DNA of 64,000 nt. It comes from Alcaligenes faecalis. Its GTDB lineage: Bacteria; Pseudomonadota; Gammaproteobacteria; Burkholderiales; Burkholderiaceae_B. Of this stretch, positions 1 to 64,000 are shown piece after piece. Made by a program: the position numbers and the translations under genes. The notes beneath the pieces were generated by a model that had not been told where the DNA came from, did not search any database, and saw only the letters and a list, made by a program, of their open reading frames with translations. The stretch spans positions 434,001 through 498,000 of the forward strand of contig NZ_CP168006.1 in the NCBI RefSeq assembly GCF_041521385.1. The letters are read 5' to 3'. Position 1 is the first letter of the stretch. Every line of letters begins with the position of its first letter.

Positions 1-220
1 TCACATCACCGACGATACGAGCCGACTTCTTATAGGCACGATTCCAGTCGTTATTGAGTTCATGCATGGCGAACAGAACACGGCGATGCACGGGCTTCAA
101 ACCATCTCGCACGTCAGGAAGAGCACGGCCCACAATCACGCTCATGGCGTAATCGAGGTAGCTGCGGCGCATCTCCTCTTCAAGCGAAACGGGAAGCGTC
201 TCCTTGGCAAAGGAATCCAT
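1..220 (-). CDS. gyrA: DNA gyrase subunit A, N-terminal part (cut by window edge)
   Basis: The minus strand from 220 reads [20 protein letters not shown] and continues through the segment [20 protein letters not shown] and [20 protein letters not shown]. This is the highly conserved start of GyrA, just before the quinolone-resistance region. GyrA is the breakage-and-reunion subunit of the A2B2 topoisomerase that introduces negative supercoils. About 73 codons are present and the remainder lies to the left of the window. The ATG at 218-220 is the natural start because the family begins a few residues before the [13 protein letters not shown] block. It is transcribed away from ompA, from the shared 441-base intergenic region. 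Confidence 0.96.
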
Positions 221-661
221 AGGTCAATTCTTTATAGATATGGGTTAAGCAGTAAGCCAGCCGTAAACGGACAAGAGGAAATTCTAGCACTTTCACATAG
301 AGGGACGCAGCGTAGCGCGGCGACAAGGCGGACGATATGCCATTGAAACGGTCGATCCACCAAAAAACCCATCGTCCACTAATCGGATCGATCAGAAATG
401 AGAGAAGCAGGGCCACCCTCCCGTTGTTGCCTAAAACCAACAATAACGGGAAAGAACAAGGCTAATTCCACGCATCTTCACGAATCGTTCCTTGTCCCCC
501 TCACGCATAAGGCCGAAATGTCTTAAGATTCGACCTAACACGCATGAAACCCAGCGCAAGCAAGTCTTTGTTCCGTTCAAAGGATTGCTATACTGGTTCC
601 GTTAATCAGCGGCAGGGGTTCGCTGCGGTCACTTAACAGCATCAGCTCAACGAGGAGAAAT
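221..661. other. Divergent intergenic region gyrA / ompA-like gene
   Basis: These 441 bases contain no credible gene. They must hold the gyrA promoter on the minus strand and the ompA promoter on the plus strand. The only clear element I see is an extended -10 just upstream of ompA. No good hairpin or repeat was noticed in the rest. Confidence 0.7.
568..594 (+). promoter_or_regulatory. Probable sigma-70 extended -10 promoter of the ompA-like gene
   Basis: TATACT at 589-594 is directly preceded by TGC (586-588), giving the TGn extended -10 form. A TTGTTC -35-like hexamer lies at 568-573 with a short 15-base spacer. Transcription would start about 60 bases before the ATG, leaving an untranslated leader ending in a GAGGAG ribosome site. 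This is inferred from the sequence pattern only. Confidence 0.5.
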
Positions 662-1258
662 ATGAACAAACCCTCCAAAATCGCACTTGTACTCGCCATT
701 GCCGCCGCATCGGCCACTAGTGCAGTTTCCGCACAAGAGTCCGGCGAAGTTAACAACTGGCGCAATCCGTTCGGCGACGTTTGGAAAAACGGCACCAACG
801 AACTGTGCTGGCGCAACAACTTCTGGACACCTGCTACAGGTATTCCAGGTTGTGACGGTGTGCCCGTTGCCCAAGCCCCCGAAGCTCCTGTCGTCGCTCC
901 TACCGTCACTAAAGTGACGTTGAACGCTGACACTTTCTTCGACTTCGACAAATCCACTATCAAGCCAGAAGGCCGCCAGGTTCTGGATCAAGTGGCTGAC
1001 ACTGTTCAGGCCATCGATCTGGAAACTCTGATTGCTACCGGTCACACTGACTCGATCGGCGCCGAAGCTTACAACCAGAAGCTGTCCGAGCGTCGCGCCA
1101 ATGCTGTTAAAGCATACTTGGTCAACAAAGGTGTACCTGCTGACCGTATCTACACCGAAGGCAAGGGCGAAGCCAACCCCGTGGCGTCCAACAAGACCCG
1201 CGAAGGCCGCGCTCAAAACCGTCGCGTAGAAATCGAAATCGTGGGCAACCGCAAGTAA
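662..1258 (+). CDS. ompA: OmpA family outer-membrane, peptidoglycan-binding protein
   Basis: A 198-residue exported protein. Residues 1-24 form a signal peptide ending AVSA with cleavage before QES. A short linker rich in Trp, Cys and Pro (about 25-80) follows, then a C-terminal OmpA domain (about 85-195) with the diagnostic blocks FFDFDKSTIKPEGRQVLD, TGHTDSIGAEAYNQKLSERR and NRRVEIEI. The Asp and Arg of this domain bind diaminopimelate in peptidoglycan. It is shorter than E. coli OmpA because there is no full eight-strand barrel; the form is typical of Bordetella/Alcaligenes OmpA-like proteins. A GAGGAG ribosome site precedes the ATG, and a strong terminator follows, so it is probably monocistronic. 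Confidence 0.9.
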   Translation: MNKPSKIALVLAIAAASATSAVSAQESGEVNNWRNPFGDVWKNGTNELCWRNNFWTPATGIPGCDGVPVAQAPEAPVVAPTVTKVTLNADTFFDFDKSTIKPEGRQVLDQVADTVQAIDLETLIATGHTDSIGAEAYNQKLSERRANAVKAYLVNKGVPADRIYTEGKGEANPVASNKTREGRAQNRRVEIEIVGNRK

Positions 1259-1296
1259 TTCTTGCTGCATCACGTATTTCTGTAGCTAAGGCTACA

Positions 1297-1333
1297 ATTA
1301 AGGCTCCGCTTTTGCGGGGCCTTAATTTTTTTG
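1297..1333 (+). terminator. Intrinsic terminator after the ompA-like gene
   Basis: A hairpin with AAGGCTCCGC pairing to GCGGGGCCTT (one G-T) around a TTTT-type loop is followed by ATTTTTTT. It lies 40 bases after the ompA stop and just before the ubiG start codon. Confidence 0.9.
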
Positions 1334-1341
1334 GATAAGCC

Positions 1342-2064
1342 ATGACTGCTTCCGCTGCCACTAACCTCAATGTCGATCCCGCAGAGATCGATAAATTCAG
1401 TGCACTGGCCTCCCGCTGGTGGGACCCAGACAGCGAGTTCAAACCGCTGCACGCCATCAACCCTTTGCGTCTGGACTGGATTCTGTCCTACACCGGCTCC
1501 CTGGCGGGCAAACAGGTATTGGACGTCGGTTGTGGGGGGGGGATTCTGTCAGAAAGCCTGGCTCAGACTGGTGCCGACGTAACCGGCATTGATCTGGCCG
1601 AGCGGTCCTTGAAGATTGCTCGCCTGCATAGTCTGGAATCAGGTGTGCCGGTTAAATACGACATGATCAGTGCCGAAGACATGGCCGATCAGCACCCTGG
1701 TCGCTTTGATGTCGTCACCTGCATGGAAATGCTGGAACACGTCCCTGATCCGGGCTCCATCATTGCAGCCTGCGCCAAGTTGGTCAAACCTGGGGGCTGG
1801 GTCTTTTTCTCGACCCTGAACCGCAACCCCAAATCCTTCTTGTTTGCCATTGTGGGCGCCGAGTATCTCTTGCGTCTGATCCCCAAAGGCACACACAGCT
1901 ATGATGGCTTCATCAAGCCCAGCGAGCTGATTTCCTCGGCCCGTCGCAGTGGCCTGGATGCCCTCGCCCTGAAAGGCCTGGAATACAACCCGATTACCGA
2001 GCACTATCGCCTGTCCGGCGACACCTCCGTCAACTACCTGCTGGCCAGCCGCCGCCAACGCTAA
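1342..2064 (+). CDS. ubiG: Ubiquinone biosynthesis O-methyltransferase UbiG
   Basis: A 240-residue class I SAM-dependent methyltransferase that performs the two O-methylation steps of ubiquinone synthesis. The N-terminal block [26 protein letters not shown] (in sections) is diagnostic of UbiG. The SAM motif [17 protein letters not shown] lies at about residues 60-75, followed by the acidic GIDLAERSL and motif [14 protein letters not shown]. Length matches the family. The start lies immediately behind the ompA terminator; gph begins six bases after its stop, so the two form an operon. The ubiG-gph pairing is common in beta- and gammaproteobacteria. Confidence 0.95.
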
Positions 2065-2070
2065 GCCCCC

Positions 2071-2766
2071 ATGAATAAACTGGTCCTATTCGATTTTGAC
2101 GGCACCTTGGCCGATTCCGCGCCGGATCTGGCGGCCACAGCCAATCGCATGCGCAAGGAACATGGCCTGCCCGAGCTGCCTTACAACGCTTTGCGTCCGT
2201 ATGCCTCACACGGCGCCCGCGGTCTGCTCAAGGTAGCCCTGGATATCAACCCTGATCATCCCAACTATGCTGAACTGCGAGCACAGTTCTTGCAGAACTA
2301 TCACGATCACATGACAGAGTTGACCCACTTGTTTGAGGGCATAGCCCCCATGCTCAAACAATTGGAGCAAGCGGGCTACACCTGGGGCATTGTCACCAAC
2401 AAGCTCGAGTACCTGGCCCTGCCATTGATTCGCCACCTGGGCCTGTCGCAATCGTGTGCCGTGACGGTAGGCGGCGACACGACCCAACATACCAAGCCGC
2501 ATCCCGAGCCTCTGCTGTACGCTGCCCGACAAGCCGGCTTTGCACCGGCAGACTGTCTGTATGTGGGCGATGACCTGCGTGACATTCAAGCAGGCCAGGC
2601 GGCTGGCATGGCGACCATGGTTGCCGCCTACGGCTATTGCGCTGGCGACGACAGTATCAGCACTTGGCAGGCTGATCTGACCGTGCACCACGCAAGAGAT
2701 ATCTGGGAAGGCGTAGAACGCTGGGCGAATGGCCAGTTGCCCAATCCCACCCCGCTGACCAACTGA
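2071..2766 (+). CDS. gph: Phosphoglycolate phosphatase, HAD superfamily
   Basis: A 231-residue HAD hydrolase that removes phosphate from 2-phosphoglycolate, a product of DNA 3'-end repair and oxygenase side reactions. HAD motif I is FDFDGTLADS at residues 7-16, with both catalytic Asp; motif II is the T in GIVTNK; motif III is the Lys in HTKPHPEP; motif IV is YVGDDLRDIQAG. The alpha-helical cap lies between motifs I and II. It is directly behind ubiG. The family also includes pyrophosphatases, so the exact substrate is inferred from the match and from the usual ubiG linkage. Confidence 0.92.
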   Translation: MNKLVLFDFDGTLADSAPDLAATANRMRKEHGLPELPYNALRPYASHGARGLLKVALDINPDHPNYAELRAQFLQNYHDHMTELTHLFEGIAPMLKQLEQAGYTWGIVTNKLEYLALPLIRHLGLSQSCAVTVGGDTTQHTKPHPEPLLYAARQAGFAPADCLYVGDDLRDIQAGQAAGMATMVAAYGYCAGDDSISTWQADLTVHHARDIWEGVERWANGQLPNPTPLTN

Positions 2767-2772
2767 ACAGAC

Positions 2773-3639
2773 TCAAGGCAGCAGCTCCGACAGGCGCTGC
2801 TGCATCCACACAGCCACCGGCGCCAACGATTGCCCCTGTCGCCACAACATCTGCACGGGCAAAGGTGGCAAGGCCAGCTCCTTGCAATGCAGTTGCGCTA
2901 ATTTATTGCGCAGGTTCTCATACTCCGCAATATTCAAGGGCAGCATCGCCCAGCCCAAGCCATCAGCCACCATATCGGCAATCACGTAAAAGCTATCCGA
3001 GCGCCACACGCTGGGGCTGATCACTATCTGCTCCACCCCTTCGATATGAATCAGCAGTTGTCTATGCGCTGTCAGCTCTTTACGACTGACCTGCTGTTGA
3101 CTGGCTAGCAGGTGCGTACGCGCAACACAAATCGCTTGGGGCACGGCTCCGATATAACTTTGTGCAAAAGAACTGGCATCAGCCCCACGATCAAACTGAA
3201 TGGCTACATCCGAGCGCCCCTCGGCCAGGTAATTCATGACCTCGGATGCCGTCCCATTGCAAATCGTCAACTCCAGTGCAGGCCAACGCACCGCCAGCTC
3301 TTTCAGCAATATACGCAGCGGCTCCTGAGGCAAAGCCTCATCAAGACCAATTTCCAATCGGGCCGACTGCCCCTTTGACAAGTCCAGAGCACGGCGACTC
3401 AGACCGTCTGCCTGACGCAACAAAGCCTTGGCTTCGAGCAACATGATTTCACCTGGTAGCGTCAAGCTCAAGGTTCTCCGTGAGCGATCAAACAACTCCA
3501 GGTTCAAGTCGGCTTCCAGCAGGGAAACTGAGGTACTGACAGCAGACTGCACTTTGCCCAGCTCCTTGGCCGCTTGCGTCATGGAACCAGTTTCAGCCAC
3601 GGCCACAAAATGTCGAATACGTTCTAAAGTCCAATCCAT
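2773..3639 (-). CDS. LysR family transcriptional regulator (beside the MFS efflux gene)
   Basis: A 288-residue LysR-type regulator. The N-terminal winged helix reads MDWTLERIRHFVAVAETGS then MTQAAKELGKVQSAVSTSVS, a normal HTH, followed by a periplasmic-binding-like effector domain from about residue 90. It is divergent from the MFS transporter at 3724 with an 84-base gap that holds a perfect ATCTAT-TTT-ATAGAT palindrome (3642-3656), so it probably controls both itself and the transporter. The 3' end lies seven bases from the convergent gph stop. The effector is unknown. Confidence 0.88.
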   Translation of the reverse strand: MDWTLERIRHFVAVAETGSMTQAAKELGKVQSAVSTSVSLLEADLNLELFDRSRRTLSLTLPGEIMLLEAKALLRQADGLSRRALDLSKGQSARLEIGLDEALPQEPLRILLKELAVRWPALELTICNGTASEVMNYLAEGRSDVAIQFDRGADASSFAQSYIGAVPQAICVARTHLLASQQQVSRKELTAHRQLLIHIEGVEQIVISPSVWRSDSFYVIADMVADGLGWAMLPLNIAEYENLRNKLAQLHCKELALPPLPVQMLWRQGQSLAPVAVWMQQRLSELLP

Positions 3640-3641
3640 CC

Positions 3642-3656
3642 ATCTATTTTATAGAT
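3642..3656. promoter_or_regulatory. Palindromic LysR-type operator candidate
   Basis: ATCTAT TTT ATAGAT is a perfect 15-base inverted repeat containing the T-N11-A core of LysR boxes. It sits just upstream of the LysR start and about 70 bases before the divergent MFS start. Confidence 0.5.
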
Positions 3657-3723
3657 GCTAATCAACTTTGTCTGTTGATAATATTGATAGATCATAGTAG
3701 CTTTCCTATCCTTCTGGCTTTAT

Positions 3724-5265
3724 ATGCTGCACAGCTCGATTACCCATCAAGCCCAAACTGCTCCCCTGTCTCCAAGCCGTCGCTGGTTGATCCTGGCGAT
3801 TGTCTCGGCAGCCCTTTTACTGATCGTGGTGGACATGACGGTGCTCTACACCGCCCTGCCACGCTTGACGCATGATCTGCAGGCTTCGGCCTCGGACAAG
3901 CTCTGGATCGTCAACAGCTATGCCCTGGTCGTCTCCGGACTGCTTCTGGGCATGGGCACCCTGGGAGACCGTCTGGGACACAAACGCCTGTTTCTGTCTG
4001 GCCTGGCCACTTTTGGGCTGGCCTCGATCGCAGCAGCCTACTCCCCCAACCCAACCACCCTCATTGCCGCACGCGCGTTTCTGGGGGTGGCAGCCGCCAT
4101 GATGATGCCGGCCACCTTGTCGCTGATCCGCATCACTTTTCACGATGAACGCGAACGTGCCGTGGCCTTTGGGGTCTGGTCTTCCATTGCGTCGGGCGGA
4201 GCCGCTTTTGGTCCGGTCCTGGGTGGCTTCTTGCTGGAACATTTCTGGTGGGGATCGGTCTTTCTGATCAACGTCCCCATTGTGCTGATCGCCTTGCCTC
4301 TAGGCTGGCTGCTGGTCCCCAGATCCACCCCGAATACGTCCCGCCCCTGGGATATCAAAGGATCATTGTTGATCATGGTGGGCCTGGTTGCCAGCACCTT
4401 GGCAATCAAGGAAATGGGCAAGTTGCACATCAACTGGGGCCTGGTCACTCTTGCCCTGCTTACTGGCATTGCCTTTCTAAGCTGGTTTGTCCGTCAACAA
4501 AATCGCAGCCCTTTTCCTTTGCTGGATTTTTCCCTGTTCAAGGACTCAACCTTGAGCACGGCTGTATTGTCTGCACTGACGGCCTCAGCAGCCCTGATTG
4601 GCATGGAACTGGTCTTTAGCCAACGATTGCAGTTAGTGCTGGGTTTCTCGCCCTTAGAAGCAGGTATGGCGATTCTGCCCTTGCCTCTCGCCGCTTTTGT
4701 CTCAGGCCCGCTGGCTGGCCGTCTGCTGGTCATCATTGGCAGCAAGCGCCTGTTGATTGCTTCCCTGAGTCTGGCTGGAGCGGGCATGGCCGCCTATCTC
4801 CTGTGGCATAACAGCGCACAGTTACTGCAAGTGATCAGCCTGGTCATGCTTGGACTGGGTATCGGTGCGGCCATGACCGCCGCCTCCAGCACCATTATGC
4901 AAAGCGTGCCGCCTTCGCGCGCCGGCATGGTGGCTTCAGTCGAGGAAATGTCTTACGAGCTAGGGGGCGCGCTGGGCGTGACCATTATGGGTAGCCTACT
5001 GTCCTTCGTGTACAGCGCCAGCTTGATCTTGCCACAGGAATTAAGTGATCGCGCCTTGGCTTACGACAGTCTGGATCAAGCCTTGCTCATAGCAGAAACC
5101 ATGCCGCAAGGTCTGGCTCTGACCCTAAGTGAATTGGCCCGCGACTCTTTTGACAAAGGCTATATTGTCGTATTGGCCAGTTGCACGGTTTTACTGCTGA
5201 TGGCAGCCGTGGCAGTCTGGTACTTTCAGCGCAACCCGAACCGCCACGCTACTCGTGCCCATTAA
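3724..5265 (+). CDS. MFS drug efflux transporter, DHA2 (14-helix) family
   Basis: A 513-residue inner-membrane proton antiporter of the SmvA/QacA type. The first helix carries the DHA2 motif D1 (about 38-55, LLLIVVDMTVLYTALPRL), followed by WIVNSYALVVSGLLLGMG and motif A GDRLGHKRLF; motif C appears around GGAAFGPVLGGFLL. Length and about 14 hydrophobic segments fit DHA2. SmvA-type pumps expel quaternary ammonium compounds, methyl viologen and dyes. The divergent LysR neighbour suggests inducible efflux. Its stop overlaps the convergent ferredoxin gene by four bases. Substrates are inferred from the family. Confidence 0.88.
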   Translation: MLHSSITHQAQTAPLSPSRRWLILAIVSAALLLIVVDMTVLYTALPRLTHDLQASASDKLWIVNSYALVVSGLLLGMGTLGDRLGHKRLFLSGLATFGLASIAAAYSPNPTTLIAARAFLGVAAAMMMPATLSLIRITFHDERERAVAFGVWSSIASGGAAFGPVLGGFLLEHFWWGSVFLINVPIVLIALPLGWLLVPRSTPNTSRPWDIKGSLLIMVGLVASTLAIKEMGKLHINWGLVTLALLTGIAFLSWFVRQQNRSPFPLLDFSLFKDSTLSTAVLSALTASAALIGMELVFSQRLQLVLGFSPLEAGMAILPLPLAAFVSGPLAGRLLVIIGSKRLLIASLSLAGAGMAAYLLWHNSAQLLQVISLVMLGLGIGAAMTAASSTIMQSVPPSRAGMVASVEEMSYELGGALGVTIMGSLLSFVYSASLILPQELSDRALAYDSLDQALLIAETMPQGLALTLSELARDSFDKGYIVVLASCTVLLLMAAVAVWYFQRNPNRHATRAH

Positions 5266-5594
5266 GCTTTTTGCAACAGCGCCAACTTGTCGGTCTGAGT
5301 CGCCCAATACTCGTGATCCGGCAAGGGCGCTTTTTGTTGGCTGATGCGTTTCCAGGACGGGTTCTCGCTCAAGCTCCGGTTCAGCTCCACATAGACCTGC
5401 TGCTCGGGCGTCACATCCTGATCGCTGACAATAGCACCTACTGGGCACTCAGCGACACAGATGGAACAATCAATGCATTCGTCGGGATGGATGACCAGAA
5501 AATTCGGGCCTTCAAAAAAGCAATCCATGGGACACACCGTCACACAATCGGTGTACTTGCACTGAATGCAGGCTTGCGTCACTACGTAGGTCAT
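5262..5594 (-). CDS. fdxA: 7Fe ferredoxin (one 3Fe-4S and one 4Fe-4S cluster)
   Basis: A 110-residue soluble ferredoxin starting MTYVVTQACIQCKYTDCVTV. Cysteines at 9, 17, 21, 40, 43, 46 and 50 fit the seven-iron pattern, with extra Cys12 and Cys25. The C-terminal 50 residues form the long tail found in Azotobacter FdI-type proteins. It carries electrons at low potential. It stands alone, convergent with the MFS gene (four-base overlap), and the redox partner is not evident here. Confidence 0.93.
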   Translation of the reverse strand: MTYVVTQACIQCKYTDCVTVCPMDCFFEGPNFLVIHPDECIDCSICVAECPVGAIVSDQDVTPEQQVYVELNRSLSENPSWKRISQQKAPLPDHEYWATQTDKLALLQKA

Positions 5595-5733
5595 GGAACA
5601 ACTACTTCAACAAACAAAGACGGGCATAGCATAACAGTTGCACATGAACATCATGTGATCACTGTCGGCTATGCCCTAAGTCCTCAAGCTGCACTCCGGC
5701 TTTTTTTTGCAGCGGCTAAAGCCGCCTGACACC

Positions 5734-6807
5734 TTAGATGGCCGAAGCCTTCGCGGGCAGGAACTGGAAGGGTTTGGCTGGCTTGAAGTGCTCCAGTGCC
5801 TCACCCATATAGACCGTGCTTTGCTCAGGCCCCAGATCCAGCTTCATGACCTTGCCGGTTTCAGCCGAGAAATCGACCTTCTTCATATCCACCCAGAACG
5901 CCCCAGGCGACAGTACCGAATCAAAGTAGTACAGGCTGCGCTGGTGGTCGAACACCGTGCGCCAGCGAGTGGAGGAGTTATTGGGCTGATCAGGCACGGT
6001 CATGCCGTAAGGAGTGGACGCGTTGCGCATCACGCTCAGCACACTGGCCACGGCCTTGTCATCGCTCAGATTGCGTGGCACGGCATCAATGTAGAAAGAA
6101 GCGCGAGCAAAACGGTCAGCGGCACGACTGGTGCCCGGCAACATATTCATGCCCCCTACCGATTGCCAGTAATCGCGGATAGCCAACTGCTGATCAAAGG
6201 TCGGCGAGTTCGTCATGACCTGATAGTTGCGGCTGTGGTGGATATGCTGCTTGCCGTCGATGTACTCAATAATGGCACTATCACCGGAAGAGTCCGACAT
6301 GGACAAGTGCAAGGTCGCCAAACGCTCTTCGTTAGGGACTTTATCGCTGATCACCACGAAGGGATTCTTTTCCAAGGCGGCCACCGCTTCAGCCACTGTT
6401 GCGAAATTATCCAGTACGTACTGCCCCCACAAAGACATGCTCAAGGTTTTGTCGCCCTTTTGAGGGGTGGGGTACTCCGACTCCACCAACCACAGCAAAT
6501 TGACGTTCAGTCCCTTTTCGTTGGCGCCGTCTGTCGAAGCCAGGTCATAACCCGACGCAATCACGCTGCCATATTTGGATGTCCATTCAATCGACGATGG
6601 ACCTGCTTCACCGTTGCGCTTGGCGCCACGAGGAAAAATCCAGAGGTTGGTTCCAACGTCCAGCTTCCAATCCATGGAACGGCCGGTAATCACCTGACCG
6701 TTATCACCCAGAAAAACAGCTCGGGTACACGCCTGAGAGGCCGCAGGCACTAAAGCCAGCCCAACTGCGCACGCCAGCAAAGTACGACGACATTTTTTTA
6801 GCAACAT
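5734..6807 (-). CDS. Secreted linear amide C-N hydrolase, choloylglycine hydrolase / penicillin V acylase family
   Basis: A 357-residue Ntn hydrolase. Residues 1-26 form a signal peptide ending ASQA; cleavage would expose Cys27, which is the expected N-terminal nucleophile (CTRAVFLGDNGQVITGRSMDW). The following Arg and Asp in GRSMDW, the Asn in TNSPTF and the Arg in GTSRAADRF match the family's catalytic set. Gram-negative members of this cluster often prefer penicillin V or N-acyl homoserine lactones over bile salts, so a quorum-quenching or acylase role in the periplasm is possible. It is monocistronic, with no regulator adjacent. The substrate is not decided by the sequence. Confidence 0.85.
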   Translation of the reverse strand: MLLKKCRRTLLACAVGLALVPAASQACTRAVFLGDNGQVITGRSMDWKLDVGTNLWIFPRGAKRNGEAGPSSIEWTSKYGSVIASGYDLASTDGANEKGLNVNLLWLVESEYPTPQKGDKTLSMSLWGQYVLDNFATVAEAVAALEKNPFVVISDKVPNEERLATLHLSMSDSSGDSAIIEYIDGKQHIHHSRNYQVMTNSPTFDQQLAIRDYWQSVGGMNMLPGTSRAADRFARASFYIDAVPRNLSDDKAVASVLSVMRNASTPYGMTVPDQPNNSSTRWRTVFDHQRSLYYFDSVLSPGAFWVDMKKVDFSAETGKVMKLDLGPEQSTVYMGEALEHFKPAKPFQFLPAKASAI

Positions 6808-6974
6808 CTTTCTCTCCAGAGAGGGCTAGCCGCCCAATCAATGAAACCCAAAACCGACTGTTTTCACAGCCGATACATTGGACACGTGTGTAACAAAAAC
6901 AGGATTGAGGCAGTGCGTCAAGCCATGTGGCCCGTTGTGGCAGAAGACCTACAAATACATAAAAAAGAGCCCTC

Positions 6975-7017
6975 TTGATTTGAGAATGACAGCGACTGGA
7001 TAATAATAACCGTTCTC
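6975..7017 (+). promoter_or_regulatory. Promoter with overlapping Fur box for the TonB-dependent receptor
   Basis: TTGATT (6975-6980) and GATAAT (6999-7004) with an 18-base spacer make a sigma-70 promoter. Bases 6999-7017 (GATAATAATAACCGTTCTC) match most positions of the 19-base Fur consensus and cover the -10. Iron-loaded Fur bound there would block transcription. Confidence 0.65.
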
Positions 7018-7042
7018 ATTTTTGTTCCTTGTGCTGATTTTT

Positions 7043-9064
7043 ATGTCTCTCTTGTTTCCACTTTCTCCAGTTGCCCGTGCCGTAGCCATTCTTGCTGGCT
7101 CCATCGCCCCCTTCTCCTGTTCCTTGGCCCAACAGAGCGTCAACCAGCTCGACAACATCGTGGTTACGGCTTCCGGCTTTGAGCAAGCGGTTCAAGACGC
7201 CCCCGCCTCCATCAGCGTCGTTCCACGTACCGAACTAGAAAAGAAAGCCTACCGCGACGTCACCGACGCCTTACGGGATGTTCCCGGCGTTGTGATTACA
7301 GGTGGTGCAAGTAGCAGCGATATCAGTATCCGAGGCATGGCGTCGGCCTACACCTTGATTCTGGTTGACGGCAAGCGGCAAAACTCGCGTGAGACACGTC
7401 CCAACAGCGATGGTGCAGGTATCGAACAAGGCTGGTTGCCCCCCATGCAGGCAATCGAACGTATTGAAGTGATCCGCGGCCCCATGTCGTCCTTATATGG
7501 TTCGGAAGCCATGGGCGGGGTGATCAACATTATCACCCGCAAAGTCCACCAGGAATGGACCGGCTCGCTGCGCACCGAAGGCACCATCCAAGAAGATTCA
7601 AAGTCCGGCAATATCTATCAAGGCAATTTTTATCTGGCAGGCCCCATCAAGAAAGACATGCTGGGGCTGCAGATTTATGGCCAGGAATCCCGTCGCAATG
7701 AAGACAAAATTCTCGACGGCTTCAACAAGCAAAATACATCCTCGGGTACCGTCAAACTGACCTTGACGCCTTCGGCCAAACACGATTTTACCGCCGAGTT
7801 CTCACGGACTTTGCAAGAACGCACCTCTACGCCCGGCAAAAGCATGCCAGCCGAAACCTGCGGCAGAAACGGCACATGCGCACCCAACGAGCTCTCCACG
7901 AGCAAGTATTCTCGCAATGTGTTCTCCGTGGGCCACAACGGTCGCTGGGGACGGGCTGTTTCCAACACCTATGTACAACGTGAAGAGATTGATAACCCCG
8001 GCCGTAGCATGTTCCTGAAAAATACCGAGTTCAATACGCAATGGAGCCTGCCTTTAGGCGACCACATGCTGACCTCGGGCTTTCAATATCTGCATGAGCA
8101 ACTGCGTGACAACGGCAATCAGTACAAGCCCGATGTCAATCGCCTGAGCCGAGAGCAATGGTCGGTATTCGCGGAGGACGAATGGAGCATGACCGACAAC
8201 TTTGCCCTGACTGGCGGCTTGCGCATGACTCACGACGAGAACTATGGCAATCACTGGACTCCACGTCTTTATGGTGTCTGGCATGCCACCGAGCAACTGA
8301 CCTTGAAGGGCGGTGTCTCCTCGGGTTTCAAGGCCCCCTCCCTGCGCTCTGCCGTGGCGGACTGGGGTCAGATCACCGGTGGTGGTGGCGTACCTGCCGT
8401 GATCGTTGGCAACCCGAACCTGAAGCCGGAAAAGAGCCTGAGCCAGGAACTGGGCATTGTGTGGGACAACCAGAACGGTATGGTCAACAGCCTGACCTTC
8501 TTCAATACGACCTTCAAAGACAAAATTACTGAAGTTCGACGGGGAGACTGTCCTAATCCTGATAACTTACCCATTTGTTCGTCCTATCCTGGTGGGCCTC
8601 AGATATATAAATTCGTAAGTGATCGAGTCAACGTAGACAAGGCCATCATGCGCGGTGTGGAAGCATCCACCACCTGGTCGATTACCGACGACCTGCGTTT
8701 GGCCGCCAACTATACCTACACCTACTCCAAGCAAAAGAGCGGTGAGTTCTCCGGCCAGCCTTTGAACAAGATGCCCAAACATATGTTTAATGCCACCCTG
8801 GATTGGGATGCCAATGAACAACTGGGCTTGTGGACTCGTGTCAACTACCGCGGCAAGACCTCGGACTACCTGAGCCGCACCCGCATGGCGCAAGGCACGC
8901 CTTCCTTTACCTTCCTGGATGCCGGCCTGAACTACAAGCTCAACAAGACCACCTCGTTTGGCTTTGGTATCTACAACATCCTTGACAAGCGCGTCACGGA
9001 TGAGACCTTTGATGCTGTGTATGACGGCCGCCGTTACTGGGCTCAGCTCACTGTCGGTTTCTAA
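7043..9064 (+). CDS. TonB-dependent ferric (catecholate-type) siderophore receptor
   Basis: An outer-membrane receptor of 673 residues. The ATG at 7043 gives a signal peptide ending CSLA before QQS; a TTG seven codons upstream (7022) is a possible but weaker start. The TonB box lies near NIVVTASGF; the plug domain (about 30-150) contains SIRGMASAYTLILVDGKRQ and IERIEVIRGPMSSLYGSEAM, typical of FepA/CirA/PfeA receptors; the 22-strand barrel ends in the aromatic WAQLTVGF. It imports an iron chelate across the outer membrane with TonB-ExbBD energy. The Fur box upstream and terminator downstream show an independent iron-regulated unit. The precise siderophore cannot be read from sequence. Confidence 0.92.
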   Translation: MSLLFPLSPVARAVAILAGSIAPFSCSLAQQSVNQLDNIVVTASGFEQAVQDAPASISVVPRTELEKKAYRDVTDALRDVPGVVITGGASSSDISIRGMASAYTLILVDGKRQNSRETRPNSDGAGIEQGWLPPMQAIERIEVIRGPMSSLYGSEAMGGVINIITRKVHQEWTGSLRTEGTIQEDSKSGNIYQGNFYLAGPIKKDMLGLQIYGQESRRNEDKILDGFNKQNTSSGTVKLTLTPSAKHDFTAEFSRTLQERTSTPGKSMPAETCGRNGTCAPNELSTSKYSRNVFSVGHNGRWGRAVSNTYVQREEIDNPGRSMFLKNTEFNTQWSLPLGDHMLTSGFQYLHEQLRDNGNQYKPDVNRLSREQWSVFAEDEWSMTDNFALTGGLRMTHDENYGNHWTPRLYGVWHATEQLTLKGGVSSGFKAPSLRSAVADWGQITGGGGVPAVIVGNPNLKPEKSLSQELGIVWDNQNGMVNSLTFFNTTFKDKITEVRRGDCPNPDNLPICSSYPGGPQIYKFVSDRVNVDKAIMRGVEASTTWSITDDLRLAANYTYTYSKQKSGEFSGQPLNKMPKHMFNATLDWDANEQLGLWTRVNYRGKTSDYLSRTRMAQGTPSFTFLDAGLNYKLNKTTSFGFGIYNILDKRVTDETFDAVYDGRRYWAQLTVGF

Positions 9065-9086
9065 ACACATCGCATCATGCAACATC

Positions 9087-9114
9087 AAAAACGGCCCTTT
9101 CCGGGCCGTTTTTT
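9087..9114 (+). terminator. Intrinsic terminator after the TonB receptor
   Basis: AAAAACGGCCC-TTTC-GGGCCGTTTTTT forms a strong GC hairpin with a T run directly after the receptor gene. It has A residues on the left arm and could also act for the opposite strand. Confidence 0.9.
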
Positions 9115-9137
9115 ACACATCAGCTTAACGCATCCAT

Positions 9138-9467
9138 TCAAAACTCCAGGCAAGCGAAAAAACCTGGCAATCTTGCGTAGCAATCCATGAGCTGATCCAT
9201 CAAATACGCACTGTCTCGAGTTTCCAGAGCCAGCAGATTCTCCCGATAGTCCTCGTCAGCCAAACCAACCGCACTGCGCCCCGGATCAACACGGGCTCCG
9301 GCCAAAAGCTCGGACAACTTAGGGTCTTGCAAGCCCTCCAGGGCAGCGCGCAAGGACAGCTCTTGGTCAGTAAAACCGACTTGCCCGCCCTGGCCAGCTT
9401 GTAACGCCGCTTGCACTAGGGGCAACAAATTATCAATATCTTGCTTGCTAAGGTAAAACACATGCAT
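9138..9467 (-). CDS. Small acidic protein of unknown function
   Basis: A 109-residue cytoplasmic protein beginning MHVFYLSKQDIDNLLPLVQA and ending FFACLEF. The start is chosen because GGAGAA precedes the ATG at 9465-9467 by eight bases; longer in-frame starts have no ribosome site. It has no signal peptide or membrane segment. The predicted structure is mostly helical with leucine-rich stretches. I do not recognise a family. It is transcribed divergently from the beta-barrel gene at 9576. Confidence 0.7.
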   Translation of the reverse strand: MHVFYLSKQDIDNLLPLVQAALQAGQGGQVGFTDQELSLRAALEGLQDPKLSELLAGARVDPGRSAVGLADEDYRENLLALETRDSAYLMDQLMDCYARLPGFFACLEF

Positions 9468-9575
9468 GACACGTTCTCCACAGATTGGTGATCGGCGGTT
9501 CCAGCATACCGAAAGAAACAAGACAGGCGCTAGTACGCCATCATTTACAGAATTGAAAAGGAGTCCAAGACAAGG

Positions 9576-10376
9576 ATGTGTAAACTCACTCACCTTCGCT
9601 GGCTACTGCTAGGATTATGGCCGCTGGCCTGCACGGCACAAGCTCAGGCGACGGATCCCCATTCGGCTGCCCTGTCCGACACCGGGGGCTCCCCACCTTA
9701 CGCATTACAGATCACCCCCTACGCCTGGATTACCGGTTTATCCGGTGAGTCCTCGCCATTCAAACGCGCTCCCTCGCTGGATATCGAAAAATCCTTTTCC
9801 GATGTGCTGCACAATCTGCGCGCCGCCGCCTTTGTGAACACCTGGGCACGACGCAACCGCTATGTATTCAATGGCGATCTGCTCTACGTCAACACGCAAG
9901 AAAGTGAAGTAGTCGGTGGCTTGCCCTTGGTCGGCGCTGCCGAGGGGACGGTGGATACGCGGCTGTTCATGGCCACCTTGCAAGGTGGGTATCGTGTCTA
10001 TGACTCCGAACAAGCCAGCATGGATGCACTGGCCGGTTTTTCGTATTGGGATATTCGCACCCGTGCCCATCTGAGCACGGCAGGCCGGACCAAACACCAC
10101 GAAGAAAGCTTTAGCTGGGTTGACCCTATGATCGGGCTGCGTGCGTTCTATCGCTTCACCCCCGAGCTGTCCACGCATGCCCAGGTCCATCTAGGCGGTT
10201 TTAGTGTGGGCTCGCGCCTGAGCTATCAGGCCACGCTGACGCTGAACTACGACCTGTCGGAACATTTCTCCATTGCGGCCGGGTACAAAATGCTGGATGT
10301 GGATTATCGTCGCTCCGGCCACGTCTTTGACACGCGCATGTCAGGCCCCGTGCTGGGACTGAGCTGGCGCTACTAA
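9576..10376 (+). CDS. Outer-membrane beta-barrel protein of unknown function
   Basis: A 266-residue exported protein: the signal peptide (about 1-25) ends CTAQAQA, and the mature part has alternating aromatic/hydrophobic beta strands (YALQITPYAWITGLSGE, TRLFMATLQGGYRVYD, FSIAAGYKMLDVDYR). It ends in LGLSWRY, a C-terminal aromatic residue as recognised by the Bam machinery. About eight to ten strands are likely. It resembles uncharacterised porin-like proteins whose strands start with TPY-W. The metallophosphoesterase gene follows 21 bases later, so they may be cotranscribed. Confidence 0.75.
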   Translation: MCKLTHLRWLLLGLWPLACTAQAQATDPHSAALSDTGGSPPYALQITPYAWITGLSGESSPFKRAPSLDIEKSFSDVLHNLRAAAFVNTWARRNRYVFNGDLLYVNTQESEVVGGLPLVGAAEGTVDTRLFMATLQGGYRVYDSEQASMDALAGFSYWDIRTRAHLSTAGRTKHHEESFSWVDPMIGLRAFYRFTPELSTHAQVHLGGFSVGSRLSYQATLTLNYDLSEHFSIAAGYKMLDVDYRRSGHVFDTRMSGPVLGLSWRY

Positions 10377-10397
10377 GTTTCTTTTTGGAATGATTTT

Positions 10398-11522
10398 GTG
10401 TTTCAAGTCACTGCCCTCGTCTTTGCCCTGTATATCGTCTGGCGACTGATCAAACCATTGCCAATCAAACCCTGGATCAAGTGGCTGTTAAGTGCCTTGG
10501 CCATTGCCGCCACCCTGCACCATTACACCGTCGCCCTGTTCTGGGGCACCCGCGCGTCCCCGGAAATTCCCGCCCAAGTCATCATGATCTTGGGTTGGGC
10601 TTTTGGAACAGTCTTGCTGGCCACCTGCCTTACCTTGATCACCGATCTGGCAGGTTTGTTGATGCGCCTCCTGTACAAACCTGCCGGACTGATACTGCTG
10701 CGCTCACCCGCCTTGCGCGGTGTGCTGGGTATCGCCGCTGTCAGTCTTTCCGCATTGGGCGTGTGGCAGGCTGTGCAAGTTCCAGAAGTGAAATCCATCG
10801 ACGTAAAGGTAAAGGGCCTCCCCCCTAGCCTGGATGGGTTCAAGCTGATGCAACTGACCGATCTGCACGCCAGTCGCCTGCTGCAAGGGCCGTGGGTACA
10901 GGCCATTGTGGACAAAACACAGGCCTTAAAACCGGACTTGATTGCCATTACGGGCGACTTGGTCGATGGCACGGTGAAAGCTCGCCGCGAAGATGTCGCC
11001 CCCTTGCAAGCCCTGTCTGCTCCCAAAGGGGTTTGGGTCATTGCAGGCAACCACGAGTACTACACCCAGTACCAGCCCTGGATAGAACACTTCAACAGCC
11101 TGGGGCTACGTTTGCTCCTAAATGAGCACAGCATTATTGAGCAAGGCGATGCCGCTTTTGCCTTGGCCGGCATCACGGACAAGTCAGCGGCCATGCATGG
11201 GCAGCCCACGCCCGATGTGGCTGCGGCAGTCGCCGGCATCCCGGTCGACATGCCCATCATCATGCTGGCCCATCGCCCCGATACCGCCAAAGAAAGCGCA
11301 GCGGCCGGCGTGGCTTTGCAACTGTCCGGCCATACTCATGGCGGCCATATTCTGGGCATGCACAAGATCGTGCAAATGGCCAATGACGGCTATGTAGGCG
11401 GACTGTATCAAGTCGATGATATGCAGCTCTATGTCAGCTATGGCGCCGGGCTGTGGCCAGGTTTCCCGCTGCGTCTGGGGCGCGCCTCGGAAATTACCTT
11501 GATTACCTTGCGCGCCCCCTGA
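10398..11522 (+). CDS. Membrane-anchored metallophosphoesterase
   Basis: A 374-residue protein starting at GTG 10398. Four or so hydrophobic segments occupy about residues 1-125, followed by a calcineurin-like phosphoesterase domain with all metal-binding blocks: LTDLHASRL, TGDLVDG, AGNHEYY and LSGHTHGGH. The family includes YkuE/YaeI-like enzymes; some members act on UDP-diacylglucosamine or unknown phosphodiesters. The catalytic domain likely faces one side of the inner membrane after the helical anchor. It follows the beta-barrel gene closely. The substrate is unknown. Confidence 0.85.
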   Translation: MFQVTALVFALYIVWRLIKPLPIKPWIKWLLSALAIAATLHHYTVALFWGTRASPEIPAQVIMILGWAFGTVLLATCLTLITDLAGLLMRLLYKPAGLILLRSPALRGVLGIAAVSLSALGVWQAVQVPEVKSIDVKVKGLPPSLDGFKLMQLTDLHASRLLQGPWVQAIVDKTQALKPDLIAITGDLVDGTVKARREDVAPLQALSAPKGVWVIAGNHEYYTQYQPWIEHFNSLGLRLLLNEHSIIEQGDAAFALAGITDKSAAMHGQPTPDVAAAVAGIPVDMPIIMLAHRPDTAKESAAAGVALQLSGHTHGGHILGMHKIVQMANDGYVGGLYQVDDMQLYVSYGAGLWPGFPLRLGRASEITLITLRAP

Positions 11523-11544
11523 ATCTGAAACGCACACCAGAACA

Positions 11545-12321
11545 TCAAGACACGCTGCGCAGCGCCCGTCGACACAGGCGCCGCACAGTGGCACTGCCCG
11601 GTAACTGCTCCTGCCATTGAGCACATAGACCGCGCACCCACTGTGGCTGATCCTTGGCTGCATCGTTCAAGTAATTGGCCACCGAGTCCTGCACATAGAC
11701 GCTGCCATCCTGGTACAAGGCCTCCAGGATCGGCAACATCCGTTCCGGTTCCTTTTTCAGAATGGCGATATGTGCGCACCATACACCCCGAGGGCGCAAG
11801 GCTTCACATGCAAAGCGGCGCAGATACGCCGAGTCTGAATGCGCCCACTGTCGCAGAGCCTGAATCGATACCTCCAGCTCGGCGACCAGTTGAGGACGTA
11901 CCGCCATCCAGGCCCATTCACGCACACCGAAATGCGGATCATCTGCCAAGGGACGCAGGACGTTCAGGCGCTGGGGCACGCTTAAGGACTCCCGCGCCCC
12001 CACCATAAAGCAGGCCCAGCCGCGCACCACATCGGCCGGATGATTCAGGCAACGCGTCCAGGCCATCTCACCATAGGTTTGCAGCAAATATTCCCCTATG
12101 GCTTTCATGCGCTTGAGAATACCCAGCTCGGCCAAGGTATCGATGTGATACGTGCCCGACTCATCCAGCTCTGGGAATACCGTTGCCACCAGTACACGCT
12201 GATCAATCGCCAGCGACTCGGTCAGGGTAAGGCTCTGGATTTCACCCTGGGACAGGGCCAATAAAATATCAGCGGGTATATCCGCGACCCTGGCATAACC
12301 CTTGCGGTTTTCTGTACTCAT
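11545..12321 (-). CDS. HEAT-repeat DNA alkylation repair-like protein (AlkC/AlkD superfamily)
   Basis: A 258-residue helical protein. The ATG at 12319-12321 is preceded by AGGAGAA and overlaps the stop of the upstream marR gene (ATGA), showing translational coupling. Residues 60-250 carry HEAT-like repeats, for example CLNHPADVVRGWACFMV, DDPHFGVREWAWMAVRPQL and HSDSAYLRRFACEALRP, each with the paired helices and Trp/Arg seen in AlkD-type glycosylases that read alkylated DNA by shape. The protein likely binds damaged DNA or serves in repair of 3- or 7-alkyl purines. The catalytic Asp of AlkD is not placed with certainty. Confidence 0.75.
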   Translation of the reverse strand: MSTENRKGYARVADIPADILLALSQGEIQSLTLTESLAIDQRVLVATVFPELDESGTYHIDTLAELGILKRMKAIGEYLLQTYGEMAWTRCLNHPADVVRGWACFMVGARESLSVPQRLNVLRPLADDPHFGVREWAWMAVRPQLVAELEVSIQALRQWAHSDSAYLRRFACEALRPRGVWCAHIAILKKEPERMLPILEALYQDGSVYVQDSVANYLNDAAKDQPQWVRGLCAQWQEQLPGSATVRRLCRRALRSVS

Positions 12322-12806
12322 GATGCTTGTTCTCCTGCGGCCGCTTTGTTCAACAAGGTGCTTAGCTGCGCGCATTCCGCCTCGGACAAATGCTGGAACA
12401 ACTCGCCAATCCACTGGGCATGAGTCGCGACCAGCATGTTGGCCAGCTTCGCCCCCTGGGGACTCAGTTTCACCATGACAGAACGCCGATCCGCCTCGGC
12501 CGCAAAGCGCAGCACCAAGCCCGCTTTCAGCAACCCATCCACCAGGGTTGTCACGGTTGCCCGCGTCACACCTGCCCGCTCAGCCAGGATGTGGGAGGGC
12601 ATACCGTCGGGCGCCTCTTCCAGCAAAAACAAAAGCACAAAACGGGCTTCGCTCAAACCATGAGGTGCCAGCAAGGCGGCGCAGTCTCGATCAATACGGG
12701 CAGACAAGGACAGAAGCTGAAAACACAGAGACATGCCTTGAACATTGACGCCCTGCTGCTGCTCTGCGTGTGCGAGCAGGGCCTGATATTTCGCTTCTAG
12801 TTTCAT
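12318..12806 (-). CDS. MarR family transcriptional regulator
   Basis: A 162-residue winged-helix regulator: FQLLSLSARIDRDCAALLAP at the N-terminus, recognition region PSHILAERAGVTRATVTTLV and the DRRSVMVKLSPQGAKL wing, as in MarR. Two palindromic boxes sit immediately upstream of its start (12809-12835), so it is probably autorepressed. It is translationally coupled (ATGA overlap) to the HEAT-repeat gene downstream; both would be induced together by an unknown ligand or damage signal. Confidence 0.9.
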   Translation of the reverse strand: MKLEAKYQALLAHAEQQQGVNVQGMSLCFQLLSLSARIDRDCAALLAPHGLSEARFVLLFLLEEAPDGMPSHILAERAGVTRATVTTLVDGLLKAGLVLRFAAEADRRSVMVKLSPQGAKLANMLVATHAQWIGELFQHLSEAECAQLSTLLNKAAAGEQAS

Positions 12807-12808
12807 AG

Positions 12809-12835
12809 TTTGATTTCAAATTATTTGATATCAAA
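12809..12835. promoter_or_regulatory. Twin MarR operator boxes
   Basis: TTTGATTTCAAA (12809-12820, one mismatch from perfect) and TTTGATATCAAA (12824-12835, perfect; ATTTGATATCAAAT extends to 14 bases) lie side by side, centres 15 bases apart, three bases upstream of the marR start codon. This is the classic layout for a MarR dimer pair. Confidence 0.7.
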
Positions 12836-13119
12836 TCTTAATATTGGACGTCGTCAAAAACAAGAAGAATAAACATAAACAGATTTCACATCATGCCAAT
12901 CCAATCCACAAAGCGAAATAAGCCTACCTAGTACGGAGCCTACTCAACAAGACAGCCGTTTTTTTGACAAAAAGAGTGTCGCCAAAACTCGACAATGCCA
13001 CATTTTAAGCTTGATGCTTACAAGCAAGGCCTTCGCATGCGGTAAGGTAGAAGGCTTGGTCAGGCATCAGCCCTGCCCACTATCCTCTGCAGCACACATG
13101 GAATCCGAGTACCAGCATC
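12836..13119. other. Intergenic region between marR and the aminotransferase gene
   Basis: Apart from the operator next to marR, I see no gene or clear hairpin in these roughly 280 bases. TTGACA at 12965 has no fitting -10. The aminotransferase promoter must lie here. Confidence 0.6.
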
Positions 13120-14403
13120 ATGAATAGCATCAAGAAATCGAACAAATTGGCGAATGTTTTGTACGATATTCGCGGCCCCATCATGGACCGGGCCAAGCAA
13201 ATGGAAGACGAAGGTCAGCAACTGATCAAGCTGAACATCGGCAACTTGGCGGTATTCGGTTTTGATGCCCCGGAAGAAATCCAACTGGATATGATCCGCA
13301 ACCTGCCCAACTCCTCGGGCTACTCGGATAGCAAAGGTATTTTTGCTGCACGCAAAGCCGTCATGCACTACACCCAGGCACAAGGCATCAAGGGCGTAAC
13401 GCTGGAAGACATTTACCTGGGTAATGGTGCTTCTGAACTGATTGCCATGGCGACCAATGCCCTGCTGGATGATGGCGACGAGCTGCTTTTGCCCATGCCC
13501 GACTACCCGCTGTGGACTGCTGTTACCAGCCTGTCAGGCGGTACTCCCGTCCATTACCTCTGCGATGAAGCCAATGGCTGGATCCCTGATCTGGACGATA
13601 TCCGCTCCAAGATCACCCCGCGCACCAAAGGGCTGGTGGTGATCAACCCCAACAACCCGACCGGCGTGCTCTACCCGGATTCGGTACTGCAAGCCCTGAT
13701 CGATATTGCCCGCGAATTCAATCTGGTGCTGCTGGCTGACGAAGTCTACGACAAGGTTCTGTTCGACGACATGAAGCACACCGCGATGGCCAGCCTGTCC
13801 ACCGATGTATTGACCTTGACCTTCAACTCCTTGTCCAAAAGCTACCGCGCCTGTGGTTACCGCGCAGGCTGGCTGGTGATTTCGGGCGACAAACAAGCCG
13901 GTGCTGACTATATCGAAGGGCTAAGCATGTTGGCCAATATGAAGCTGTGCGCGAACGTGCCCGGCCAATGGGCGATTCAAACGGCCTTGGGTGGCTATCA
14001 GAGCATTAACGACCTGGTTTGCGAAGGCGGGCGCCTGCGCCGTCAACGCGATCTGGCCTACGAGCTGATCACCGCCATTCCAGGGGTCAGTTGCGTTATG
14101 CCCCACGCTGCGCTGTATATGTTCCCGCGTCTGGATCCCGACATTTACCCCATCGAAGACGACCGTCAGTTTTTCCTGCAACTGCTGGAAGCCACCCGCG
14201 TGATGCTGGTGCAAGGCACGGGTTTCAACTGGCCTCATCCCGACCACTTCCGCATGGTGTTCCTGCCGCACGAACCAGACCTGCGCGAGGCTATCAGCCG
14301 CATGGCCAAGTTCCTGAAAGACTACCGTATCAAGCACGGCACGGAACGGCCAGAGTTCACGCAAGCCACACTTTCCGCTGAAGGCAGTGCGCACACCGTT
14401 TAA
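13120..14403 (+). CDS. alaA: PLP-dependent alanine-type aminotransferase (AlaA/AlaT-like)
   Basis: A 427-residue fold-type I aminotransferase. The N-terminus IKKSNKLANVLYDIRGPIMD is diagnostic for the AlaA/YfbQ group that makes alanine from pyruvate and glutamate. NPNNPTGVLY, LADEVYDKV and the PLP lysine in SLSKSYRACGYRAGW are all present. The chain is about 20 residues longer than E. coli AlaA at the C-terminus. It is monocistronic with its own terminator. In several beta-proteobacteria this gene lies just before homoserine dehydrogenase; that neighbour is absent here. Confidence 0.9.
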   Translation: MNSIKKSNKLANVLYDIRGPIMDRAKQMEDEGQQLIKLNIGNLAVFGFDAPEEIQLDMIRNLPNSSGYSDSKGIFAARKAVMHYTQAQGIKGVTLEDIYLGNGASELIAMATNALLDDGDELLLPMPDYPLWTAVTSLSGGTPVHYLCDEANGWIPDLDDIRSKITPRTKGLVVINPNNPTGVLYPDSVLQALIDIAREFNLVLLADEVYDKVLFDDMKHTAMASLSTDVLTLTFNSLSKSYRACGYRAGWLVISGDKQAGADYIEGLSMLANMKLCANVPGQWAIQTALGGYQSINDLVCEGGRLRRQRDLAYELITAIPGVSCVMPHAALYMFPRLDPDIYPIEDDRQFFLQLLEATRVMLVQGTGFNWPHPDHFRMVFLPHEPDLREAISRMAKFLKDYRIKHGTERPEFTQATLSAEGSAHTV

Positions 14404-14454
14404 GCTGCAGAAGCTGCACATCGGGGTCTACAGAGCAAGCAGATCTTGATGCAA

Positions 14455-14493
14455 TGAAAAAACGCCCGATTCAGCACATCGGGCGTTTTTTAT
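14455..14493 (+). terminator. Intrinsic terminator after alaA
   Basis: AAAAAACGCCCGAT-TCAGCAC-ATCGGGCGTTTTTT is a nearly perfect hairpin with a T run. Its A-rich left arm lets it serve the convergent tetR gene too. Confidence 0.92.
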
Positions 14494-14509
14494 TTTGAAA
14501 AGCGGCTTA

Positions 14510-15100
14510 TCAAAGATCGGACTCCCCTCCTGGCAAGGTCGCCAGCACCGCAGCCTGCATACCTTGCGTCAACGTGGTATCGCCCATAGCCCGGCTAAGC
14601 ATCCCTGTCCCCAACATGGCGGCAAACAGCAGCATGATGTGCTCTTGAGTCTGCTCGGCACAGGCTTGCAGGGCAAGGCGGCGAAACTGCTCAAACAAGC
14701 TCTCTACCCCTTCGCGGTACATCGCCGTGGTTTGTGCATCGGCAGGCAGACCGCTGGCCAAGGAAGAAAAGGCCAAAATCGGACAACTTTGGGTCTGAGG
14801 ACGGTGCTTGAAGTAACGTCGCATCAAGGCTTGAAAACCTTGTACGGCGTCTTCTTCGTAGCCTTGATTGATACGCTCCCAAGACTCAGCAGACTGAGTG
14901 AAGGCAAAACGGCAGGCCTGGTCAATCAAGGCCTCTTTAGAGGCAAACTGCTTATAGAAAGCGCCAGCCGTGAGACCGGCATCATTCATGATGTCTCCAA
15001 TCGAGACTGCCTCCACCCCATGTTTGCGAAACAATCGGCACGCCGTTTCCAGCACCCGCTTGCGGTTGCGTTCGGCCTGCTCACGCGAAACACGCCCCAT
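14510..15100 (-). CDS. TetR family transcriptional regulator
   Basis: A 196-residue regulator: the N-terminal HTH is RVLETACRLFRKHGVEAVSI followed by DIMNDAGLTAGAFYKQFASK, a standard TetR helix pair with the AFYKQF recognition helix. The start codon abuts the stop of the maoC gene (CAT at 15098-15100, stop at 15101-15103), so the two form an operon, maoC first. A 26-base palindrome before maoC is its likely operator. The group resembles TetR proteins that sense acyl-CoA or lipophilic compounds; the ligand is unknown. Confidence 0.9.
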   Translation of the reverse strand: MGRVSREQAERNRKRVLETACRLFRKHGVEAVSIGDIMNDAGLTAGAFYKQFASKEALIDQACRFAFTQSAESWERINQGYEEDAVQGFQALMRRYFKHRPQTQSCPILAFSSLASGLPADAQTTAMYREGVESLFEQFRRLALQACAEQTQEHIMLLFAAMLGTGMLSRAMGDTTLTQGMQAAVLATLPGGESDL

Positions 15101-15556
15101 TCACACCTCCGGACGACGAAAAGCAATCAGCTTGGCAATCAAACGCTGACACACTTCATTGTTTTGATTCAGGGTATGGGACTCCACCACCACCATTCCC
15201 CTGTCCGCTTTGGATCTGGATGGCTGAATGTCGATGATGGTACTGAGCACATGCAAGACATCTCCAGGGCGCGTGGGCCGTGGCCAGTCAATCTGCCCGC
15301 CGGCACCAATAATCCCCTGACTGAATGTCAGGCTGTCCACCAACAGCTTCATGGTGATGGCGGCAGTATGCCAACCGCTTGCAGCCAAACCTTGGAAGAA
15401 CGTGCTCTTGGCCGCTTCTGCATCCAGATGGAAAGGCTGCGGATCAAACTGGCGGGCAAAGCTGACAATTTGCGCCTCATCCAGAGCATGCTCTGCACTG
15501 CGAAACTCCATCCCCAGGGCCAGATCTTCAAGGTAGACAGGTACTGTAAGGTTCAT
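15101..15556 (-). CDS. MaoC-like (R)-hydratase / dehydratase domain protein
   Basis: A 151-residue hotdog-fold protein. The block DPQPFHLDAEAAKSTFFQGL contains the conserved Asp and His of the R-specific hydratase motif, then ASGWHTAA and the closing region GDVLHV. Members hydrate enoyl-CoA or take part in acyl degradation. The ATG at 15554-15556 is preferred over a TTG five codons upstream because GGAGAG stands just before it. It is coupled to the TetR gene and is the first gene of the unit, so it is likely the regulated target. Confidence 0.85.
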   Translation of the reverse strand: MNLTVPVYLEDLALGMEFRSAEHALDEAQIVSFARQFDPQPFHLDAEAAKSTFFQGLAASGWHTAAITMKLLVDSLTFSQGIIGAGGQIDWPRPTRPGDVLHVLSTIIDIQPSRSKADRGMVVVESHTLNQNNEVCQRLIAKLIAFRRPEV

Positions 15557-15602
15557 CCGAATACTCTCCAAAAAGTGCGTGAGTGCGTATTACTATCAGC
15601 GC

Positions 15603-15628
15603 AAATAGATTATAATCATAATCTATTT
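15603..15628. promoter_or_regulatory. Palindromic operator of the maoC-tetR unit
   Basis: AAATAGATTAT-AATC-ATAATCTATTT, perfect 11-base arms with a four-base centre, about 47 bases upstream of the maoC start. The size (26 bases) and symmetry suit two TetR dimers or one large dimer; it embeds TATAAT-like sequences, so it likely overlaps the -10. Confidence 0.7.
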
Positions 15629-15903
15629 TAAAAAAATGATAACTCTGCTTTTCACCCAACAGCCAACGAGCAGAGCGTTTGTGACAATACGCCTTTACTG
15701 GGACACATCGCCCCACAGACCAATAAGGCATAAAAAAACAGCCCCTTGCTGTCACCTTCAACAAGAGGCTGCGTTCATCGACTTGGCTTTAGTCGGCTTA
15801 CGTCTTGCCCATTTCACTGACGCATCCACCTACCTGCAAGCCGCGCTCGGAGCGTGCCACCCAAACACGCCGAAGACTGCGTCTTCACCCCACACCACAA
15901 CGC
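15629..15903. other. Intergenic region between the maoC-tetR unit and lysE/argO
   Basis: No gene is recognisable. It contains the 3' terminator hairpin of the lysE/argO gene (15732-15771). The remainder has no feature that I can support. Confidence 0.6.
15732..15771 (-). terminator. Intrinsic terminator for the lysE/argO gene
   Basis: On the minus strand, CAGCCTCTTG pairs with CAAGGGGCTG (one mismatch) around a roughly 13-base loop and is followed by seven T. It lies 130 bases beyond the lysE/argO stop. Confidence 0.7.
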
Positions 15904-16521
15904 TTAATACAAAGGCCGCAGCAACAATAAAGCACACAAGGCCAACATGAAAACAGCAATGCTGGCGTCCAGCACACGCCAGGCCAAAGGCTGACGAAAC
16001 ACGGGTTGCAACAATCGCGCCCCATAGCCCAAGGCCAGAAACCAGCTAGCACTGGCTGCACAGGCCCCCAAGGCAAAGGCCCACTGCAAGTTGCCAGGGT
16101 AAGGGGTAGACAGGCTGCCCAACAACACCATCGTGTCCAGATAGACGTGAGGGTTCAAGAAGGTAAATGCCAAGCAGGTCAGCCAGATACGGCGACGATT
16201 GCGCTCGCTACCCTGCCCGGCCATCAGGCTTCCCTTGCCAGTCCAGGCTCGCTGGGCTGCCAACACCCCATACCAGGCCAGAAAGACCGCGCCACCAAAG
16301 CGCAGAACTTGCAACAAGCCAGGCCATTCCCGTACCAAAGTACCGATGCCAGCCACGCCCCCCAGGATCAAGACAATATCGGCCAGCGCGCAGATCGCTA
16401 CCACCAAACCCACATGCCTACGCTCCAATCCCTGCCGCAAGACAAAAGCATTTTGAGTGCCTATGGCCATGATCAGGCCGGCACCCGTCAAAAAGCCAGT
16501 CGCCACAACAGAGAAGAACAT
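15904..16521 (-). CDS. argO: LysE/ArgO family amino-acid exporter
   Basis: A 205-residue inner-membrane exporter with about six hydrophobic segments: MAIGTQNAFVLRQGLERRHV is the family signature after helix 1. LysE/ArgO exports arginine, lysine and toxic analogues. I chose the ATG at 16519-16521, preceded by GGGGG at the right spacing; a GTG four codons upstream is the alternative. It is divergent from a LysR gene of the ArgP/LysG type, 108 bases away, which is the known regulator-exporter pair. Confidence 0.9.
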   Translation of the reverse strand: MFFSVVATGFLTGAGLIMAIGTQNAFVLRQGLERRHVGLVVAICALADIVLILGGVAGIGTLVREWPGLLQVLRFGGAVFLAWYGVLAAQRAWTGKGSLMAGQGSERNRRRIWLTCLAFTFLNPHVYLDTMVLLGSLSTPYPGNLQWAFALGACAASASWFLALGYGARLLQPVFRQPLAWRVLDASIAVFMLALCALLLLRPLY

Positions 16522-16629
16522 GTCAGCCCCCACGAATTTGACAGTTGCGATAGGGTGCCGCCATTTACGATTTAAGAAAAGCTAATTATTCTTTATAAAA
16601 TTAAGTTCTTCTAAACAAACAAGCCAACC

Positions 16630-17529
16630 ATGGATCTGTTACACCCACAACTACGAGCGTTTACGGCAGTCCTGGAGGAAGGCAGCTTTGAAGCGGCCGG
16701 ACGCAAGCTGTACATCACCACCTCAGCCGTCTCGCAGCGTATCAAGGCGCTGGAAGACAGGCTGGGACAGGTACTGGTCCTGCGTCAGCCACCTTGCCGT
16801 CCGACACCAGCGGGAGAGTTGCTGCTGCGTCGTGTACGTCCCATGCAGGTTCTGGAAGCCGAGGCTGTCGCGGACTTCCTGCCAGAACAAAATGGCCCAC
16901 GTCGGCCTATCGCAATTGCCGTCAATAGTGACTCGCTGGACACTTGGTTTCTGGAAGCCTTGTCCCAGCTCAGTCAGAAACATGGCTACTTGTTTGATGT
17001 GCGTGTGGATGATCAGGACCACACGCTGGAGCTGATACGCAATGGCTCCGTGCTGGGCGCTGTCACCGCCGAGCCAACTCCCCTGCAAGGCTGCGAGGTT
17101 CAGGCTCTGGGTATCATGCGCTATCAAGCCATTGCCTCTCCACAATTTGTGGCGCGGCATTTTGGATTGGGAGTAGACGCAAACTCCCTGGCTCAAGCCC
17201 CCATGATCGTCTTTAACCGCAAGGACGAATTGCAGTGGCGCTTTATACGGCAGATCACTACTGAATCTGTCGCTCCTCCTATCCATTACCTGCCCACCTC
17301 TACCGGCTTTGTGAAAGCAGCGGCTTTGGGCCTGGGCTGGTGTCTGGCACCTGACTCCATGGTCAGCGATACCCTGGCCATCAAAGAACTGACTTTAGTC
17401 GCCCCTGGCCTTTGGCTGGATGTGCCTTTGTATTGGCAACATGCGGCAATCCGCTCCGACACCTTGCGCAATATGGGTACGGCGCTTCAACGTGCAGCCA
17501 AGACCTCATTGCTGCCAGTTTCAACGTAA
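16630..17529 (+). CDS. argP: LysR-type regulator ArgP (LysG) of arginine/lysine export
   Basis: A 299-residue LysR regulator starting MDLLHPQLRAFTAVLEEGSF, with AAGRKLYITTSAVSQRIKAL as the HTH, exactly the ArgP/LysG type. The effector domain has IAVNSDSLDTWFLEAL, a block characteristic of ArgP. It binds Lys or Arg and switches on the divergent exporter. The ATG is preceded by an A-rich stretch without a clear ribosome site. The two genes together form an amino-acid export safety valve. Confidence 0.9.
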   Translation: MDLLHPQLRAFTAVLEEGSFEAAGRKLYITTSAVSQRIKALEDRLGQVLVLRQPPCRPTPAGELLLRRVRPMQVLEAEAVADFLPEQNGPRRPIAIAVNSDSLDTWFLEALSQLSQKHGYLFDVRVDDQDHTLELIRNGSVLGAVTAEPTPLQGCEVQALGIMRYQAIASPQFVARHFGLGVDANSLAQAPMIVFNRKDELQWRFIRQITTESVAPPIHYLPTSTGFVKAAALGLGWCLAPDSMVSDTLAIKELTLVAPGLWLDVPLYWQHAAIRSDTLRNMGTALQRAAKTSLLPVST

Positions 17530-17642
17530 TGGACTCTGTGGAACCCGAACTGGCAGACAGAAGGCGAGGTTGCCACTCGAAGTAGATGGTAAAACTCGTG
17601 CGCTCCGGAGCTTCTGCCACAGGCTTGCCTAGAGAGCAGAGC

Positions 17643-19151
17643 TCAGGGTTTTCTTTTGGCTTTGGGAGGTCGAGCAAGCTCGGAGATGATGCGCGCCAGT
17701 TTCTGCGCCGCTTCCCTCATTTGCTCTGGACTGAATGCGCTCAAACCCAGAATCAGCCCTGGGGGCCCCTCACCGGCGTGATACATGGCAGAGACCGGAC
17801 GCACGGCCACGCCCTCTTTCATGGCCTGCTGCGCCACCGCCACATCGTCAATCTGTACGGTCAACCACAAGACCGAGTGCATCCCTTGATCGCTGGGTTG
17901 CAGACGCGTCAAATCACTAGGCAAGACATCACGCACAATCTCAAAAAGGTGGTTACGGCATTGGGTGTAGATCCCGCGCATACGCCGAATATGGCGCTCC
18001 AGATGCCCCTCTGCAATAAAGCTGGCCAGGACATGCTGGTCTGCACTGGGCGGATGCCGATCCAGCAGAACGCGCGCTCCGCAAAAAGCCTGTACCAACG
18101 GTGGCGGCACAATCGCATAGCCCAGACGTAGCGAGGGAAACAGCACCTTGCTAAAGGTTCCCAGATAGATCACTCGCTCCGGGTCCAGGCCCTGCATGGA
18201 AGGAAAGGGATGACCGCAGTAGCGGAACTCGCTGTCGTAATCATCCTCGACAATCCAGGCGGATTTATCGCGTGCCCAGGCCAGCAAGGCATTGCGTCGC
18301 GCCATGCTCATGGGCATGCCCAAAGGGTATTGATGCGAAGGAGTCACAAAGGCGACCCGCGCATCGGCTTGCAAGCGTATGCCCGCAGCCACATCCAGCC
18401 CCTCTTCATCCACAGGCACACGAACCATACGTTCCGGCGAACCTACCGTATTCAAAATCGCGGTAATACCGGGATAAGCCGGGTTCTCCACCCAGGCGAA
18501 ATCCTGCCTGCTCATCAAGACCAGACAAGCCAGAAACAAGCCTTGCTGAGTGCCTGTCGTCACGATCACCTGTTCTGCCTCGCAACGCACCGAGCGTGAC
18601 CGGCGCACGTATTCCGCAATGGCCTCCCGCAAAGGCAAGGCACCCTGAGGATCACCATAACCGCCCGGCGCACCCTGACCATGTGCCCGTAAACGATTCC
18701 CCAAGCGTCGCCAGATCGGCCCTGGCGCAGCGGCACCCAATGGAATCGACACGGCAAACGGGGCTGACGGCAAAGGCTGAAATTGAGCTGCAACCGTATT
18801 GAATGGCTGGGCAGCGGGTGGTGCAGGCTGGGCAGGCAGCGATGCCGCCCTGCGCTTCTTAGCTCTTGTTTTGGGATTGGCCAGCGAGTGAGCAATATAA
18901 GTGCCCACGCCGGGTGAGGACTCCAGAAAGCCTTCGGCAATCAATTGCTCAAAAGCCTCTACAACCGTGCCACGGGCAACACCCAAGGATGCCGCCAAGG
19001 CTCGGGTAGAGGGTAAGGACTCACCCGGTTTGAGCGCACCATTTTTTACTGCTTCGCGCAGCTTCTGCGCCAACTGACGCCCCAGGGCTCCTTCGCTTCG
19101 GTCCAGCTCACCAAGAGATGGAACCTTTGGATTGTGGGCAGTGCGTGACAT
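17643..19151 (-). CDS. MocR/PdxR family regulator: GntR winged helix fused to an aminotransferase domain
   Basis: A 502-residue protein. Residues about 15-90 are a GntR-type winged helix (LKPGESLPSTRALAASLGVA, RGTVVEAFEQLIAEGFLESS), then a basic linker (110-130) and a fold-type I aminotransferase domain with TGTQQGLFLA, DDYDSEFRY and the PLP lysine in GTFSKVLFPSLRLGY. MocR proteins use PLP or its adducts as effector rather than as a catalyst. It is divergent from a PaiB-like gene; the 105-base gap contains GTGCCA-AAC-TGGTAC. Target pathway unknown. Confidence 0.9.
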   Translation of the reverse strand: MSRTAHNPKVPSLGELDRSEGALGRQLAQKLREAVKNGALKPGESLPSTRALAASLGVARGTVVEAFEQLIAEGFLESSPGVGTYIAHSLANPKTRAKKRRAASLPAQPAPPAAQPFNTVAAQFQPLPSAPFAVSIPLGAAAPGPIWRRLGNRLRAHGQGAPGGYGDPQGALPLREAIAEYVRRSRSVRCEAEQVIVTTGTQQGLFLACLVLMSRQDFAWVENPAYPGITAILNTVGSPERMVRVPVDEEGLDVAAGIRLQADARVAFVTPSHQYPLGMPMSMARRNALLAWARDKSAWIVEDDYDSEFRYCGHPFPSMQGLDPERVIYLGTFSKVLFPSLRLGYAIVPPPLVQAFCGARVLLDRHPPSADQHVLASFIAEGHLERHIRRMRGIYTQCRNHLFEIVRDVLPSDLTRLQPSDQGMHSVLWLTVQIDDVAVAQQAMKEGVAVRPVSAMYHAGEGPPGLILGLSAFSPEQMREAAQKLARIISELARPPKAKRKP

Positions 19152-19172
19152 GGCTTGTGGTCCATAAAAATA

Positions 19173-19187
19173 GTGCCAAACTGGTAC
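19173..19187. promoter_or_regulatory. Imperfect palindrome in the mocR-paiB divergent region
   Basis: GTGCCA-AAC-TGGTAC (one mismatch) with a further GGTCCA half-copy at about 19159-19164 upstream. It may be the MocR-type site. Weak evidence on sequence alone. Confidence 0.35.
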
Positions 19188-19256
19188 AGAGCAATGATCC
19201 AGAATAAATCAATAATAGACACATTGATCCTGAATCCCAAGCCCACAAAGACAACG

Positions 19257-19919
19257 ATGTATATCCCCGCACACTTCAATGAATCCCGGCCTGAAGCACT
19301 GCACGAACTGATCGCCCAGCATCCTCTGGGCATTCTGGTCGCCAATGGTAAAAGTGGTTTAAGCGCGAACCACCTGCCCTTCATGCTGCATCCCCAGGAA
19401 GGCGCGCAAGGGGTGTTGCACTGCCACGTCGCCAGAAACAACCCCGTGTGGCAAGACCTGAAGAACGGCGACGAAGTAATGGTGATATTCCGTGCAGGGG
19501 ATGCCTATATCTCCCCACAGTGGTTTCCCAGCAAGCTGGAAACACACAAGCAAGTCCCATCCTGGAACTACATCGTGGCCCATGCCTATGGGCAGGTAAG
19601 GATACGCGATGAAGAACGTTATGTTCGCGGTGCCGTGGCGCGTTTGACCCGTATCCACGAAGCCAGCCAGCATGTACCCTGGAAGATGACGGATGGCCCC
19701 AAGGACTATATCGACGCCATGCTCAAAGCCATTGTCGGAATTGAAATTGAGATCACTAGCCTGATCGGCAAAACCAAGCTGAGCCAGAATAAGGAGGCTC
19801 GGGATATGGAGGCGGCATCAGCTGCATTAATCAGCCAGGGAGATCATTTCATTGGCAGTGCAATGCAGGCGGTGGCAAGAGACAAACAGGCACAAGAGGC
19901 CAAGAAGTCAGCAAGGTGA
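19257..19919 (+). CDS. PaiB-like FMN-binding split-barrel protein
   Basis: A 220-residue protein starting MYIPAHFNESRPEALHELIA with the PaiB block HPLGILVANGKSGLSANHLP, then HVARNNPVWQ and SWNYIVAHAYGQVRI; FMN binding-fold strands are typical. PaiB was described as a negative regulator of sporulation and proteases in Bacillus; in proteobacteria its job is mostly undefined. The ATG at 19257 is chosen since family members start MYIP. The divergent MocR gene suggests joint control, often seen for such FMN proteins in vitamin B6-linked clusters. Confidence 0.85.
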   Translation: MYIPAHFNESRPEALHELIAQHPLGILVANGKSGLSANHLPFMLHPQEGAQGVLHCHVARNNPVWQDLKNGDEVMVIFRAGDAYISPQWFPSKLETHKQVPSWNYIVAHAYGQVRIRDEERYVRGAVARLTRIHEASQHVPWKMTDGPKDYIDAMLKAIVGIEIEITSLIGKTKLSQNKEARDMEAASAALISQGDHFIGSAMQAVARDKQAQEAKKSAR

Positions 19920-19950
19920 CAGCCCGTCGCAAAGTACAAACCACCCTGAT

Positions 19951-19979
19951 CTGACTATCCCCTTCTTGCTACTTATAAT
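19951..19979 (+). promoter_or_regulatory. Promoter of the Rrf2-family gene
   Basis: CTGACT (19951-19956), 17-base spacer, TATAAT (19974-19979). Transcription would start near 19986, directly in front of a large inverted repeat. Confidence 0.6.
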
Positions 19980-19988
19980 GTGACATCG

Positions 19989-20022
19989 TGCACCGGGACA
20001 CCCTCCCCCCTTCCCCGGTGCA
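19989..20022. promoter_or_regulatory. Inverted repeat at the Rrf2 transcription start
   Basis: TGCACCGGG (19989-19997) and CCCGGTGCA (20014-20022) are perfect nine-base arms with a 16-base loop. They lie between the predicted start site and the start codon, so this is either an operator for the Rrf2 protein or an RNA hairpin in the 5' leader. Confidence 0.55.
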
Positions 20023-20038
20023 TCACAAGGTCAAGAAT

Positions 20039-20500
20039 ATGAGAAGTGATAGCCGGCTCTCCCGCATGCTGCATGTTTTGCTGCACATGGCCAGACACGA
20101 TCAGCCATTTACCTCCGAGCAAATCGCCACTATGCTCAGCACCAATCCCGTAGTCGTACGACGCACCATGGCAGGCTTGCGCAAGGCAGGCTACGTGCGC
20201 TCCGAGAAAGGGCACGGGGGCGGCTGGACGCTAAGCTGTGATCTGAAAGAAGTCACGCTGCTGGACATACACAAAGCGGTTGGGGGGCCGCGCATCTTCT
20301 TTATCGGTCACGAGAACGAGAACCCAAGCTGCGGTGTCGCCAAAGTGGTTAACGCCGCCTTGGGCGATGTGCTCCAGGAAGCGGAGGCTCTGGTCATGCA
20401 AAGGTTGGAGGCCATTCCCTTGGCAGAGCTCTTGGCCGAGTTTGAACAGCTCTATAAGGCAGAAATGGCAGCGCTGGACAGAAGGATGGCGGAGCCATAA
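20039..20500 (+). CDS. Rrf2 family transcriptional regulator
   Basis: A 153-residue winged-helix regulator starting MRSDSRLSRMLHVLLHMARH; the recognition part TSEQIATMLSTNPVVVRRTM matches Rrf2 proteins of the YwnA type. Only one Cys (in NPSCGVAKV) is in the effector region rather than the three Cys that hold an FeS cluster in IscR/NsrR, so it probably does not bind a cluster in the usual way. It is convergent with a methyltransferase gene and next to a thioredoxin-reductase-like flavoprotein, the trio often seen with this subgroup. Confidence 0.85.
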   Translation: MRSDSRLSRMLHVLLHMARHDQPFTSEQIATMLSTNPVVVRRTMAGLRKAGYVRSEKGHGGGWTLSCDLKEVTLLDIHKAVGGPRIFFIGHENENPSCGVAKVVNAALGDVLQEAEALVMQRLEAIPLAELLAEFEQLYKAEMAALDRRMAEP

Positions 20501-20556
20501 TCCGCAGGCTCTGTTTGACTCAGAGCAGAAGCAATACAAGAACAAGAGATGAGCAA

Positions 20557-21252
20557 CTAGGCCTGATCCTCTGCGTAGGCTACCCAGCCCCGGAACGAGA
20601 GCCCTGCATAGAACAAGGCGGGTGCCATGAACCCGGCCTCCCGCAACAAGCCCTCTTCCTCCTGCGGGCTTAACAGCGTCAAATGCTGAGCCATATTTGA
20701 TGCAGAACTTATCGCTTCTGCCGTAGCTTCCGTCCCTGTAGCAAAGGCGATGGATCGGGCCAACCAATCCTCGGGGGCCCCCCCTTCTGGCCGACAATGA
20801 TGAGCCAACACAAGCGCCGCCCCCGGCTTCAAGCGGGCGTGCAAGGACTTCAACAGGGACAAGCGCTCTGCTTTTGACAAGAAATGCAGAGTTAATAGAC
20901 AAGTAGCACCGTCAAACAGTTCCAGCGGTGCATCATCCACATAGCCTGATATCAAATCCACTTGCGAACCCCAAGGCCCTAACACCTGTGCCGCCAGATC
21001 CAGCATGGCTTGCGAAGGATCGACTCCTACAAAAAACCAATCTGGGCGGGCTTGCGCAAAGGACTTCAACTCCAGCCCGCCACCTGCTGCCAGGACCAGA
21101 ATCCTGGCATTGCTCTTTGCCCGTTCGGAAAGCAGGATCAAGGCCATGCGATGAAGGTCATGGAAGCCTGGGATGCGCGGTGGCGTTGTATCGGCATACC
21201 GGGCAACCCAGGCAGGATCGCTAAAGGCTTGTACGGAAGTGGGTGTTTTCAT
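20557..21252 (-). CDS. Class I SAM-dependent methyltransferase
   Basis: A 231-residue Rossmann methyltransferase. Motif I ILVLAAGGGLELKSFAQARP, the acidic FVGVDPSQAMLDLA, and a later LLTLHFLSKAERLSLLKSLH are typical of small-molecule methyltransferases. The C-terminal LFYAGLSFRGWVAY is conserved in this subgroup. It lies 100 bases downstream of the flavoprotein on the same strand. Its substrate is unknown; the neighbours suggest a shared stress or detoxification role. Confidence 0.8.
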   Translation of the reverse strand: MKTPTSVQAFSDPAWVARYADTTPPRIPGFHDLHRMALILLSERAKSNARILVLAAGGGLELKSFAQARPDWFFVGVDPSQAMLDLAAQVLGPWGSQVDLISGYVDDAPLELFDGATCLLTLHFLSKAERLSLLKSLHARLKPGAALVLAHHCRPEGGAPEDWLARSIAFATGTEATAEAISSASNMAQHLTLLSPQEEEGLLREAGFMAPALFYAGLSFRGWVAYAEDQA

Positions 21253-21352
21253 TGAAATCCTGAACTGGTGTTAAGCAATGGCATGGGTACACCCTATTTC
21301 TGATATTGCTTGGTCTGCATGAAGCTTTCTACGCTTGGTATTGCTCTGCGCT

Positions 21353-22288
21353 TCATGCGACCTTTTCCGAGCTGGCTCCAGCCTGCTCCGCCAAGCCATA
21401 AATCAAGGAATGATGTGCCCCGCCCGCCGCCATTACCCCCGCAGCGGCTGCGAGGGTGGCGTTAGCCATGGGACTGGCAGCATCACCCGCCGCAAACACA
21501 CCCGGTACAGACGTGTGCTGCATGGAATCCACAGCAATAAAAGCCCCCGTAGGCCCCGCTGTCAGCTTGCAACCCAACTGTATGGCCAGGTCGCTGGCCA
21601 ACTCTGTTTTGGGTGCTACAAACAGGCCGGAAACAGCCACCATTCTGCCATCCTGCAAACGCAGCGCCTCCAGCCCCGGCTTGCTTCCCAACAACTCTGC
21701 AATCGGTGTCTTTTCGATCTGCACGCCACGCGCTCTCAGTTGGGCTTCCTGCTCTGCACTCGGTGTAAAGGCAGCTTGAGTGAACAAAGTGGTCGGCCCC
21801 CAATCTGGCACCAGCATGGCTTGATGCATAGCCAGTTCGCTGCTGGCCAATACCCCCAAAGGCTGCTGGTTCAGCTCAAAGCCATGGCAATAGGGACAAT
21901 GCAGCACACTGCTGCCCCAACGTTCCTGCATACCTGGAATATCCGGCAAGCTGTCCTTGACGCCAGTGGCCAGAATCAAGCGACTGGCACGGATGGTCTG
22001 AGCGTCCTCGGTCAATAGCTGAAACCCACCCTTAATAGCGCGAGCTTCCACAGCAAGCCCGGCTCGCTGCTCGGCCGTCCCATATTTCGCAAGCTGAAGT
22101 TTTGCCGTTGCCATGATAGCCGCTGGAGCCTGCCCATCCTGTCCCAGAAAGCCATGAGAGGCCTGGGCAAATCGATTCCGGGCTTGCCCCGCATCCAATA
22201 AAAGTACGCGCCGCCGCGCCCGACCTAATTGAATCGCCGCAGCCTGACCCGCAAAACTCCCACCGACGATGATGATATCGAAGTCCAT
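21353..22288 (-). CDS. Thioredoxin-reductase-like FAD/NAD(P)H oxidoreductase with CPYC motif
   Basis: A 311-residue flavoprotein. FAD-binding GGSFAGQAAAIQLGRARRRV at about 9-28, redox pair C-P-Y-C at about 131-134 (VLHCPYCHGFELN), and the second FAD block TSVPGVFAAGDAA. The NAD(P)-binding GxGxxG of thioredoxin reductase (GVLASSELA at 146) is altered, as in ferredoxin-flavin or Rrf2-linked oxidoreductases that lack tight NADPH binding. It pairs with Rrf2 and a methyltransferase. A role in disulfide or thiol chemistry is inferred. Confidence 0.85.
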   Translation of the reverse strand: MDFDIIIVGGSFAGQAAAIQLGRARRRVLLLDAGQARNRFAQASHGFLGQDGQAPAAIMATAKLQLAKYGTAEQRAGLAVEARAIKGGFQLLTEDAQTIRASRLILATGVKDSLPDIPGMQERWGSSVLHCPYCHGFELNQQPLGVLASSELAMHQAMLVPDWGPTTLFTQAAFTPSAEQEAQLRARGVQIEKTPIAELLGSKPGLEALRLQDGRMVAVSGLFVAPKTELASDLAIQLGCKLTAGPTGAFIAVDSMQHTSVPGVFAAGDAASPMANATLAAAAGVMAAGGAHHSLIYGLAEQAGASSEKVA

Positions 22289-22443
22289 AAATTCACCTTC
22301 TCTTTAACGTAGCTTTTCATGTTACGTATAAGAGAAAAACAGGTCAACTCATGAAACTATGTTTGTTACGATTTTAATTCGGGAATAGGAAGAAAGGCGT
22401 TACGCCATGCTGAACACAGCGCAACGCATATAAAGAATGTCGT

Positions 22444-23067
22444 TCAGGCAGCGGCTTCGGCTAACGCCTTGCGCACGGCCTCGCGCGCCCCTACCCGCTC
22501 CAGATAGGCACTAAGTTTAGGGAATTGGCTCATATCAACCGAGTCACCTTCCAGCCAGCCACCTACGGTGTACAGATACGCATCGGCCACGCTGAACTGC
22601 TCGCCCAGCACCCAGGGACCCACAATCCAGGATTCCAGGTAAGCTGCACACGCGGTCATGTTTTGCGGCACCTTGGCACGCATGGCTTCTTCCGCAGCCG
22701 GATCATCTGCCCAACGGGAACCACGGCGCTTGTGCGCGTGGGCCACATGCACGGTGGATGCCAAATAGCTGTGCAGCTCCTGCATGCGGGCGAACGCAAA
22801 GGGATCATTCAAAGGAGCCAGCTTGGCATCCGGAAAGCTCTGTGCCACAAAAGCCAGCAAAGCCGGGGTTTCCGTCAATGTTCCCTGCTCTGTCACCAGC
22901 GCCGGAACACGCCCCTTGGGATTGACGCGCAGAAACTCCGGGCTTTGCTGTTGATTCGCACCAAAATCCAGCTTGACCACATCAAAGTCAGCCCCTGCTT
23001 CATGCAGTGCAATATGCGTTGCAAGCGCGCAGGTCCCTGGCGCGCAATAGAACACCCAACGAGACAT
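22444..23067 (-). CDS. Glutathione S-transferase
   Basis: A 207-residue cytoplasmic GST starting MSRWVFYCAPGTCALATHIA with the bacterial beta-class type N-terminus (the Cys10-like residue in GTC), then NPKGRVPALVTEQGTLTETP as the glutathione site and a helical C-terminal domain. AGGAG precedes the ATG at 23065-23067; a longer frame has no ribosome site. It probably conjugates electrophiles. It is followed after about 270 bases by the tmRNA gene upstream on the same strand. Confidence 0.9.
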   Translation of the reverse strand: MSRWVFYCAPGTCALATHIALHEAGADFDVVKLDFGANQQQSPEFLRVNPKGRVPALVTEQGTLTETPALLAFVAQSFPDAKLAPLNDPFAFARMQELHSYLASTVHVAHAHKRRGSRWADDPAAEEAMRAKVPQNMTACAAYLESWIVGPWVLGEQFSVADAYLYTVGGWLEGDSVDMSQFPKLSAYLERVGAREAVRKALAEAAA

Positions 23068-23131
23068 GTCGATCTCCTCTTGTGCTGTAAATGAAGGGAT
23101 CATTATGACGCTAAAGTGTTGTTGAGCAATC

Positions 23132-23173
23132 AGAAAACAAGCAACCCAACAGCCGTTAAGCGGTTGGGTTGCT
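23132..23173 (-). terminator. Terminator of the tmRNA gene
   Basis: AGCAACCCAAC (23140-23150) and GTTGGGTTGCT (23163-23173) are perfect 11-base arms; on the minus strand the stem is followed by TGTTTTCTG. It lies 11 bases beyond the CCA of ssrA. Confidence 0.85.
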
Positions 23174-23183
23174 TGGGATATCT

Positions 23184-23545
23184 TGGTGGAGTCGGGGGGA
23201 ATTGAACCCCCGTCCGCAAGCCGTCCACAGACAGTTCTACATGTGTAGTCAATTAATTTTAAGTTTTAACCTTGGACTGTGCCAATTGACAGGCCTTTCC
23301 TTGGCGATCCACTAAGTTTTAGAACCGGACTTCGTGGCGCAGGCCGATTCGATTCTTTGTAAATGACACTGCTGTAGGTTGCCCTACCTAACCCAAAGAC
23401 AAATTAGTGCAGTGGCCCAGCCTTAAGCGGCTAGAGCGAAACGCTCGTCGTTGGCGTTTGTAGTTTTCCAGTGGATTTACGAGCGTACTGGTGCTCGACA
23501 CGCCCTGTGCTGCTTCTTGACCCACGTCGAAGCCATGTCGACCCC
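23184..23545 (-). ncRNA. ssrA: Transfer-messenger RNA (tmRNA), tag ANDERFALAA
   Basis: A one-piece tmRNA of 362 bases, minus strand, from GGGGTC at 23545 to GACTCCACCA at 23184. The 5' and 3' ends pair to form the acceptor stem, and the 3' part GGGGGTTCAATTCCCCC forms the T arm. The tag frame (23455 down to 23426, stop at 23423-23425) encodes ANDERFALAA, typical of beta-proteobacteria. It rescues stalled ribosomes with SmpB and marks the broken product for ClpXP. No intron or permutation is visible. Confidence 0.97.
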
Positions 23546-23690
23546 ATGTGGATTGGAAACCATAGCACATCGGCTACAAAATGTATAGTTCCTGGTGCTA
23601 GAATAAGCTTCTTCCGCGCTCTGGCTGAGTCCCCGCCAGAGCGTTTTTTCACGTACTTCACGCCTACCCATTTGTTTGGAGTCGCTTTTC

Positions 23691-24917
23691 ATGGCCCATC
23701 CCGCCAATCAAGCCAGAGGCCCATTAGGCTTTATCCTGCACGGCAGTCTTGTTACTCAAATTGTGATCGGTTTGGTCGCCGGTATTTTGTTGGGGCGCTT
23801 TGCTCCGGCAACGGCTCAATCGATTGCCTTGCTCGGCCAGTTATTTGTCTCTGCCTTGAAGTCGGTAGCGCCGATTCTGGTGTTTGTGCTGGTGATGTCT
23901 TCCATTGCCAATCAAAAAGCCCAGTCCTCCAGCCGCATGGGCCCTATTTTGCTCTTGTACGTGATGGGCACCTTTCTGGCCGCGCTGGTTGCCGTGATCG
24001 CCAGTTTCGCCTTCCCCGTCAAACTCAAACTGGATCTGGCCGACACCACACTGAACCCGCCCAGCGATATCACCGAAGTGCTGCTGGATCTGTTGACCAA
24101 CATTGTGGTGAACCCGATTGATGCCTTGCTCACCGCCAATTACATGGGTATTTTGGCGTGGGCCATTGCGTTGGGCCTGGCATTGAAACATGGTTCACAA
24201 AGCTCGCGTGACCTGCTCACTGATATGGCCAACTCGGTTTCCTCCCTGGTACGACTGGTGATTCGCTTCGCGCCGTTGGGGATTTTTGGTCTAGTGGCTG
24301 TAACTGTTGCAGAGTCTGGCTTTGACGCCCTGCGCCAATATGGCCTGCTACTGATTGTCCTGGTAGGCTGCATGCTGGCGGTCGCCCTGATCATCAACCC
24401 CTTGATCGTATTTGCCAAGTTGCGCCGCAACCCCTACCCGTTGGTATTGACTTGCCTGCGTGAGAGCGGTATCACGGCTTTCTTCACCCGTAGTTCCGCC
24501 GCCAACATCCCCGTGAACATGGCACTGTGCGAACGCCTGGGGCTGAATAAAGACACATACTCCGTTTCGATTCCGCTAGGTGCCACCATCAATATGGCTG
24601 GCGCCGCTGTCACCATTACCGTATTGACACTGGCTGCCGTTCACACACTGAACATTCAGGCTGACTTGCCTACTGCCTTGCTGCTGAGCCTGGTAGCCAC
24701 AGTGGCGGCTTGCGGTGCTTCTGGCGTGGCCGGTGGCTCGTTGCTACTCATTCCATTAGCATGCAATATGTTCGGCATCTCCGATGATATCGCCATGCAG
24801 GTTGTGGGTGTCGGCTTCGTGATTGGAGTGGTACAAGACTCGGTCGAAACAGCCTTGAACTCCTCAACCGATGTGCTGTTTACTGCTGCGGCAACGCTCG
24901 AGCCAGGTCGTGCCTGA
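23691..24917 (+). CDS. sstT: Serine/threonine sodium symporter SstT
   Basis: A 408-residue membrane transporter of the dicarboxylate/amino-acid:cation symporter family. The start [19 protein letters not shown] and the block [21 protein letters not shown] are diagnostic for SstT (as is the [20 protein letters not shown] region in the re-entrant loops). It imports Ser and Thr with sodium. The ATG at 23691 follows GGAG at suitable spacing; a TTG five codons upstream is unlikely. A terminator follows, so it is monocistronic. Confidence 0.93.
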
Positions 24918-24938
24918 TTGATTACTCTGACCCACAAG

Positions 24939-24967
24939 GGGCCAGCCAATCAGGCTGGCCTTTTTTG
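24939..24967 (+). terminator. Intrinsic terminator after sstT
   Basis: GGCCAGCC-AATCA-GGCTGGCC followed by TTTTTT; perfect eight-base arms. Confidence 0.92.
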
Positions 24968-25249
24968 TATGTGCTCCAAACCCGATTGCATCAGACCAGA
25001 CACCAACCACCCTGCTTTGATGTCCGGGCATCTGCTGTCAAATACTTCCGCAGTCAGGCCATGCGCCGGCTCAACCCTGCCCCAGCACCATGTTCAGGCC
25101 GATGGGATCGTATATCATCATTCAGATGATCGCCCCCATGCCCTGCCACGGCTTCAATGTCGCCAGATCCTCACAAATTCCGGCCTACCAGAACTTACCG
25201 CCTGGACCGGCATGGTTGTCCACTTTGCCCGACTCAACAAGGAGCCAAG
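24968..25249. other. Intergenic region before the deoxyribosyltransferase-like gene
   Basis: About 280 bases without a credible gene. A proper ribosome site AAGGAG lies at its end. No hairpin or repeat was noticed. Confidence 0.6.
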
Positions 25250-25753
25250 ATGAAGCGTATCTATTTAGCGGGTCCTGACGTGTTTTTTAGCGATGCCACC
25301 GAGCGCGCCAAGCTGCACAAGCAATGGGTACGAGACTTTGGCTTCAAGCCCTTGCATCCCGTTGATCAGGAAGAAATCGAGGCTTCATCCATCTACCATC
25401 ACAATATCCGCCTGCTGGATCAGGCCGATGCCGTACTGGCGAATATCACTCCCTTCAGAGGAGCGGAAATTGATACTGGCACTGCTTTTGAAATTGGCTA
25501 TGCCGTGGCTCAGGGTTTGCCTGTTTTCACCTACCGTTCTACCGCCGATACGGTTCTGGATACCGTGCGCGAACACTACAGCCCGGTCGTACTGGATCCG
25601 GCCAGCCGGATATGGCGTGATCGCAATGGCGCACTTATTGAGGACTTTGGCCTGCCCTCGAACCTGATGGTGGCAATCAGCACAGAGTTCGTACATGGTA
25701 CGTTTACCGATGCCCTGATTGCCGCGCAGGATTATTTCAAAGCCATCAGCTGA
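25250..25753 (+). CDS. Nucleoside 2-deoxyribosyltransferase family protein
   Basis: A 167-residue protein starting MKRIYLAGPDVFFSDATERA. Typical blocks: LLDQADAVLANITPFRGAEI (with Asp for base contact) and DTGTAFEIGYAVAQGLPVFT, in which Glu of FEIGYA is the catalytic nucleophile. Family members either swap bases between deoxynucleosides or hydrolyse nucleoside monophosphates. The start follows AAGGAG. It stands alone on the plus strand, before the RpiR regulator 208 bases later. Whether it acts on free nucleosides or on 5'-phosphates is not clear. Confidence 0.88.
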   Translation: MKRIYLAGPDVFFSDATERAKLHKQWVRDFGFKPLHPVDQEEIEASSIYHHNIRLLDQADAVLANITPFRGAEIDTGTAFEIGYAVAQGLPVFTYRSTADTVLDTVREHYSPVVLDPASRIWRDRNGALIEDFGLPSNLMVAISTEFVHGTFTDALIAAQDYFKAIS

Positions 25754-25810
25754 TTCATGCGCAGAAAGAATTCTGCTTGGCAATCAAGGACAAATATTCA
25801 AACAGGTTTG

Positions 25811-25840
25811 AAATTAAACGTATTTTGGCAAAATTAAACG
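25811..25840. repeat. Direct repeat AAATTAAACG upstream of the RpiR gene
   Basis: AAATTAAACG occurs at 25811-25820 and again at 25831-25840, exactly 20 bases (two helical turns) apart, about 120 bases before the start of the RpiR gene. A TTTGAAATT half site adjoins the first copy. Likely a regulator site. Confidence 0.5.
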
Positions 25841-25961
25841 CAATAGACTCTCAGGTATGATGTGGCCCTGAAACCTTTAACCCGCCCACACGAACCAAAC
25901 AACAGGTTCCCCGCACCCCCCGCTTTTCTTGAATCAAAAAAACAGGGCTACGCCCAGCACC

Positions 25962-26798
25962 ATGCCAGACACCAGCAACATCTCCTTTCTTGACCGTGTA
26001 CGCGCCATCCTGAGTGACCTTCCCGCTTCCGAGCGACGCCTGGCCCAATTCACGCTGGACTTCTCGGGTGACCTGTCCAGCTACAACGCCTCAGAGCTGG
26101 CCAGCCTGGCCCAAGTCTCCAATGCCACCGTCACACGCCTGATCCGGCGTCTGGAATACGCGAACTACGAAGCGGCTCGCAAGCAGATTCGCACAGAGAG
26201 AACGGCTGACGCCTTCACCTCGCTCAGCCAAGCGCTGTCTGCGAGTGAGACCGCCTTGCAGACACACTTGCAAGACAGCTATAGCAAGCTGGGCAATACC
26301 TACCGCCATCTCTCCCACTCGGTTCTGCTGGAGGCCAGCCAGGCCATCGGCCGTGCGCGACAGGTGTGGCTGGTAGGTTTGCAGGCAAACTACTTTCTGG
26401 CCGGACATTTTCACTGGCATTTGTCAAAATTCATGCCAGGAGTACGGCTTATCCCGGAAGCAGGCCAGACCGTCTCCGACTACCAGACTGACATCCGGCA
26501 CCAGGATGTCGTGATTGTTTTTGATTTGCATCCACGCCCCAGCCACATGCCAGAACTGATCCAACGCCTGGAAACACGCTGCACAGACATCGTGTTGATC
26601 ACCGATCAGGATTATAAAGAGCGGCCCAAGACCCGCTGGTCCCTGCCCTGCCAGCCTGGACCTGAACCGCTACCGGATAACTCAGTGGCCGTTGCCAGTC
26701 TGTCCCATCTGTTGCTGTCCGAGATACTGAAAGTGCGTGGCGCTGATTGCCGCGATGAATCGGAACAAGAACTGGCCACAGCCGACGCGCTGTTTTGA
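25962..26798 (+). CDS. RpiR/MurR family transcriptional regulator
   Basis: A 278-residue regulator with an N-terminal HTH (NISFLDRVRAILSDLPASER, NASELASLAQVSNATVTRLI) and a SIS sugar-isomerase-like domain from about residue 120 (ARQVWLVGLQANYFLAGHFH, QDVVIVFDLHPRPSHMPELI). RpiR proteins sense sugar phosphates or related acids. The ATG at 25962 is chosen; a TTG at 25929 is possible. It precedes the acetate-permease operon by nearly 400 bases on the same strand, so a link is possible but not proven. Confidence 0.85.
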   Translation: MPDTSNISFLDRVRAILSDLPASERRLAQFTLDFSGDLSSYNASELASLAQVSNATVTRLIRRLEYANYEAARKQIRTERTADAFTSLSQALSASETALQTHLQDSYSKLGNTYRHLSHSVLLEASQAIGRARQVWLVGLQANYFLAGHFHWHLSKFMPGVRLIPEAGQTVSDYQTDIRHQDVVIVFDLHPRPSHMPELIQRLETRCTDIVLITDQDYKERPKTRWSLPCQPGPEPLPDNSVAVASLSHLLLSEILKVRGADCRDESEQELATADALF

Positions 26799-27190
26799 TC
26801 AAACAAAGGGCGCCCGTTCCAGCCTCTGCTACCAACTCCGGGCAGAATAGGTCAATCGTGTACCGGTAAGGAGCCTGCGTCATTTGCTTCCCCTAGCCGA
26901 TTGAAATATCGCATTCTTTTCGTCGCACGCCATCAGAGCACCTTTCTCCAGCACAACACCAGCACCGCTTGCCCATTACGGCACAATGTCGTGCCATCGT
27001 CCAGCCACATCAAGGCTCTGAAACCATAGCCTTCTCCCCCTCATCTACGACCAAAGTCGCCTGTTGGGAAACGTTGATTCGTTCTATACATGCTGTACAC
27101 AGAGCGCCCTCAAGCGCCAACTCTCTGTACACGCCGTGTTTAGAGAGGCTCGATGCCAAGAATCATCAACCTCGATAAGGAGACATAAGA
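26799..27190. other. Leader region before yjcH-actP
   Basis: Roughly 390 bases with no gene. It contains a candidate regulator box CGACCAAAGTCG and a weak promoter (TTGGGA at 27064-27069, TATACA at 27085-27090) near its right end, then GGAG before yjcH. The left part shows nothing I can support. Confidence 0.6.
27045..27060. promoter_or_regulatory. Candidate activator site for yjcH-actP
   Basis: CTACGACCAAAGTCGC holds the inverted repeat CGAC-CAAA-GTCG (27048-27059), centred about 45 bases before the predicted start near 27097, the right place for a NarL-type activator such as CrbR. Placement relies on a promoter that is itself weak. Confidence 0.4.
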
Positions 27191-27502
27191 ATGAGCTCAG
27201 CCAATACTGCCGTATCGGCAGTTACCCAGCACCCTGCCTATCAAGAGCTGCTTAGAAAACGCAACCGCATGAGCCTGATTTTTTTCGGCTTGACCGTGAT
27301 TGTGTACGCCGGTTTTATCTTGACCCTGGCCTTTGATCCCGAACTGTTCAGCCGCTCTGTCGGTTCCATGACCATGACAATTGGTGTGCTGAGTGCCGCC
27401 ATTGTGCTGCTTAGTGCCGTCGTGCTGGTGTCCGCCTTCGTCTACATTTCCAACAAGGTGTATGACCCCTTACTGGCTCAAATCATGAAGGACGTGACAT
27501 GA
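27191..27502 (+). CDS. yjcH: DUF485 (YjcH-like) small membrane protein
   Basis: A 103-residue inner-membrane protein with two transmembrane segments ([20 protein letters not shown] at about 33-52, then [20 protein letters not shown] at about 64-83). It matches the DUF485 partner that always precedes the acetate permease. Its stop overlaps the start of actP by four bases (ATGA), so the two are translationally coupled. Its function is thought to be in assembly or control of the transporter. Confidence 0.92.
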
Positions 27503-29163
27503 AGAAACGACTTCTGAGCCTGGGCCTGTTCAGTCTGGCCAGCGGCAATGCCCTAGCGGCCTCCCCCGGCCAGGCCAATACCTCTGCCATTGTCATGTTC
27601 CTGATCTTTATTGCCGGGACCATGGGCATTACCTGGTGGGCGGCACGCCGCACACGCACCACGTCCGACTTTTACACTGCCGGTGGCGGTTTGACCGGCT
27701 TTCAAAACGGCCTGGCGATTGCCGGGGACTATCTGTCCGCCGCCTCCTTCCTGGGGATTGCGGGCATGGTGTACGTCAGCGGTTTTGACGGCATGATTTA
27801 CGCCATCGGCTTCATGTTCGGCTGGCCGGTTGTGATGTTCCTGATTGCAGAACGCCTGCGCAATCTGGGCCGCTACAACTTTGCTGACGTGACCTCGTTT
27901 CGCCTGTCCCAGAACCCCATGCGGATTCTGGCGGCCAGTGCGTCCCTGCTGATCATCGCCCTGTACCTGATCGCGCAAATGGTCGGCGCAGGCAAACTGA
28001 TCGTGTTGCTGTTTGGCCTGGACTACAACGTGGCCGTCGTCATCGTAGGTTCACTGATGATGATCTACGTCACCTTTGGCGGCATGACAGCCACCACCTG
28101 GGTGCAAATCATCAAAGCCGTGCTGATGCTGTTCGGTGCTACCTTGATGACGATTCTGGTTCTGGCTGCGTTCTACTGGGATGTCGATGCCATGCTGGCC
28201 GCTGCCGTGGAAACACACCCTACCGGACACGCCATTCTTGAACCCGGCGCAGCTGTCAGCAGCAACCCGCTGAACGTGCTGTCCCTGGGTATTGCCCTGG
28301 CCTTCGGTACCGCTGGCCTGCCCCATATCCTGATGCGTTTCTTCACCGTGGCCGATGCCAAGGAAGCCCGTAAATCCGTGATCTACGCCAGCAGCTTTAT
28401 TGGCTACTTCTACCTGCTGACCTTCATCATCGGTTTCGGTGCCATCGCCTTGCTGGTCAAGCATCCCGAGTACTTCCAGACCGGCCCGGATGGTTCCTTC
28501 AACATGCTGACCGACCTGATTGGCGGCACCAATATGGTGGCGGTGCACCTGGCCAATGCGGTAGGTGGCAACCTCTTGCTGGGCTTCCTGGCCGCCGTGA
28601 CTTTTGCAACAATCGTGGCCGTGGTTGCAGGATTGGCCTTGGCCGGTGCCGCGGCTATTTCGCATGACTTGTACGCCAACGTCATTGCCAAAGGCCGCGC
28701 CACCGAAAAAGACCAGATGCGCATTTCGCGTATCTCCACAGTGGTGCTGGGTGTGCTGGCGATTTTGCTGGGCATTATCTTTGAAAACCAGAACGTCGCC
28801 TTCATGGTGGGCCTGGCCTTTGCCATTGCCGCCAGTGCCAACTTCCCGGTTCTGGTACTGTCGATTGCCTGGCGTGGTTGCACCACACGGGGCGCCACCA
28901 TTGGCGGCTTCCTGGGCCTGGTCACCGCCACAGTGTGGGTGGTCTTGAGCAGCACAGTATGGGTCGATGTATTCGGTTTTGCCGAGCCTATCACCCCCTT
29001 CCCTAACCCCGGCATCCTGTCCATCCCGCTGGCTTTCTTCTCGATCTGGCTGTTCTCGACCCTGGATAACAGCGCACGCGCTGCCAAGGAACGCGAAGCC
29101 TTCGAAGCTCTGACCGTACGCAGTCAAACCGGCATTGGTGCGGCTAGCGCCAGCGCTCACTAA
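27499..29163 (+). CDS. actP: Cation/acetate symporter ActP
   Basis: A 554-residue sodium:solute symporter-family permease. Signal-like N-terminus [20 protein letters not shown], followed by about 13 helices; [20 protein letters not shown] and [20 protein letters not shown] are the ActP/YjcG signature; the [20 protein letters not shown] block is also diagnostic. It imports acetate and other short carboxylates. No acs gene is adjacent, unlike E. coli acs-yjcH-actP. The following genes encode the CrbS/CrbR acetate switch, which fits a self-contained uptake and sensing module. Confidence 0.93.
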
Positions 29164-29202
29164 GGCTTTTACGCTGATTCAATCAGCACGCTGAAACAGA
29201 AC

Positions 29203-29229
29203 ACAGGGCATTTCGGTGCCCTGTTTTTA
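29203..29229 (+). terminator. Intrinsic terminator after actP
   Basis: ACAGGGCA-TTTCGG-TGCCCTGT then TTTTTA; perfect eight-base arms. Confidence 0.88.
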
Positions 29230-29291
29230 TGGATGTGCAGCTCATCCTGGCAGGCATCATTACAGAAACTTGAACATGGCATAATCCCCAC

Positions 29292-29954
29292 ATGAATGAA
29301 CTGCTCATTGCGGACGATCACCCACTATTTCGTGAAGCGTTACGAGGCGTCGTCGCCAGCCTGTTTCCCGGCACGGCCATTTACGAAGCAGATTGCATCT
29401 CCAATTTATATCCCCTGGTCGACGACCATCCGGACGCCGATCTGCTCTTGCTGGATCTGGATATTCCAGGGGCAATTGGTTTTAGCGCCCTGGTTCATTT
29501 ACGAGCGACCTATCCCTCCCTGCCCATCATTCTCGTTACCGCCCATGAAGAAGCCCGCTTCATGCGCCGCGCCATGGATCACGGCGCCATGGGTTTCATC
29601 CCAAAATCCATTGATGCACAAACACTGAGCGTGGCTTTGCAAGTGGTTTTGGACGGCGGCACCTGGCTACCGGAAATCAACTCGTCCGCCCCTGGCATCA
29701 GCCTGGACGAGCGCGAAGTGGCCGCAAAATTGCGCGAGCTGACGCCACAACAATTTCGCGTGCTGCAAATGCTCAGCACCGGCCAACTGAACAAGCAGAT
29801 CGCCTACGAGCTGAATGTCTCGGAGGCCACTATCAAGGCGCACATGACAGCCATTTTGCGTAAGCTGGGCGCCTCCAACCGCACCCAGGCCGTCCTGATG
29901 GCTAGTCATCTTGGCCTGAACCAGGATGAATCCCAGCACGCTAATACGTTTTAA
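29292..29954 (+). CDS. crbR: NarL/LuxR-type response regulator of the acetate switch
   Basis: A 220-residue regulator: receiver domain 1-120 with Asp8, Asp9 and phosphoacceptor Asp55 (LLLLDLDIPG), Lys in GFIPKS; LuxR HTH at about 150-205 (LTPQQFRVLQMLSTGQLNKQ, ELNVSEATIKAHMTAILRKL). It is convergent with the very large hybrid kinase, and the two 3' ends overlap by 14 bases. CrbR (also called ErdR/AgmR-like) activates acs and actP when acetate is present. Confidence 0.88.
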   Translation: MNELLIADDHPLFREALRGVVASLFPGTAIYEADCISNLYPLVDDHPDADLLLLDLDIPGAIGFSALVHLRATYPSLPIILVTAHEEARFMRRAMDHGAMGFIPKSIDAQTLSVALQVVLDGGTWLPEINSSAPGISLDEREVAAKLRELTPQQFRVLQMLSTGQLNKQIAYELNVSEATIKAHMTAILRKLGASNRTQAVLMASHLGLNQDESQHANTF

Positions 29955-32900
29955 TTTGCGCGGTCAAAAAAGCTCGTAGCGAAGCGGGCTTTACCGGCTT
30001 GGTCAGCACCAGATAACCATATTGCCGGGCTGCCGCTTTCAGCTCATCGCTACCATCCGCCGTCAACAAGGCACCCTGCGCGTGGGGCAAATGCAAGCGC
30101 AATAATTGCAGCGCCTGCAAGCCATCCAGCCGATCATGCAAGTGGTAATCCACCAGCAAGACATCAGGGTTCAAAACAATTTTCTCCAACGCACTGTCTA
30201 CTGTATTGGCGGTGATGATTTCCGCTCCCCAACGGCCCAGCAGCACTTCCATGCCCGCCATGATATCCAGATCATTGTCCAGACACAGCACGCGCAAGCC
30301 CGTCAAAGGCAAGCCATCTGCAGGCTTGCTGGACTCCTTATTTTGATGACTGCTGGCCTCGCTAGCGTGACTCAAAGGGACACGAATGGAGAACATGCTG
30401 CCACGCCCCACCTCGGATCGTACATCCAGCGTGTGGCCCAACAAGACCGCAATACGTTGGCAAATGGACAGGCCCAAGCCCAGGCCACGGCCATCCCAAT
30501 CGAAGGCTTGCTCATAACGATGAAACTCCGCATAAATCTGCTGAATATGATGCGGCGGAATACCTTGACCTGAATCCCAGACCTGAAACTCCAGCTCCTC
30601 GCCCCGGGCTCGCACGCCAAACACCACTCGTCCTTCCTGGGTGTAGCGCAAGGCATTGGCCAGGAAGTTCTGCAGCACACGCCGCAACAGACGATGGTCG
30701 CTATACACTTGCAAAGGCCGAGCATGAACCCGCAACTGGATACCACGTCGTGCAGCCATAGGAGCGTATTGATCCGCCAAATGCTGCAGCAGATGCTGCA
30801 CATTGATCACACCCAGATCCGGCTTCAAGGCTCCGGCATCCAGACGGGAAATATCCAGCAGACCTTCCAGCAACTCCTCTGCGGTACGCAAAGAAGTATC
30901 GACCCGCTCGGCCAGATTGGGCATTTCCGCAAGATCATGGGTATCCCGCAAGGCCGAGGCGAACAGGCGTGCCGCATTAATCGGTTGCAGTACATCATGG
31001 CTGACCGCCGTCAGGAATCGGGTGCGAGACTCCTGGGCTTTCTCCGCTTCCTGTGTACGCGCCGCAACACGCTGCTCCAGACTGTCGTTCATCTCCCGCA
31101 GCTCGCGTTCCACACGCTTGTAATGGGTGATGTCGCTATAACTGGTGACATACCCGCCACCCGGCAAAGGTCGTCCCCGCAGCTCGACCACCTGCTTGTC
31201 ATTCAACATGCGTTGAGTCACATAAGACGAGCCTTCACGCATGAATTGAATGCGACGTTCTATGGCCTGCTCCACCCCTATGCTCTCAACACCATCAACC
31301 TTGCCACGCTCTGCATTAAAGCGAATCAAATCAGCCACGGAGCGGCCCACATACAACATGCTGGGCGGATAATCGAACAACTGCTGATAGCGCTGATTCC
31401 AGGCAACCAGACACATGTCCGCATCCACCACGCTGACGCCCTGATCAATATTTTCCAGCGTCGCCAGCAAAATATCCCGATTGAAACGCAGCTCCTGCCC
31501 CGCCTCATCCAGCACGGCCATGATGGCGGCTACCTCCATGCCCGAACCACGCAAGGCGCTGGTCAGCACCAGACGGGCAGACGCCGCCCCCACTGCTGCT
31601 GCCAGCAAGAGCTCCGTAAAATGCACCCAGGCACTATCCGCCCGCAAACCGGGCTCCAGCGTTTGCTTGACCTGTCTGGCCTGAGTCTCAAAAGCCCGGC
31701 GCGCCATTTTCTTGCCAACAATACGCTCTGCCAATGCCTGCAGATCGTGCACCGACAGATCCCCATAAGAATGCCGGGCCGCCAGTGTTTGTCGCTCTGC
31801 ATAAGGATCCAGAAAAGGCTCGGCACGCAAGCGTTCTCCCAAGCCCGGAGGTCGACGCCAGGACACCCACAAGCAGGCACTGATATTGCACAGCAAGGAC
31901 CAGAACGTACCATGCGTCAGCGGGTCCCAACCTTCTACGCCAAACAGTTGATAAGGGCGTAACCAGGACAGTCCCAAAGGCCCTTGATGCAACCAGTCAT
32001 CCGCCAACCAGCCCACCTCGGTCAGGGTCGGCAGAAGCAAGGTGTAAACCCAGATGGCAAAGCCCAAGAGCAGCCCGGCCTCCACCCCCTGCCGACTGGC
32101 GCCACGCCAATACAAACCACCGATCAAGCCCGGCCCAAACTGCGCAACCGCCACAAAAGCCATCAAGCCGTAGGCTGCCAAGGTCGTGTCGCTGCCGCTG
32201 AGCATGTAATAGCCGTAAGCCACACCCGCCAGCGCCATGATGGCAACACGACGTATCCATAACACCGTGGAAGCCACCGTGCTTTGCTGATACTGCGCCC
32301 AGCCACGACGCAGCAACAAGGGCATCACCAAGTCATTACTGACCATGGTTGAGAGCGCCACGCTGGTCACAATCACCATGCCGGTTGCCGCCGAAAAGCC
32401 ACCTATATAAACCATCAAGGCCAGGCCAACCTGGTTTTGCGACAAAGGCAAGGCCAGCACAAAGCTGTCCGGTGCCACGCCCTCGCCCCCGACGCCAAAC
32501 AAGCTGACACCTGCCGCAGCAATGGGCAAAACCATGACGCTGACCACCAGCAGATACGCACCGAACAACCAGCGCGCCCGCCGTATATCCACCACATCAC
32601 CACACTCCACAATGGCCACATGGAACTGACGGGGCAAACAAATAATGGCGGCAAAGGCCAGCAAGGTTTGCCCTACAAAGCCCACGGGTGGACTGCTCTC
32701 GAACAAGGTGGTGACGGCTCCCACCATATTGAGTTCAGCTTCGCCAAACCAGCGAAAGGCGAACCAACCAACGGCAACCAGCGCCACCAGTTTCACCACC
32801 GACTCAAACGTCACGGCCAGCATCAAACCCGGTCTGTGCTCGGTGGCATCCACCTGCCGCGTTCCAAACAGAATGGCAAACAAGGCCATCAAAATGGCAA

Positions 32901-33384
32901 CATACAAGGCTGGGTCGCCTAATAAACCCGTATGAAACTCCGTCCCGGCCAGCACGCTCAAACTCAAGGCGACCGCCTTGTATTGCAGGGCCAGATACGG
33001 AACAGCCGCCACCACCGCAATCCCCGCGACCATGGCCGCCAGGCGCTGCGAACGCCCATAACGACTGGCCATGAAATCCGCAATGGACACCGTATTCTGG
33101 GACTGAGCCACCATCGCCAGGCGTTCGATAATCCGCCAGCCAAACAGCAGCATCAGCAGGGGGCCTAAATAAATAGGCAAGAAGCCAATGCCATAGCGCA
33201 CGGCCGAGCCGACCGCCCCGTAAAAGGTCCACGAAGAACAGTACACAGCCAGGGCCAGACTGTAGACCGTGGGTCGCAACCACGGGCGCTGGGTATACAA
33301 GGGATGCCTGTCCCCGAACCAGGCAATAGCGAACAAAATGGCGGCGTAAATCAAGGAAGCCAACACCACCCAAGCTGGCGTCAT
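29941..33384 (-). CDS. crbS: SSS-domain hybrid sensor histidine kinase (CrbS-like)
   Basis: An about 1147-residue membrane kinase. Residues 1-510 form a sodium-solute-symporter-like domain with about 13 helices (opening VVLASLIYAAILFAIAWFGD, then VYSLALAVYCSSWTFYGAVG), followed by a PAS (about 640-760; NRDILLATLENIDQGVSVVD), HisKA with phospho-His in FLTAVSHDVLQPINAARLF, an ATPase domain (NFLANALRYT, DSGQGIPP, GLGLGLSI) and a terminal receiver with DVLLVDYHLHDRL. I chose the ATG at 33384 because AGGAG precedes it by nine bases; a GTG two codons upstream is too near it. It senses acetate through a transporter-like domain. Confidence 0.9.
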   Translation of the reverse strand: MTPAWVVLASLIYAAILFAIAWFGDRHPLYTQRPWLRPTVYSLALAVYCSSWTFYGAVGSAVRYGIGFLPIYLGPLLMLLFGWRIIERLAMVAQSQNTVSIADFMASRYGRSQRLAAMVAGIAVVAAVPYLALQYKAVALSLSVLAGTEFHTGLLGDPALYVAILMALFAILFGTRQVDATEHRPGLMLAVTFESVVKLVALVAVGWFAFRWFGEAELNMVGAVTTLFESSPPVGFVGQTLLAFAAIICLPRQFHVAIVECGDVVDIRRARWLFGAYLLVVSVMVLPIAAAGVSLFGVGGEGVAPDSFVLALPLSQNQVGLALMVYIGGFSAATGMVIVTSVALSTMVSNDLVMPLLLRRGWAQYQQSTVASTVLWIRRVAIMALAGVAYGYYMLSGSDTTLAAYGLMAFVAVAQFGPGLIGGLYWRGASRQGVEAGLLLGFAIWVYTLLLPTLTEVGWLADDWLHQGPLGLSWLRPYQLFGVEGWDPLTHGTFWSLLCNISACLWVSWRRPPGLGERLRAEPFLDPYAERQTLAARHSYGDLSVHDLQALAERIVGKKMARRAFETQARQVKQTLEPGLRADSAWVHFTELLLAAAVGAASARLVLTSALRGSGMEVAAIMAVLDEAGQELRFNRDILLATLENIDQGVSVVDADMCLVAWNQRYQQLFDYPPSMLYVGRSVADLIRFNAERGKVDGVESIGVEQAIERRIQFMREGSSYVTQRMLNDKQVVELRGRPLPGGGYVTSYSDITHYKRVERELREMNDSLEQRVAARTQEAEKAQESRTRFLTAVSHDVLQPINAARLFASALRDTHDLAEMPNLAERVDTSLRTAEELLEGLLDISRLDAGALKPDLGVINVQHLLQHLADQYAPMAARRGIQLRVHARPLQVYSDHRLLRRVLQNFLANALRYTQEGRVVFGVRARGEELEFQVWDSGQGIPPHHIQQIYAEFHRYEQAFDWDGRGLGLGLSICQRIAVLLGHTLDVRSEVGRGSMFSIRVPLSHASEASSHQNKESSKPADGLPLTGLRVLCLDNDLDIMAGMEVLLGRWGAEIITANTVDSALEKIVLNPDVLLVDYHLHDRLDGLQALQLLRLHLPHAQGALLTADGSDELKAAARQYGYLVLTKPVKPASLRAFLTAQIKTY

Positions 33385-33845
33385 CAGCACGGTCTCCTAC
33401 TTTGGTATAACGCGATGATTTTTCTCGCGATTGTGAGTAATACTAAGGCAGTTCCTGCGGGATCTGGCCTTGCATGGCTAGGGCTTATCACCTATACCCA
33501 ATTTGAATTTCAGGACAAATCTCTTGGGGCAGGCAGCACCCGCAGCATCATGAGCCACGGTGAGGATCACGTCCCGCACCGACAAACCCGGAACGATGCC
33601 TGCATTCCTGTCCTTATGTCGCATTTAACAAGCGCAGCAAAACGATGCGCAGGCCGTATTCAAGCCAGCGCTGCATCACCTGTTTGGACGAAGAGCTTTC
33701 GTCTGACATCACAAAAAGAAATAGAGCGTTTGAGCTTCATGGGCTTTTGCCCTGGCCTAAAACTCATCTATCACTCGCAAACGAAAAACGCCCCGACACA
33801 AAAACTATCTTTCATCGTCACGCGGGGCACATTAAAGGAGGCAAG
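33385..33845. other. Intergenic region before the ATP-sulfurylase-like gene
   Basis: Some 460 bases without a credible gene. It contains the crbS promoter side and ends with an unusually good ribosome site (AAAGGAGG, 33836-33843). A long-range pairing GCCCCG/CGGGGC (about 33790 and 33825) could fold over the ribosome site region. No known riboswitch was recognised. Confidence 0.5.
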
Positions 33846-35555
33846 ATGAAGCACTCAACCTTGAACGTTGACCGCTACCCCCAGCAGCCGCATGGTGGAA
33901 CGCTGGTCAATCAAGTTGTCCCGGAAGATCGGGTAAAAGACGAGATCGAGCGCGCGCGCTCCCTGCCCAGCATCCGCGTGGATCTGGAGGCGGTCATCAC
34001 CATCGAGATGATCGCCACCGGGGTGCTCTCTCCCAACAAGGGCTTCATGAACGAGGCCGACTACAACTCCGTGCTCAAAGAGGGTCGCTTGAGTAATGGT
34101 GTGGTGTGGCCTGTGCCGCTGAGCTTCGCCCCGATTGGCGATCGCAACCGCGACATTATCAAAGGCCTTTCAGTCGGCTCTGAAGTGGCATTGACCAATA
34201 GCGACAACGAGCCGGTTGCCATCCTGAGCATCGAGGACATTTTCTCCTACGACAAGGAGCAGCGCGCCCAGCAATTGTTTGGCACCACGGACAGAAACCA
34301 CCCCGGTGTGGACTCCATTTACCGCCGCATGGGCGATGTGTCTCTGGGCGGCACCTTGCACCTGCTGCAACGTGTGGACTGGGGCCCGTTCGAGAAGCTG
34401 CGTCGCGAACCTAAGGACACCTGGCGTCTGTTCTACGAAGAAAAGAAATTCAATTCCGTGGCAGGCTTTATCACCGGCGCAAACCCGCTACACCGGGGTC
34501 ACGAGTACATTCACCGCAATGCGCTGGAGGGGATTGATGGCCTGTTCCTGCAACCACTCGTAGAGATGGCCAAACGTGAATACGTGCGCCATGAGTTCCG
34601 CATGATGGCCTACCGCAATGTGCTGGATACCTACTACCCCAAGGACCGCGCCATCCTCTCGCCGCTGCGTGTCACCTATATTTTTGCGGGCCCGCGCGAA
34701 ACCATTTTGCATGCCCTGATCATGAAGAACTATGGGTGTACCCACGCCCTGATTGGTCGGGATCACGCCGGGATAGGCAGCTACTACGACAAGTACGCCA
34801 GCCACAGTATTTTCGACCAGTTCAGCCCCAAGGAAATGGGCATCGATGTGCGCCTGTTCCATGAGGTGTTTTACTGCACGCGCTGCGCCTGCCATGCCAC
34901 TTCCGAGACCTGCCCGCACGATGATCGCTTCAGGCTGACCATCTCCGGCACCGGCATTCGCGAGATGCTGCGTCACGGCATCATGCCACCCAAGGAAATC
35001 TGCCGTCCCGAATCCATTTTGCCGGCCATGCAGGGCGTGCAACCCAAGGGGCTGTGCGAAGAAGGCGAAGCCATCCAGCCCGTCAGCAAAGTCATCCAGA
35101 GCATGTTCCCCTACTACACCCAGTACACCCGTCTGGGCGGGGCCAAGCGTAGTGAAGCACTGGACCCATCTCAACTGACGGTGCGCGATCTGGAAATCGC
35201 CAGCCACGACGTGCGGCACCATGCGGAGGATATCTACAAGGGGGTGTACACCGAGTACAGCGCCGTCGTGGACCACAACCGCAGCATGCAAGCCGCCTGG
35301 ATTGAGGATGCGCGCGCCGCCCTACGCTTCCAGCAAGAGCGTCTGATCGACGATCTGGAGGAAAAGCAACAGCAAGCACCACAAGAGGCCTCAGACGAAT
35401 TCATGTATCAGGACAAACAGGAAGTGGTGCGCGAGCTGCATTCGGCCCGCAGCTTGCTGGATGACATTCCGGCGGTGATTTCTGCCAAGCAACTAAGCAC
35501 ACGCACCTGGAACGTCCTGCCTTACCAACGCTATCGTGGGGCGGATAAGGAATAA
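33846..35555 (+). CDS. ATP-sulfurylase-like nucleotidyltransferase with altered sulfate site
   Basis: A 569-residue protein. Residues about 1-170 are the PUA-like N-terminal domain of ATP sulfurylase (HGGTLVNQVVPEDRVKDE, IATGVLSPNKGFMNEADY); 180-385 the catalytic domain with HxGH (NPLHRGH 213-219), GRDHAGIG (304-311), zinc Cys344/347/356 and SGTGIREML (367-375). In known enzymes NPxH is preceded by QTR; here it reads TGA, so the sulfate-binding Gln and Arg are Thr210 and Ala212. A roughly 180-residue C-terminal extension (385-569), helical and Gln/Glu-rich, is not in the usual enzyme. There is no cysDNC or aprAB here. It may adenylylate another oxyanion or be an altered paralogue. AAAGGAGG supports the start. 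Confidence 0.85.
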   Translation: MKHSTLNVDRYPQQPHGGTLVNQVVPEDRVKDEIERARSLPSIRVDLEAVITIEMIATGVLSPNKGFMNEADYNSVLKEGRLSNGVVWPVPLSFAPIGDRNRDIIKGLSVGSEVALTNSDNEPVAILSIEDIFSYDKEQRAQQLFGTTDRNHPGVDSIYRRMGDVSLGGTLHLLQRVDWGPFEKLRREPKDTWRLFYEEKKFNSVAGFITGANPLHRGHEYIHRNALEGIDGLFLQPLVEMAKREYVRHEFRMMAYRNVLDTYYPKDRAILSPLRVTYIFAGPRETILHALIMKNYGCTHALIGRDHAGIGSYYDKYASHSIFDQFSPKEMGIDVRLFHEVFYCTRCACHATSETCPHDDRFRLTISGTGIREMLRHGIMPPKEICRPESILPAMQGVQPKGLCEEGEAIQPVSKVIQSMFPYYTQYTRLGGAKRSEALDPSQLTVRDLEIASHDVRHHAEDIYKGVYTEYSAVVDHNRSMQAAWIEDARAALRFQQERLIDDLEEKQQQAPQEASDEFMYQDKQEVVRELHSARSLLDDIPAVISAKQLSTRTWNVLPYQRYRGADKE

Positions 35556-35618
35556 GGCGGTATCTTGCCACACCGTCCTGCTCGGATTGAGATCGGGCAG
35601 GACGCCCCTGGCAGATAC

Positions 35619-36839
35619 CTATTTCGATGATGGAAAGCCATGTGAGCGGGCAACTCCAGTGACCGCTAATGCCGCGACAAGCAGGACCAGCACACTCCAT
35701 GGGAAAGCAGACACACTAAAGGTTTCGAGCAGAATGCCGCCTACAATTCCACCGCCGGCAATGGCGATATTCCAGACCGTCACCATCATGGATTGCGCCA
35801 CATCGGTGGCTTTCCCTGCCGCCTTGGCCAAGGCCGTTTGAAAGAGCGTTGCCGAACCGCCAAAGGCTAGCCCCCAGGCGACGACAGACGCGTAGACAGC
35901 AGCCGGTACGGTGCCTGCAAGCCCAAGTGTCAGCGCGGCAAGTGCGAACAGCATCATGCTGATCAACACCAGTTCACGCAAGCAGCGGTCGATCAACACA
36001 CCCACAATCCAGATGCCCAGTAGCGCGGCTACGCCAAAAACCAGCAAGACGAGATCGATCCGATCCGCTATGCCAACCGGAACGAGAAAGGGGGCAATGT
36101 AGGTGTAGAGGATGTTATGGGCTAGCACATAGACGAGAGTAACGAACAGAATCGGCCGAATACCTGGTAAAGCAAAAACCGTCTTGAGCGCAACCCCCTT
36201 TCCGCGCACTTGGCCAGGAAAGTCTGGCACCTTGGCAATCACCCAGACCACAAGAATCACCGTCAGAATGCTCATAAGACCAAAAGTCACGCGCCAGCCC
36301 CAGGCCGCACCCAGAAACGTGCCGGCTGGGATGCCCAAAGAAAGTGCAATCGGTGTACCTGCCATGGCGATTGCGATGGCGCGGCCCTTCAGGTGTTCAG
36401 GCACCATGCGGGCCGCATAGCCAGCCACCAAGGCCCACAACAGTCCTGCAAATACACCGGCAAAGAAACGGGCGACAAGTGTGATGGCATAGCTGTCAGA
36501 AACAGCAGTCACCGTATTGACAACAGCGAAGCCGCTGATGGCGATCAGCAACAAAGACCGACGCCGCCAACTCTGCGTGACCACCGTCAAGGGAATCGCG
36601 GCAAGCAGTGAGCCAATCGCGTAAATGGTGACGAGTTGGCCAACCAAGGCCTCGGATACCATCAGGCTTTGCGCCATCAGAGGCAACAAGCCGGCAGGCA
36701 GAGCTTCGGTCAGGATCGTGATGAAGGCTGCCATCGCCAAGGCCAGCAAGGCAGGAAGCGGCAGACGATCCTGATGGGTCACAAGTGCCTCATTGCATTC
36801 CTGCAAGCAGGCTGAGCTGTTCATAGAGGTAGTACTCAT
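35619..36839 (-). CDS. MFS transporter, DHA1 (12-helix) family
   Basis: A 406-residue permease with about 12 helices: PLPALLALAMAAFITILTEA, LPAGLLPLMAQSLMVSEALV, then AGYAARMVPEHLKGRAIAIA and GTPIALSLGIPAGTFLGAAW, the motif-B/C region of AraJ-like sugar or drug efflux proteins. The start ATG overlaps the stop of the collapsed hydrolase ORF by four bases (ATGA). It is divergent from a LysR regulator through that ORF. Substrate unknown. Confidence 0.85.
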   Translation of the reverse strand: MSTTSMNSSACLQECNEALVTHQDRLPLPALLALAMAAFITILTEALPAGLLPLMAQSLMVSEALVGQLVTIYAIGSLLAAIPLTVVTQSWRRRSLLLIAISGFAVVNTVTAVSDSYAITLVARFFAGVFAGLLWALVAGYAARMVPEHLKGRAIAIAMAGTPIALSLGIPAGTFLGAAWGWRVTFGLMSILTVILVVWVIAKVPDFPGQVRGKGVALKTVFALPGIRPILFVTLVYVLAHNILYTYIAPFLVPVGIADRIDLVLLVFGVAALLGIWIVGVLIDRCLRELVLISMMLFALAALTLGLAGTVPAAVYASVVAWGLAFGGSATLFQTALAKAAGKATDVAQSMMVTVWNIAIAGGGIVGGILLETFSVSAFPWSVLVLLVAALAVTGVARSHGFPSSK

Positions 36840-37261
36840 TGCCCCACCTTCAAGGCACCATAGACCACATTACGCAAATCCGTGACAAAGCGGCCAGACA
36901 TGCCCCCGTACAAAGTATTAGTGAAGGCGAGCACTCTAAGCCTTTGCGCCCGGTCGACGAACCATGAATGACCGTAGGCTCCGCCCCAGCGCCAGGCTCC
37001 ATTGGACTGGGGCGATGCAGCCAGCATCCGGTCGCGCAGGACCGAAAAGCCCAGCCCAAACCCGAACCCCGGTGCATCCGGCAATTCGTGGCCCTTCGTC
37101 TGGTCCCTTCCCATTTTCGCGACCATTTTGCTGGGCAGCAGGCCGCCGCGGGCTACCAGCACGACCACACCGACCAGGCGGCCTTGGTCCAGTGCCTGTT
37201 GTACACGGGTGGAAAGATGCGCAGGCGGGGCGTCGGCGCATCGCGTAATTACGGAAGTCAT
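36836..37261 (-). pseudogene. Internally deleted beta-lactamase-family serine hydrolase
   Basis: The ORF joins an N-terminal piece (STRVQQALDQGRLVGVVVLVARGG) directly to a C-terminal piece (LPDAPGFGFGLGFSVLRD, GAYGHSWFVDRAQRLRVLAF) of the class C beta-lactamase/esterase fold at about residue 40 (around 37138-37145). The whole SxxK and YxN region, normally more than 200 residues, is missing; only 141 residues remain against about 400. The frame is kept, and the ATGA overlap with the downstream MFS gene keeps translation coupled, which may explain its survival. It cannot be an active hydrolase. Confidence 0.75.
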
Positions 37262-37335
37262 CACAGGTAATTCCTTTCATCAATAGACCCAAACGTCATG
37301 ATAGAAAGCCTGAAATTAAAGAAAAAGTCAGGTAG

Positions 37336-37356
37336 AGTTCCGTTTTAAGCGGAACT
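37336..37356. promoter_or_regulatory. Inverted-repeat operator between the LysR gene and the MFS unit
   Basis: AGTTCCG-TTTTAAG-CGGAACT, perfect seven-base arms with seven between, in the divergent gap, 22 bases before the LysR start. A likely LysR site controlling both sides. Confidence 0.6.
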
Positions 37357-37378
37357 TTATGTCCGTAATTGAGGGGTG

Positions 37379-38314
37379 ATGGTGGACAGTCTCAACAGCT
37401 TCGTGGTGTTCGTCCAAGTGGCTGAAGTACGCAGCTTCATTGCGGCGGGTCGACTGCTGGGCGTGTCGGCCTCTGCGGTCGGTAAGAGTGTGGCGCGGCT
37501 GGAGGAAAAGCTGGGTGTGCGCCTGTTCCACCGTAGCACTCGCAGTGTCTCACTCACAGCCGAGGGCTCGCTGTTCCTGGAGCGCAGCCGCCGCATCCTT
37601 GCCGAAATCGAGGCGGCAGAACAGGAACTGTCGCAGGCGACGACTATGCCGCATGGCCGGTTGCGAATCAGCCTACCTTTAGTCAGCTCGCTGTTACTGC
37701 CCGTGCTCGGCGAGTTCATGCGCGAGTACCCAGAGATCGAACTGGACCTGGATTTCAGCGACCGGCTCGTTGATGTGATCGAGGAAGGTTTCGACGCCGT
37801 AGTCAGAACGGGCGACCCAACTGACTCGCGCCTTTCCGCCCGTCGGCTTGGCTCTTTTCATTCGATGCTGGTCGCTTCACCCGACTATCTGGCGCGGCAA
37901 GGAATACCCCAAGTACCTGCCGATTTACTGGCGCACAGTTGCCTGCACTACCGCTTTCCCAACAGCGGCAAACTAGAGCCGTGGGCGCTACGCCGCGCTG
38001 CAGATGAACCCGAACTGACGCTCCCCACCTCGATGATCTGCAATAACATTGAGACGCGCCTGTGCTTTGCGCTGCAGGGCTTAGGCATCGCCTACCTGCC
38101 AGAGTTCTCGATCAGAGAACCTCTGGCAAATGGGCGGCTGCAGACTGTTCTGGCCGATCATGCCCAGCGAACTGGCGTTTTTTACATCCTTTGGCCCGCC
38201 AGCAAACATCCTTCGCCGAAGGTCAGAGCCTTCGTCGATTTCCTGTGCGCTCATGTGTTTCCGGCTGCTCTGGACAAGCCACAAACCAAACCCCACCGCG
38301 TGAACGGCCAATAA
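37379..38314 (+). CDS. LysR family transcriptional regulator
   Basis: A 311-residue LysR regulator with HTH DSLNSFVVFVQVAEVRSFIA, AAGRLLGVSASAVGKSVARL, and an effector domain from about 90 (GRLRISLPLVSSLLLPVLGE). It belongs to the group with the SVARLEEKLGVRLFHRSTRS block. It is divergent from the MFS unit and the 21-base operator lies between. Several start codons (GTG, ATG, GTG) crowd the region; ATG 37379 is taken. The effector is unknown. Confidence 0.88.
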   Translation: MVDSLNSFVVFVQVAEVRSFIAAGRLLGVSASAVGKSVARLEEKLGVRLFHRSTRSVSLTAEGSLFLERSRRILAEIEAAEQELSQATTMPHGRLRISLPLVSSLLLPVLGEFMREYPEIELDLDFSDRLVDVIEEGFDAVVRTGDPTDSRLSARRLGSFHSMLVASPDYLARQGIPQVPADLLAHSCLHYRFPNSGKLEPWALRRAADEPELTLPTSMICNNIETRLCFALQGLGIAYLPEFSIREPLANGRLQTVLADHAQRTGVFYILWPASKHPSPKVRAFVDFLCAHVFPAALDKPQTKPHRVNGQ

Positions 38315-38469
38315 ATGCCCACCCTCAATCCGCTCCACTTCCCACGCCTGCCCTAGGGCGAGATTTTGACGCACCGCCTGAGCAGATATTGACCTAGTCT
38401 CAGCCATTGAACCTGCTGTATAGACTTTGACTCAGTGCGGCACATGATGCACTGGCAGCATCTTGGACA

Positions 38470-38507
38470 AAAAAAACCCCTGATCTTGCTTGAGACCAGG
38501 GGGTTTA
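38470..38507 (-). terminator. Terminator of the speD-speE gene
   Basis: On the minus strand ACCCCCTGGTCTC pairs with GATCAGGGGT-type sequence around a short loop and is followed by eight T. It lies 50 bases beyond the spermidine gene stop. The opposite strand also ends in TTTATTT, so it may be bidirectional. Confidence 0.8.
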
Positions 38508-38559
38508 TTTCTTGCACAGTCAACGGATCGCCAAGCTTTGGCAATATATCGCAGGCAGC

Positions 38560-39837
38560 CTAACAGACCTCTTCCAGATTGGTCTCGTTCACCGGCATCA
38601 GACGGCGGTAGAACGTAGGCAAAGCAAACAAGGCACCATGAAGATCAGCGTTGTAAAACTGCAGGGAATCCTGGTTCTCGCTGCTCATACGCTGCTCCAG
38701 ACGCTCCTGAATTTGCTCGGCACAGAACGTACGCGGGTTCAACTCATCAGAAGCAATCGCCAACCCCCAGTAAGAGCCGTACAGCGGGATATGCAGCCCG
38801 TAGCCATGCACTTGGGCGAACACGCTGGCCAAGGAGGAGCTCAGATTCTTGACCTGCTGGCTTTCGTGGAAAGGCGAACCCAGGTGCAACACCAAAGCAC
38901 CACCGCTTGCCAGCGCGCGTTTGCAGGACTCAAAGAACTCAGCGGTGTACAAGGGACCGGCCGGAGTTTCGGGGTCGGTCAGATCCAGATAAATCAGATC
39001 AAACTGCTCCTGCGTCGTGGCCAGGAACTGCGCACCGTCTGCAATTTGAATCTGCACACGTGGGTTATCAAATGCCCCCTTGTGAATGGACTGCAGGTGT
39101 TCGCGAGCTACCTCAATCACCTCACCATCCAGTTCAACCAGAGACACACGCTCCAGGCTGGGGTACTTCAACAGTTCTTCCAGGGCTCCGCCATCACCAC
39201 CGCCCACGATCAGGGCGCGACGAGGATTGGGATGAGCCATGGCAGCCGGGTGAATCAGACCTTCATGGTAGAAGAACTCTTCAGCCTCGGAGGTCATCAT
39301 GCAACCGTCCAGGCGCAAGGTCGTACCCAGGGTTTCGGAACGCAGCAATTCCAGACGTTGGAAAGCCGTCTGGCGCTCCAACAAACGCTCGGTAAAGCGG
39401 AAACCGTACAAGGCGTCCTGGTTCAGGTTTTCCGTCAGCAACTCGCCCGCATGAGCCGGGCCGTCGGCCTCGCCGCGCCACAAGCGATTACGCTGGGCCT
39501 GGCCGGGCTTGAAAGCCTGTTCAATTCCGTTGATCAGGCCGGTCGCCTTGCCCGAGTTATCCTGCATGAAGTTGCAGACATAAACGTCCAACGTCACGCC
39601 ACCACGCTCGGGCCAGGTATGAATGGCCAAGTGGGACTCGGCCAGCAACAGTACACCGGTGACACCACCGGGCTGCCCTTCAAACTCGGGAAATGCCTGC
39701 CACTCCTCACCAACAATCGTCAGCCCTGCATCAATCGTTTGCTGGCGGCAAAAATCAGCCAGTTTCTGGGCATCGATCAGCAGCTCCGGGCTGCATGCAC
39801 ATTGGTAAAGGTCTGCGGTCAAGTGCAAGCCTTGCAT
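38560..39837 (-). CDS. SpeD-SpeE fusion: S-adenosylmethionine decarboxylase plus spermidine synthase
   Basis: A 425-residue fused protein. Residues 1-120 are a prokaryotic class Ib AdoMet decarboxylase with ESHLAIHTWPERG at 67-79; Ser68 is the pyruvoyl-forming residue, His73 follows. Residues about 130-425 are a spermidine synthase: GGGDGGALEELLKYPSLERV, VELDGEVIEVA, and DLTDPETPAGPLYTAEFF with the catalytic Asp. It makes decarboxylated AdoMet and transfers its aminopropyl group onto putrescine in one chain. Self-cleavage at Glu67-Ser68 would release the first 67 residues, but both parts stay bound. It stands alone, flanked by terminator and kinase gene. Confidence 0.92.
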   Translation of the reverse strand: MQGLHLTADLYQCACSPELLIDAQKLADFCRQQTIDAGLTIVGEEWQAFPEFEGQPGGVTGVLLLAESHLAIHTWPERGGVTLDVYVCNFMQDNSGKATGLINGIEQAFKPGQAQRNRLWRGEADGPAHAGELLTENLNQDALYGFRFTERLLERQTAFQRLELLRSETLGTTLRLDGCMMTSEAEEFFYHEGLIHPAAMAHPNPRRALIVGGGDGGALEELLKYPSLERVSLVELDGEVIEVAREHLQSIHKGAFDNPRVQIQIADGAQFLATTQEQFDLIYLDLTDPETPAGPLYTAEFFESCKRALASGGALVLHLGSPFHESQQVKNLSSSLASVFAQVHGYGLHIPLYGSYWGLAIASDELNPRTFCAEQIQERLEQRMSSENQDSLQFYNADLHGALFALPTFYRRLMPVNETNLEEVC

Positions 39838-40011
39838 AATCGTGTGCTCCTTTAACGGATTTTGCGCTCCCTACCAACGAGATGACCGCAACATAAAAAC
39901 TTCAAAGCGAGGTGCACCTGAACAGGCGATCACCTCGCTTCATCGAAAAGAGCGCAAATTGTACCTTATATCAAACTTAAATATATGAAAATAACCCTAT
40001 TTTAGAGAAGA

Positions 40012-41127
40012 TTAAGGTGTATACGATGCGGAAGGCAGCAGAACCAATTCCATGACCAAATGCGCACCCGGTCCCGGATGTTCCTTGAAATACACCCTGC
40101 CCCCGTGGTGCCGCACAATCGAACGCAAAATGGACAAACCCAGACCACTACCTTGTACCTGTTGGCCAGGTAGGCGATAGAACTTGTCAAACACTTTATC
40201 TTGATAAATAGGATCAATACCCGGCCCTTGGTCCAGAACCTCTATACAGGCCCAACCAGCTTGGCCAGGCCGCAAACGCAAGATCACCACGGTATCCGCA
40301 GCCGAGTACTTCAAGGCATTTTCCAGGGCATTTCGCAGCGCCACAAGCAAAGGAACAACATCCACTCTGGCCCACAAACTGTGCGACGGTAAATCCAGAC
40401 AAATCCGCTGGCGCTGTTCATTGAAAGCACGCAGGCTCAGACGCAACACCGCGCGCAAATCCGACGCGCGCCACTCCCGGCTGCCGACCCCGTCGTACTC
40501 AATGCGATTCAGTTGCGTCAACTCATCCAGCAGCACATCCACACCTCGGACTTTTTCATGTAACTGCATGTAAATCTTACTGGCCCAGGCTGACGGGGTA
40601 GCCTCCAACTGCAGCAATTCAATATAGCCACTGATGGCCGCCAGCGGAGAGCGTATTTCATGGGCGGCCACCGCAAAACAGTCTGCCCGGTCTCGTTCTT
40701 TTTGCATGTGAGCGGTGACATCGCGAATCATCAATAACGTGGCCGTATCTGGAGCTGGCGCAGCATAGGAGTGAAACTCCAGTGCACGTCTGCGCTCGCC
40801 TTCACCATCCCGGTGCATACCGTAAAAGGGATGATTGCTGCGGTAAATAGCTTGGCTAATTCCAGGTAGCAAATACGCTAAATCGGCCTGCAGTCCATTT
40901 TCGAGACGTTGGAAAAAATCAAGAAAGTCATTTTTGCCATTGACCAGCTCCGGCAGACCCAACATGTTACGCATGGCCCGATTACAGCCCAGCAGCCTCC
41001 CACCGGAATCAAACATCACAATCGCATCCGGCAAGGTATCCAGCATTTGTTCCGAACAATGCGATCTTTCATAAGTCAGCCTGGGCCATTTAGGAACACT
41101 CGCTTGATTAAACAAGCGTTGCCCCAT
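40012..41127 (-). CDS. PAS-domain sensor histidine kinase
   Basis: A soluble kinase of about 371 residues. PAS domain at about 30-145 (TLPDAIVMFDSGGRLLGCNR), HisKA with FAVAAHEIRSPLAAISGYIE, ATPase with NALENALKYS, DQGPGIDP, KVFDKFYRL and GSGLGLSI. No membrane segment is clear; at the very N-terminus is one weak hydrophobic stretch. I chose the ATG at 41127; an upstream TTG (41157) is equally possible since no ribosome site is visible. No response regulator is beside it on its strand; the nearest is the divergent HTH-receiver protein at 41957. Confidence 0.85.
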   Translation of the reverse strand: MGQRLFNQASVPKWPRLTYERSHCSEQMLDTLPDAIVMFDSGGRLLGCNRAMRNMLGLPELVNGKNDFLDFFQRLENGLQADLAYLLPGISQAIYRSNHPFYGMHRDGEGERRRALEFHSYAAPAPDTATLLMIRDVTAHMQKERDRADCFAVAAHEIRSPLAAISGYIELLQLEATPSAWASKIYMQLHEKVRGVDVLLDELTQLNRIEYDGVGSREWRASDLRAVLRLSLRAFNEQRQRICLDLPSHSLWARVDVVPLLVALRNALENALKYSAADTVVILRLRPGQAGWACIEVLDQGPGIDPIYQDKVFDKFYRLPGQQVQGSGLGLSILRSIVRHHGGRVYFKEHPGPGAHLVMELVLLPSASYTP

Positions 41128-41415
41128 TAGAAAACTGGTAAATAATGTGAGCAACAAGTCAATCCCCTATTTCTGCCCCAAAACAAGCACTGTGCCTGCC
41201 TCAGTGCGTTCTCAATCGCCATGCCGCAAAAGATCAGGCTCCGAAAATACACCTGCTTTTTTCCGGATGGGATTATCGACACGCCGATATCTTGCATCGG
41301 CCTGGGTGAAACAAACGATCAATTACCTAATAACGTTATTTCATTACCAACAAGCCAAAAAACGGGAAAAGCACTATGACGTTTAAAAATCTTGACTCCA
41401 AAATAACGCGCCAGA

Positions 41416-41435
41416 CTGTTTAAAATCATAAACAG
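41416..41435. promoter_or_regulatory. Palindrome CTGTTT-AAAATCAT-AAACAG
   Basis: Perfect six-base arms with an eight-base centre, 40 bases before TAAGGAGG and 120 before the orphan terminator. Probably an operator for a nearby transcript. Confidence 0.35.
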
Positions 41436-41439
41436 CCGT

Positions 41440-41575
41440 ATCATAAGGCGCACAGAGCTGATTGTAGAAAATAAGGAGGCTTGCATAAAATAGATTCCTA
41501 TTTATTTCATAAAGGCTGACTGGGATCAAGGTCAATACCCACAAAAAACACTAGGGTGCAAACACCCTGTTTTTC
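41440..41575 (+). ncRNA. Candidate small RNA ending at an orphan terminator
   Basis: The stretch contains no plausible ORF but ends in a good intrinsic terminator with nothing upstream to terminate on this strand. It carries a complete TAAGGAGG anti-ribosomal sequence and an AT-rich stretch. The 5' end is guessed from the palindrome upstream. Family unknown. Confidence 0.35.
41553..41575 (+). terminator. Orphan intrinsic terminator
   Basis: AGGGTG-CAAA-CACCCT followed by GTTTTTC. Six-base perfect arms with a tetraloop; there is no plus-strand gene for 1.3 kb upstream. Confidence 0.7.
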
Positions 41576-41842
41576 TGCTTGGGCAGTCCCCCCACTATCC
41601 TGGGCACCAATTTGCTGCATTACACGACAAGTGTGTTCAACGACCTACACTGGAAGGTCCGGTAACACGACAGCACAAGGGATACGCGTAAAATCAGCAA
41701 GGCGAGTCCAGGTTCATAGGCCCGCCAGATTGAAGTGATTCCCTGAAGAAACATGAACATCTGAAAATCGGAGATATTAGAAGCATGTGTGTCGAATACT
41801 CTGCCTATCACTAGGCATGAACAGGCCACTTCCCATTGCCAG

Positions 41843-41874
41843 TATTAGTATTTCAATTTCAGTACTTACTAATA
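41843..41874. promoter_or_regulatory. Inverted repeat before the HTH-receiver gene
   Basis: TATTAGTA (41843-41850) and TACTAATA (41867-41874) are perfect eight-base arms separated by 16 bases, about 82 bases before the start codon. Probably the site of the encoded HTH protein or of its partner. Confidence 0.45.
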
Positions 41875-41956
41875 TCGTCTCTACACTCTGCACTGCTACA
41901 TCGGGGCCCTTTTCCTTGACTACCCCGGTCTGGCCTGCTTTCATTTTTTTGACTCC

Positions 41957-42583
41957 ATGAACGACGCCGTTTACTCCACTCGGCAGGCTGCTGATTTACT
42001 AGGTGTGTCCGTACGCACCGTACAACTTTGGGTAGAAGCCGGAACCCTGAAAGCCTGGAAAACCCAAGGCGGCCACCGACGCATTGACCGCGACTCCGTG
42101 CAAACCATTTTGCAAGAGCGCCAAGGGCGCAGCAGTCAGCAACTGCCCGGTGCCCCTACTACCCCGACGAGCCTGCCCGTTTGCAACGAAGAACCCTGTC
42201 TGCGCGTACTGGTCGTTGAAGACGATCTGGATCTGCTGGCTATTTACCGTATGGCTATGGAACATCTGCCCTTTCCGATTGAACTGCGTTGCGAGCAGGA
42301 TGGGCTCAAAGGTCTGATAGCCGCGGGCAATTTCTACCCCGATGTCCTTATTGTGGATCTGAACTTGCCCAAGCTCGATGGTTTTGCCATGCTCAAGGCC
42401 TTGGCGGATGCCCCCGAAACAGGACATACCCAGATCTACGTGATTTCCGCTTTGAGTGCTGCCGACATTCACGCACGTGGTGGCCTGCCCAGCAACGCCA
42501 CAGCCCTGGCCAAGCCCATTCCCATCGCCTTGCTGTTGCAACTGCTCAGCGAAGCCTTCCACGCCCAGTACCTGCCCTCCTGA
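41957..42583 (+). CDS. Excisionase-type HTH fused to a C-terminal receiver domain
   Basis: A 208-residue protein. Residues 4-54 are a MerR/excisionase-like winged helix (YSTRQAADLLGVSVRTVQLW, GGHRRI); 55-80 a linker; 81-205 a CheY-like receiver with Asp89, Asp90, phosphoacceptor Asp134 (LIVDLNLP) and Lys186. In ordinary response regulators the receiver comes first, so the order is inverted. It likely binds DNA as a phosphorylation-controlled switch and probably pairs with the neighbouring PAS kinase. The gene is followed by a 200-base AT-rich region and the Aer-like receptor. Confidence 0.85.
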   Translation: MNDAVYSTRQAADLLGVSVRTVQLWVEAGTLKAWKTQGGHRRIDRDSVQTILQERQGRSSQQLPGAPTTPTSLPVCNEEPCLRVLVVEDDLDLLAIYRMAMEHLPFPIELRCEQDGLKGLIAAGNFYPDVLIVDLNLPKLDGFAMLKALADAPETGHTQIYVISALSAADIHARGGLPSNATALAKPIPIALLLQLLSEAFHAQYLPS

Positions 42584-42606
42584 GCACCTCTTCCCCCAGT
42601 ATCAGT

Positions 42607-42739
42607 ACGGATCAATTTTTTCAATTTCAAGCCATTTGTGACAATAATTTTCATTTGATTATCAATTTTTTATTTTTGGACATAAAAAACGGATCAAATG
42701 ATACTATTCACGAAAATTCACAACAAGAAATTGATCCGT
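42607..42739. repeat. Repeated ACGGATCAA motifs upstream of the Aer-like gene
   Basis: ACGGATCAATTT (42607-42618), ACGGATCAAATG (42689-42700) and the inverted AAATTGATCCGT (42728-42739) share the ACGGATCAA core; the first and last are perfect 12-base inverted copies. ATCAATTTTTT also occurs twice (42611-42621, 42661-42671). The region is far more AT-rich than its surroundings. It is probably a multi-site operator. Confidence 0.6.
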
Positions 42740-42784
42740 TTATCTCGCGTCTTCTGCTGATACAAAAATATAAGGGGAAAAGCT

Positions 42785-44491
42785 ATGCGCAAGAACCTAC
42801 CCATTACCGGCGTCGAAACCGAGCTTCTGGACGAGCAATATCTCATTTCCAAAACTGATCTGGCCGGCCGCATCATCTATGCAAACCCGGCCTTTGTCGA
42901 GGTAAGCGGCTTTAGTCGGGCAGAGTTGATAGGCGAGCCACACAATATCGTGCGCCACCCCGATATGCCATCGGAAGTTTTTGCAGATTTGTGGCATACC
43001 CTGAAACAGAGGCGTTCGTGGGTGGGAGTGGTAAAGAATCGCCGCAAAGACGGCGGTTTTTATTGGGTTCTCGCCCATGCCAGCCCGATTATTGAACAAG
43101 GCGAATTAACCGGCTTTGCGTCGGTACGGGTACGAGCAAAACCTCAGGATATTCAAGCGGCTGAACAGTTTTATCAGGAATTGCGCGAAGGCCGAAATCG
43201 TTCGCGAACCATCCGCGCAGGTCAAATTATGGACCGCAGTTGGCGGCGCCCTGTTGCTGGGCTGCGCTTTTTACTTGGCCCCAGCTTACTGGCGGCTTTT
43301 CTGCGCAAAGGCATATTGAATCTAGGTATTACCGGCGGGATTATTGCCATGATCCTGAGTACGGAAATGCCACAACAAAGCATGATTCTGCTGGCCAGTT
43401 CCCTGGGCATAGGCACCTTGATGATTTTAGGCTATCAAGCCATCTTGATGCGGCGCGTTTTGGGATCGTTTAAAACAGCCACGCACATCGCTCAACAAAT
43501 TGCAGCAGGCAACCTGACGGTCAATACACGTGGGCCTGCCGTGAAAAAACTGGAAACACTGGGACAGAATCTGGACCTGATGCGCAAAAGCCTGATGAGC
43601 ATCAGCACGGACGTGGACCAGAGCTGTACACGCAATCAGCAGGTATCACGCAAACTCTCTGACAATAGCACCTTGCTGGAAGCACGCACTCAAGAACAAG
43701 CTTCCTCCATGCAAGAGACAACCGCCAGCATGAGCTCATTCGGACAAACCGTCTTGCAGACCGCAGACAATGCCAAGGCCAGCCATGAACTGGCCAGCCG
43801 CAGTGCAGATATTGCCAGTCGTGGCAATGAGGCGGTTCAGAAAGTCAGTTCGTCCATGCAACAGATTCTGGAAAGCTCGCAGCATATTGGCAATATTGTC
43901 TCGATGATCAATAACATCGCCTTTCAAACCAATATCTTGTCAATCAATGCCTCGATTGAATCAGCGCGGGCTGGAGAGGCCGGTAAAGGTTTTGCAGTGG
44001 TCGCTTCTGCCGTTCGCTCGTTGGCTCAGCAAGCCGCCCAAGCAGCCGATGAAATCAAGCAGCTCGTCACGCAAACCCAAACACTCAGTGCCGAAGGGGC
44101 GGATCATGCGGCACATGCCGGCCAAACCATGCAGGAAATTCTGGCCTCGGTATCTGAAGTGGCGGGTTTGATGGGTGAAATTTCTGCTGCCACCAGCGAG
44201 CAAAGCATGGGTTTAGGCCAACTGACCCAAGCCCTGAAACAAGTGGATCAAATTACCACTGACAATGCCGCCCTGGTTCATGATTTGAGCGAAACCGCTC
44301 AGGAGCTGAACCAGAACGGTGCCGAGCTGCAAGAGGCAATCCGAGTCCTGAATCATGGAGACAACGCGCGTACCCACGAACCCGCACGCTCGCCGACCCC
44401 TTTGGTTCTGGCACCCATCGTGAATATGGATACCGCTCGTCGCAGGTCCACCCAGCCGGGACGGCTCCGACAAGTGATATCCAACACATAA
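42785..44491 (+). CDS. aer: Aer-type methyl-accepting chemotaxis receptor with PAS domain
   Basis: A 568-residue receptor. PAS domain at about 15-120 (DEQYLISKTDLAGRIIYANP, FVEVSGFSRAELIGEPHNIV), as in Aer, binding FAD for redox/oxygen sensing; a double hydrophobic stretch at about 160-225, a HAMP-like linker, and a signalling domain with the strongly conserved tip region (INNIAFQTNILSINASIESA, GKGFAVVASAVRSLAQ). The tip reads ILSINASIESARAGE where most receptors have ILALNAAVEAARAGE. It would send redox information to CheA. An AT-rich repeat-bearing leader precedes it. Confidence 0.92.
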   Translation: MRKNLPITGVETELLDEQYLISKTDLAGRIIYANPAFVEVSGFSRAELIGEPHNIVRHPDMPSEVFADLWHTLKQRRSWVGVVKNRRKDGGFYWVLAHASPIIEQGELTGFASVRVRAKPQDIQAAEQFYQELREGRNRSRTIRAGQIMDRSWRRPVAGLRFLLGPSLLAAFLRKGILNLGITGGIIAMILSTEMPQQSMILLASSLGIGTLMILGYQAILMRRVLGSFKTATHIAQQIAAGNLTVNTRGPAVKKLETLGQNLDLMRKSLMSISTDVDQSCTRNQQVSRKLSDNSTLLEARTQEQASSMQETTASMSSFGQTVLQTADNAKASHELASRSADIASRGNEAVQKVSSSMQQILESSQHIGNIVSMINNIAFQTNILSINASIESARAGEAGKGFAVVASAVRSLAQQAAQAADEIKQLVTQTQTLSAEGADHAAHAGQTMQEILASVSEVAGLMGEISAATSEQSMGLGQLTQALKQVDQITTDNAALVHDLSETAQELNQNGAELQEAIRVLNHGDNARTHEPARSPTPLVLAPIVNMDTARRRSTQPGRLRQVISNT

Positions 44492-44496
44492 CAATA

Positions 44497-45072
44497 CTAA
44501 AATCCCAGGCTTTGGGTGCCCCCCAGTAGGGCCAGCACGCCCAGCACAGCAAAGATACAGGCGACAATACGGTGGACCAGTTGAGTAGGCAAGCGGCGGG
44601 CAATACGTTCACCGAACAAGACGGCTGGAGCGTTGGCCAGCATCATCCCCAAGGTCGTGCCCAGCACCACCCAAGCAAATTCTTGATATTGAGCGGCTAA
44701 AGCGACCGTGGCAATCTGTGTCTTGTCACCCATTTCGGCCAGGAAAAAAGTGACCAGCGTGGTACCAAACACGCCAAAACGCGTACGCGAGGCTTCGGCA
44801 TCGTCAATCTTGTCGGGAATCAGAATCCAGATGGCCATGGCCAGAAAAGAAACACCCAGTACCCAGCGCAGCACTTCAGGATCCAGCAAAGCAGGAACCC
44901 AGGCACCAATAGCACCAGCCAGGCCGTGATTGACCAAGGTTGCTATGAAAATAGCAAGAATAATGGGCCAAGGGCGTTTGTAGCGGGCTGCGAGAATAAA
45001 GGCGAGCAACTGGGTTTTGTCCCCAATTTCTGCCAGAGCAACCACACCCGTGGAGATAAACAACGCTTCCAT
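44497..45072 (-). CDS. GDT1/UPF0016 family manganese exporter (MneA/TMEM165-like)
   Basis: A 191-residue inner-membrane protein with about six helices in two halves, each carrying the E-x-G-D-K-T signature: ALAEIGDKTQLLAFILAAR near 12-30 and FLAEMGDKTQIATVALAAQ near 110-130. Members export Mn2+ (or exchange Ca/Mn for protons). The ATG at 45070-45072 follows GGAG. Its long 5' leader contains a yybP-ykoY riboswitch, so expression rises with manganese. It ends six bases from the convergent aer gene. Confidence 0.9.
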   Translation of the reverse strand: MEALFISTGVVALAEIGDKTQLLAFILAARYKRPWPIILAIFIATLVNHGLAGAIGAWVPALLDPEVLRWVLGVSFLAMAIWILIPDKIDDAEASRTRFGVFGTTLVTFFLAEMGDKTQIATVALAAQYQEFAWVVLGTTLGMMLANAPAVLFGERIARRLPTQLVHRIVACIFAVLGVLALLGGTQSLGF

Positions 45073-45129
45073 AACAACTCCTGGCCGGATACGAGACGAA
45101 TGACCACAAACCCTCCCGGCCAAACGCGA

Positions 45130-45245
45130 AGGTCTATGGTCAAAAGTCTTGCCAGGCTAAGTTGCTACCAGCGCCATGACCCTGTATAGGCCAAGTATGT
45201 TGACGCTGATCTTCGCTAATCCGAAGCGGCTACTCCCTCATGACG
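45130..45245 (-). promoter_or_regulatory. yybP-ykoY (manganese) riboswitch
   Basis: Read on the minus strand: GAGGGAGTAGCCGC near 45240-45227, the conserved GTCAACATACT near 45204, then GGCAAGACTTTTGACCA at 45153-45137. These three blocks are the consensus landmarks of the yybP-ykoY aptamer. It is followed after about 60 bases by the GDT1 manganese exporter, the typical target. Exact ends are approximate. Confidence 0.88.
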
Positions 45246-45340
45246 AAGCGCATCGTAGCGTAGATTAGTGCACCTGTCCAATCGGAGATTTTCAACGCAC
45301 TGGAAGTACACTTGCTTATTTTCACGCTTTCACCTTACGC

Positions 45341-46903
45341 ATGACTGCCCACCCCCCAGCATCAGGCAAGCCCAACACCTACCAGCCTTATGTGCTGCTG
45401 TATTTGTTATTCATGATTTTGTTGTGGTCCGTTTTGATGGCCATTAGCCACAAGGCGCCCGACCTGGACGGCATGGAAGAGCTGGTCTGGTCGGTCAGTT
45501 TTGAGCTGGGCTATCTGAAGCATCCGCCCTTCCCCTCATGGGTGATGGCCGCCTTGACCAGTGTGCTCGGGCGCCCGGCCTGGCTGACCTTTGCGGCAGG
45601 CATAACGGCCTCGGTACTGGGACTGTGGTTTATCTGGAAACTGGCCTGCGAGTTCCTGAATCCTGAACGCGCTTTCATGGTCTTGCTGATCAGCTCTGTC
45701 AGTATTTATTTTTCCTTGCGCGGCACCATCTTTAATCACAACACGGCCCAACTGTGGTCGGTTACCGCCGCGACCTGGCTTTTCTATCGTGCCAGCCGGG
45801 ATCAAAAACCAGCAGATTGGTTATGGCTGGGCGCGGTCGCCGCGCTGTCTACGGTCACCAAATACAGCGCCCTTATTCTATTCACCGCCTTCTTTTTGTA
45901 TTTCCTGCGCAGCGGTATGTGGCGTCAGCGACAAACCTGGGCAGGCTTGGGCTTGGCCCTGCTTACCTATGTGCTGGTCTTGTCTCCGCATCTGTACTGG
46001 TTGCTAAAGCACGATTTCGCCCCCTTCCGCTATATGGATGGTTCGCTGGAAACGCACACTCGCTGGGAGGCCTATCAGGAGCTGCTGGCTTTTAGTCTGG
46101 ACCAACTGGGGCGGCTCAGCCCCATGATAGTGGCCCTGATTGCACTGAGCGTCTGGAATCGTCGAGACCGCAAAGAGCAGGTTACGCCCGATAGCGCCCA
46201 GCCAAACCCGCAACGCTATGCCCATTCCCTCTCTAGCAGCGACAAGCAATTTCTACTGTGGGTGGGCCTGACGCCTATCGTTAGCACAGTCTTGATTTCT
46301 GCCATTATGGGTACCCGTCTGGTGGCATCCTGGGCAACAACGTTCTTTGTGCTGTATGGCTTTTTTGCCTTGTGGATCATGCACGGCAAAGACAAGATTC
46401 AGTTACGTCGCGTCGCCACTATTGTGATCGTGCTGCAAATTCTATTGGCAACGGGTTATGCCTTGGCCCGTGGCCCACTGGCCTGGTATACAGGCCGGGA
46501 TTCTCGATCCACGTTTCCCGGCCCTGAGGTGTCTGCCCTGATGCAAGCCATCTGGAAAGAACACATGCCCGGCATCCCTTTGAGCCTTGTAGTGGCGGAC
46601 ACCTGGCTGGGTGGAAACATTGCCGTTCATGCTGGGCAAGACGTCATGGTCTTTATTGATGCCGATCCTGCTGCTTCGCCCTGGTTGACTCTCCCCCAAG
46701 ACCTGCAATGCGGAGCACTGGTTGTATACAGCATCCAGACCCGTGGAGAGCCTCCGGCCCCCTTGCTCAAGCTGTACGAACAAGCGCCCATCAAGGGGCT
46801 GGCCAAGCAACGCTGGTCCTCCGAGCGCAGCCCCTTGATTGATCTGAACTGGGCAATTCTACCCGCGCACAGCAGTTGCCCCTTTTTAGCCACTACGCGC
46901 TAA
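45341..46903 (+). CDS. ArnT/PMT-like glycosyltransferase family 39 membrane protein
   Basis: A 520-residue polytopic protein with about ten hydrophobic segments. The first loop holds the catalytic acid region DLDGMEELVWSVSFELGYLK ending in HPPFPSW, as in GT39 family members that move sugars from polyprenyl phosphate onto lipid A or other acceptors. Residues 410-520 form a periplasmic tail (NIAVHAGQDVMVFIDADPAA). It stands alone between the riboswitch and a convergent LysR gene six bases away. Acceptor unknown. Confidence 0.8.
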   Translation: MTAHPPASGKPNTYQPYVLLYLLFMILLWSVLMAISHKAPDLDGMEELVWSVSFELGYLKHPPFPSWVMAALTSVLGRPAWLTFAAGITASVLGLWFIWKLACEFLNPERAFMVLLISSVSIYFSLRGTIFNHNTAQLWSVTAATWLFYRASRDQKPADWLWLGAVAALSTVTKYSALILFTAFFLYFLRSGMWRQRQTWAGLGLALLTYVLVLSPHLYWLLKHDFAPFRYMDGSLETHTRWEAYQELLAFSLDQLGRLSPMIVALIALSVWNRRDRKEQVTPDSAQPNPQRYAHSLSSSDKQFLLWVGLTPIVSTVLISAIMGTRLVASWATTFFVLYGFFALWIMHGKDKIQLRRVATIVIVLQILLATGYALARGPLAWYTGRDSRSTFPGPEVSALMQAIWKEHMPGIPLSLVVADTWLGGNIAVHAGQDVMVFIDADPAASPWLTLPQDLQCGALVVYSIQTRGEPPAPLLKLYEQAPIKGLAKQRWSSERSPLIDLNWAILPAHSSCPFLATTR

Positions 46904-46908
46904 AACGC

Positions 46909-47817
46909 TTAAATCTGCGGGTGATGCACGGGCAGTTGCTCACCCAGATAATCCAGAAAATGTCGCACTGCCGGGGCCATGCCCCGCCGGGAAGCAAACA
47001 CGGCGTGAATAATCCCCGGCAGGGGCGCCCACTGCGGCAGAACCTGCACCAGGCGCCCAGCCCTCAAGGCATCGCAACACATATAGTCAGGCAAGATGCC
47101 CACGCCTATGCCCTGCTCCACCCCTTCACGCAGGGTCAGCAAATCCGAGGCCATATAACGCGGCCTGTGCGTGACTGTCAGGCTGGCCCCTTCGGGACCA
47201 TACAATTCCCATTCGTTTTGCCCTTGACGGGCCGACATCGCCACTGTGGGCAACTTGACCAAATCTGCCGGGCCGCGCACCGGGTCGAAACGTGCCAGCA
47301 GCGCAGGCTGGGCGACCAGAATCGCCCCGGTTTCACCCAGACGCTTCACGATATAGCTGGCGCTGTCACTTAGGGTACTGCGTACCCGCAAGGCCACATC
47401 AATCCCGTCGGCTACCGGATCAACGACCCGATTGCTGACTTCTACCTCCAGCTCGACCTGGGGATAACGGATCAAGAACTGGGCGAATACGGTCGACAAG
47501 ACCGTATGGGCCAAGGTAACCGGGCAACTGATGCGCAAAAGGCCACGCGGCTCTTGCTGCACTTGCGCAACAGCGGCATAAGCCGCTTCGGCCTCGTCAC
47601 GCATGGCCTGGCAATGGCGCAGGAATACCTCTCCGGCAGGAGTCAGAGACAGGCTACGCGTCGTGCGTTGCAACAAGCGCACACCAACTTCTGCTTCCAG
47701 GCGGCTAAGACGCCGCGACACGCGCGATGGCGGCATACCCAAGTGCCGGGCGGCAGCACTGAACCCGCCGCGCTGCACCACTTCGGTAAACAACACCATG
47801 TCATTTAAGTCATACAT
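46909..47817 (-). CDS. LysR family transcriptional regulator (next to azoR)
   Basis: A 302-residue regulator with HTH DMVLFTEVVQRGGFSAAARH, LGMPPSRVSRRLSRLEAEVG, then LLRISCPVTLAHTVLSTVFA and EVSNRVVDPVADGIDVALRV typical of the quinone/azo-type LysR group. It is divergent from azoR across 125 bases and probably controls it. The effector may be a quinone or dye. Confidence 0.9.
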   Translation of the reverse strand: MYDLNDMVLFTEVVQRGGFSAAARHLGMPPSRVSRRLSRLEAEVGVRLLQRTTRSLSLTPAGEVFLRHCQAMRDEAEAAYAAVAQVQQEPRGLLRISCPVTLAHTVLSTVFAQFLIRYPQVELEVEVSNRVVDPVADGIDVALRVRSTLSDSASYIVKRLGETGAILVAQPALLARFDPVRGPADLVKLPTVAMSARQGQNEWELYGPEGASLTVTHRPRYMASDLLTLREGVEQGIGVGILPDYMCCDALRAGRLVQVLPQWAPLPGIIHAVFASRRGMAPAVRHFLDYLGEQLPVHHPQI

Positions 47818-47942
47818 ACAGGGATGTTTTCCAGAATTACAGACAAAATTAGAACAATCTTTCTCAGAAAAACCGGCTTATCAAAGGTATGGGTATCAAA
47901 CATAATGACACCATTCCTTGATTACTTTGGACAACAGACATC

Positions 47943-48569
47943 ATGAAACTGCTACACGTAGACTCCAGCATCACCGGCGCCAACTCCGTTTCCCGCGAAC
48001 TTTCGCAATTTGTAGTGGATCAGTTGCGCCAGCAAAACGATCAAGTCCACGTGGAGCATATCGATCTGGCCCTGAACCCACCACCCCACTTCTCGGCTGA
48101 CTCCCTGGGCATGCGTCTGGGTCTGGACCCCGCCACACTGAACGAGCGTCAACGCGCCGAGAACGCCATCACCGAACAATACCTGAACCAGTTTCTGGCC
48201 TCGGACGTCATTGTGATTGGTGCCCCCTTCTATAACTTCACCATCCCCAGTCAACTGAAAGCCTGGATGGACCGTCTGGCTCAAGCTGGTCGCACCTTCC
48301 GTTACACCAGCAATGGCCCGGAAGGTCTGGCGGGCGACAAAACGGTTTACCTGGTTCTAAGTCGTGGTGGCATCTACTCCGAGTCGGAACAAGGCCGGGC
48401 CATGGAACACCAGGAAAGCTATCTGCGCGTGATGTTCGGTTTCATGGGGGTGACCGACCTGCGTATTGTGTACGCCGAAGGTCTGGGCAAGAGCCCAGAG
48501 CTACGTGATCAGATTGTAGAAAATGCCAAAGCCAGTGTCAGTGCCTTGCTGGAAAAGAGCACAGCCTAA
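47943..48569 (+). CDS. azoR: FMN-dependent NADH-azoreductase / quinone reductase
   Basis: A 208-residue flavodoxin-like enzyme: the FMN loop SSITGANSVSRELSQFVVDQ at about 9-28, the dimer block IVIGAPFYNFTIPSQLKAWM, and the SRGGIYSESEQGRAMEHQES loop. It reduces azo bonds and quinones with two electrons. A divergent LysR gene points to induction by these. It is closed by a strong terminator. Confidence 0.93.
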   Translation: MKLLHVDSSITGANSVSRELSQFVVDQLRQQNDQVHVEHIDLALNPPPHFSADSLGMRLGLDPATLNERQRAENAITEQYLNQFLASDVIVIGAPFYNFTIPSQLKAWMDRLAQAGRTFRYTSNGPEGLAGDKTVYLVLSRGGIYSESEQGRAMEHQESYLRVMFGFMGVTDLRIVYAEGLGKSPELRDQIVENAKASVSALLEKSTA

Positions 48570-48633
48570 AATAGACGCGCTCCCAGTCAATCCGACCGCA
48601 ACGCGAAATCCTTCACGCGGCATCGCCCAACCC

Positions 48634-48674
48634 CCGCCAGACTGCGACCTCGATCCAGTCTGGCGGTGCTTTTT
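48634..48674 (+). terminator. Intrinsic terminator after azoR
   Basis: CCGCCAGACTG (48634-48644) and CAGTCTGGCGG (48656-48666), perfect 11-base arms, then TGCTTTTT. Confidence 0.92.
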
Positions 48675-48783
48675 AGGCATCCGGCTTCTTATTCCGGCTC
48701 GCTCTTGCTGCCAGGCGCGAAAACGAAGGCATGAACAGGCTAAGCTCGACATGACACCATTCAGTGCCATCGACGGAACAACA

Positions 48784-48812
48784 AAAAAAGGGCCTATACA
48801 TGGCCCTTTATC
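48784..48812 (-). terminator. Intrinsic terminator after ribA
   Basis: AAAGGGCC-ATGTATA-GGCCCTTT followed by TTTTTGTT on the minus strand; it lies about 75 bases beyond the ribA stop. Confidence 0.85.
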
Positions 48813-48887
48813 CTAAGCGCGCCAGGTTTAGCCAAGTGATCCCTGACCCTGTGCAGGTACCCACTTGGCGTCAGGCTCGCCCCGTAC

Positions 48888-49559
48888 CTATTCGTCCGTT
48901 TCCAGCCAATGGCCCAAACGCAGACGCTTGGTATTCAGGTAAGCCTCGTTAAAGGGATTACCTTCAATTTGGTGCGGCACGCGCTCCACCACATCAATGC
49001 CGATGTCCTGCAAGGTTTTTACCTTGCGCGGATTATTGGTCATCAGACGCAATTTCTGGATACCGACGTGCTCGAGCATATCCTTACAAATATCGTAGCG
49101 ACGCATGTCAGCCGGAAAACCCAACTTTTCGTTGGCTTCCACCGTATCAGCACCCTGATCTTGCAGGTTATAGGCACGGATCTTGTTCACCAGACCAATG
49201 CCTCGCCCTTCCTGTCGTAAATACATCAAGGCACCACGGCCTGCCGTAGCAATACGCTCCAGTGCCAGTTGCAACTGAGGGCCACAATCGCAGCGCAGAC
49301 TGAACAGGGCGTCACCTGTCAGACACTCGGAGTGGACACGGGCCAGGACCGGCTCGCCGTTGGCCACATCCCCCAGGGTCAACAAGACGTGTTCTTTTTG
49401 ATTACTGCGCTCTACAAATACATGGATTTGAAATACGGCCCACGGCGTGGGCAAACGGCTGGAGCTGACGTAGTCCAATAAAGCGCCGGGTTTGGCCTGC
49501 TGGGCAACCAGCGTAGAGTCCGATTCTGACGCCAGTGCGGCATCCGGGATGGATTGCAT
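48888..49559 (-). CDS. ribA: GTP cyclohydrolase II
   Basis: A 223-residue riboflavin enzyme. Cys ligands for zinc in [20 protein letters not shown], the active-site Arg/Gly loop [20 protein letters not shown], and the substrate block [20 protein letters not shown], all standard for RibA. The start [12 protein letters not shown] is at 49557-49559; an upstream extension reads poorly and has no ribosome site. It stands alone with its own terminator and is not fused to DHBP synthase. Confidence 0.93.
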
Positions 49560-49869
49560 AATGAGTCTCTGCTGCAACGAAGAAATGCGGCTTGGCCCCA
49601 TCCGGGGCAATCTAGCAATGATAGCCCAATTCAGCCTGTTTCTTTCAGCTTGGGACAAGATGCTTTTCAGGGCTAACTGCCGCTCTTTGCCCATGACACA
49701 GAAATGACATAGTCACCTTATGTGCCTATCCTTATAGCGAAAAATTCTGCTATCCGGTATTCTACGCAACAAGAAAATACATAAAATGTTATGGAATTTA
49801 CAAATACAGACTATCTATGGCATCTTGTGTTGTTCACTGAGCCCTGATCACCTTCAAAGCTGATGAATC
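49560..49869. other. Divergent region ribA / exported protein gene
   Basis: These 310 bases show no gene and no FMN riboswitch that I could recognise. The right half is AT-rich and will contain the promoter for the gene at 49870. Confidence 0.6.
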
Positions 49870-50382
49870 ATGCCTGCCCTTAAGGCCTTTATCCGCCACC
49901 TTGTCCTTGGGCTTACTTTAGCCCTGCAAGCGTTTGTCGCCCATGGCGCGGCAAGCCAGGTCTGGCCTCAACCTCCCTCACAGCTCAGTCTGGATAGCCC
50001 CTACGGCACCCTGCAGGTAAGCCAAAGCGATTATGTCTACGAAGCGCAGTTGCAACTGGACGCAAAGACCATTGAGCCAGAGCTAAAAGGGATGATCAAT
50101 ATCCCCTACGCTTTCAAGCAAGCCAACAATCAAACGGCCCTAATTTCCGTCGACAAGGGCCTGGGTGCTTGCTCGATCAATTACCACTGGGTCACCGTCT
50201 CGTCCAAGGGTTATACCGTCTCGCCAGCCTTTGGCTCATGCAACGCAAAAATCCGGGTACGCCATCATGGCCGAACCCTGATTATGGAAACGCCCAGTCG
50301 GGACAATCCGGCCATGATTGACGAATACCGATACGATGGGCGCAAAATCAGTTTGCGCAAGCGCCGCCAAAGCACGCAATAA
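49870..50382 (+). CDS. Secreted protein of unknown function
   Basis: A 170-residue exported protein. A signal peptide (about 1-26, ending VAHGAASQ) precedes a mature domain rich in beta strands, with two Cys (in GACSINYHW and GSCNAKIRV) likely to form a disulfide. The C-terminal tail is basic (RKISLRKRRQSTQ). I do not recognise a family. It stands about 80 bases before the cytochrome b561 gene and might be linked. Confidence 0.7.
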   Translation: MPALKAFIRHLVLGLTLALQAFVAHGAASQVWPQPPSQLSLDSPYGTLQVSQSDYVYEAQLQLDAKTIEPELKGMINIPYAFKQANNQTALISVDKGLGACSINYHWVTVSSKGYTVSPAFGSCNAKIRVRHHGRTLIMETPSRDNPAMIDEYRYDGRKISLRKRRQSTQ

Positions 50383-50460
50383 GGGGAACCCACAAGGAAT
50401 AGCGGACTCAAACGGAACACTGACTATAATCAGATGTCTACGTCTCTCCGGATTTTCCCT

Positions 50461-51159
50461 ATGCAAGCCTCCTCGACTCGCCCTTTACTCATCTGGGATT
50501 TACCCACCCGTTTGTTCCACTGGCTGCTGGTCATCAGCATTGTGGGCTGTTTTGTGACAATCAAAGTTGGCGGGCTGTGGATGGATTGGCACGTACGCTT
50601 TGGTCTGCTGGCGCTGGGACTGCTGGCCTTCCGACTGGTCTGGGGCTTGATCGGTGGCTACTACTCCCGCTTTAGCCACTTCTTTCCCAATCCAGTACGC
50701 AGCCTGCGCTATCTGCGCGACAAGCCCGCGATCTATCCGGGCCACAACCCGGTCGGTGCCTGGTCTGTCTGGATCATGCTGATTGTGTTTGGTTTTCAGG
50801 CTGTCTCGGGCCTGTTTGCCAATGACGACATTTTCACGACAGGCCCTCTGGCCTATCTGAGCAGCGACTGGTCCAAAACCCTGACCGGCCTGCACAAAGC
50901 CAACGAATGGATCATGCTGGCCATTATCGGCTTGCATATCCTGGCTATTTTTCTGTATCGCGTCCTGGGTGGTCAGAAATTAACCAGCGTCATGGTCAAG
51001 GGCAGCATGCCCGTACCCAGTGAGCCTGCGCTGCCTGCCAGCAAAGACAACTGGAAAACCCGTTTACTCGCTCTGCTCATCGCCGGGCTGATTGCCTGGG
51101 GCGTGTACTGGATCACCGGCTTGGCACCGGTAGGTGGCGGCATGGACGATTTTATGTAA
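50461..51159 (+). CDS. Cytochrome b561 family protein
   Basis: A 232-residue b-type cytochrome with four to five helices. His residues for heme: DLPTRLFHWLLVISIVGC (first), MDWHVRFGLLALGLLAFRLV, LTGLHKANEWIMLAIIGLHI with paired His in the last helix. It moves electrons between quinone and periplasmic acceptors. An upstream ATG at 50434 sits on the likely start site of transcription (TATAAT at 50425-50430), so I chose ATG 50461; either may be used. Cytochrome c' partners occur elsewhere in the window (56859). Confidence 0.85.
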   Translation: MQASSTRPLLIWDLPTRLFHWLLVISIVGCFVTIKVGGLWMDWHVRFGLLALGLLAFRLVWGLIGGYYSRFSHFFPNPVRSLRYLRDKPAIYPGHNPVGAWSVWIMLIVFGFQAVSGLFANDDIFTTGPLAYLSSDWSKTLTGLHKANEWIMLAIIGLHILAIFLYRVLGGQKLTSVMVKGSMPVPSEPALPASKDNWKTRLLALLIAGLIAWGVYWITGLAPVGGGMDDFM

Positions 51160-51166
51160 ACCCGAC

Positions 51167-51201
51167 TTATCCCCAAAAGCTGTGAATAAACCTGGGGATA
51201 A
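51167..51201. repeat. Cluster of DnaA-box-like 9-mers after cytochrome b561
   Basis: TTATCCCCA (51167-51175), TGTGAATAA (51181-51189, reverse of TTATTCACA, a perfect TTATNCACA box) and TGGGGATAA (51193-51201) lie in 35 bases, facing alternately. Confidence 0.5.
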
Positions 51202-51311
51202 TACGGGGACTGTTTGGCCTAGGCCGCATTTTTACTAGCCGTCTTTTAAACTGGATGGTGACTAGCCGCTTGAGCACGGTCTGCACAAAAGGGAACTAGC
51301 CCAAGCCATGA

Positions 51312-52958
51312 TCAGCGCCGTCGCCAAAATCCCCACAAGACCAGCACCAAGCCCAACACGGCCGCCACTAAACCGGCCCAGCTAAAAATAGTCAGTCCCA
51401 ACCAAGCGGGGCCGCGTGTTACCAGCACCGGCCCCAGAATCAGCACAAAAGCTGCCGTTACAATCGCAATTGCCAGACGGGTAGCCGCTTTTTCCAGCGA
51501 TGAAGCCAAACGAGGCATACCTTCGATTTGAATGCGCGCGGAAATCTTGCCCTGCCGGACACGATGCATCAGCAAACGCAGCAATTGAGGCGCATCCATA
51601 GCCAGTTGGCGAGACTCCAGCAAGCTGCGTTGCAAGTCCGCATAAACACGGCGAGGCGCATACTGCTTGCGCATCAAGGCCAGGATAACCGGTTGTGCGA
51701 CCTCGACCACATCAAACTGCGGGTCCAGCCGTTTCAACACCCCATCTGCTGTGATAAAGGCCTTGAACAACAACGCCAGATCGGGCGGCAGAATCAAATG
51801 GTTCTCACGCGCCAAAGTCATAAAGTCCAGCAAAGCCGCTGAAATGGACAAGAGCCCACTACTTTGTCGGGCGACATAACGCTGGGCACTTTCCTCCAGC
51901 CGGCTCCAATCGAAATCTTCCGCACCAGACCAGTCCAGCAAGGTGGTGGCCACCCCATCGGCCTGCCCATCCACAATCGCACGCAATAAAACCAGCAATT
52001 GCTGACGACGACGTTCCGTCAAATGGCCCACCAAACCAAAATCAATAAAGGCAAGCTTATTGCCGGGTAGCGCCATCATGTTGCCAGGGTGCGGGTCAGC
52101 ATGAAACAGCCCATCCTCCAGAACCATATGTAAAAAGGCCAAGGCCCCTCGACGAGCCAGCAAGGGTCGATCCACTTCGAGAGCTTGCAGTTGCCCCTCT
52201 TGAGTCGGCGAGACTCCAGGCACAAATTCCTGAACCATGACCGTGGCGCTGGTCCACTCCATATAAACACGCGGCACCACAATATCGTTAAAGGGCTGCA
52301 TATTCTCGCGCACCGCCAGGGTGTTGGCCGCTTCGCGTGTAAAGTCCAGCTCATCGGCCATGGCTTCGGCCAAGGCACGCACAATATCGTAAGGGCGATA
52401 CTCGGGCAGCAAACCTTGCTGCTGCACCAAGCGGGCAATCTGTTTCAGCAAACGCAGGTCAGCCTGAATCAAGGGCTCCAGACCGGGGCGCTGTACTTTC
52501 ACCACCACGTCAGTACCATCGCGTAAACAGGCACGATACACTTGCGCCATAGAAGCCGAGGCCAGCACCTGAGTATCAAAACGCGCAAAGGCCTGCCCGA
52601 CTGTCTGGCCTAAAGCCTGCTCCAACTCGGGCCGAATAGCCTCCCAAGGCACCGGCGCAGCATGGCCCTGCAGCTTTTCCAACTCCTGGGTCCATTCCAA
52701 TGGCAACAAGTCATTGCGTGTGGCTAGAATCTGACCGAGCTTGATGAAGGTCGGCCCCAGCTCTTCCAGGGCACGTCGCAAGCGTTCGGGCGCAGAGCGT
52801 TCGGGCATTTCAGTCGCCACCGAAGTTTTGTTGCCAGGCAGCAGCTCCGACAAGCCCAGGCGATGCATCACATCCCCGATCCCGTATCGAGCAATGACCG
52901 CTCCGATGGCACGCACGCGCGCATGGTCGCGCAAGGCCAACAAGGTTCCTCCCAACAT
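51312..52958 (-). CDS. ubiB: UbiB/ABC1 atypical kinase for ubiquinone synthesis
   Basis: A 548-residue protein kinase-like ATPase. Key blocks: KxGQ in TFIKLGQILATRNDLLP, AMAQV in LASASMAQVYRA, VVKVQRPG, then the catalytic HADPHPGN and DFG in FIDFGLVGHL. Two transmembrane helices (about 495-545) anchor it. UbiB is needed for ubiquinone production, probably by extracting lipid precursors. The ATG is preceded by GGAGAG at good spacing. DnaA-box-like sequences flank the gene on both sides. Confidence 0.93.
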   Translation of the reverse strand: MLGGTLLALRDHARVRAIGAVIARYGIGDVMHRLGLSELLPGNKTSVATEMPERSAPERLRRALEELGPTFIKLGQILATRNDLLPLEWTQELEKLQGHAAPVPWEAIRPELEQALGQTVGQAFARFDTQVLASASMAQVYRACLRDGTDVVVKVQRPGLEPLIQADLRLLKQIARLVQQQGLLPEYRPYDIVRALAEAMADELDFTREAANTLAVRENMQPFNDIVVPRVYMEWTSATVMVQEFVPGVSPTQEGQLQALEVDRPLLARRGALAFLHMVLEDGLFHADPHPGNMMALPGNKLAFIDFGLVGHLTERRRQQLLVLLRAIVDGQADGVATTLLDWSGAEDFDWSRLEESAQRYVARQSSGLLSISAALLDFMTLARENHLILPPDLALLFKAFITADGVLKRLDPQFDVVEVAQPVILALMRKQYAPRRVYADLQRSLLESRQLAMDAPQLLRLLMHRVRQGKISARIQIEGMPRLASSLEKAATRLAIAIVTAAFVLILGPVLVTRGPAWLGLTIFSWAGLVAAVLGLVLVLWGFWRRR

Positions 52959-53021
52959 ACTCGCTCTCCAGTAGGGTACGCCCTGAGAAAAGTAGCATAC
53001 CGCAGCGTCCGAATGACTTAC

Positions 53022-53038
53022 TTATCCACTTATCCACA
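53022..53038. repeat. Tandem DnaA boxes upstream of ubiB
   Basis: TTATCCACT (53022-53030) and TTATCCACA (53030-53038, the R1 consensus) overlap by one base, 64 bases upstream of the ubiB start codon. Confidence 0.55.
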
Positions 53039-53222
53039 TTTTCAGTGGGCAAGCTCGGGGATAGCCCTTGGACAAGTCACATTAAGCCAAGCAATTCAAT
53101 AACTTGTCATGGCGGAGTAATTAACGCCCCCTTCGCTTTAGAAGATGACAAGAATCGAAAACGCCCCTGCTTTGGCCTGCAAATCAGAGTACATTGACGT
53201 TTTCAAATTCAAGGAGAGCGTG

Positions 53223-54077
53223 ATGCGTCTGGATAAATCTCGCTCCAGCCGTAATGTCGAGGACCGCCGTGCCAATGGGCCTCGCCTGGGCGGCGGCAAA
53301 ATCGGCTTGGGGACAATCGTGCTGGCCCTGGTGGCCCTATACTTTGGGGTCGACCCCAATGTGGTGCTGAACCTGGCCGATGGCCCCACCAGCACCCCGC
53401 AATCTCAGCCTGTCGCCGCCTCAGATGCGCAAGGTCAAACCATTGCCAAAATTCTGGGTGAAACCGAAGATGTCTGGCGTGATGTTTTTGCCAAGCAAAC
53501 CAATGGCAGCTACCGCGACCCGGTACTGGTTCTATATCGCGGCGCCACCCCTACAGCTTGCGGTACAGGTCAGTCGGCCATGGGCCCGTTTTACTGCCCT
53601 GCCGATCAAAAGCTCTATATAGACTTGGGCTTTTTCACCGAGATGGAGCAAAAGATGGGCGTCAAAGGCGACTTTGCCCCCGCCTACGTGATTGCACATG
53701 AAGTTGGCCACCACGTTCAGAATCAATTAGGCATGATGCGCCGTGTAGATGAGGCCCGTCGCAGTGGTTCGGCCTCGCAAGCCCGTCAAGCGTCGGTACG
53801 TCTTGAACTACAGGCTGACTGCTACGCCGGCATCTGGGCCAATCACGCAGATGCACAACGCCAGATTCTGGAACCAGGCGATATCCGTTCCGCGCTAGAC
53901 GCGGCTCAAGCCGTAGGCGATGACACCTTGCAAAAGCAATCGCAAGGCTACGTGGTTCCCGACTCCTTTACCCATGGCAGCGCGCAACAACGCATGGCCT
54001 GGTTCATGCAAGGCTATAAAACCGGACAGTTGAAAATGTGCGATACCTTTACACGCCCAGATCCAGCTTTTCAATAA
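53223..54077 (+). CDS. Neutral zinc metallopeptidase, YpfJ family
   Basis: A 284-residue protein starting MRLDKSRSSRNVEDRRANGP with AAGGAG before it. A single hydrophobic segment (KIGLGTIVLALVALYFGVD, about 25-43) anchors it, then the peptidase domain with the zinc site AHEVGHHVQNQLG and a downstream LQADCYAGIWANHA block (Asp/Glu ligand). The family is widespread but the substrate is unknown. It lies directly before the tRNA-Lys gene. Confidence 0.9.
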   Translation: MRLDKSRSSRNVEDRRANGPRLGGGKIGLGTIVLALVALYFGVDPNVVLNLADGPTSTPQSQPVAASDAQGQTIAKILGETEDVWRDVFAKQTNGSYRDPVLVLYRGATPTACGTGQSAMGPFYCPADQKLYIDLGFFTEMEQKMGVKGDFAPAYVIAHEVGHHVQNQLGMMRRVDEARRSGSASQARQASVRLELQADCYAGIWANHADAQRQILEPGDIRSALDAAQAVGDDTLQKQSQGYVVPDSFTHGSAQQRMAWFMQGYKTGQLKMCDTFTRPDPAFQ

Positions 54078-54100
54078 ACGTAAAATTATGTAACCCAACC

Positions 54101-54128
54101 TTGTACTGAATAATTTCCGTTCTATAAT
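54101..54128 (+). promoter_or_regulatory. Promoter of tRNA-Lys
   Basis: TTGTAC (54101-54106), 16-base spacer, TATAAT (54123-54128), followed by a T/C-rich start region and the tRNA 22 bases later. Confidence 0.75.
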
Positions 54129-54149
54129 CTTTTTCTTCGCAGGGAACAG

Positions 54150-54225
54150 GGGTCGTTAGCTCAGTTGGTAGAGCACTGGACTCTTAATCCATTGGTCGAC
54201 AGTTCGAGTCTGTCACGACCCACCA
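54150..54225 (+). tRNA. tRNA-Lys (anticodon CTT)
   Basis: A 76-base cloverleaf: acceptor GGGTCGT/ACGACCC, D arm TAGCTCAGTTGGTAGAGCA, anticodon loop CTCTTAA with CTT, T arm CAGTTCGAGTCTG, and encoded CCA. Reads AAG (and AAA poorly). Confidence 0.97.
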
Positions 54226-54262
54226 AATATCCTGCTGATTGCAAGAGTGTTAACGGTAAGTT

Positions 54263-54294
54263 TTGCTCCGCAAAATGTACCTTGCTCCGCAAAA
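54263..54294. repeat. Direct repeats of a small hairpin after tRNA-Lys
   Basis: TTGCTCCGCAAAA occurs at 54263-54275 and 54282-54294; each copy folds as TTTTGC-TCC-GCAAAA or TTGC-TCC-GCAA. The function is unknown; it may be a processing element of the tRNA transcript before its terminator. Confidence 0.55.
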
Positions 54295-54303
54295 AAGCAT
54301 TTT

Positions 54304-54328
54304 AGCCCGCCTTTGTGCGGGCTTTTTT
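54304..54328 (+). terminator. Terminator of the tRNA-Lys transcript
   Basis: AGCCCGC-CTTTGT-GCGGGCT followed by TTTTTG; perfect seven-base arms. Confidence 0.9.
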
Positions 54329-54456
54329 GCCTCCAGACGCAACGATCCAGCACACCGCTGCCCCGATTTGGCTTGCCCATTTTCTAGTCATCATTGTTTA
54401 CTTCGCCGACCAGAAAAACCCGCTAGGCTAACAGATCATTCAAATCAGGAGAGCTC

Positions 54457-54579
54457 ATGCTGATTGCTATTGATCCAACCAAGGCCCCCGACACCACGCC
54501 ACCGGGCAAAACACCCAACCCTGAACCTGATCCGAAGAAAATCCCGGGCAATGAGCCGCCTGGCAAAACCAGGAACTGA
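54457..54579 (+). CDS. Candidate 40-residue proline-rich small protein
   Basis: ATG at 54457 follows AGGAG by a good spacing and opens a 40-codon frame: MLIAIDPTKAPDTTPPGKTP, then NPEPDPKKIPGNEPPGKTRN. It contains PPGKT twice, many Pro, and no membrane segment. It is too short for standard gene calls. There is no transcript evidence; the clear ribosome site and repeat inside the peptide support it. Confidence 0.4.
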   Translation: MLIAIDPTKAPDTTPPGKTPNPEPDPKKIPGNEPPGKTRN

Positions 54580-55482
<903 letters not shown>

Positions 55483-55496
55483 TCGGAGACTCCATC

Positions 55497-56738
55497 ATGA
55501 ACAACGCTGATCTATCGTGGATGCTGGTCTCCACACTTTTGGTACTGATGATGGCCGCGCCAGGTCTGGCCCTGTTTTACTCGGGGATGGTGCGTCAAAA
55601 AAATGCCTTGTCCATGTTGTCCCAGACCTTGCTGGTGTTCAGTTTAGGGGTGGTGCTGTGGTTTATCTATGGTTACTCGCTGGCTTTTACTGCCGGCAAC
55701 CCCTTGATTGGCGGTTTTGACAAGGTCTTGTTCAATGGCATGTTCACGGCTACCGACCAACAGTTCTCCATGTCGGGCACCCTGCCTGAACTGCTGTTTG
55801 CGTCTTTCCAGGCCACCTTTGCCGGTCTGACTTGCGCTCTGGTTGTCGGCAGTCTGGCAGAACGTACCCGCCTGTCCGCCATTTTGGTCTTTACCGTGAT
55901 CTGGTTCACCCTGGCCTATCTGCCTATCTGCCATATGGTCTGGTTTGCTGATGGACAGAACGGCGGCTTGCTCAACACTCGTGGCGCACTGGACTTTGCG
56001 GGTGGAACGGTCGTACACATCAATGCCGGTATTGCGGGTCTGGTCGGTGCCTGGATGATTGGCCCACGCTTGAACTACCGTCGAGAAGCCATGCCACCCC
56101 ATAACCTGCCCTTGACCTTTATCGGTGCAGCTTTACTGTGGGTGGGCTGGTTTGGTTTCAACGCCGGCTCGGCTTTATCCGCCAATGAAAATGCGACGCT
56201 GGCCTTCTTCAATACTATGTTGGCCGCCGCGATTGGTGTTGTCGCCTGGGCTTTAGGTGAGTGGATCAGCAAAGGCCACCCTTCCTTGCTGGGTGCTTGC
56301 TCGGGTGCCATTGCAGGTTTGGTCGGCATTACCCCGGCAGCCGGTTTTGTGGCTCCTTCCGGTGCTTTGGCCATTGGCCTGATTACTTCCCTGGCTTGCT
56401 TGTGGGGCGTTAATGTCCTGAAACGCTGGCTACGTGCCGACGATACATTGGATGTGTTTGGTATTCACGGTTTGGGTGGGATTGTGGGCGCTTTGCTCAC
56501 GGGTCTGTTCAACGCGCCTGTCCTAGGTGGTCCCGGTACCGCCGCTGACAACAGTATCTGGATGCAGTTGTGGATTCAGCTCGAAGGCGTATTGCTGACT
56601 CTGGTCTGGTCCGGTATCGCCGCCTGGATTGCCTTCAAGATTGCCAAAGTCGTCTGCGGTGGTTTACGTGTCGATGCTGACCATGAGCGCGAAGGTCTGG
56701 ATATCCGTACCCACGGTGAGACGGGTTATCAACACTGA
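55497..56738 (+). CDS. amtB: Ammonium transporter AmtB
   Basis: A 413-residue membrane channel of about 11 helices. The blocks LMMAAPGLALFYSGMVRQKN, FAGGTVVHINAGIAGLVGAW (twin His 1) and FGIHGLGGIVGALLTGLFNA (twin His 2) are all present. No cleavable signal peptide is seen, and the start begins inside the mature part compared with E. coli. It brings ammonium/ammonia into the cell under control of GlnK. Confidence 0.95.
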   Translation: MNNADLSWMLVSTLLVLMMAAPGLALFYSGMVRQKNALSMLSQTLLVFSLGVVLWFIYGYSLAFTAGNPLIGGFDKVLFNGMFTATDQQFSMSGTLPELLFASFQATFAGLTCALVVGSLAERTRLSAILVFTVIWFTLAYLPICHMVWFADGQNGGLLNTRGALDFAGGTVVHINAGIAGLVGAWMIGPRLNYRREAMPPHNLPLTFIGAALLWVGWFGFNAGSALSANENATLAFFNTMLAAAIGVVAWALGEWISKGHPSLLGACSGAIAGLVGITPAAGFVAPSGALAIGLITSLACLWGVNVLKRWLRADDTLDVFGIHGLGGIVGALLTGLFNAPVLGGPGTAADNSIWMQLWIQLEGVLLTLVWSGIAAWIAFKIAKVVCGGLRVDADHEREGLDIRTHGETGYQH

Positions 56739-56812
56739 GATCCCATCATGATTCTTGACTATCTTGCCCACCGGCAAACAGCCCCCTTCAAACACAGGTA
56801 CAAACCTAAAAG

Positions 56813-56841
56813 AAAAAGCCCTCTCTCGAGGGCTTTTTTTT
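56813..56841. terminator. Bidirectional terminator between amtB and the cytochrome c' gene
   Basis: AAAAAGCCCTC-TCTC-GAGGGCTTTTTTTT; perfect arms with T run on plus and A run before, so it ends both convergent transcripts. Confidence 0.92.
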
Positions 56842-56858
56842 ATAAGCAACACAGTAGC

Positions 56859-57311
56859 TTATTTTTCTTTGCGGTAGGCGTCATGGCAAGTCTTACAGGA
56901 TTTGCCCACATTACCAAAAGCCACGCGGAAGGCATCAAAGTCGCCCGAATCGGAGGCCACTTTCAGCTTGTCGATCGCAGTGGTGAAATCATCCGTCGCT
57001 TGCTTGAAACCCTGAGCATCGCTCCAGGCTTCTGCTTTGGTCTCGCCGCCTTCCGTACCGGCACCAAACGCGCCCCAAGGCAGAGCAGCCAAAACAGTCA
57101 GCACCTCCACGTTCTTGGCAATAGCAGCCGCGTCATAAGGAGCTTCCTTTTTAGCGACGGGAGCCATACGACCGAAGTGCGAACCAATCAAGGCCATGCT
57201 GGCTTGACGATAGTTCACGGCCTGCTCAGGCTTAGCGAATTGGGCTGTAGCTGGCGTGACAAACGCAGCGCACAAGGCGGCAGCGGCAGTCAAAAACGCA
57301 AGTTTTTTCAT
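56859..57311 (-). CDS. Cytochrome c' (c-556 type)
   Basis: A 150-residue periplasmic cytochrome. Signal peptide (1-23) ends TPATAQ; the four-helix bundle ends in the heme site CKTCHDAYRKEK. Start at ATG 57311 following GGAG. Cytochromes c' bind NO and protect from nitrosative stress; others shuttle electrons. The cytochrome b561 at 50461 is a possible distant partner. Confidence 0.92.
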   Translation of the reverse strand: MKKLAFLTAAAALCAAFVTPATAQFAKPEQAVNYRQASMALIGSHFGRMAPVAKKEAPYDAAAIAKNVEVLTVLAALPWGAFGAGTEGGETKAEAWSDAQGFKQATDDFTTAIDKLKVASDSGDFDAFRVAFGNVGKSCKTCHDAYRKEK

Positions 57312-57410
57312 GGGAACTCCTGTGTGATGAAACATAAAACACGTCATAAAGCACTGGCTCAAGAAACCCGGTCGGCTGTGTCCTTTGTGCCCGAACACAG
57401 CCGTTTGGAT

Positions 57411-58862
<1,452 letters not shown>

Positions 58863-59021
58863 TCAGCATGGGGGCAGAATGCGACGACAGCTCGAAGCTT
58901 TGACGAATAAACCACAGTTTTCCGACATTGTTTCCAGTGACAGGGGCAAGCCTGGCCTGCGGGGCGTTCGCCCATAGGTTCCTGCTATACTTTTTGAGCC
59001 TGCAACTTTTGATAGCTTTTT

Positions 59022-59633
59022 ATGAAACTTCTAGCTTCCCTCACCAGCCCATACGCGCGCAAAGTGCGTGTTGTCATGGCGGAAAAAAAGCTCGATTACG
59101 AGCTGATTCTGGAGGATGTGTGGGCCGATGACAGTGATATTCTGAAACACAATCCACTGGGCAAAGTCCCCTGTCTGATTATGGATGATCAGGCCAGCCT
59201 GTTTGACTCCCGTGTGATCGTCGAATATCTGGATACCCTCTCACCCGTCGGCCGCCTGATTCCTCAAGCAGGACGTGATCGCGCAGCGGTCAAATGCTGG
59301 GAAGCCATTGCCGATGGCTTGCTTGATGCCTGCGTTGCCATCGTGGTGGAAAATCGCCGCCCCCAAGAGCTGCGTCTGCCCGCCTGGATCGACCGCCAAA
59401 ACGGCAAAATCACCGCTGCCCTGCAATCCATGAACAATACCTTGGGTGACCAGTCCTTTTGCATGGGCACCAGCTTTAGCCTGGCCGACATTGCCGTAGG
59501 CTGCGCACTGGGTTATCTGGATCTGCGCTTTCCTGAACTGGACTGGCGCTCGCAGTACGGCAATCTGCAACGCCTGGATGAAAAACTCCAAGCGCGCCCC
59601 TCGTTTGCCAGCACCTTACCGCCTACACAGTGA
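59022..59633 (+). CDS. Glutathione S-transferase (YibF-like)
   Basis: A 203-residue GST: MKLLASLTSPYARKVRVVMA with the active site Ser/Tyr region, NPLGKVPCLIMDDQASLFDS for glutathione, and a helical domain ending in FSLADIAVGCALGYLDLRFP with the N-capping motif. It is a YibF-type member. It stands alone, upstream of a terminator. Confidence 0.9.
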   Translation: MKLLASLTSPYARKVRVVMAEKKLDYELILEDVWADDSDILKHNPLGKVPCLIMDDQASLFDSRVIVEYLDTLSPVGRLIPQAGRDRAAVKCWEAIADGLLDACVAIVVENRRPQELRLPAWIDRQNGKITAALQSMNNTLGDQSFCMGTSFSLADIAVGCALGYLDLRFPELDWRSQYGNLQRLDEKLQARPSFASTLPPTQ

Positions 59634-59655
59634 GCGTTGCGCCAGCAAGCCAGGG

Positions 59656-59680
59656 CCCATTCTTTTGAATGGGTTTTTTT
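59656..59680 (+). terminator. Intrinsic terminator after the GST gene
   Basis: CCCATTC-TTTT-GAATGGG then TTTTTTT; perfect seven-base arms. Confidence 0.92.
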
Positions 59681-59692
59681 ATGTCTGCTCAC

Positions 59693-60538
59693 TCAGAACT
59701 TACCCAGCAAACGGTACATCCAGAAGGCCTCATCGGTCTTCATGCGTTGGGCAAACCGGGCGGGTGAAAAACCGGAAATGCGTTTGACCTCTCTGCCAAA
59801 ATGAGACTGGTCGCTATACCCGGCCTGCAACGCCACATCGGACCAGACAGGCTGAGCCTGCTGCTGCACCAGAGCAAAGGCGCGCTCTGCCCGCACATAC
59901 AGCTGCAGCTCACGCTGGCTCTGCCCGGCCCAACGCTTGAATTGCCTTTGCATCTGGCGCAGGCCCGTTCCCGTACGTGTTGCGGCCATCTTCATCCCCA
60001 AGGTCGTCAGCCAATGATGCAAGCTGTCAGCACCTTCTGTCGCCAGACTGCCATGCGCACAGCGATGAATTGCCGCCTCCAACTGCTCGAACAAAGGGCC
60101 ATCTTCAGTGCCTGCTTGCCCAAGTATCTGACAACGGGCAGCGGGTAAAACCTGATCCAGAGGCAGTACCTGATCCAGAAAATCGCTGGCCTCTATCCCA
60201 AACACACGCTTCAGGGCATCGGGATAGAGGCCAATCGAAATTGCATGGACAGGTCCGGGAGACCAGCTAATGGACGGTGTGCGCGAAGGCCCAGCGAACA
60301 GCATGCTGGGAAGGGCCTCTGACAGAACCAAAGTCCCGCCATCTACTGGCGTCTGCACCATATGCAACTGGCCATGAAAAACCCAGGACAACACCACCAG
60401 GGGCGAAGCCGGATAAAAGTTCAAACGTTGCTGCGGCAGCAGATCCAGAGCACGGGTATCACGCTCCACGCCCAGATGGATAATGGACGCCGTTTTTCGG
60501 CTGGGGTGATGCAAACGGGCACAAGGCAAAGCAGACAT
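59693..60538 (-). CDS. AraC family transcriptional regulator
   Basis: A 281-residue regulator with an N-terminal cupin-like sensing domain and C-terminal double HTH at about 190-275 (GTGLRQMQRQFKRWAGQSQR, VALQAGYSDQSHFGREVKRI, SGFSPARFAQR). It is divergent from the esterase gene (84 bases) and likely controls it. The ligand is unknown. Confidence 0.88.
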   Translation of the reverse strand: MSALPCARLHHPSRKTASIIHLGVERDTRALDLLPQQRLNFYPASPLVVLSWVFHGQLHMVQTPVDGGTLVLSEALPSMLFAGPSRTPSISWSPGPVHAISIGLYPDALKRVFGIEASDFLDQVLPLDQVLPAARCQILGQAGTEDGPLFEQLEAAIHRCAHGSLATEGADSLHHWLTTLGMKMAATRTGTGLRQMQRQFKRWAGQSQRELQLYVRAERAFALVQQQAQPVWSDVALQAGYSDQSHFGREVKRISGFSPARFAQRMKTDEAFWMYRLLGKF

Positions 60539-60621
60539 GGGAGGTCGTTTCCGTTCTATCCGACCCAGGCAAGCCGGGCCACACTGAAAGTCCTTTTATC
60601 CTACTTCAGCCCCGCCTTCTT

Positions 60622-61716
60622 ATGCCTAAAACTATTTTGCAAGGATCCTGGTCTCATCGCTGCCGAAGCGTCCTTACCCTTTGGGCCACCACCATCGACG
60701 TACTGCTCCGCCGCGCCATCGCCAAGCCATTGGTGCGAGGCTGGTCTGTGCCTTTTGAAATCGCCACCCTGTTCTATCGCAAGCAGTTCAACCACGCCTT
60801 CCGCTTGCCAACCATAGCTGAAGGCCGCGCCTATTTCGACAGCTTGTACACGATTGCCGAACCGGACTTGCCCGTCCAGATACAGGCCAGCACGTCCCCA
60901 GAACCACGGGGAGACTGGTTTATTCCAGACCGCCCGGACAACACCAAAACCCTCTTGTACTTTCATGGTGGCGGCTATACGTTCTACCCTGCTGCGTCGC
61001 ACCACTTCATTCGCCTGCTGGCCCACAAGCTGCAAATTTCCATCTTCGCCGTGGACTACCGCCTGACCCCGGAGCATCCTCACCCAGCCCAACAGGAAGA
61101 TGCGCTAGACGCCTACCGCTATCTGCTCAAGCGTGGTATCCCTGCCCAGGATATTGTCCTGGCAGGCGACTCGGCGGGCGGACACCTGGTGCTGATGAGC
61201 TTGGTCGGCCTGCGTCAAGCGGGACTGCCCCAACCTTCTCTGGCCTTGGCACTAAGCCCCTGGACGGATATAGGACGACGCGGCGCCAGCCAGTTTGGTC
61301 ATGATCGCTACGATATGGTGCAGGGCTATCAAACGCTGCAATACGGTCAATGGCTAAAGGGCAACGGCCCCTGGAATGATGATCGGCTCTCGCCCATTGC
61401 ACAGGATCTGCGCCATCTGGCCCCCATCTACATTCAGGCAGGTGGCAAGGAAATTCTGGTCGACATGATCCGGGATTTTGCCCGAGAGGCGCACAAACAG
61501 GGGGCCAATATACGGCTGGATGTCTGGCCGGATATGACGCACGAATTTCATGCTTACGGCAGCACACTGCCGCAAAGTGAGCAGGCGATGAGTGCGCTAC
61601 GAGCAGCAATTCACTGGACAGTTGGGGGAGTTTTTGAGCCAGCAGAAGAAACCGAGCTGAATGGGCTGGACTGTGCGTATGGCAAAGCCCAACCTGAAGA
61701 CATCAAGCCTGTGTGA
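60622..61716 (+). CDS. Alpha/beta hydrolase, HSL-type esterase
   Basis: A 364-residue hydrolase: oxyanion HGGG in YFHGGGYTFYPAASHH, nucleophile elbow GDSAGGHLVLMSLVG, an acid-bearing IYIQAGGKEILVDMIRDFAR and the catalytic His in WPDMTHEFHAY, all from the hormone-sensitive lipase group (BD-FAE/HSL). It likely cleaves small acyl esters. It is divergent from AraC, and its stop overlaps the convergent TSUP gene by 14 bases. Confidence 0.9.
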   Translation: MPKTILQGSWSHRCRSVLTLWATTIDVLLRRAIAKPLVRGWSVPFEIATLFYRKQFNHAFRLPTIAEGRAYFDSLYTIAEPDLPVQIQASTSPEPRGDWFIPDRPDNTKTLLYFHGGGYTFYPAASHHFIRLLAHKLQISIFAVDYRLTPEHPHPAQQEDALDAYRYLLKRGIPAQDIVLAGDSAGGHLVLMSLVGLRQAGLPQPSLALALSPWTDIGRRGASQFGHDRYDMVQGYQTLQYGQWLKGNGPWNDDRLSPIAQDLRHLAPIYIQAGGKEILVDMIRDFAREAHKQGANIRLDVWPDMTHEFHAYGSTLPQSEQAMSALRAAIHWTVGGVFEPAEETELNGLDCAYGKAQPEDIKPV

Positions 61717-62515
61717 TGGCCTGCGTAATCATGTAGATCGCCAGCACAGTCAGCATGCCAGCGAAGATGCGCTTGAGCGTCACCTGGTCAATCTTGTGGG
61801 CCAGACTGGCGCCCAAGGGGGCGGTACAAATACTGGTGACCGAGACAATCAACAAGGCTGGCCAGTAGATAAAACCAATCATGCCGGGATGGCTGCCAAA
61901 GGTAGCCTGACCGGACCAGATATAACCCACGCTATTGGCCAGCGCGATGAAAAAACCCAAGGCAGCCGAAGTAGCGACGGCCTGCCGCACAGGCACATTG
62001 CCGCGCAGCATGAAGGGTACGGACAGAAACGCCCCACCCGCTCCCAGCAGACCGGACACGAAACCGATCAAGGCTCCCATGGCCGCAATCCAGAATGGAG
62101 CAGGCAAGGAACGGCCTTGCACCGGGATCGACTTACGTGCCATTTTGGAGGCCGAATACAAGACGAACACACCGAACACAATCGCCAGCGCCGTGCTGTT
62201 GATCATGGCAAAAATCGCGCCGCCCGACAGTAGCCCACCCACGATCAAACCGGGCACCATGACCTTGACCACGTCCCAGCGAATAGCACCATGTTTATGG
62301 TGTGCTCGCACGCTGGACAAGGAGGTGAACAGAATCGTGGCCATGGCCGTGGCAATGGACGCATGCACGGCCAGCTCTTGCGGCACCCCAAACAAGGGCA
62401 GCAGGAAGGTCAGAAAGGGCACGAGAATCATGCCCCCACCAATCCCCAGTAAACCGGCGGCCAAACCAATACCAGCACCCAGTACCAGCAAACTGATGAC
62501 AAGAATGGGATCCAT
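61703..62515 (-). CDS. TauE/SafE (TSUP) family anion permease
   Basis: A 270-residue membrane protein of about eight helices with the two TSUP repeats (AGLLGIGGGMILVPFLTFLL; SGLLGAGGAFLSVPFMLRGN). The family exports or imports sulfite, sulfonates or related organosulfur. It lies nine bases after mnmA on the same strand, so both may be cotranscribed. Substrate not decided. Confidence 0.88.
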   Translation of the reverse strand: MDPILVISLLVLGAGIGLAAGLLGIGGGMILVPFLTFLLPLFGVPQELAVHASIATAMATILFTSLSSVRAHHKHGAIRWDVVKVMVPGLIVGGLLSGGAIFAMINSTALAIVFGVFVLYSASKMARKSIPVQGRSLPAPFWIAAMGALIGFVSGLLGAGGAFLSVPFMLRGNVPVRQAVATSAALGFFIALANSVGYIWSGQATFGSHPGMIGFIYWPALLIVSVTSICTAPLGASLAHKIDQVTLKRIFAGMLTVLAIYMITQAITQA

Positions 62516-62524
62516 GCCCGCCTC

Positions 62525-63640
62525 TTATTGAATAATGCCGCCGCCCAGGCAGCGGTCACCGTCATACAAGACCACGGACTGGCCCGGCGTTACGGCCCAT
62601 TGGGGCTGATCAAAATGCAGGGACAGGCTGTCGCCTTCCGCAGCCAGAACCGTGCAGGCCGCATCAGCCTGGCGATAACGGGTCTTGGCATGAATCGGGC
62701 CTAACGCTGGCGGATGGCCCGCTACCCAACTGGTCTGCTCGGCCCTCAACTCAGACTGCAACAGCCAGGGGTGATCATGCCCTTGCACCACATACAGCGT
62801 GTTCGTGGCCAGATCCTTACGGGCGGCATACCAGGCGTCGGCGGTGCCGTCTTCGCGCTGCTTACCCTTGACCCCACCAATGCCCAAACCCTTGCGCTGA
62901 CCATAGGTGTGGAAAGCCAGGCCCACGTGCTGACCCAGCACCTGCCCTTCTGGTGTTTTGATAGGACCGGGTTGAGTGGGCAGGTAGCGATTCAGGAACT
63001 CGCGGAAAGGGCGCTCACCAATAAAGCAAATGCCGGTCGAGTCTTTTTTAGCGGCATTGGGCAGTTTCAGTTCCTCGGCAATGCGGCGCACTTCCTGCTT
63101 GTTGATCTCGCCTAAAGGGAACAAGGTGCGCGACAACTGCGCCTGATTCAGACGGTGCAGAAAATAGCTTTGATCCTTGGACGCATCCAGACCTTTCAGC
63201 AACTGGTAGTCTGTGCCGCCCCCGGCCATGGGCACGCCACGCACACGGGCATAATGGCCAGTGGCAATCCAGTCCGCGCCCAAGGTCATGGCGTGGTCCA
63301 GAAAGGCCTTGAACTTGATTTCCGCATTACACAGAACATCGGGATTCGGGGTACGGCCTGCCGAGTATTCCCGCAAGAACTCCGCAAACACGCGGTCTTT
63401 ATATTCTGCAGCGAAGTTGACCGCCTCGATCTCGACCCCGACCAGATCGGCCACGCTGGCCGCGTCCAGCCAATCCTGGCGCGAGGAGCAAAATTCGGAG
63501 TCATCGTCGTCTTCCCAGTTCTTCATGAACAGGCCCACGACTTCATAGCCTTGCTCTTTAAGCAGCCAAGCCGAGACAGAGGAGTCCACGCCGCCGGACA
63601 TTCCGATAACGACGCGACCTTTTTTGGTGGAAATAGTCAT
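62525..63640 (-). CDS. mnmA: tRNA-specific 2-thiouridylase
   Basis: A 371-residue enzyme that puts sulfur on U34 of Lys, Glu and Gln tRNAs. PP-loop [20 protein letters not shown], first Cys in [16 protein letters not shown], second Cys in [19 protein letters not shown], both catalytic, and the tail [11 protein letters not shown]. It uses ATP and persulfide. Its neighbouring tRNA-Lys (54150) is a natural substrate. Start ATG at 63638-63640. Confidence 0.95.
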
Positions 63641-63798
63641 TGCAGTGATGATGAGAGGTGTCGCAGCAGGCAGACCGATGGTCTGGCACGCACCTGACTA
63701 ACTAAAAAAGGCATTGTACGCCTGCCCTGACGCATGTACAGGCAGACACCGCCAGTACCTGGGGTTTCTGGAAAACTGTACTGCCCAGGACACAAATA

Positions 63799-63827
63799 AA
63801 AAAGCCCGGACAGGCATCCGGGCTTTT
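63799..63827. terminator. Bidirectional intrinsic terminator
   Basis: AAAAAGCCCGG-ACAGGCAT-CCGGGCTTTT; good arms with A and T runs, between mnmA's upstream side and the oxidase gene. Confidence 0.9.
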
Positions 63828-63845
63828 GAAACTGCTGCTGGGCGA

Positions 63846-64000
63846 TCAGTTCTGAGGACGCGCAGGCAACATTTTTCCGGGGTTCATGATGTTATGAGGG
63901 TCCAGCGCCTGCTTGATGCTGCCCATCACATCCAGCGCATCCTGGCCGTGTTCGGCCAGCATGAACTCCATCTTGTGCAAGCCCACACCGTGTTCGCCGG
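63846..64000 (-). CDS. FAD-linked oxidase (GlcD / D-lactate dehydrogenase-like), C-terminal part
   Basis: The minus strand ends in [20 protein letters not shown], then [20 protein letters not shown] and [14 protein letters not shown](V/I)G and the LDPxNIMNPGK closing block are diagnostic of FAD-linked oxidases of the GlcD/DLD family. It begins outside the window to the right. Substrate is not readable from this part. Confidence 0.9.

Follow-up and report, generated by a model that had tools for sequence, protein, structure and literature searches.

The 64-kb stretch of Alcaligenes faecalis DNA analysed here (the window) encodes a Sat-like protein that resembles ATP sulfurylase throughout its catalytic part and lacks the residues with which that enzyme holds sulfate, which raises the question of what acceptor, if any, it adenylates. 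Our answer, offered tentatively and from comparison of sequences, is that the protein may be an adenylyltransferase of the ATP-sulfurylase fold with a small monocarboxylate, not sulfate, as its predicted acceptor.

The frame of the Sat-like gene (Table 1) is open upstream to position 33645 (636 aa in the ORF list), and the start is placed at 33846 because the alignments of homologues begin at that Met1 and GGAGG lies 5' of its ATG. An earlier note on this DNA had described a protein that keeps nearly all features of homomeric ATP sulfurylase, and it does: PUA_2 and PF01747 score over their cut-offs, and HxGH, GRDHAG, SGT and the zinc-type residues are in place. All 62 aligned family sequences share the three ATP-site motifs without change, and through them the protein probably still binds ATP. 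In the HMMER alignment the zinc-type residues fall on the Cys/Cys/Cys/His of the Methanothermococcus enzyme, the region where the paper on that ATP sulfurylase locates zinc binding. The score of the protein exceeds the cut-off of the broader subfamily NF003166 (395.1 versus 387) and does not reach the equivalog cut-off of TIGR00339 (sopT; 306.4 versus 322.95); among the matches listed, all named homologues are annotated as sulfate adenylyltransferase. The C-terminal extension, which the note had called helical and 180 residues long, is indeed modelled as helices or a helical bundle, but its length is about 175 residues. Used alone as a query, it reached the cut-off of no Pfam family and matched no fold in the PDB at E 0.001; of 169 candidate proteins it hit 15, all apparently fragments of the same Sat-like protein.

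Table 1. Features of the Sat-like gene and its neighbours (positions in the window; aa, residues of the Sat-like protein).
Feature	Position	Strand	Basis
ACTU-type (CrbR) predicted site TACGACCAAAGTCGCCT before DUF485-actP	27046..27062	+	20.9 bits
DUF485 protein, overlaps actP start	27191..27502	+	domain scan
ActP-type cation/acetate symporter	27499..29163	+	PRK09395, 850.1 bits vs cut-off 750
CrbR/ErdR-like LuxR-type response regulator	29292..29954	+	ErdR, 229.3 bits, below cut-off 390
CrbS-like hybrid histidine kinase (PAS_7, HisKA, HATPase, REC), divergent from the Sat-like gene	29941..33390	-	domains, co-occurrence
Sat-like gene, 569 aa + stop	33846..35555	+	translation, family profiles, homologues
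PUA_2 domain, aa 14-176	33885..34373	+	Pfam, 153.3 bits vs cut-off 27
ATP-sulfurylase catalytic domain PF01747, aa 184-390	34395..35015	+	Pfam, 229 bits vs cut-off 24.3; fold match
FITGANP-L-HRGH, aa 208-219 (FITGANP 208-214, HRGH 216-219)	34467..34502	+	canonical FQTRNP altered, HxGH retained
EMAKREY loop, aa 240-246	34563..34583	+	canonical Gly replaced by Glu240, canonical Asp by Tyr246
TYI (aa 277-279) to Met293	34674..34724	+	canonical Arg gone at 279 and at 293
GRDHAG, aa 304-309, retained	34755..34772	+	translation, alignment
Zinc-type C344, C347, C356, H358, retained	34875..34919	+	each at least 90% in alignment A2
SGTGIRE, aa 367-373, retained	34944..34964	+	translation, alignment
C-terminal helical domain, aa 393-569	35022..35552	+	structure model; own sequence searches

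In the yeast enzyme (Met3), Gln195 and Arg197 hold sulfate. The canonical FQTRNP is replaced by FITGANP, as the earlier note had read it, in the query and the 120 relatives listed of 7068 matches (121 of 121) and in all 81 family genes that were called in the fetched loci, host copy included (the gene was called in 80 of the 81 loci, that of L009 being missed by the ORF caller), and the loop is identical in the 62 aligned sequences; its presence in every member seen makes it a mark of the clade, not an error. The loop is one residue longer than QTRN: in the MAFFT alignment Ile209 stands opposite Gln and Ala212 opposite Arg, HMMER puts the gap one residue later and Arg against Gly211, and a gapless count backwards, the one that the note had followed, pairs Gln with Thr210, both residues being lost under every alignment. 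The assignment of the replacements to Thr210 and Ala212 made in the note is right about the double loss and, by MAFFT, about Ala212, but in that alignment Ile209 takes the place of Gln. Sulfate is neutralised in the human enzyme by Arg421 and Arg522, according to the docking in PMC11697783. Arg421 precedes the His of HNGH by four residues, which makes Ala212 its counterpart here. We take Arg522 to correspond to Arg305 of the Sat-like protein. Six positions are fixed differently in the family and in a canonical set of 14 sequences (one of them empty, 12-13 aligned at the quoted positions, most from Bacillales): Gln to Ile209, Arg to Ala212, Gly to Glu240, Asp to Tyr246, Arg to Ile279 and Arg to Met293; the five solved homologues printed in the HMMER search have canonical residues at all of them. 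The net effect is a loss of three positive charges and a gain of one negative charge, one Asp also being lost. Glu240, Tyr246, Ile279 and Met293 may be acceptor-site positions, in a region where the structure model is weak.

In a tree of 43 rows (31 family sequences, every second one, and 12 canonical sequences after two were dropped, with long branches flagged among the canonical rows), a 100/100 branch has the family on one side. The TGAN form is a separate clade, a point for which the note had asked for a tree, and neither QTRN in most of the clade nor decay, the note's counter-evidence, was found. Comparison with three relatives gave dN/dS values of 0.047, 0.028 and 0.037, which indicates a working protein under strong purifying selection; in the first two pairs the value of the C-terminal part exceeds that of the Sat part. 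A sequencing error, decay or an annotation artefact, of negligible probability, is refuted by these values and by the constancy of FITGANP in both counts above. Relatives 65-98% identical, most of them full length (80 loci kept of 151), occur in four phyla, the carriers being Alcaligenaceae, Pseudomonas, Aliidiomarina, Rhodobacteraceae, Bacillales, Actinomycetota (Leucobacter, Homoserinimonas) and Bacteroidota (Arenibacter). A match at 1e-100 was found in one of the 398 genomes of a phylum sample, namely the window's own, and the gene is present in 29 of 200 genomes of the host's family; this patchy distribution suggests that it spread horizontally and was then kept inside genera.

The bearing of the family on sulfate metabolism was judged from 28 carriers hand-picked for spread from the 80 loci, in which PF01747 and PF01507 were searched. 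A single PF01747 gene was found in 21 of the 28, and in 13 no protein reached the cut-off of PF01507 (PAPS/APS reductase, CysD); both hold, with the Sat-like protein as the only PF01747 protein, in 12 (G601, G605, G609, G610, G612, G613, G616-G619, G621, G623). The host genome has CysD away from the Sat-like gene, and inspection of the ORF list from 28000 to 42000 by eye found no cys gene beside it, in agreement with the note's statement that no sulfate-pathway gene is near. In the carriers checked, sulfate assimilation does not depend on the Sat-like protein, and these sequence data make it improbable that sulfate is the main acceptor. Since the named members shown are all called sulfate adenylyltransferase, pathway predictions may credit clade members with a sulfate activation that is absent. 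The changed substrate that the note had proposed is supported by the clade-wide loss, the purifying selection and the 12 of 28 carriers; the oxyanion or phosphonate acceptors that it had named are not, because the swaps lose positive charges and gain Glu, and because the neighbours that recur serve the uptake or sensing of monocarboxylates.

The gene order in Alcaligenes is DUF485-actP-crbR-crbS<>sat. In Gammaproteobacteria, CrbS/R governs acs and actP, according to PMC5715377 and PMC5436829. With a CrbR matrix built from ten sites in the literature, several of which are themselves predicted (Table 4 of PMC5715377 supplies the motif), the ACTU site before DUF485-actP is by far the strongest in the window (20.9 bits versus 11.0 for the next best), and none stands out before the window's Sat-like gene (7.4 bits at best, 0.21 expected by chance). 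Among 16 related loci, L024, L026 and L029 contain a site of 13.3 bits, which shares bases with the ribosome-binding stretch of crbS. A CrbS/CrbR system comprises a hybrid kinase fused to an SLC5 part, a LuxR regulator and ACTU sites; the window has the kinase and regulator domains and the ACTU site before actP, but for the membrane part of its kinase there is no Pfam SSF match, although the Rhodobacteraceae relative of this kinase has SSF. Among the 80 loci with called sat, 17 have a CrbS-like kinase no more than 2.3 kb from it, and a truncated one (72% identical over 428 residues) adjoins sat in L020. In nine loci, including Oligella and two Paenalcaligenes, sat and a DUF294/CBS gene are at most 200 bp apart.

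Several other features were observed in passing. A GC-rich inverted repeat (GCCCCG...CGGGGC) at about 33790-33828, just 5' of the ribosome-binding site of the Sat-like gene, recurs on visual inspection in the Alcaligenes loci L005 and L016. The window also contains a manganese (yybP-ykoY) riboswitch (45073-45250, minus strand, 75.4 bits) and a tmRNA gene (23184-23545, minus strand). The actP-crbR-crbS-sat order of Alcaligenes, with several split frames, is found in a 16.7-kb sequence labelled as a Phaeobacter inhibens plasmid (L142, NZ_CP081281.1), which looks like a contaminant filed as a plasmid.

Genes for uptake or sensing of short-chain acids recur near sat in three groups, the Alcaligenaceae, Bacillaceae and Rhodobacteraceae, as judged from neighbour ORFs that were called by length, some of which are spurious. 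In Bacillota, an ActP-type symporter lies 64-667 bp upstream of sat in 13 of 43 loci, with DUF485 visible in 12 of these and LytS-LytT within the locus in 11; no CrbS-like gene is clustered in the Bacillota loci fetched. The symporters of L064, the only Bacillota set scanned, scored best as the monocarboxylate carrier MctC (627.1 and 521.2, below the cut-off of 670), unlike the ActP of Alcaligenes, so the associations in Bacillota and Alcaligenes look independent. In Rhodobacteraceae, a histidine kinase with a symporter domain, 37-38% identical to the window's kinase (SSF plus HisKA in L027), is encoded about 7 kb upstream of sat in four of five loci, three of which also encode a protein with the ScfRs domain of short-chain fatty acyl-CoA regulators (123-129 bits, cut-off 24); the RamB score of this regulator is 283-288 bits in the two scanned, under the cut-off of 700. 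Directly upstream of sat in three Rhodobacteraceae loci (L023, L027, L032), together with the ScfRs/RamB-like regulator and the symporter-domain kinase, are Urt-like ABC genes, whose products in L027 score far under the cut-offs for urea transporters. A lactate-type MFS gene of one cluster adjoins sat in L048 and L050 (423 bits in L050, cut-off 320), and at 2744-7840 of L050, a Bacillales MAG, two sat copies 64% identical stand on either side of it. A BCCT carrier is encoded downstream of sat in Leucobacter (L063). Many other loci have no carboxylate-related gene near sat, and the Sat-like gene is often solitary.

The relation of the Sat-like gene to acetate activation was followed in the 200 genomes of the host's family (here Alcaligenaceae), 29 carriers and 171 non-carriers. 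AcsA (acetyl-CoA synthetase, 1e-150) is absent from 17 of 29 carriers versus 10 of 171 non-carriers (Fisher 1.2e-10), from 14 of 25 versus 2 of 97 among AckA-positive genomes and from 15 of 27 versus 1 of 15 among CrbS-positive genomes, and a CrbS-like kinase is present in 27 of 29 carriers versus 15 of 171 non-carriers, each comparison ignoring phylogeny. The co-occurrence of CrbS and Sat is mostly linkage, since the genes are at most 2.3 kb apart in 24 of the 27 co-carriers. The AcsA-lacking carriers belong to three genera (nine to Paenalcaligenes, g216; six to Oligella, g234; two to g249) and thus represent only a few events; these two names, and Allopusillimonas for g225, were assigned, like that of the family, via coordinates that G473, G419 and G477 share with the genomes of the named loci L012, L021 and L008, respectively. 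AckA is present in 14 of the 17, so that AckA-Pta may be their acetate route; in G496, G503 and G569 (87-95% complete) neither AcsA nor AckA was found, and G535 and G454 have AcsA without AckA, as if the two alternate. All nine Alcaligenes carriers possess AcsA. One of ten sampled genomes of the window's genus, G398, is without the Sat-like gene and has no crbS match in DNA or protein. Of the ten AcsA-less non-carriers, four are under 2 Mb (G420, G436, G455, G537) and two are 81-88% complete (G546, G554); neither small size nor incompleteness explains the absence in G411, G414, G504 and G548. Judged from the rows visible, nine of the 15 CrbS-positive non-carriers (G407, G428, G449, G467, G499, G515, G519, G565, G574) have acs and crbS no more than about 1.3 kb apart, an arrangement shared by the carrier G477, where sat is elsewhere; among the other six, acs is not adjacent in G525, AcsA is lacking in G554 and the rows of four are only partly visible. 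The 28 wider carriers yielded AcsA matches at 1e-100 in 25 (13 over cut-off) and AckA at 1e-60 in 22, Aliidiomarina (G601) having neither.

A monocarboxylate is the best-supported acceptor because carboxylate adenylation has a precedent on the superfamily fold, the swapped positions are less positive, and neighbours that import, sense or regulate the use of such acids recur in three groups. The Sat-like enzyme would bind ATP and adenylate acetate, propionate, pyruvate or lactate, the proposed products being an acyl-adenylate and PPi, and its private helical domain may assist in closing the site or in handing over the acyl group; catalysis, acceptor and product fate are what we infer. If the acceptor is a carboxylate, an enzyme of inorganic anions has been turned into an activator of organic acids, which would provide another route into central carbon metabolism. 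A bolder version, to which we give a small share of belief, makes the protein a new acyl-adenylate-forming enzyme that evolved independently from an ATP-sulfurylase scaffold; it may even be a full AMP-forming acyl-CoA ligase, its helical domain receiving CoA. In this version it would substitute for acetyl-CoA synthetase in Paenalcaligenes and Oligella and would have reached four phyla as one gene, carried under the wrong name. The acceptor of a stand-alone adenylyltransferase could also be something else, such as an amino acid or other zwitterion, an amine, a phosphonate or a toxic compound, with the acetate neighbours incidental. This is unlikely, yet deserves more weight than the other alternatives: many loci are solitary or have unrelated neighbours, the lost positive charges and Glu240 could suit a zwitterion, and the BCCT carrier and Urt-like transporters also adjoin sat; however, the links that recur, in three groups of two phyla, are to monocarboxylate transporters, sensors or regulators, and the loci share no partner enzyme for another substrate.

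A functional ATP sulfurylase whose sulfate site has been remodelled, suited to high sulfate, to making ATP from APS and PPi in reverse or to sulfation instead of assimilation, would account for the shared fold and ATP motifs, the NF003166 score and the annotation of the homologues; we consider it doubtful, because the TIGR00339 cut-off is missed, Gln and Arg are gone in all members seen, and 12 of 28 carriers have neither another PF01747 protein nor a PF01507 protein over cut-off, with sulfation and the reverse route keeping some likelihood. Less probable again is a sensor or regulator, the other role that the note had suggested, that binds ATP without turnover or works with CrbS in the control of acetate metabolism. 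Its linkage to crbS in most co-carriers of the host's family and its C-terminal helical bundle would fit such a role, whereas the invariance of the ATP-site motifs and the lack of a clustered CrbS-like gene in the Bacillota loci fetched argue against it.

Among known systems, homomeric ATP sulfurylase of the Bacillus, Thermus and Methanothermococcus type has the QxRN that is replaced in the Sat-like family, which adds four further fixed swaps and the C-terminal domain, stands on its own side of the 100/100 branch and is without a PF01507 partner in 12 of 28 carriers. The bifunctional Sat/APS kinase (PRK05537; fungal Sat) likewise has an extra part C-terminal to the Sat domain, but the extension of the Sat-like protein is modelled as helices, matches no Pfam family over cut-off and contains no APS kinase domain, and the protein misses the PRK05537 cut-off (253.7 versus 669). 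Carboxylate adenylation occurs on this superfamily fold in PanC and the class I aminoacyl-tRNA synthetases. By sequence, the Sat-like protein has no family match to the HIGH-superfamily relatives PanC and PPAT, from which its PUA_2 and zinc-type parts, both features of Sat, distinguish it. The superfamily is treated in PMC5370406. The acyl-AMP- and PPi-forming system found beside CrbSR has the same chemistry as that proposed here and a similar genomic niche, a likeness that is hypothetical. In family and fold, that system differs from the Sat-like protein.
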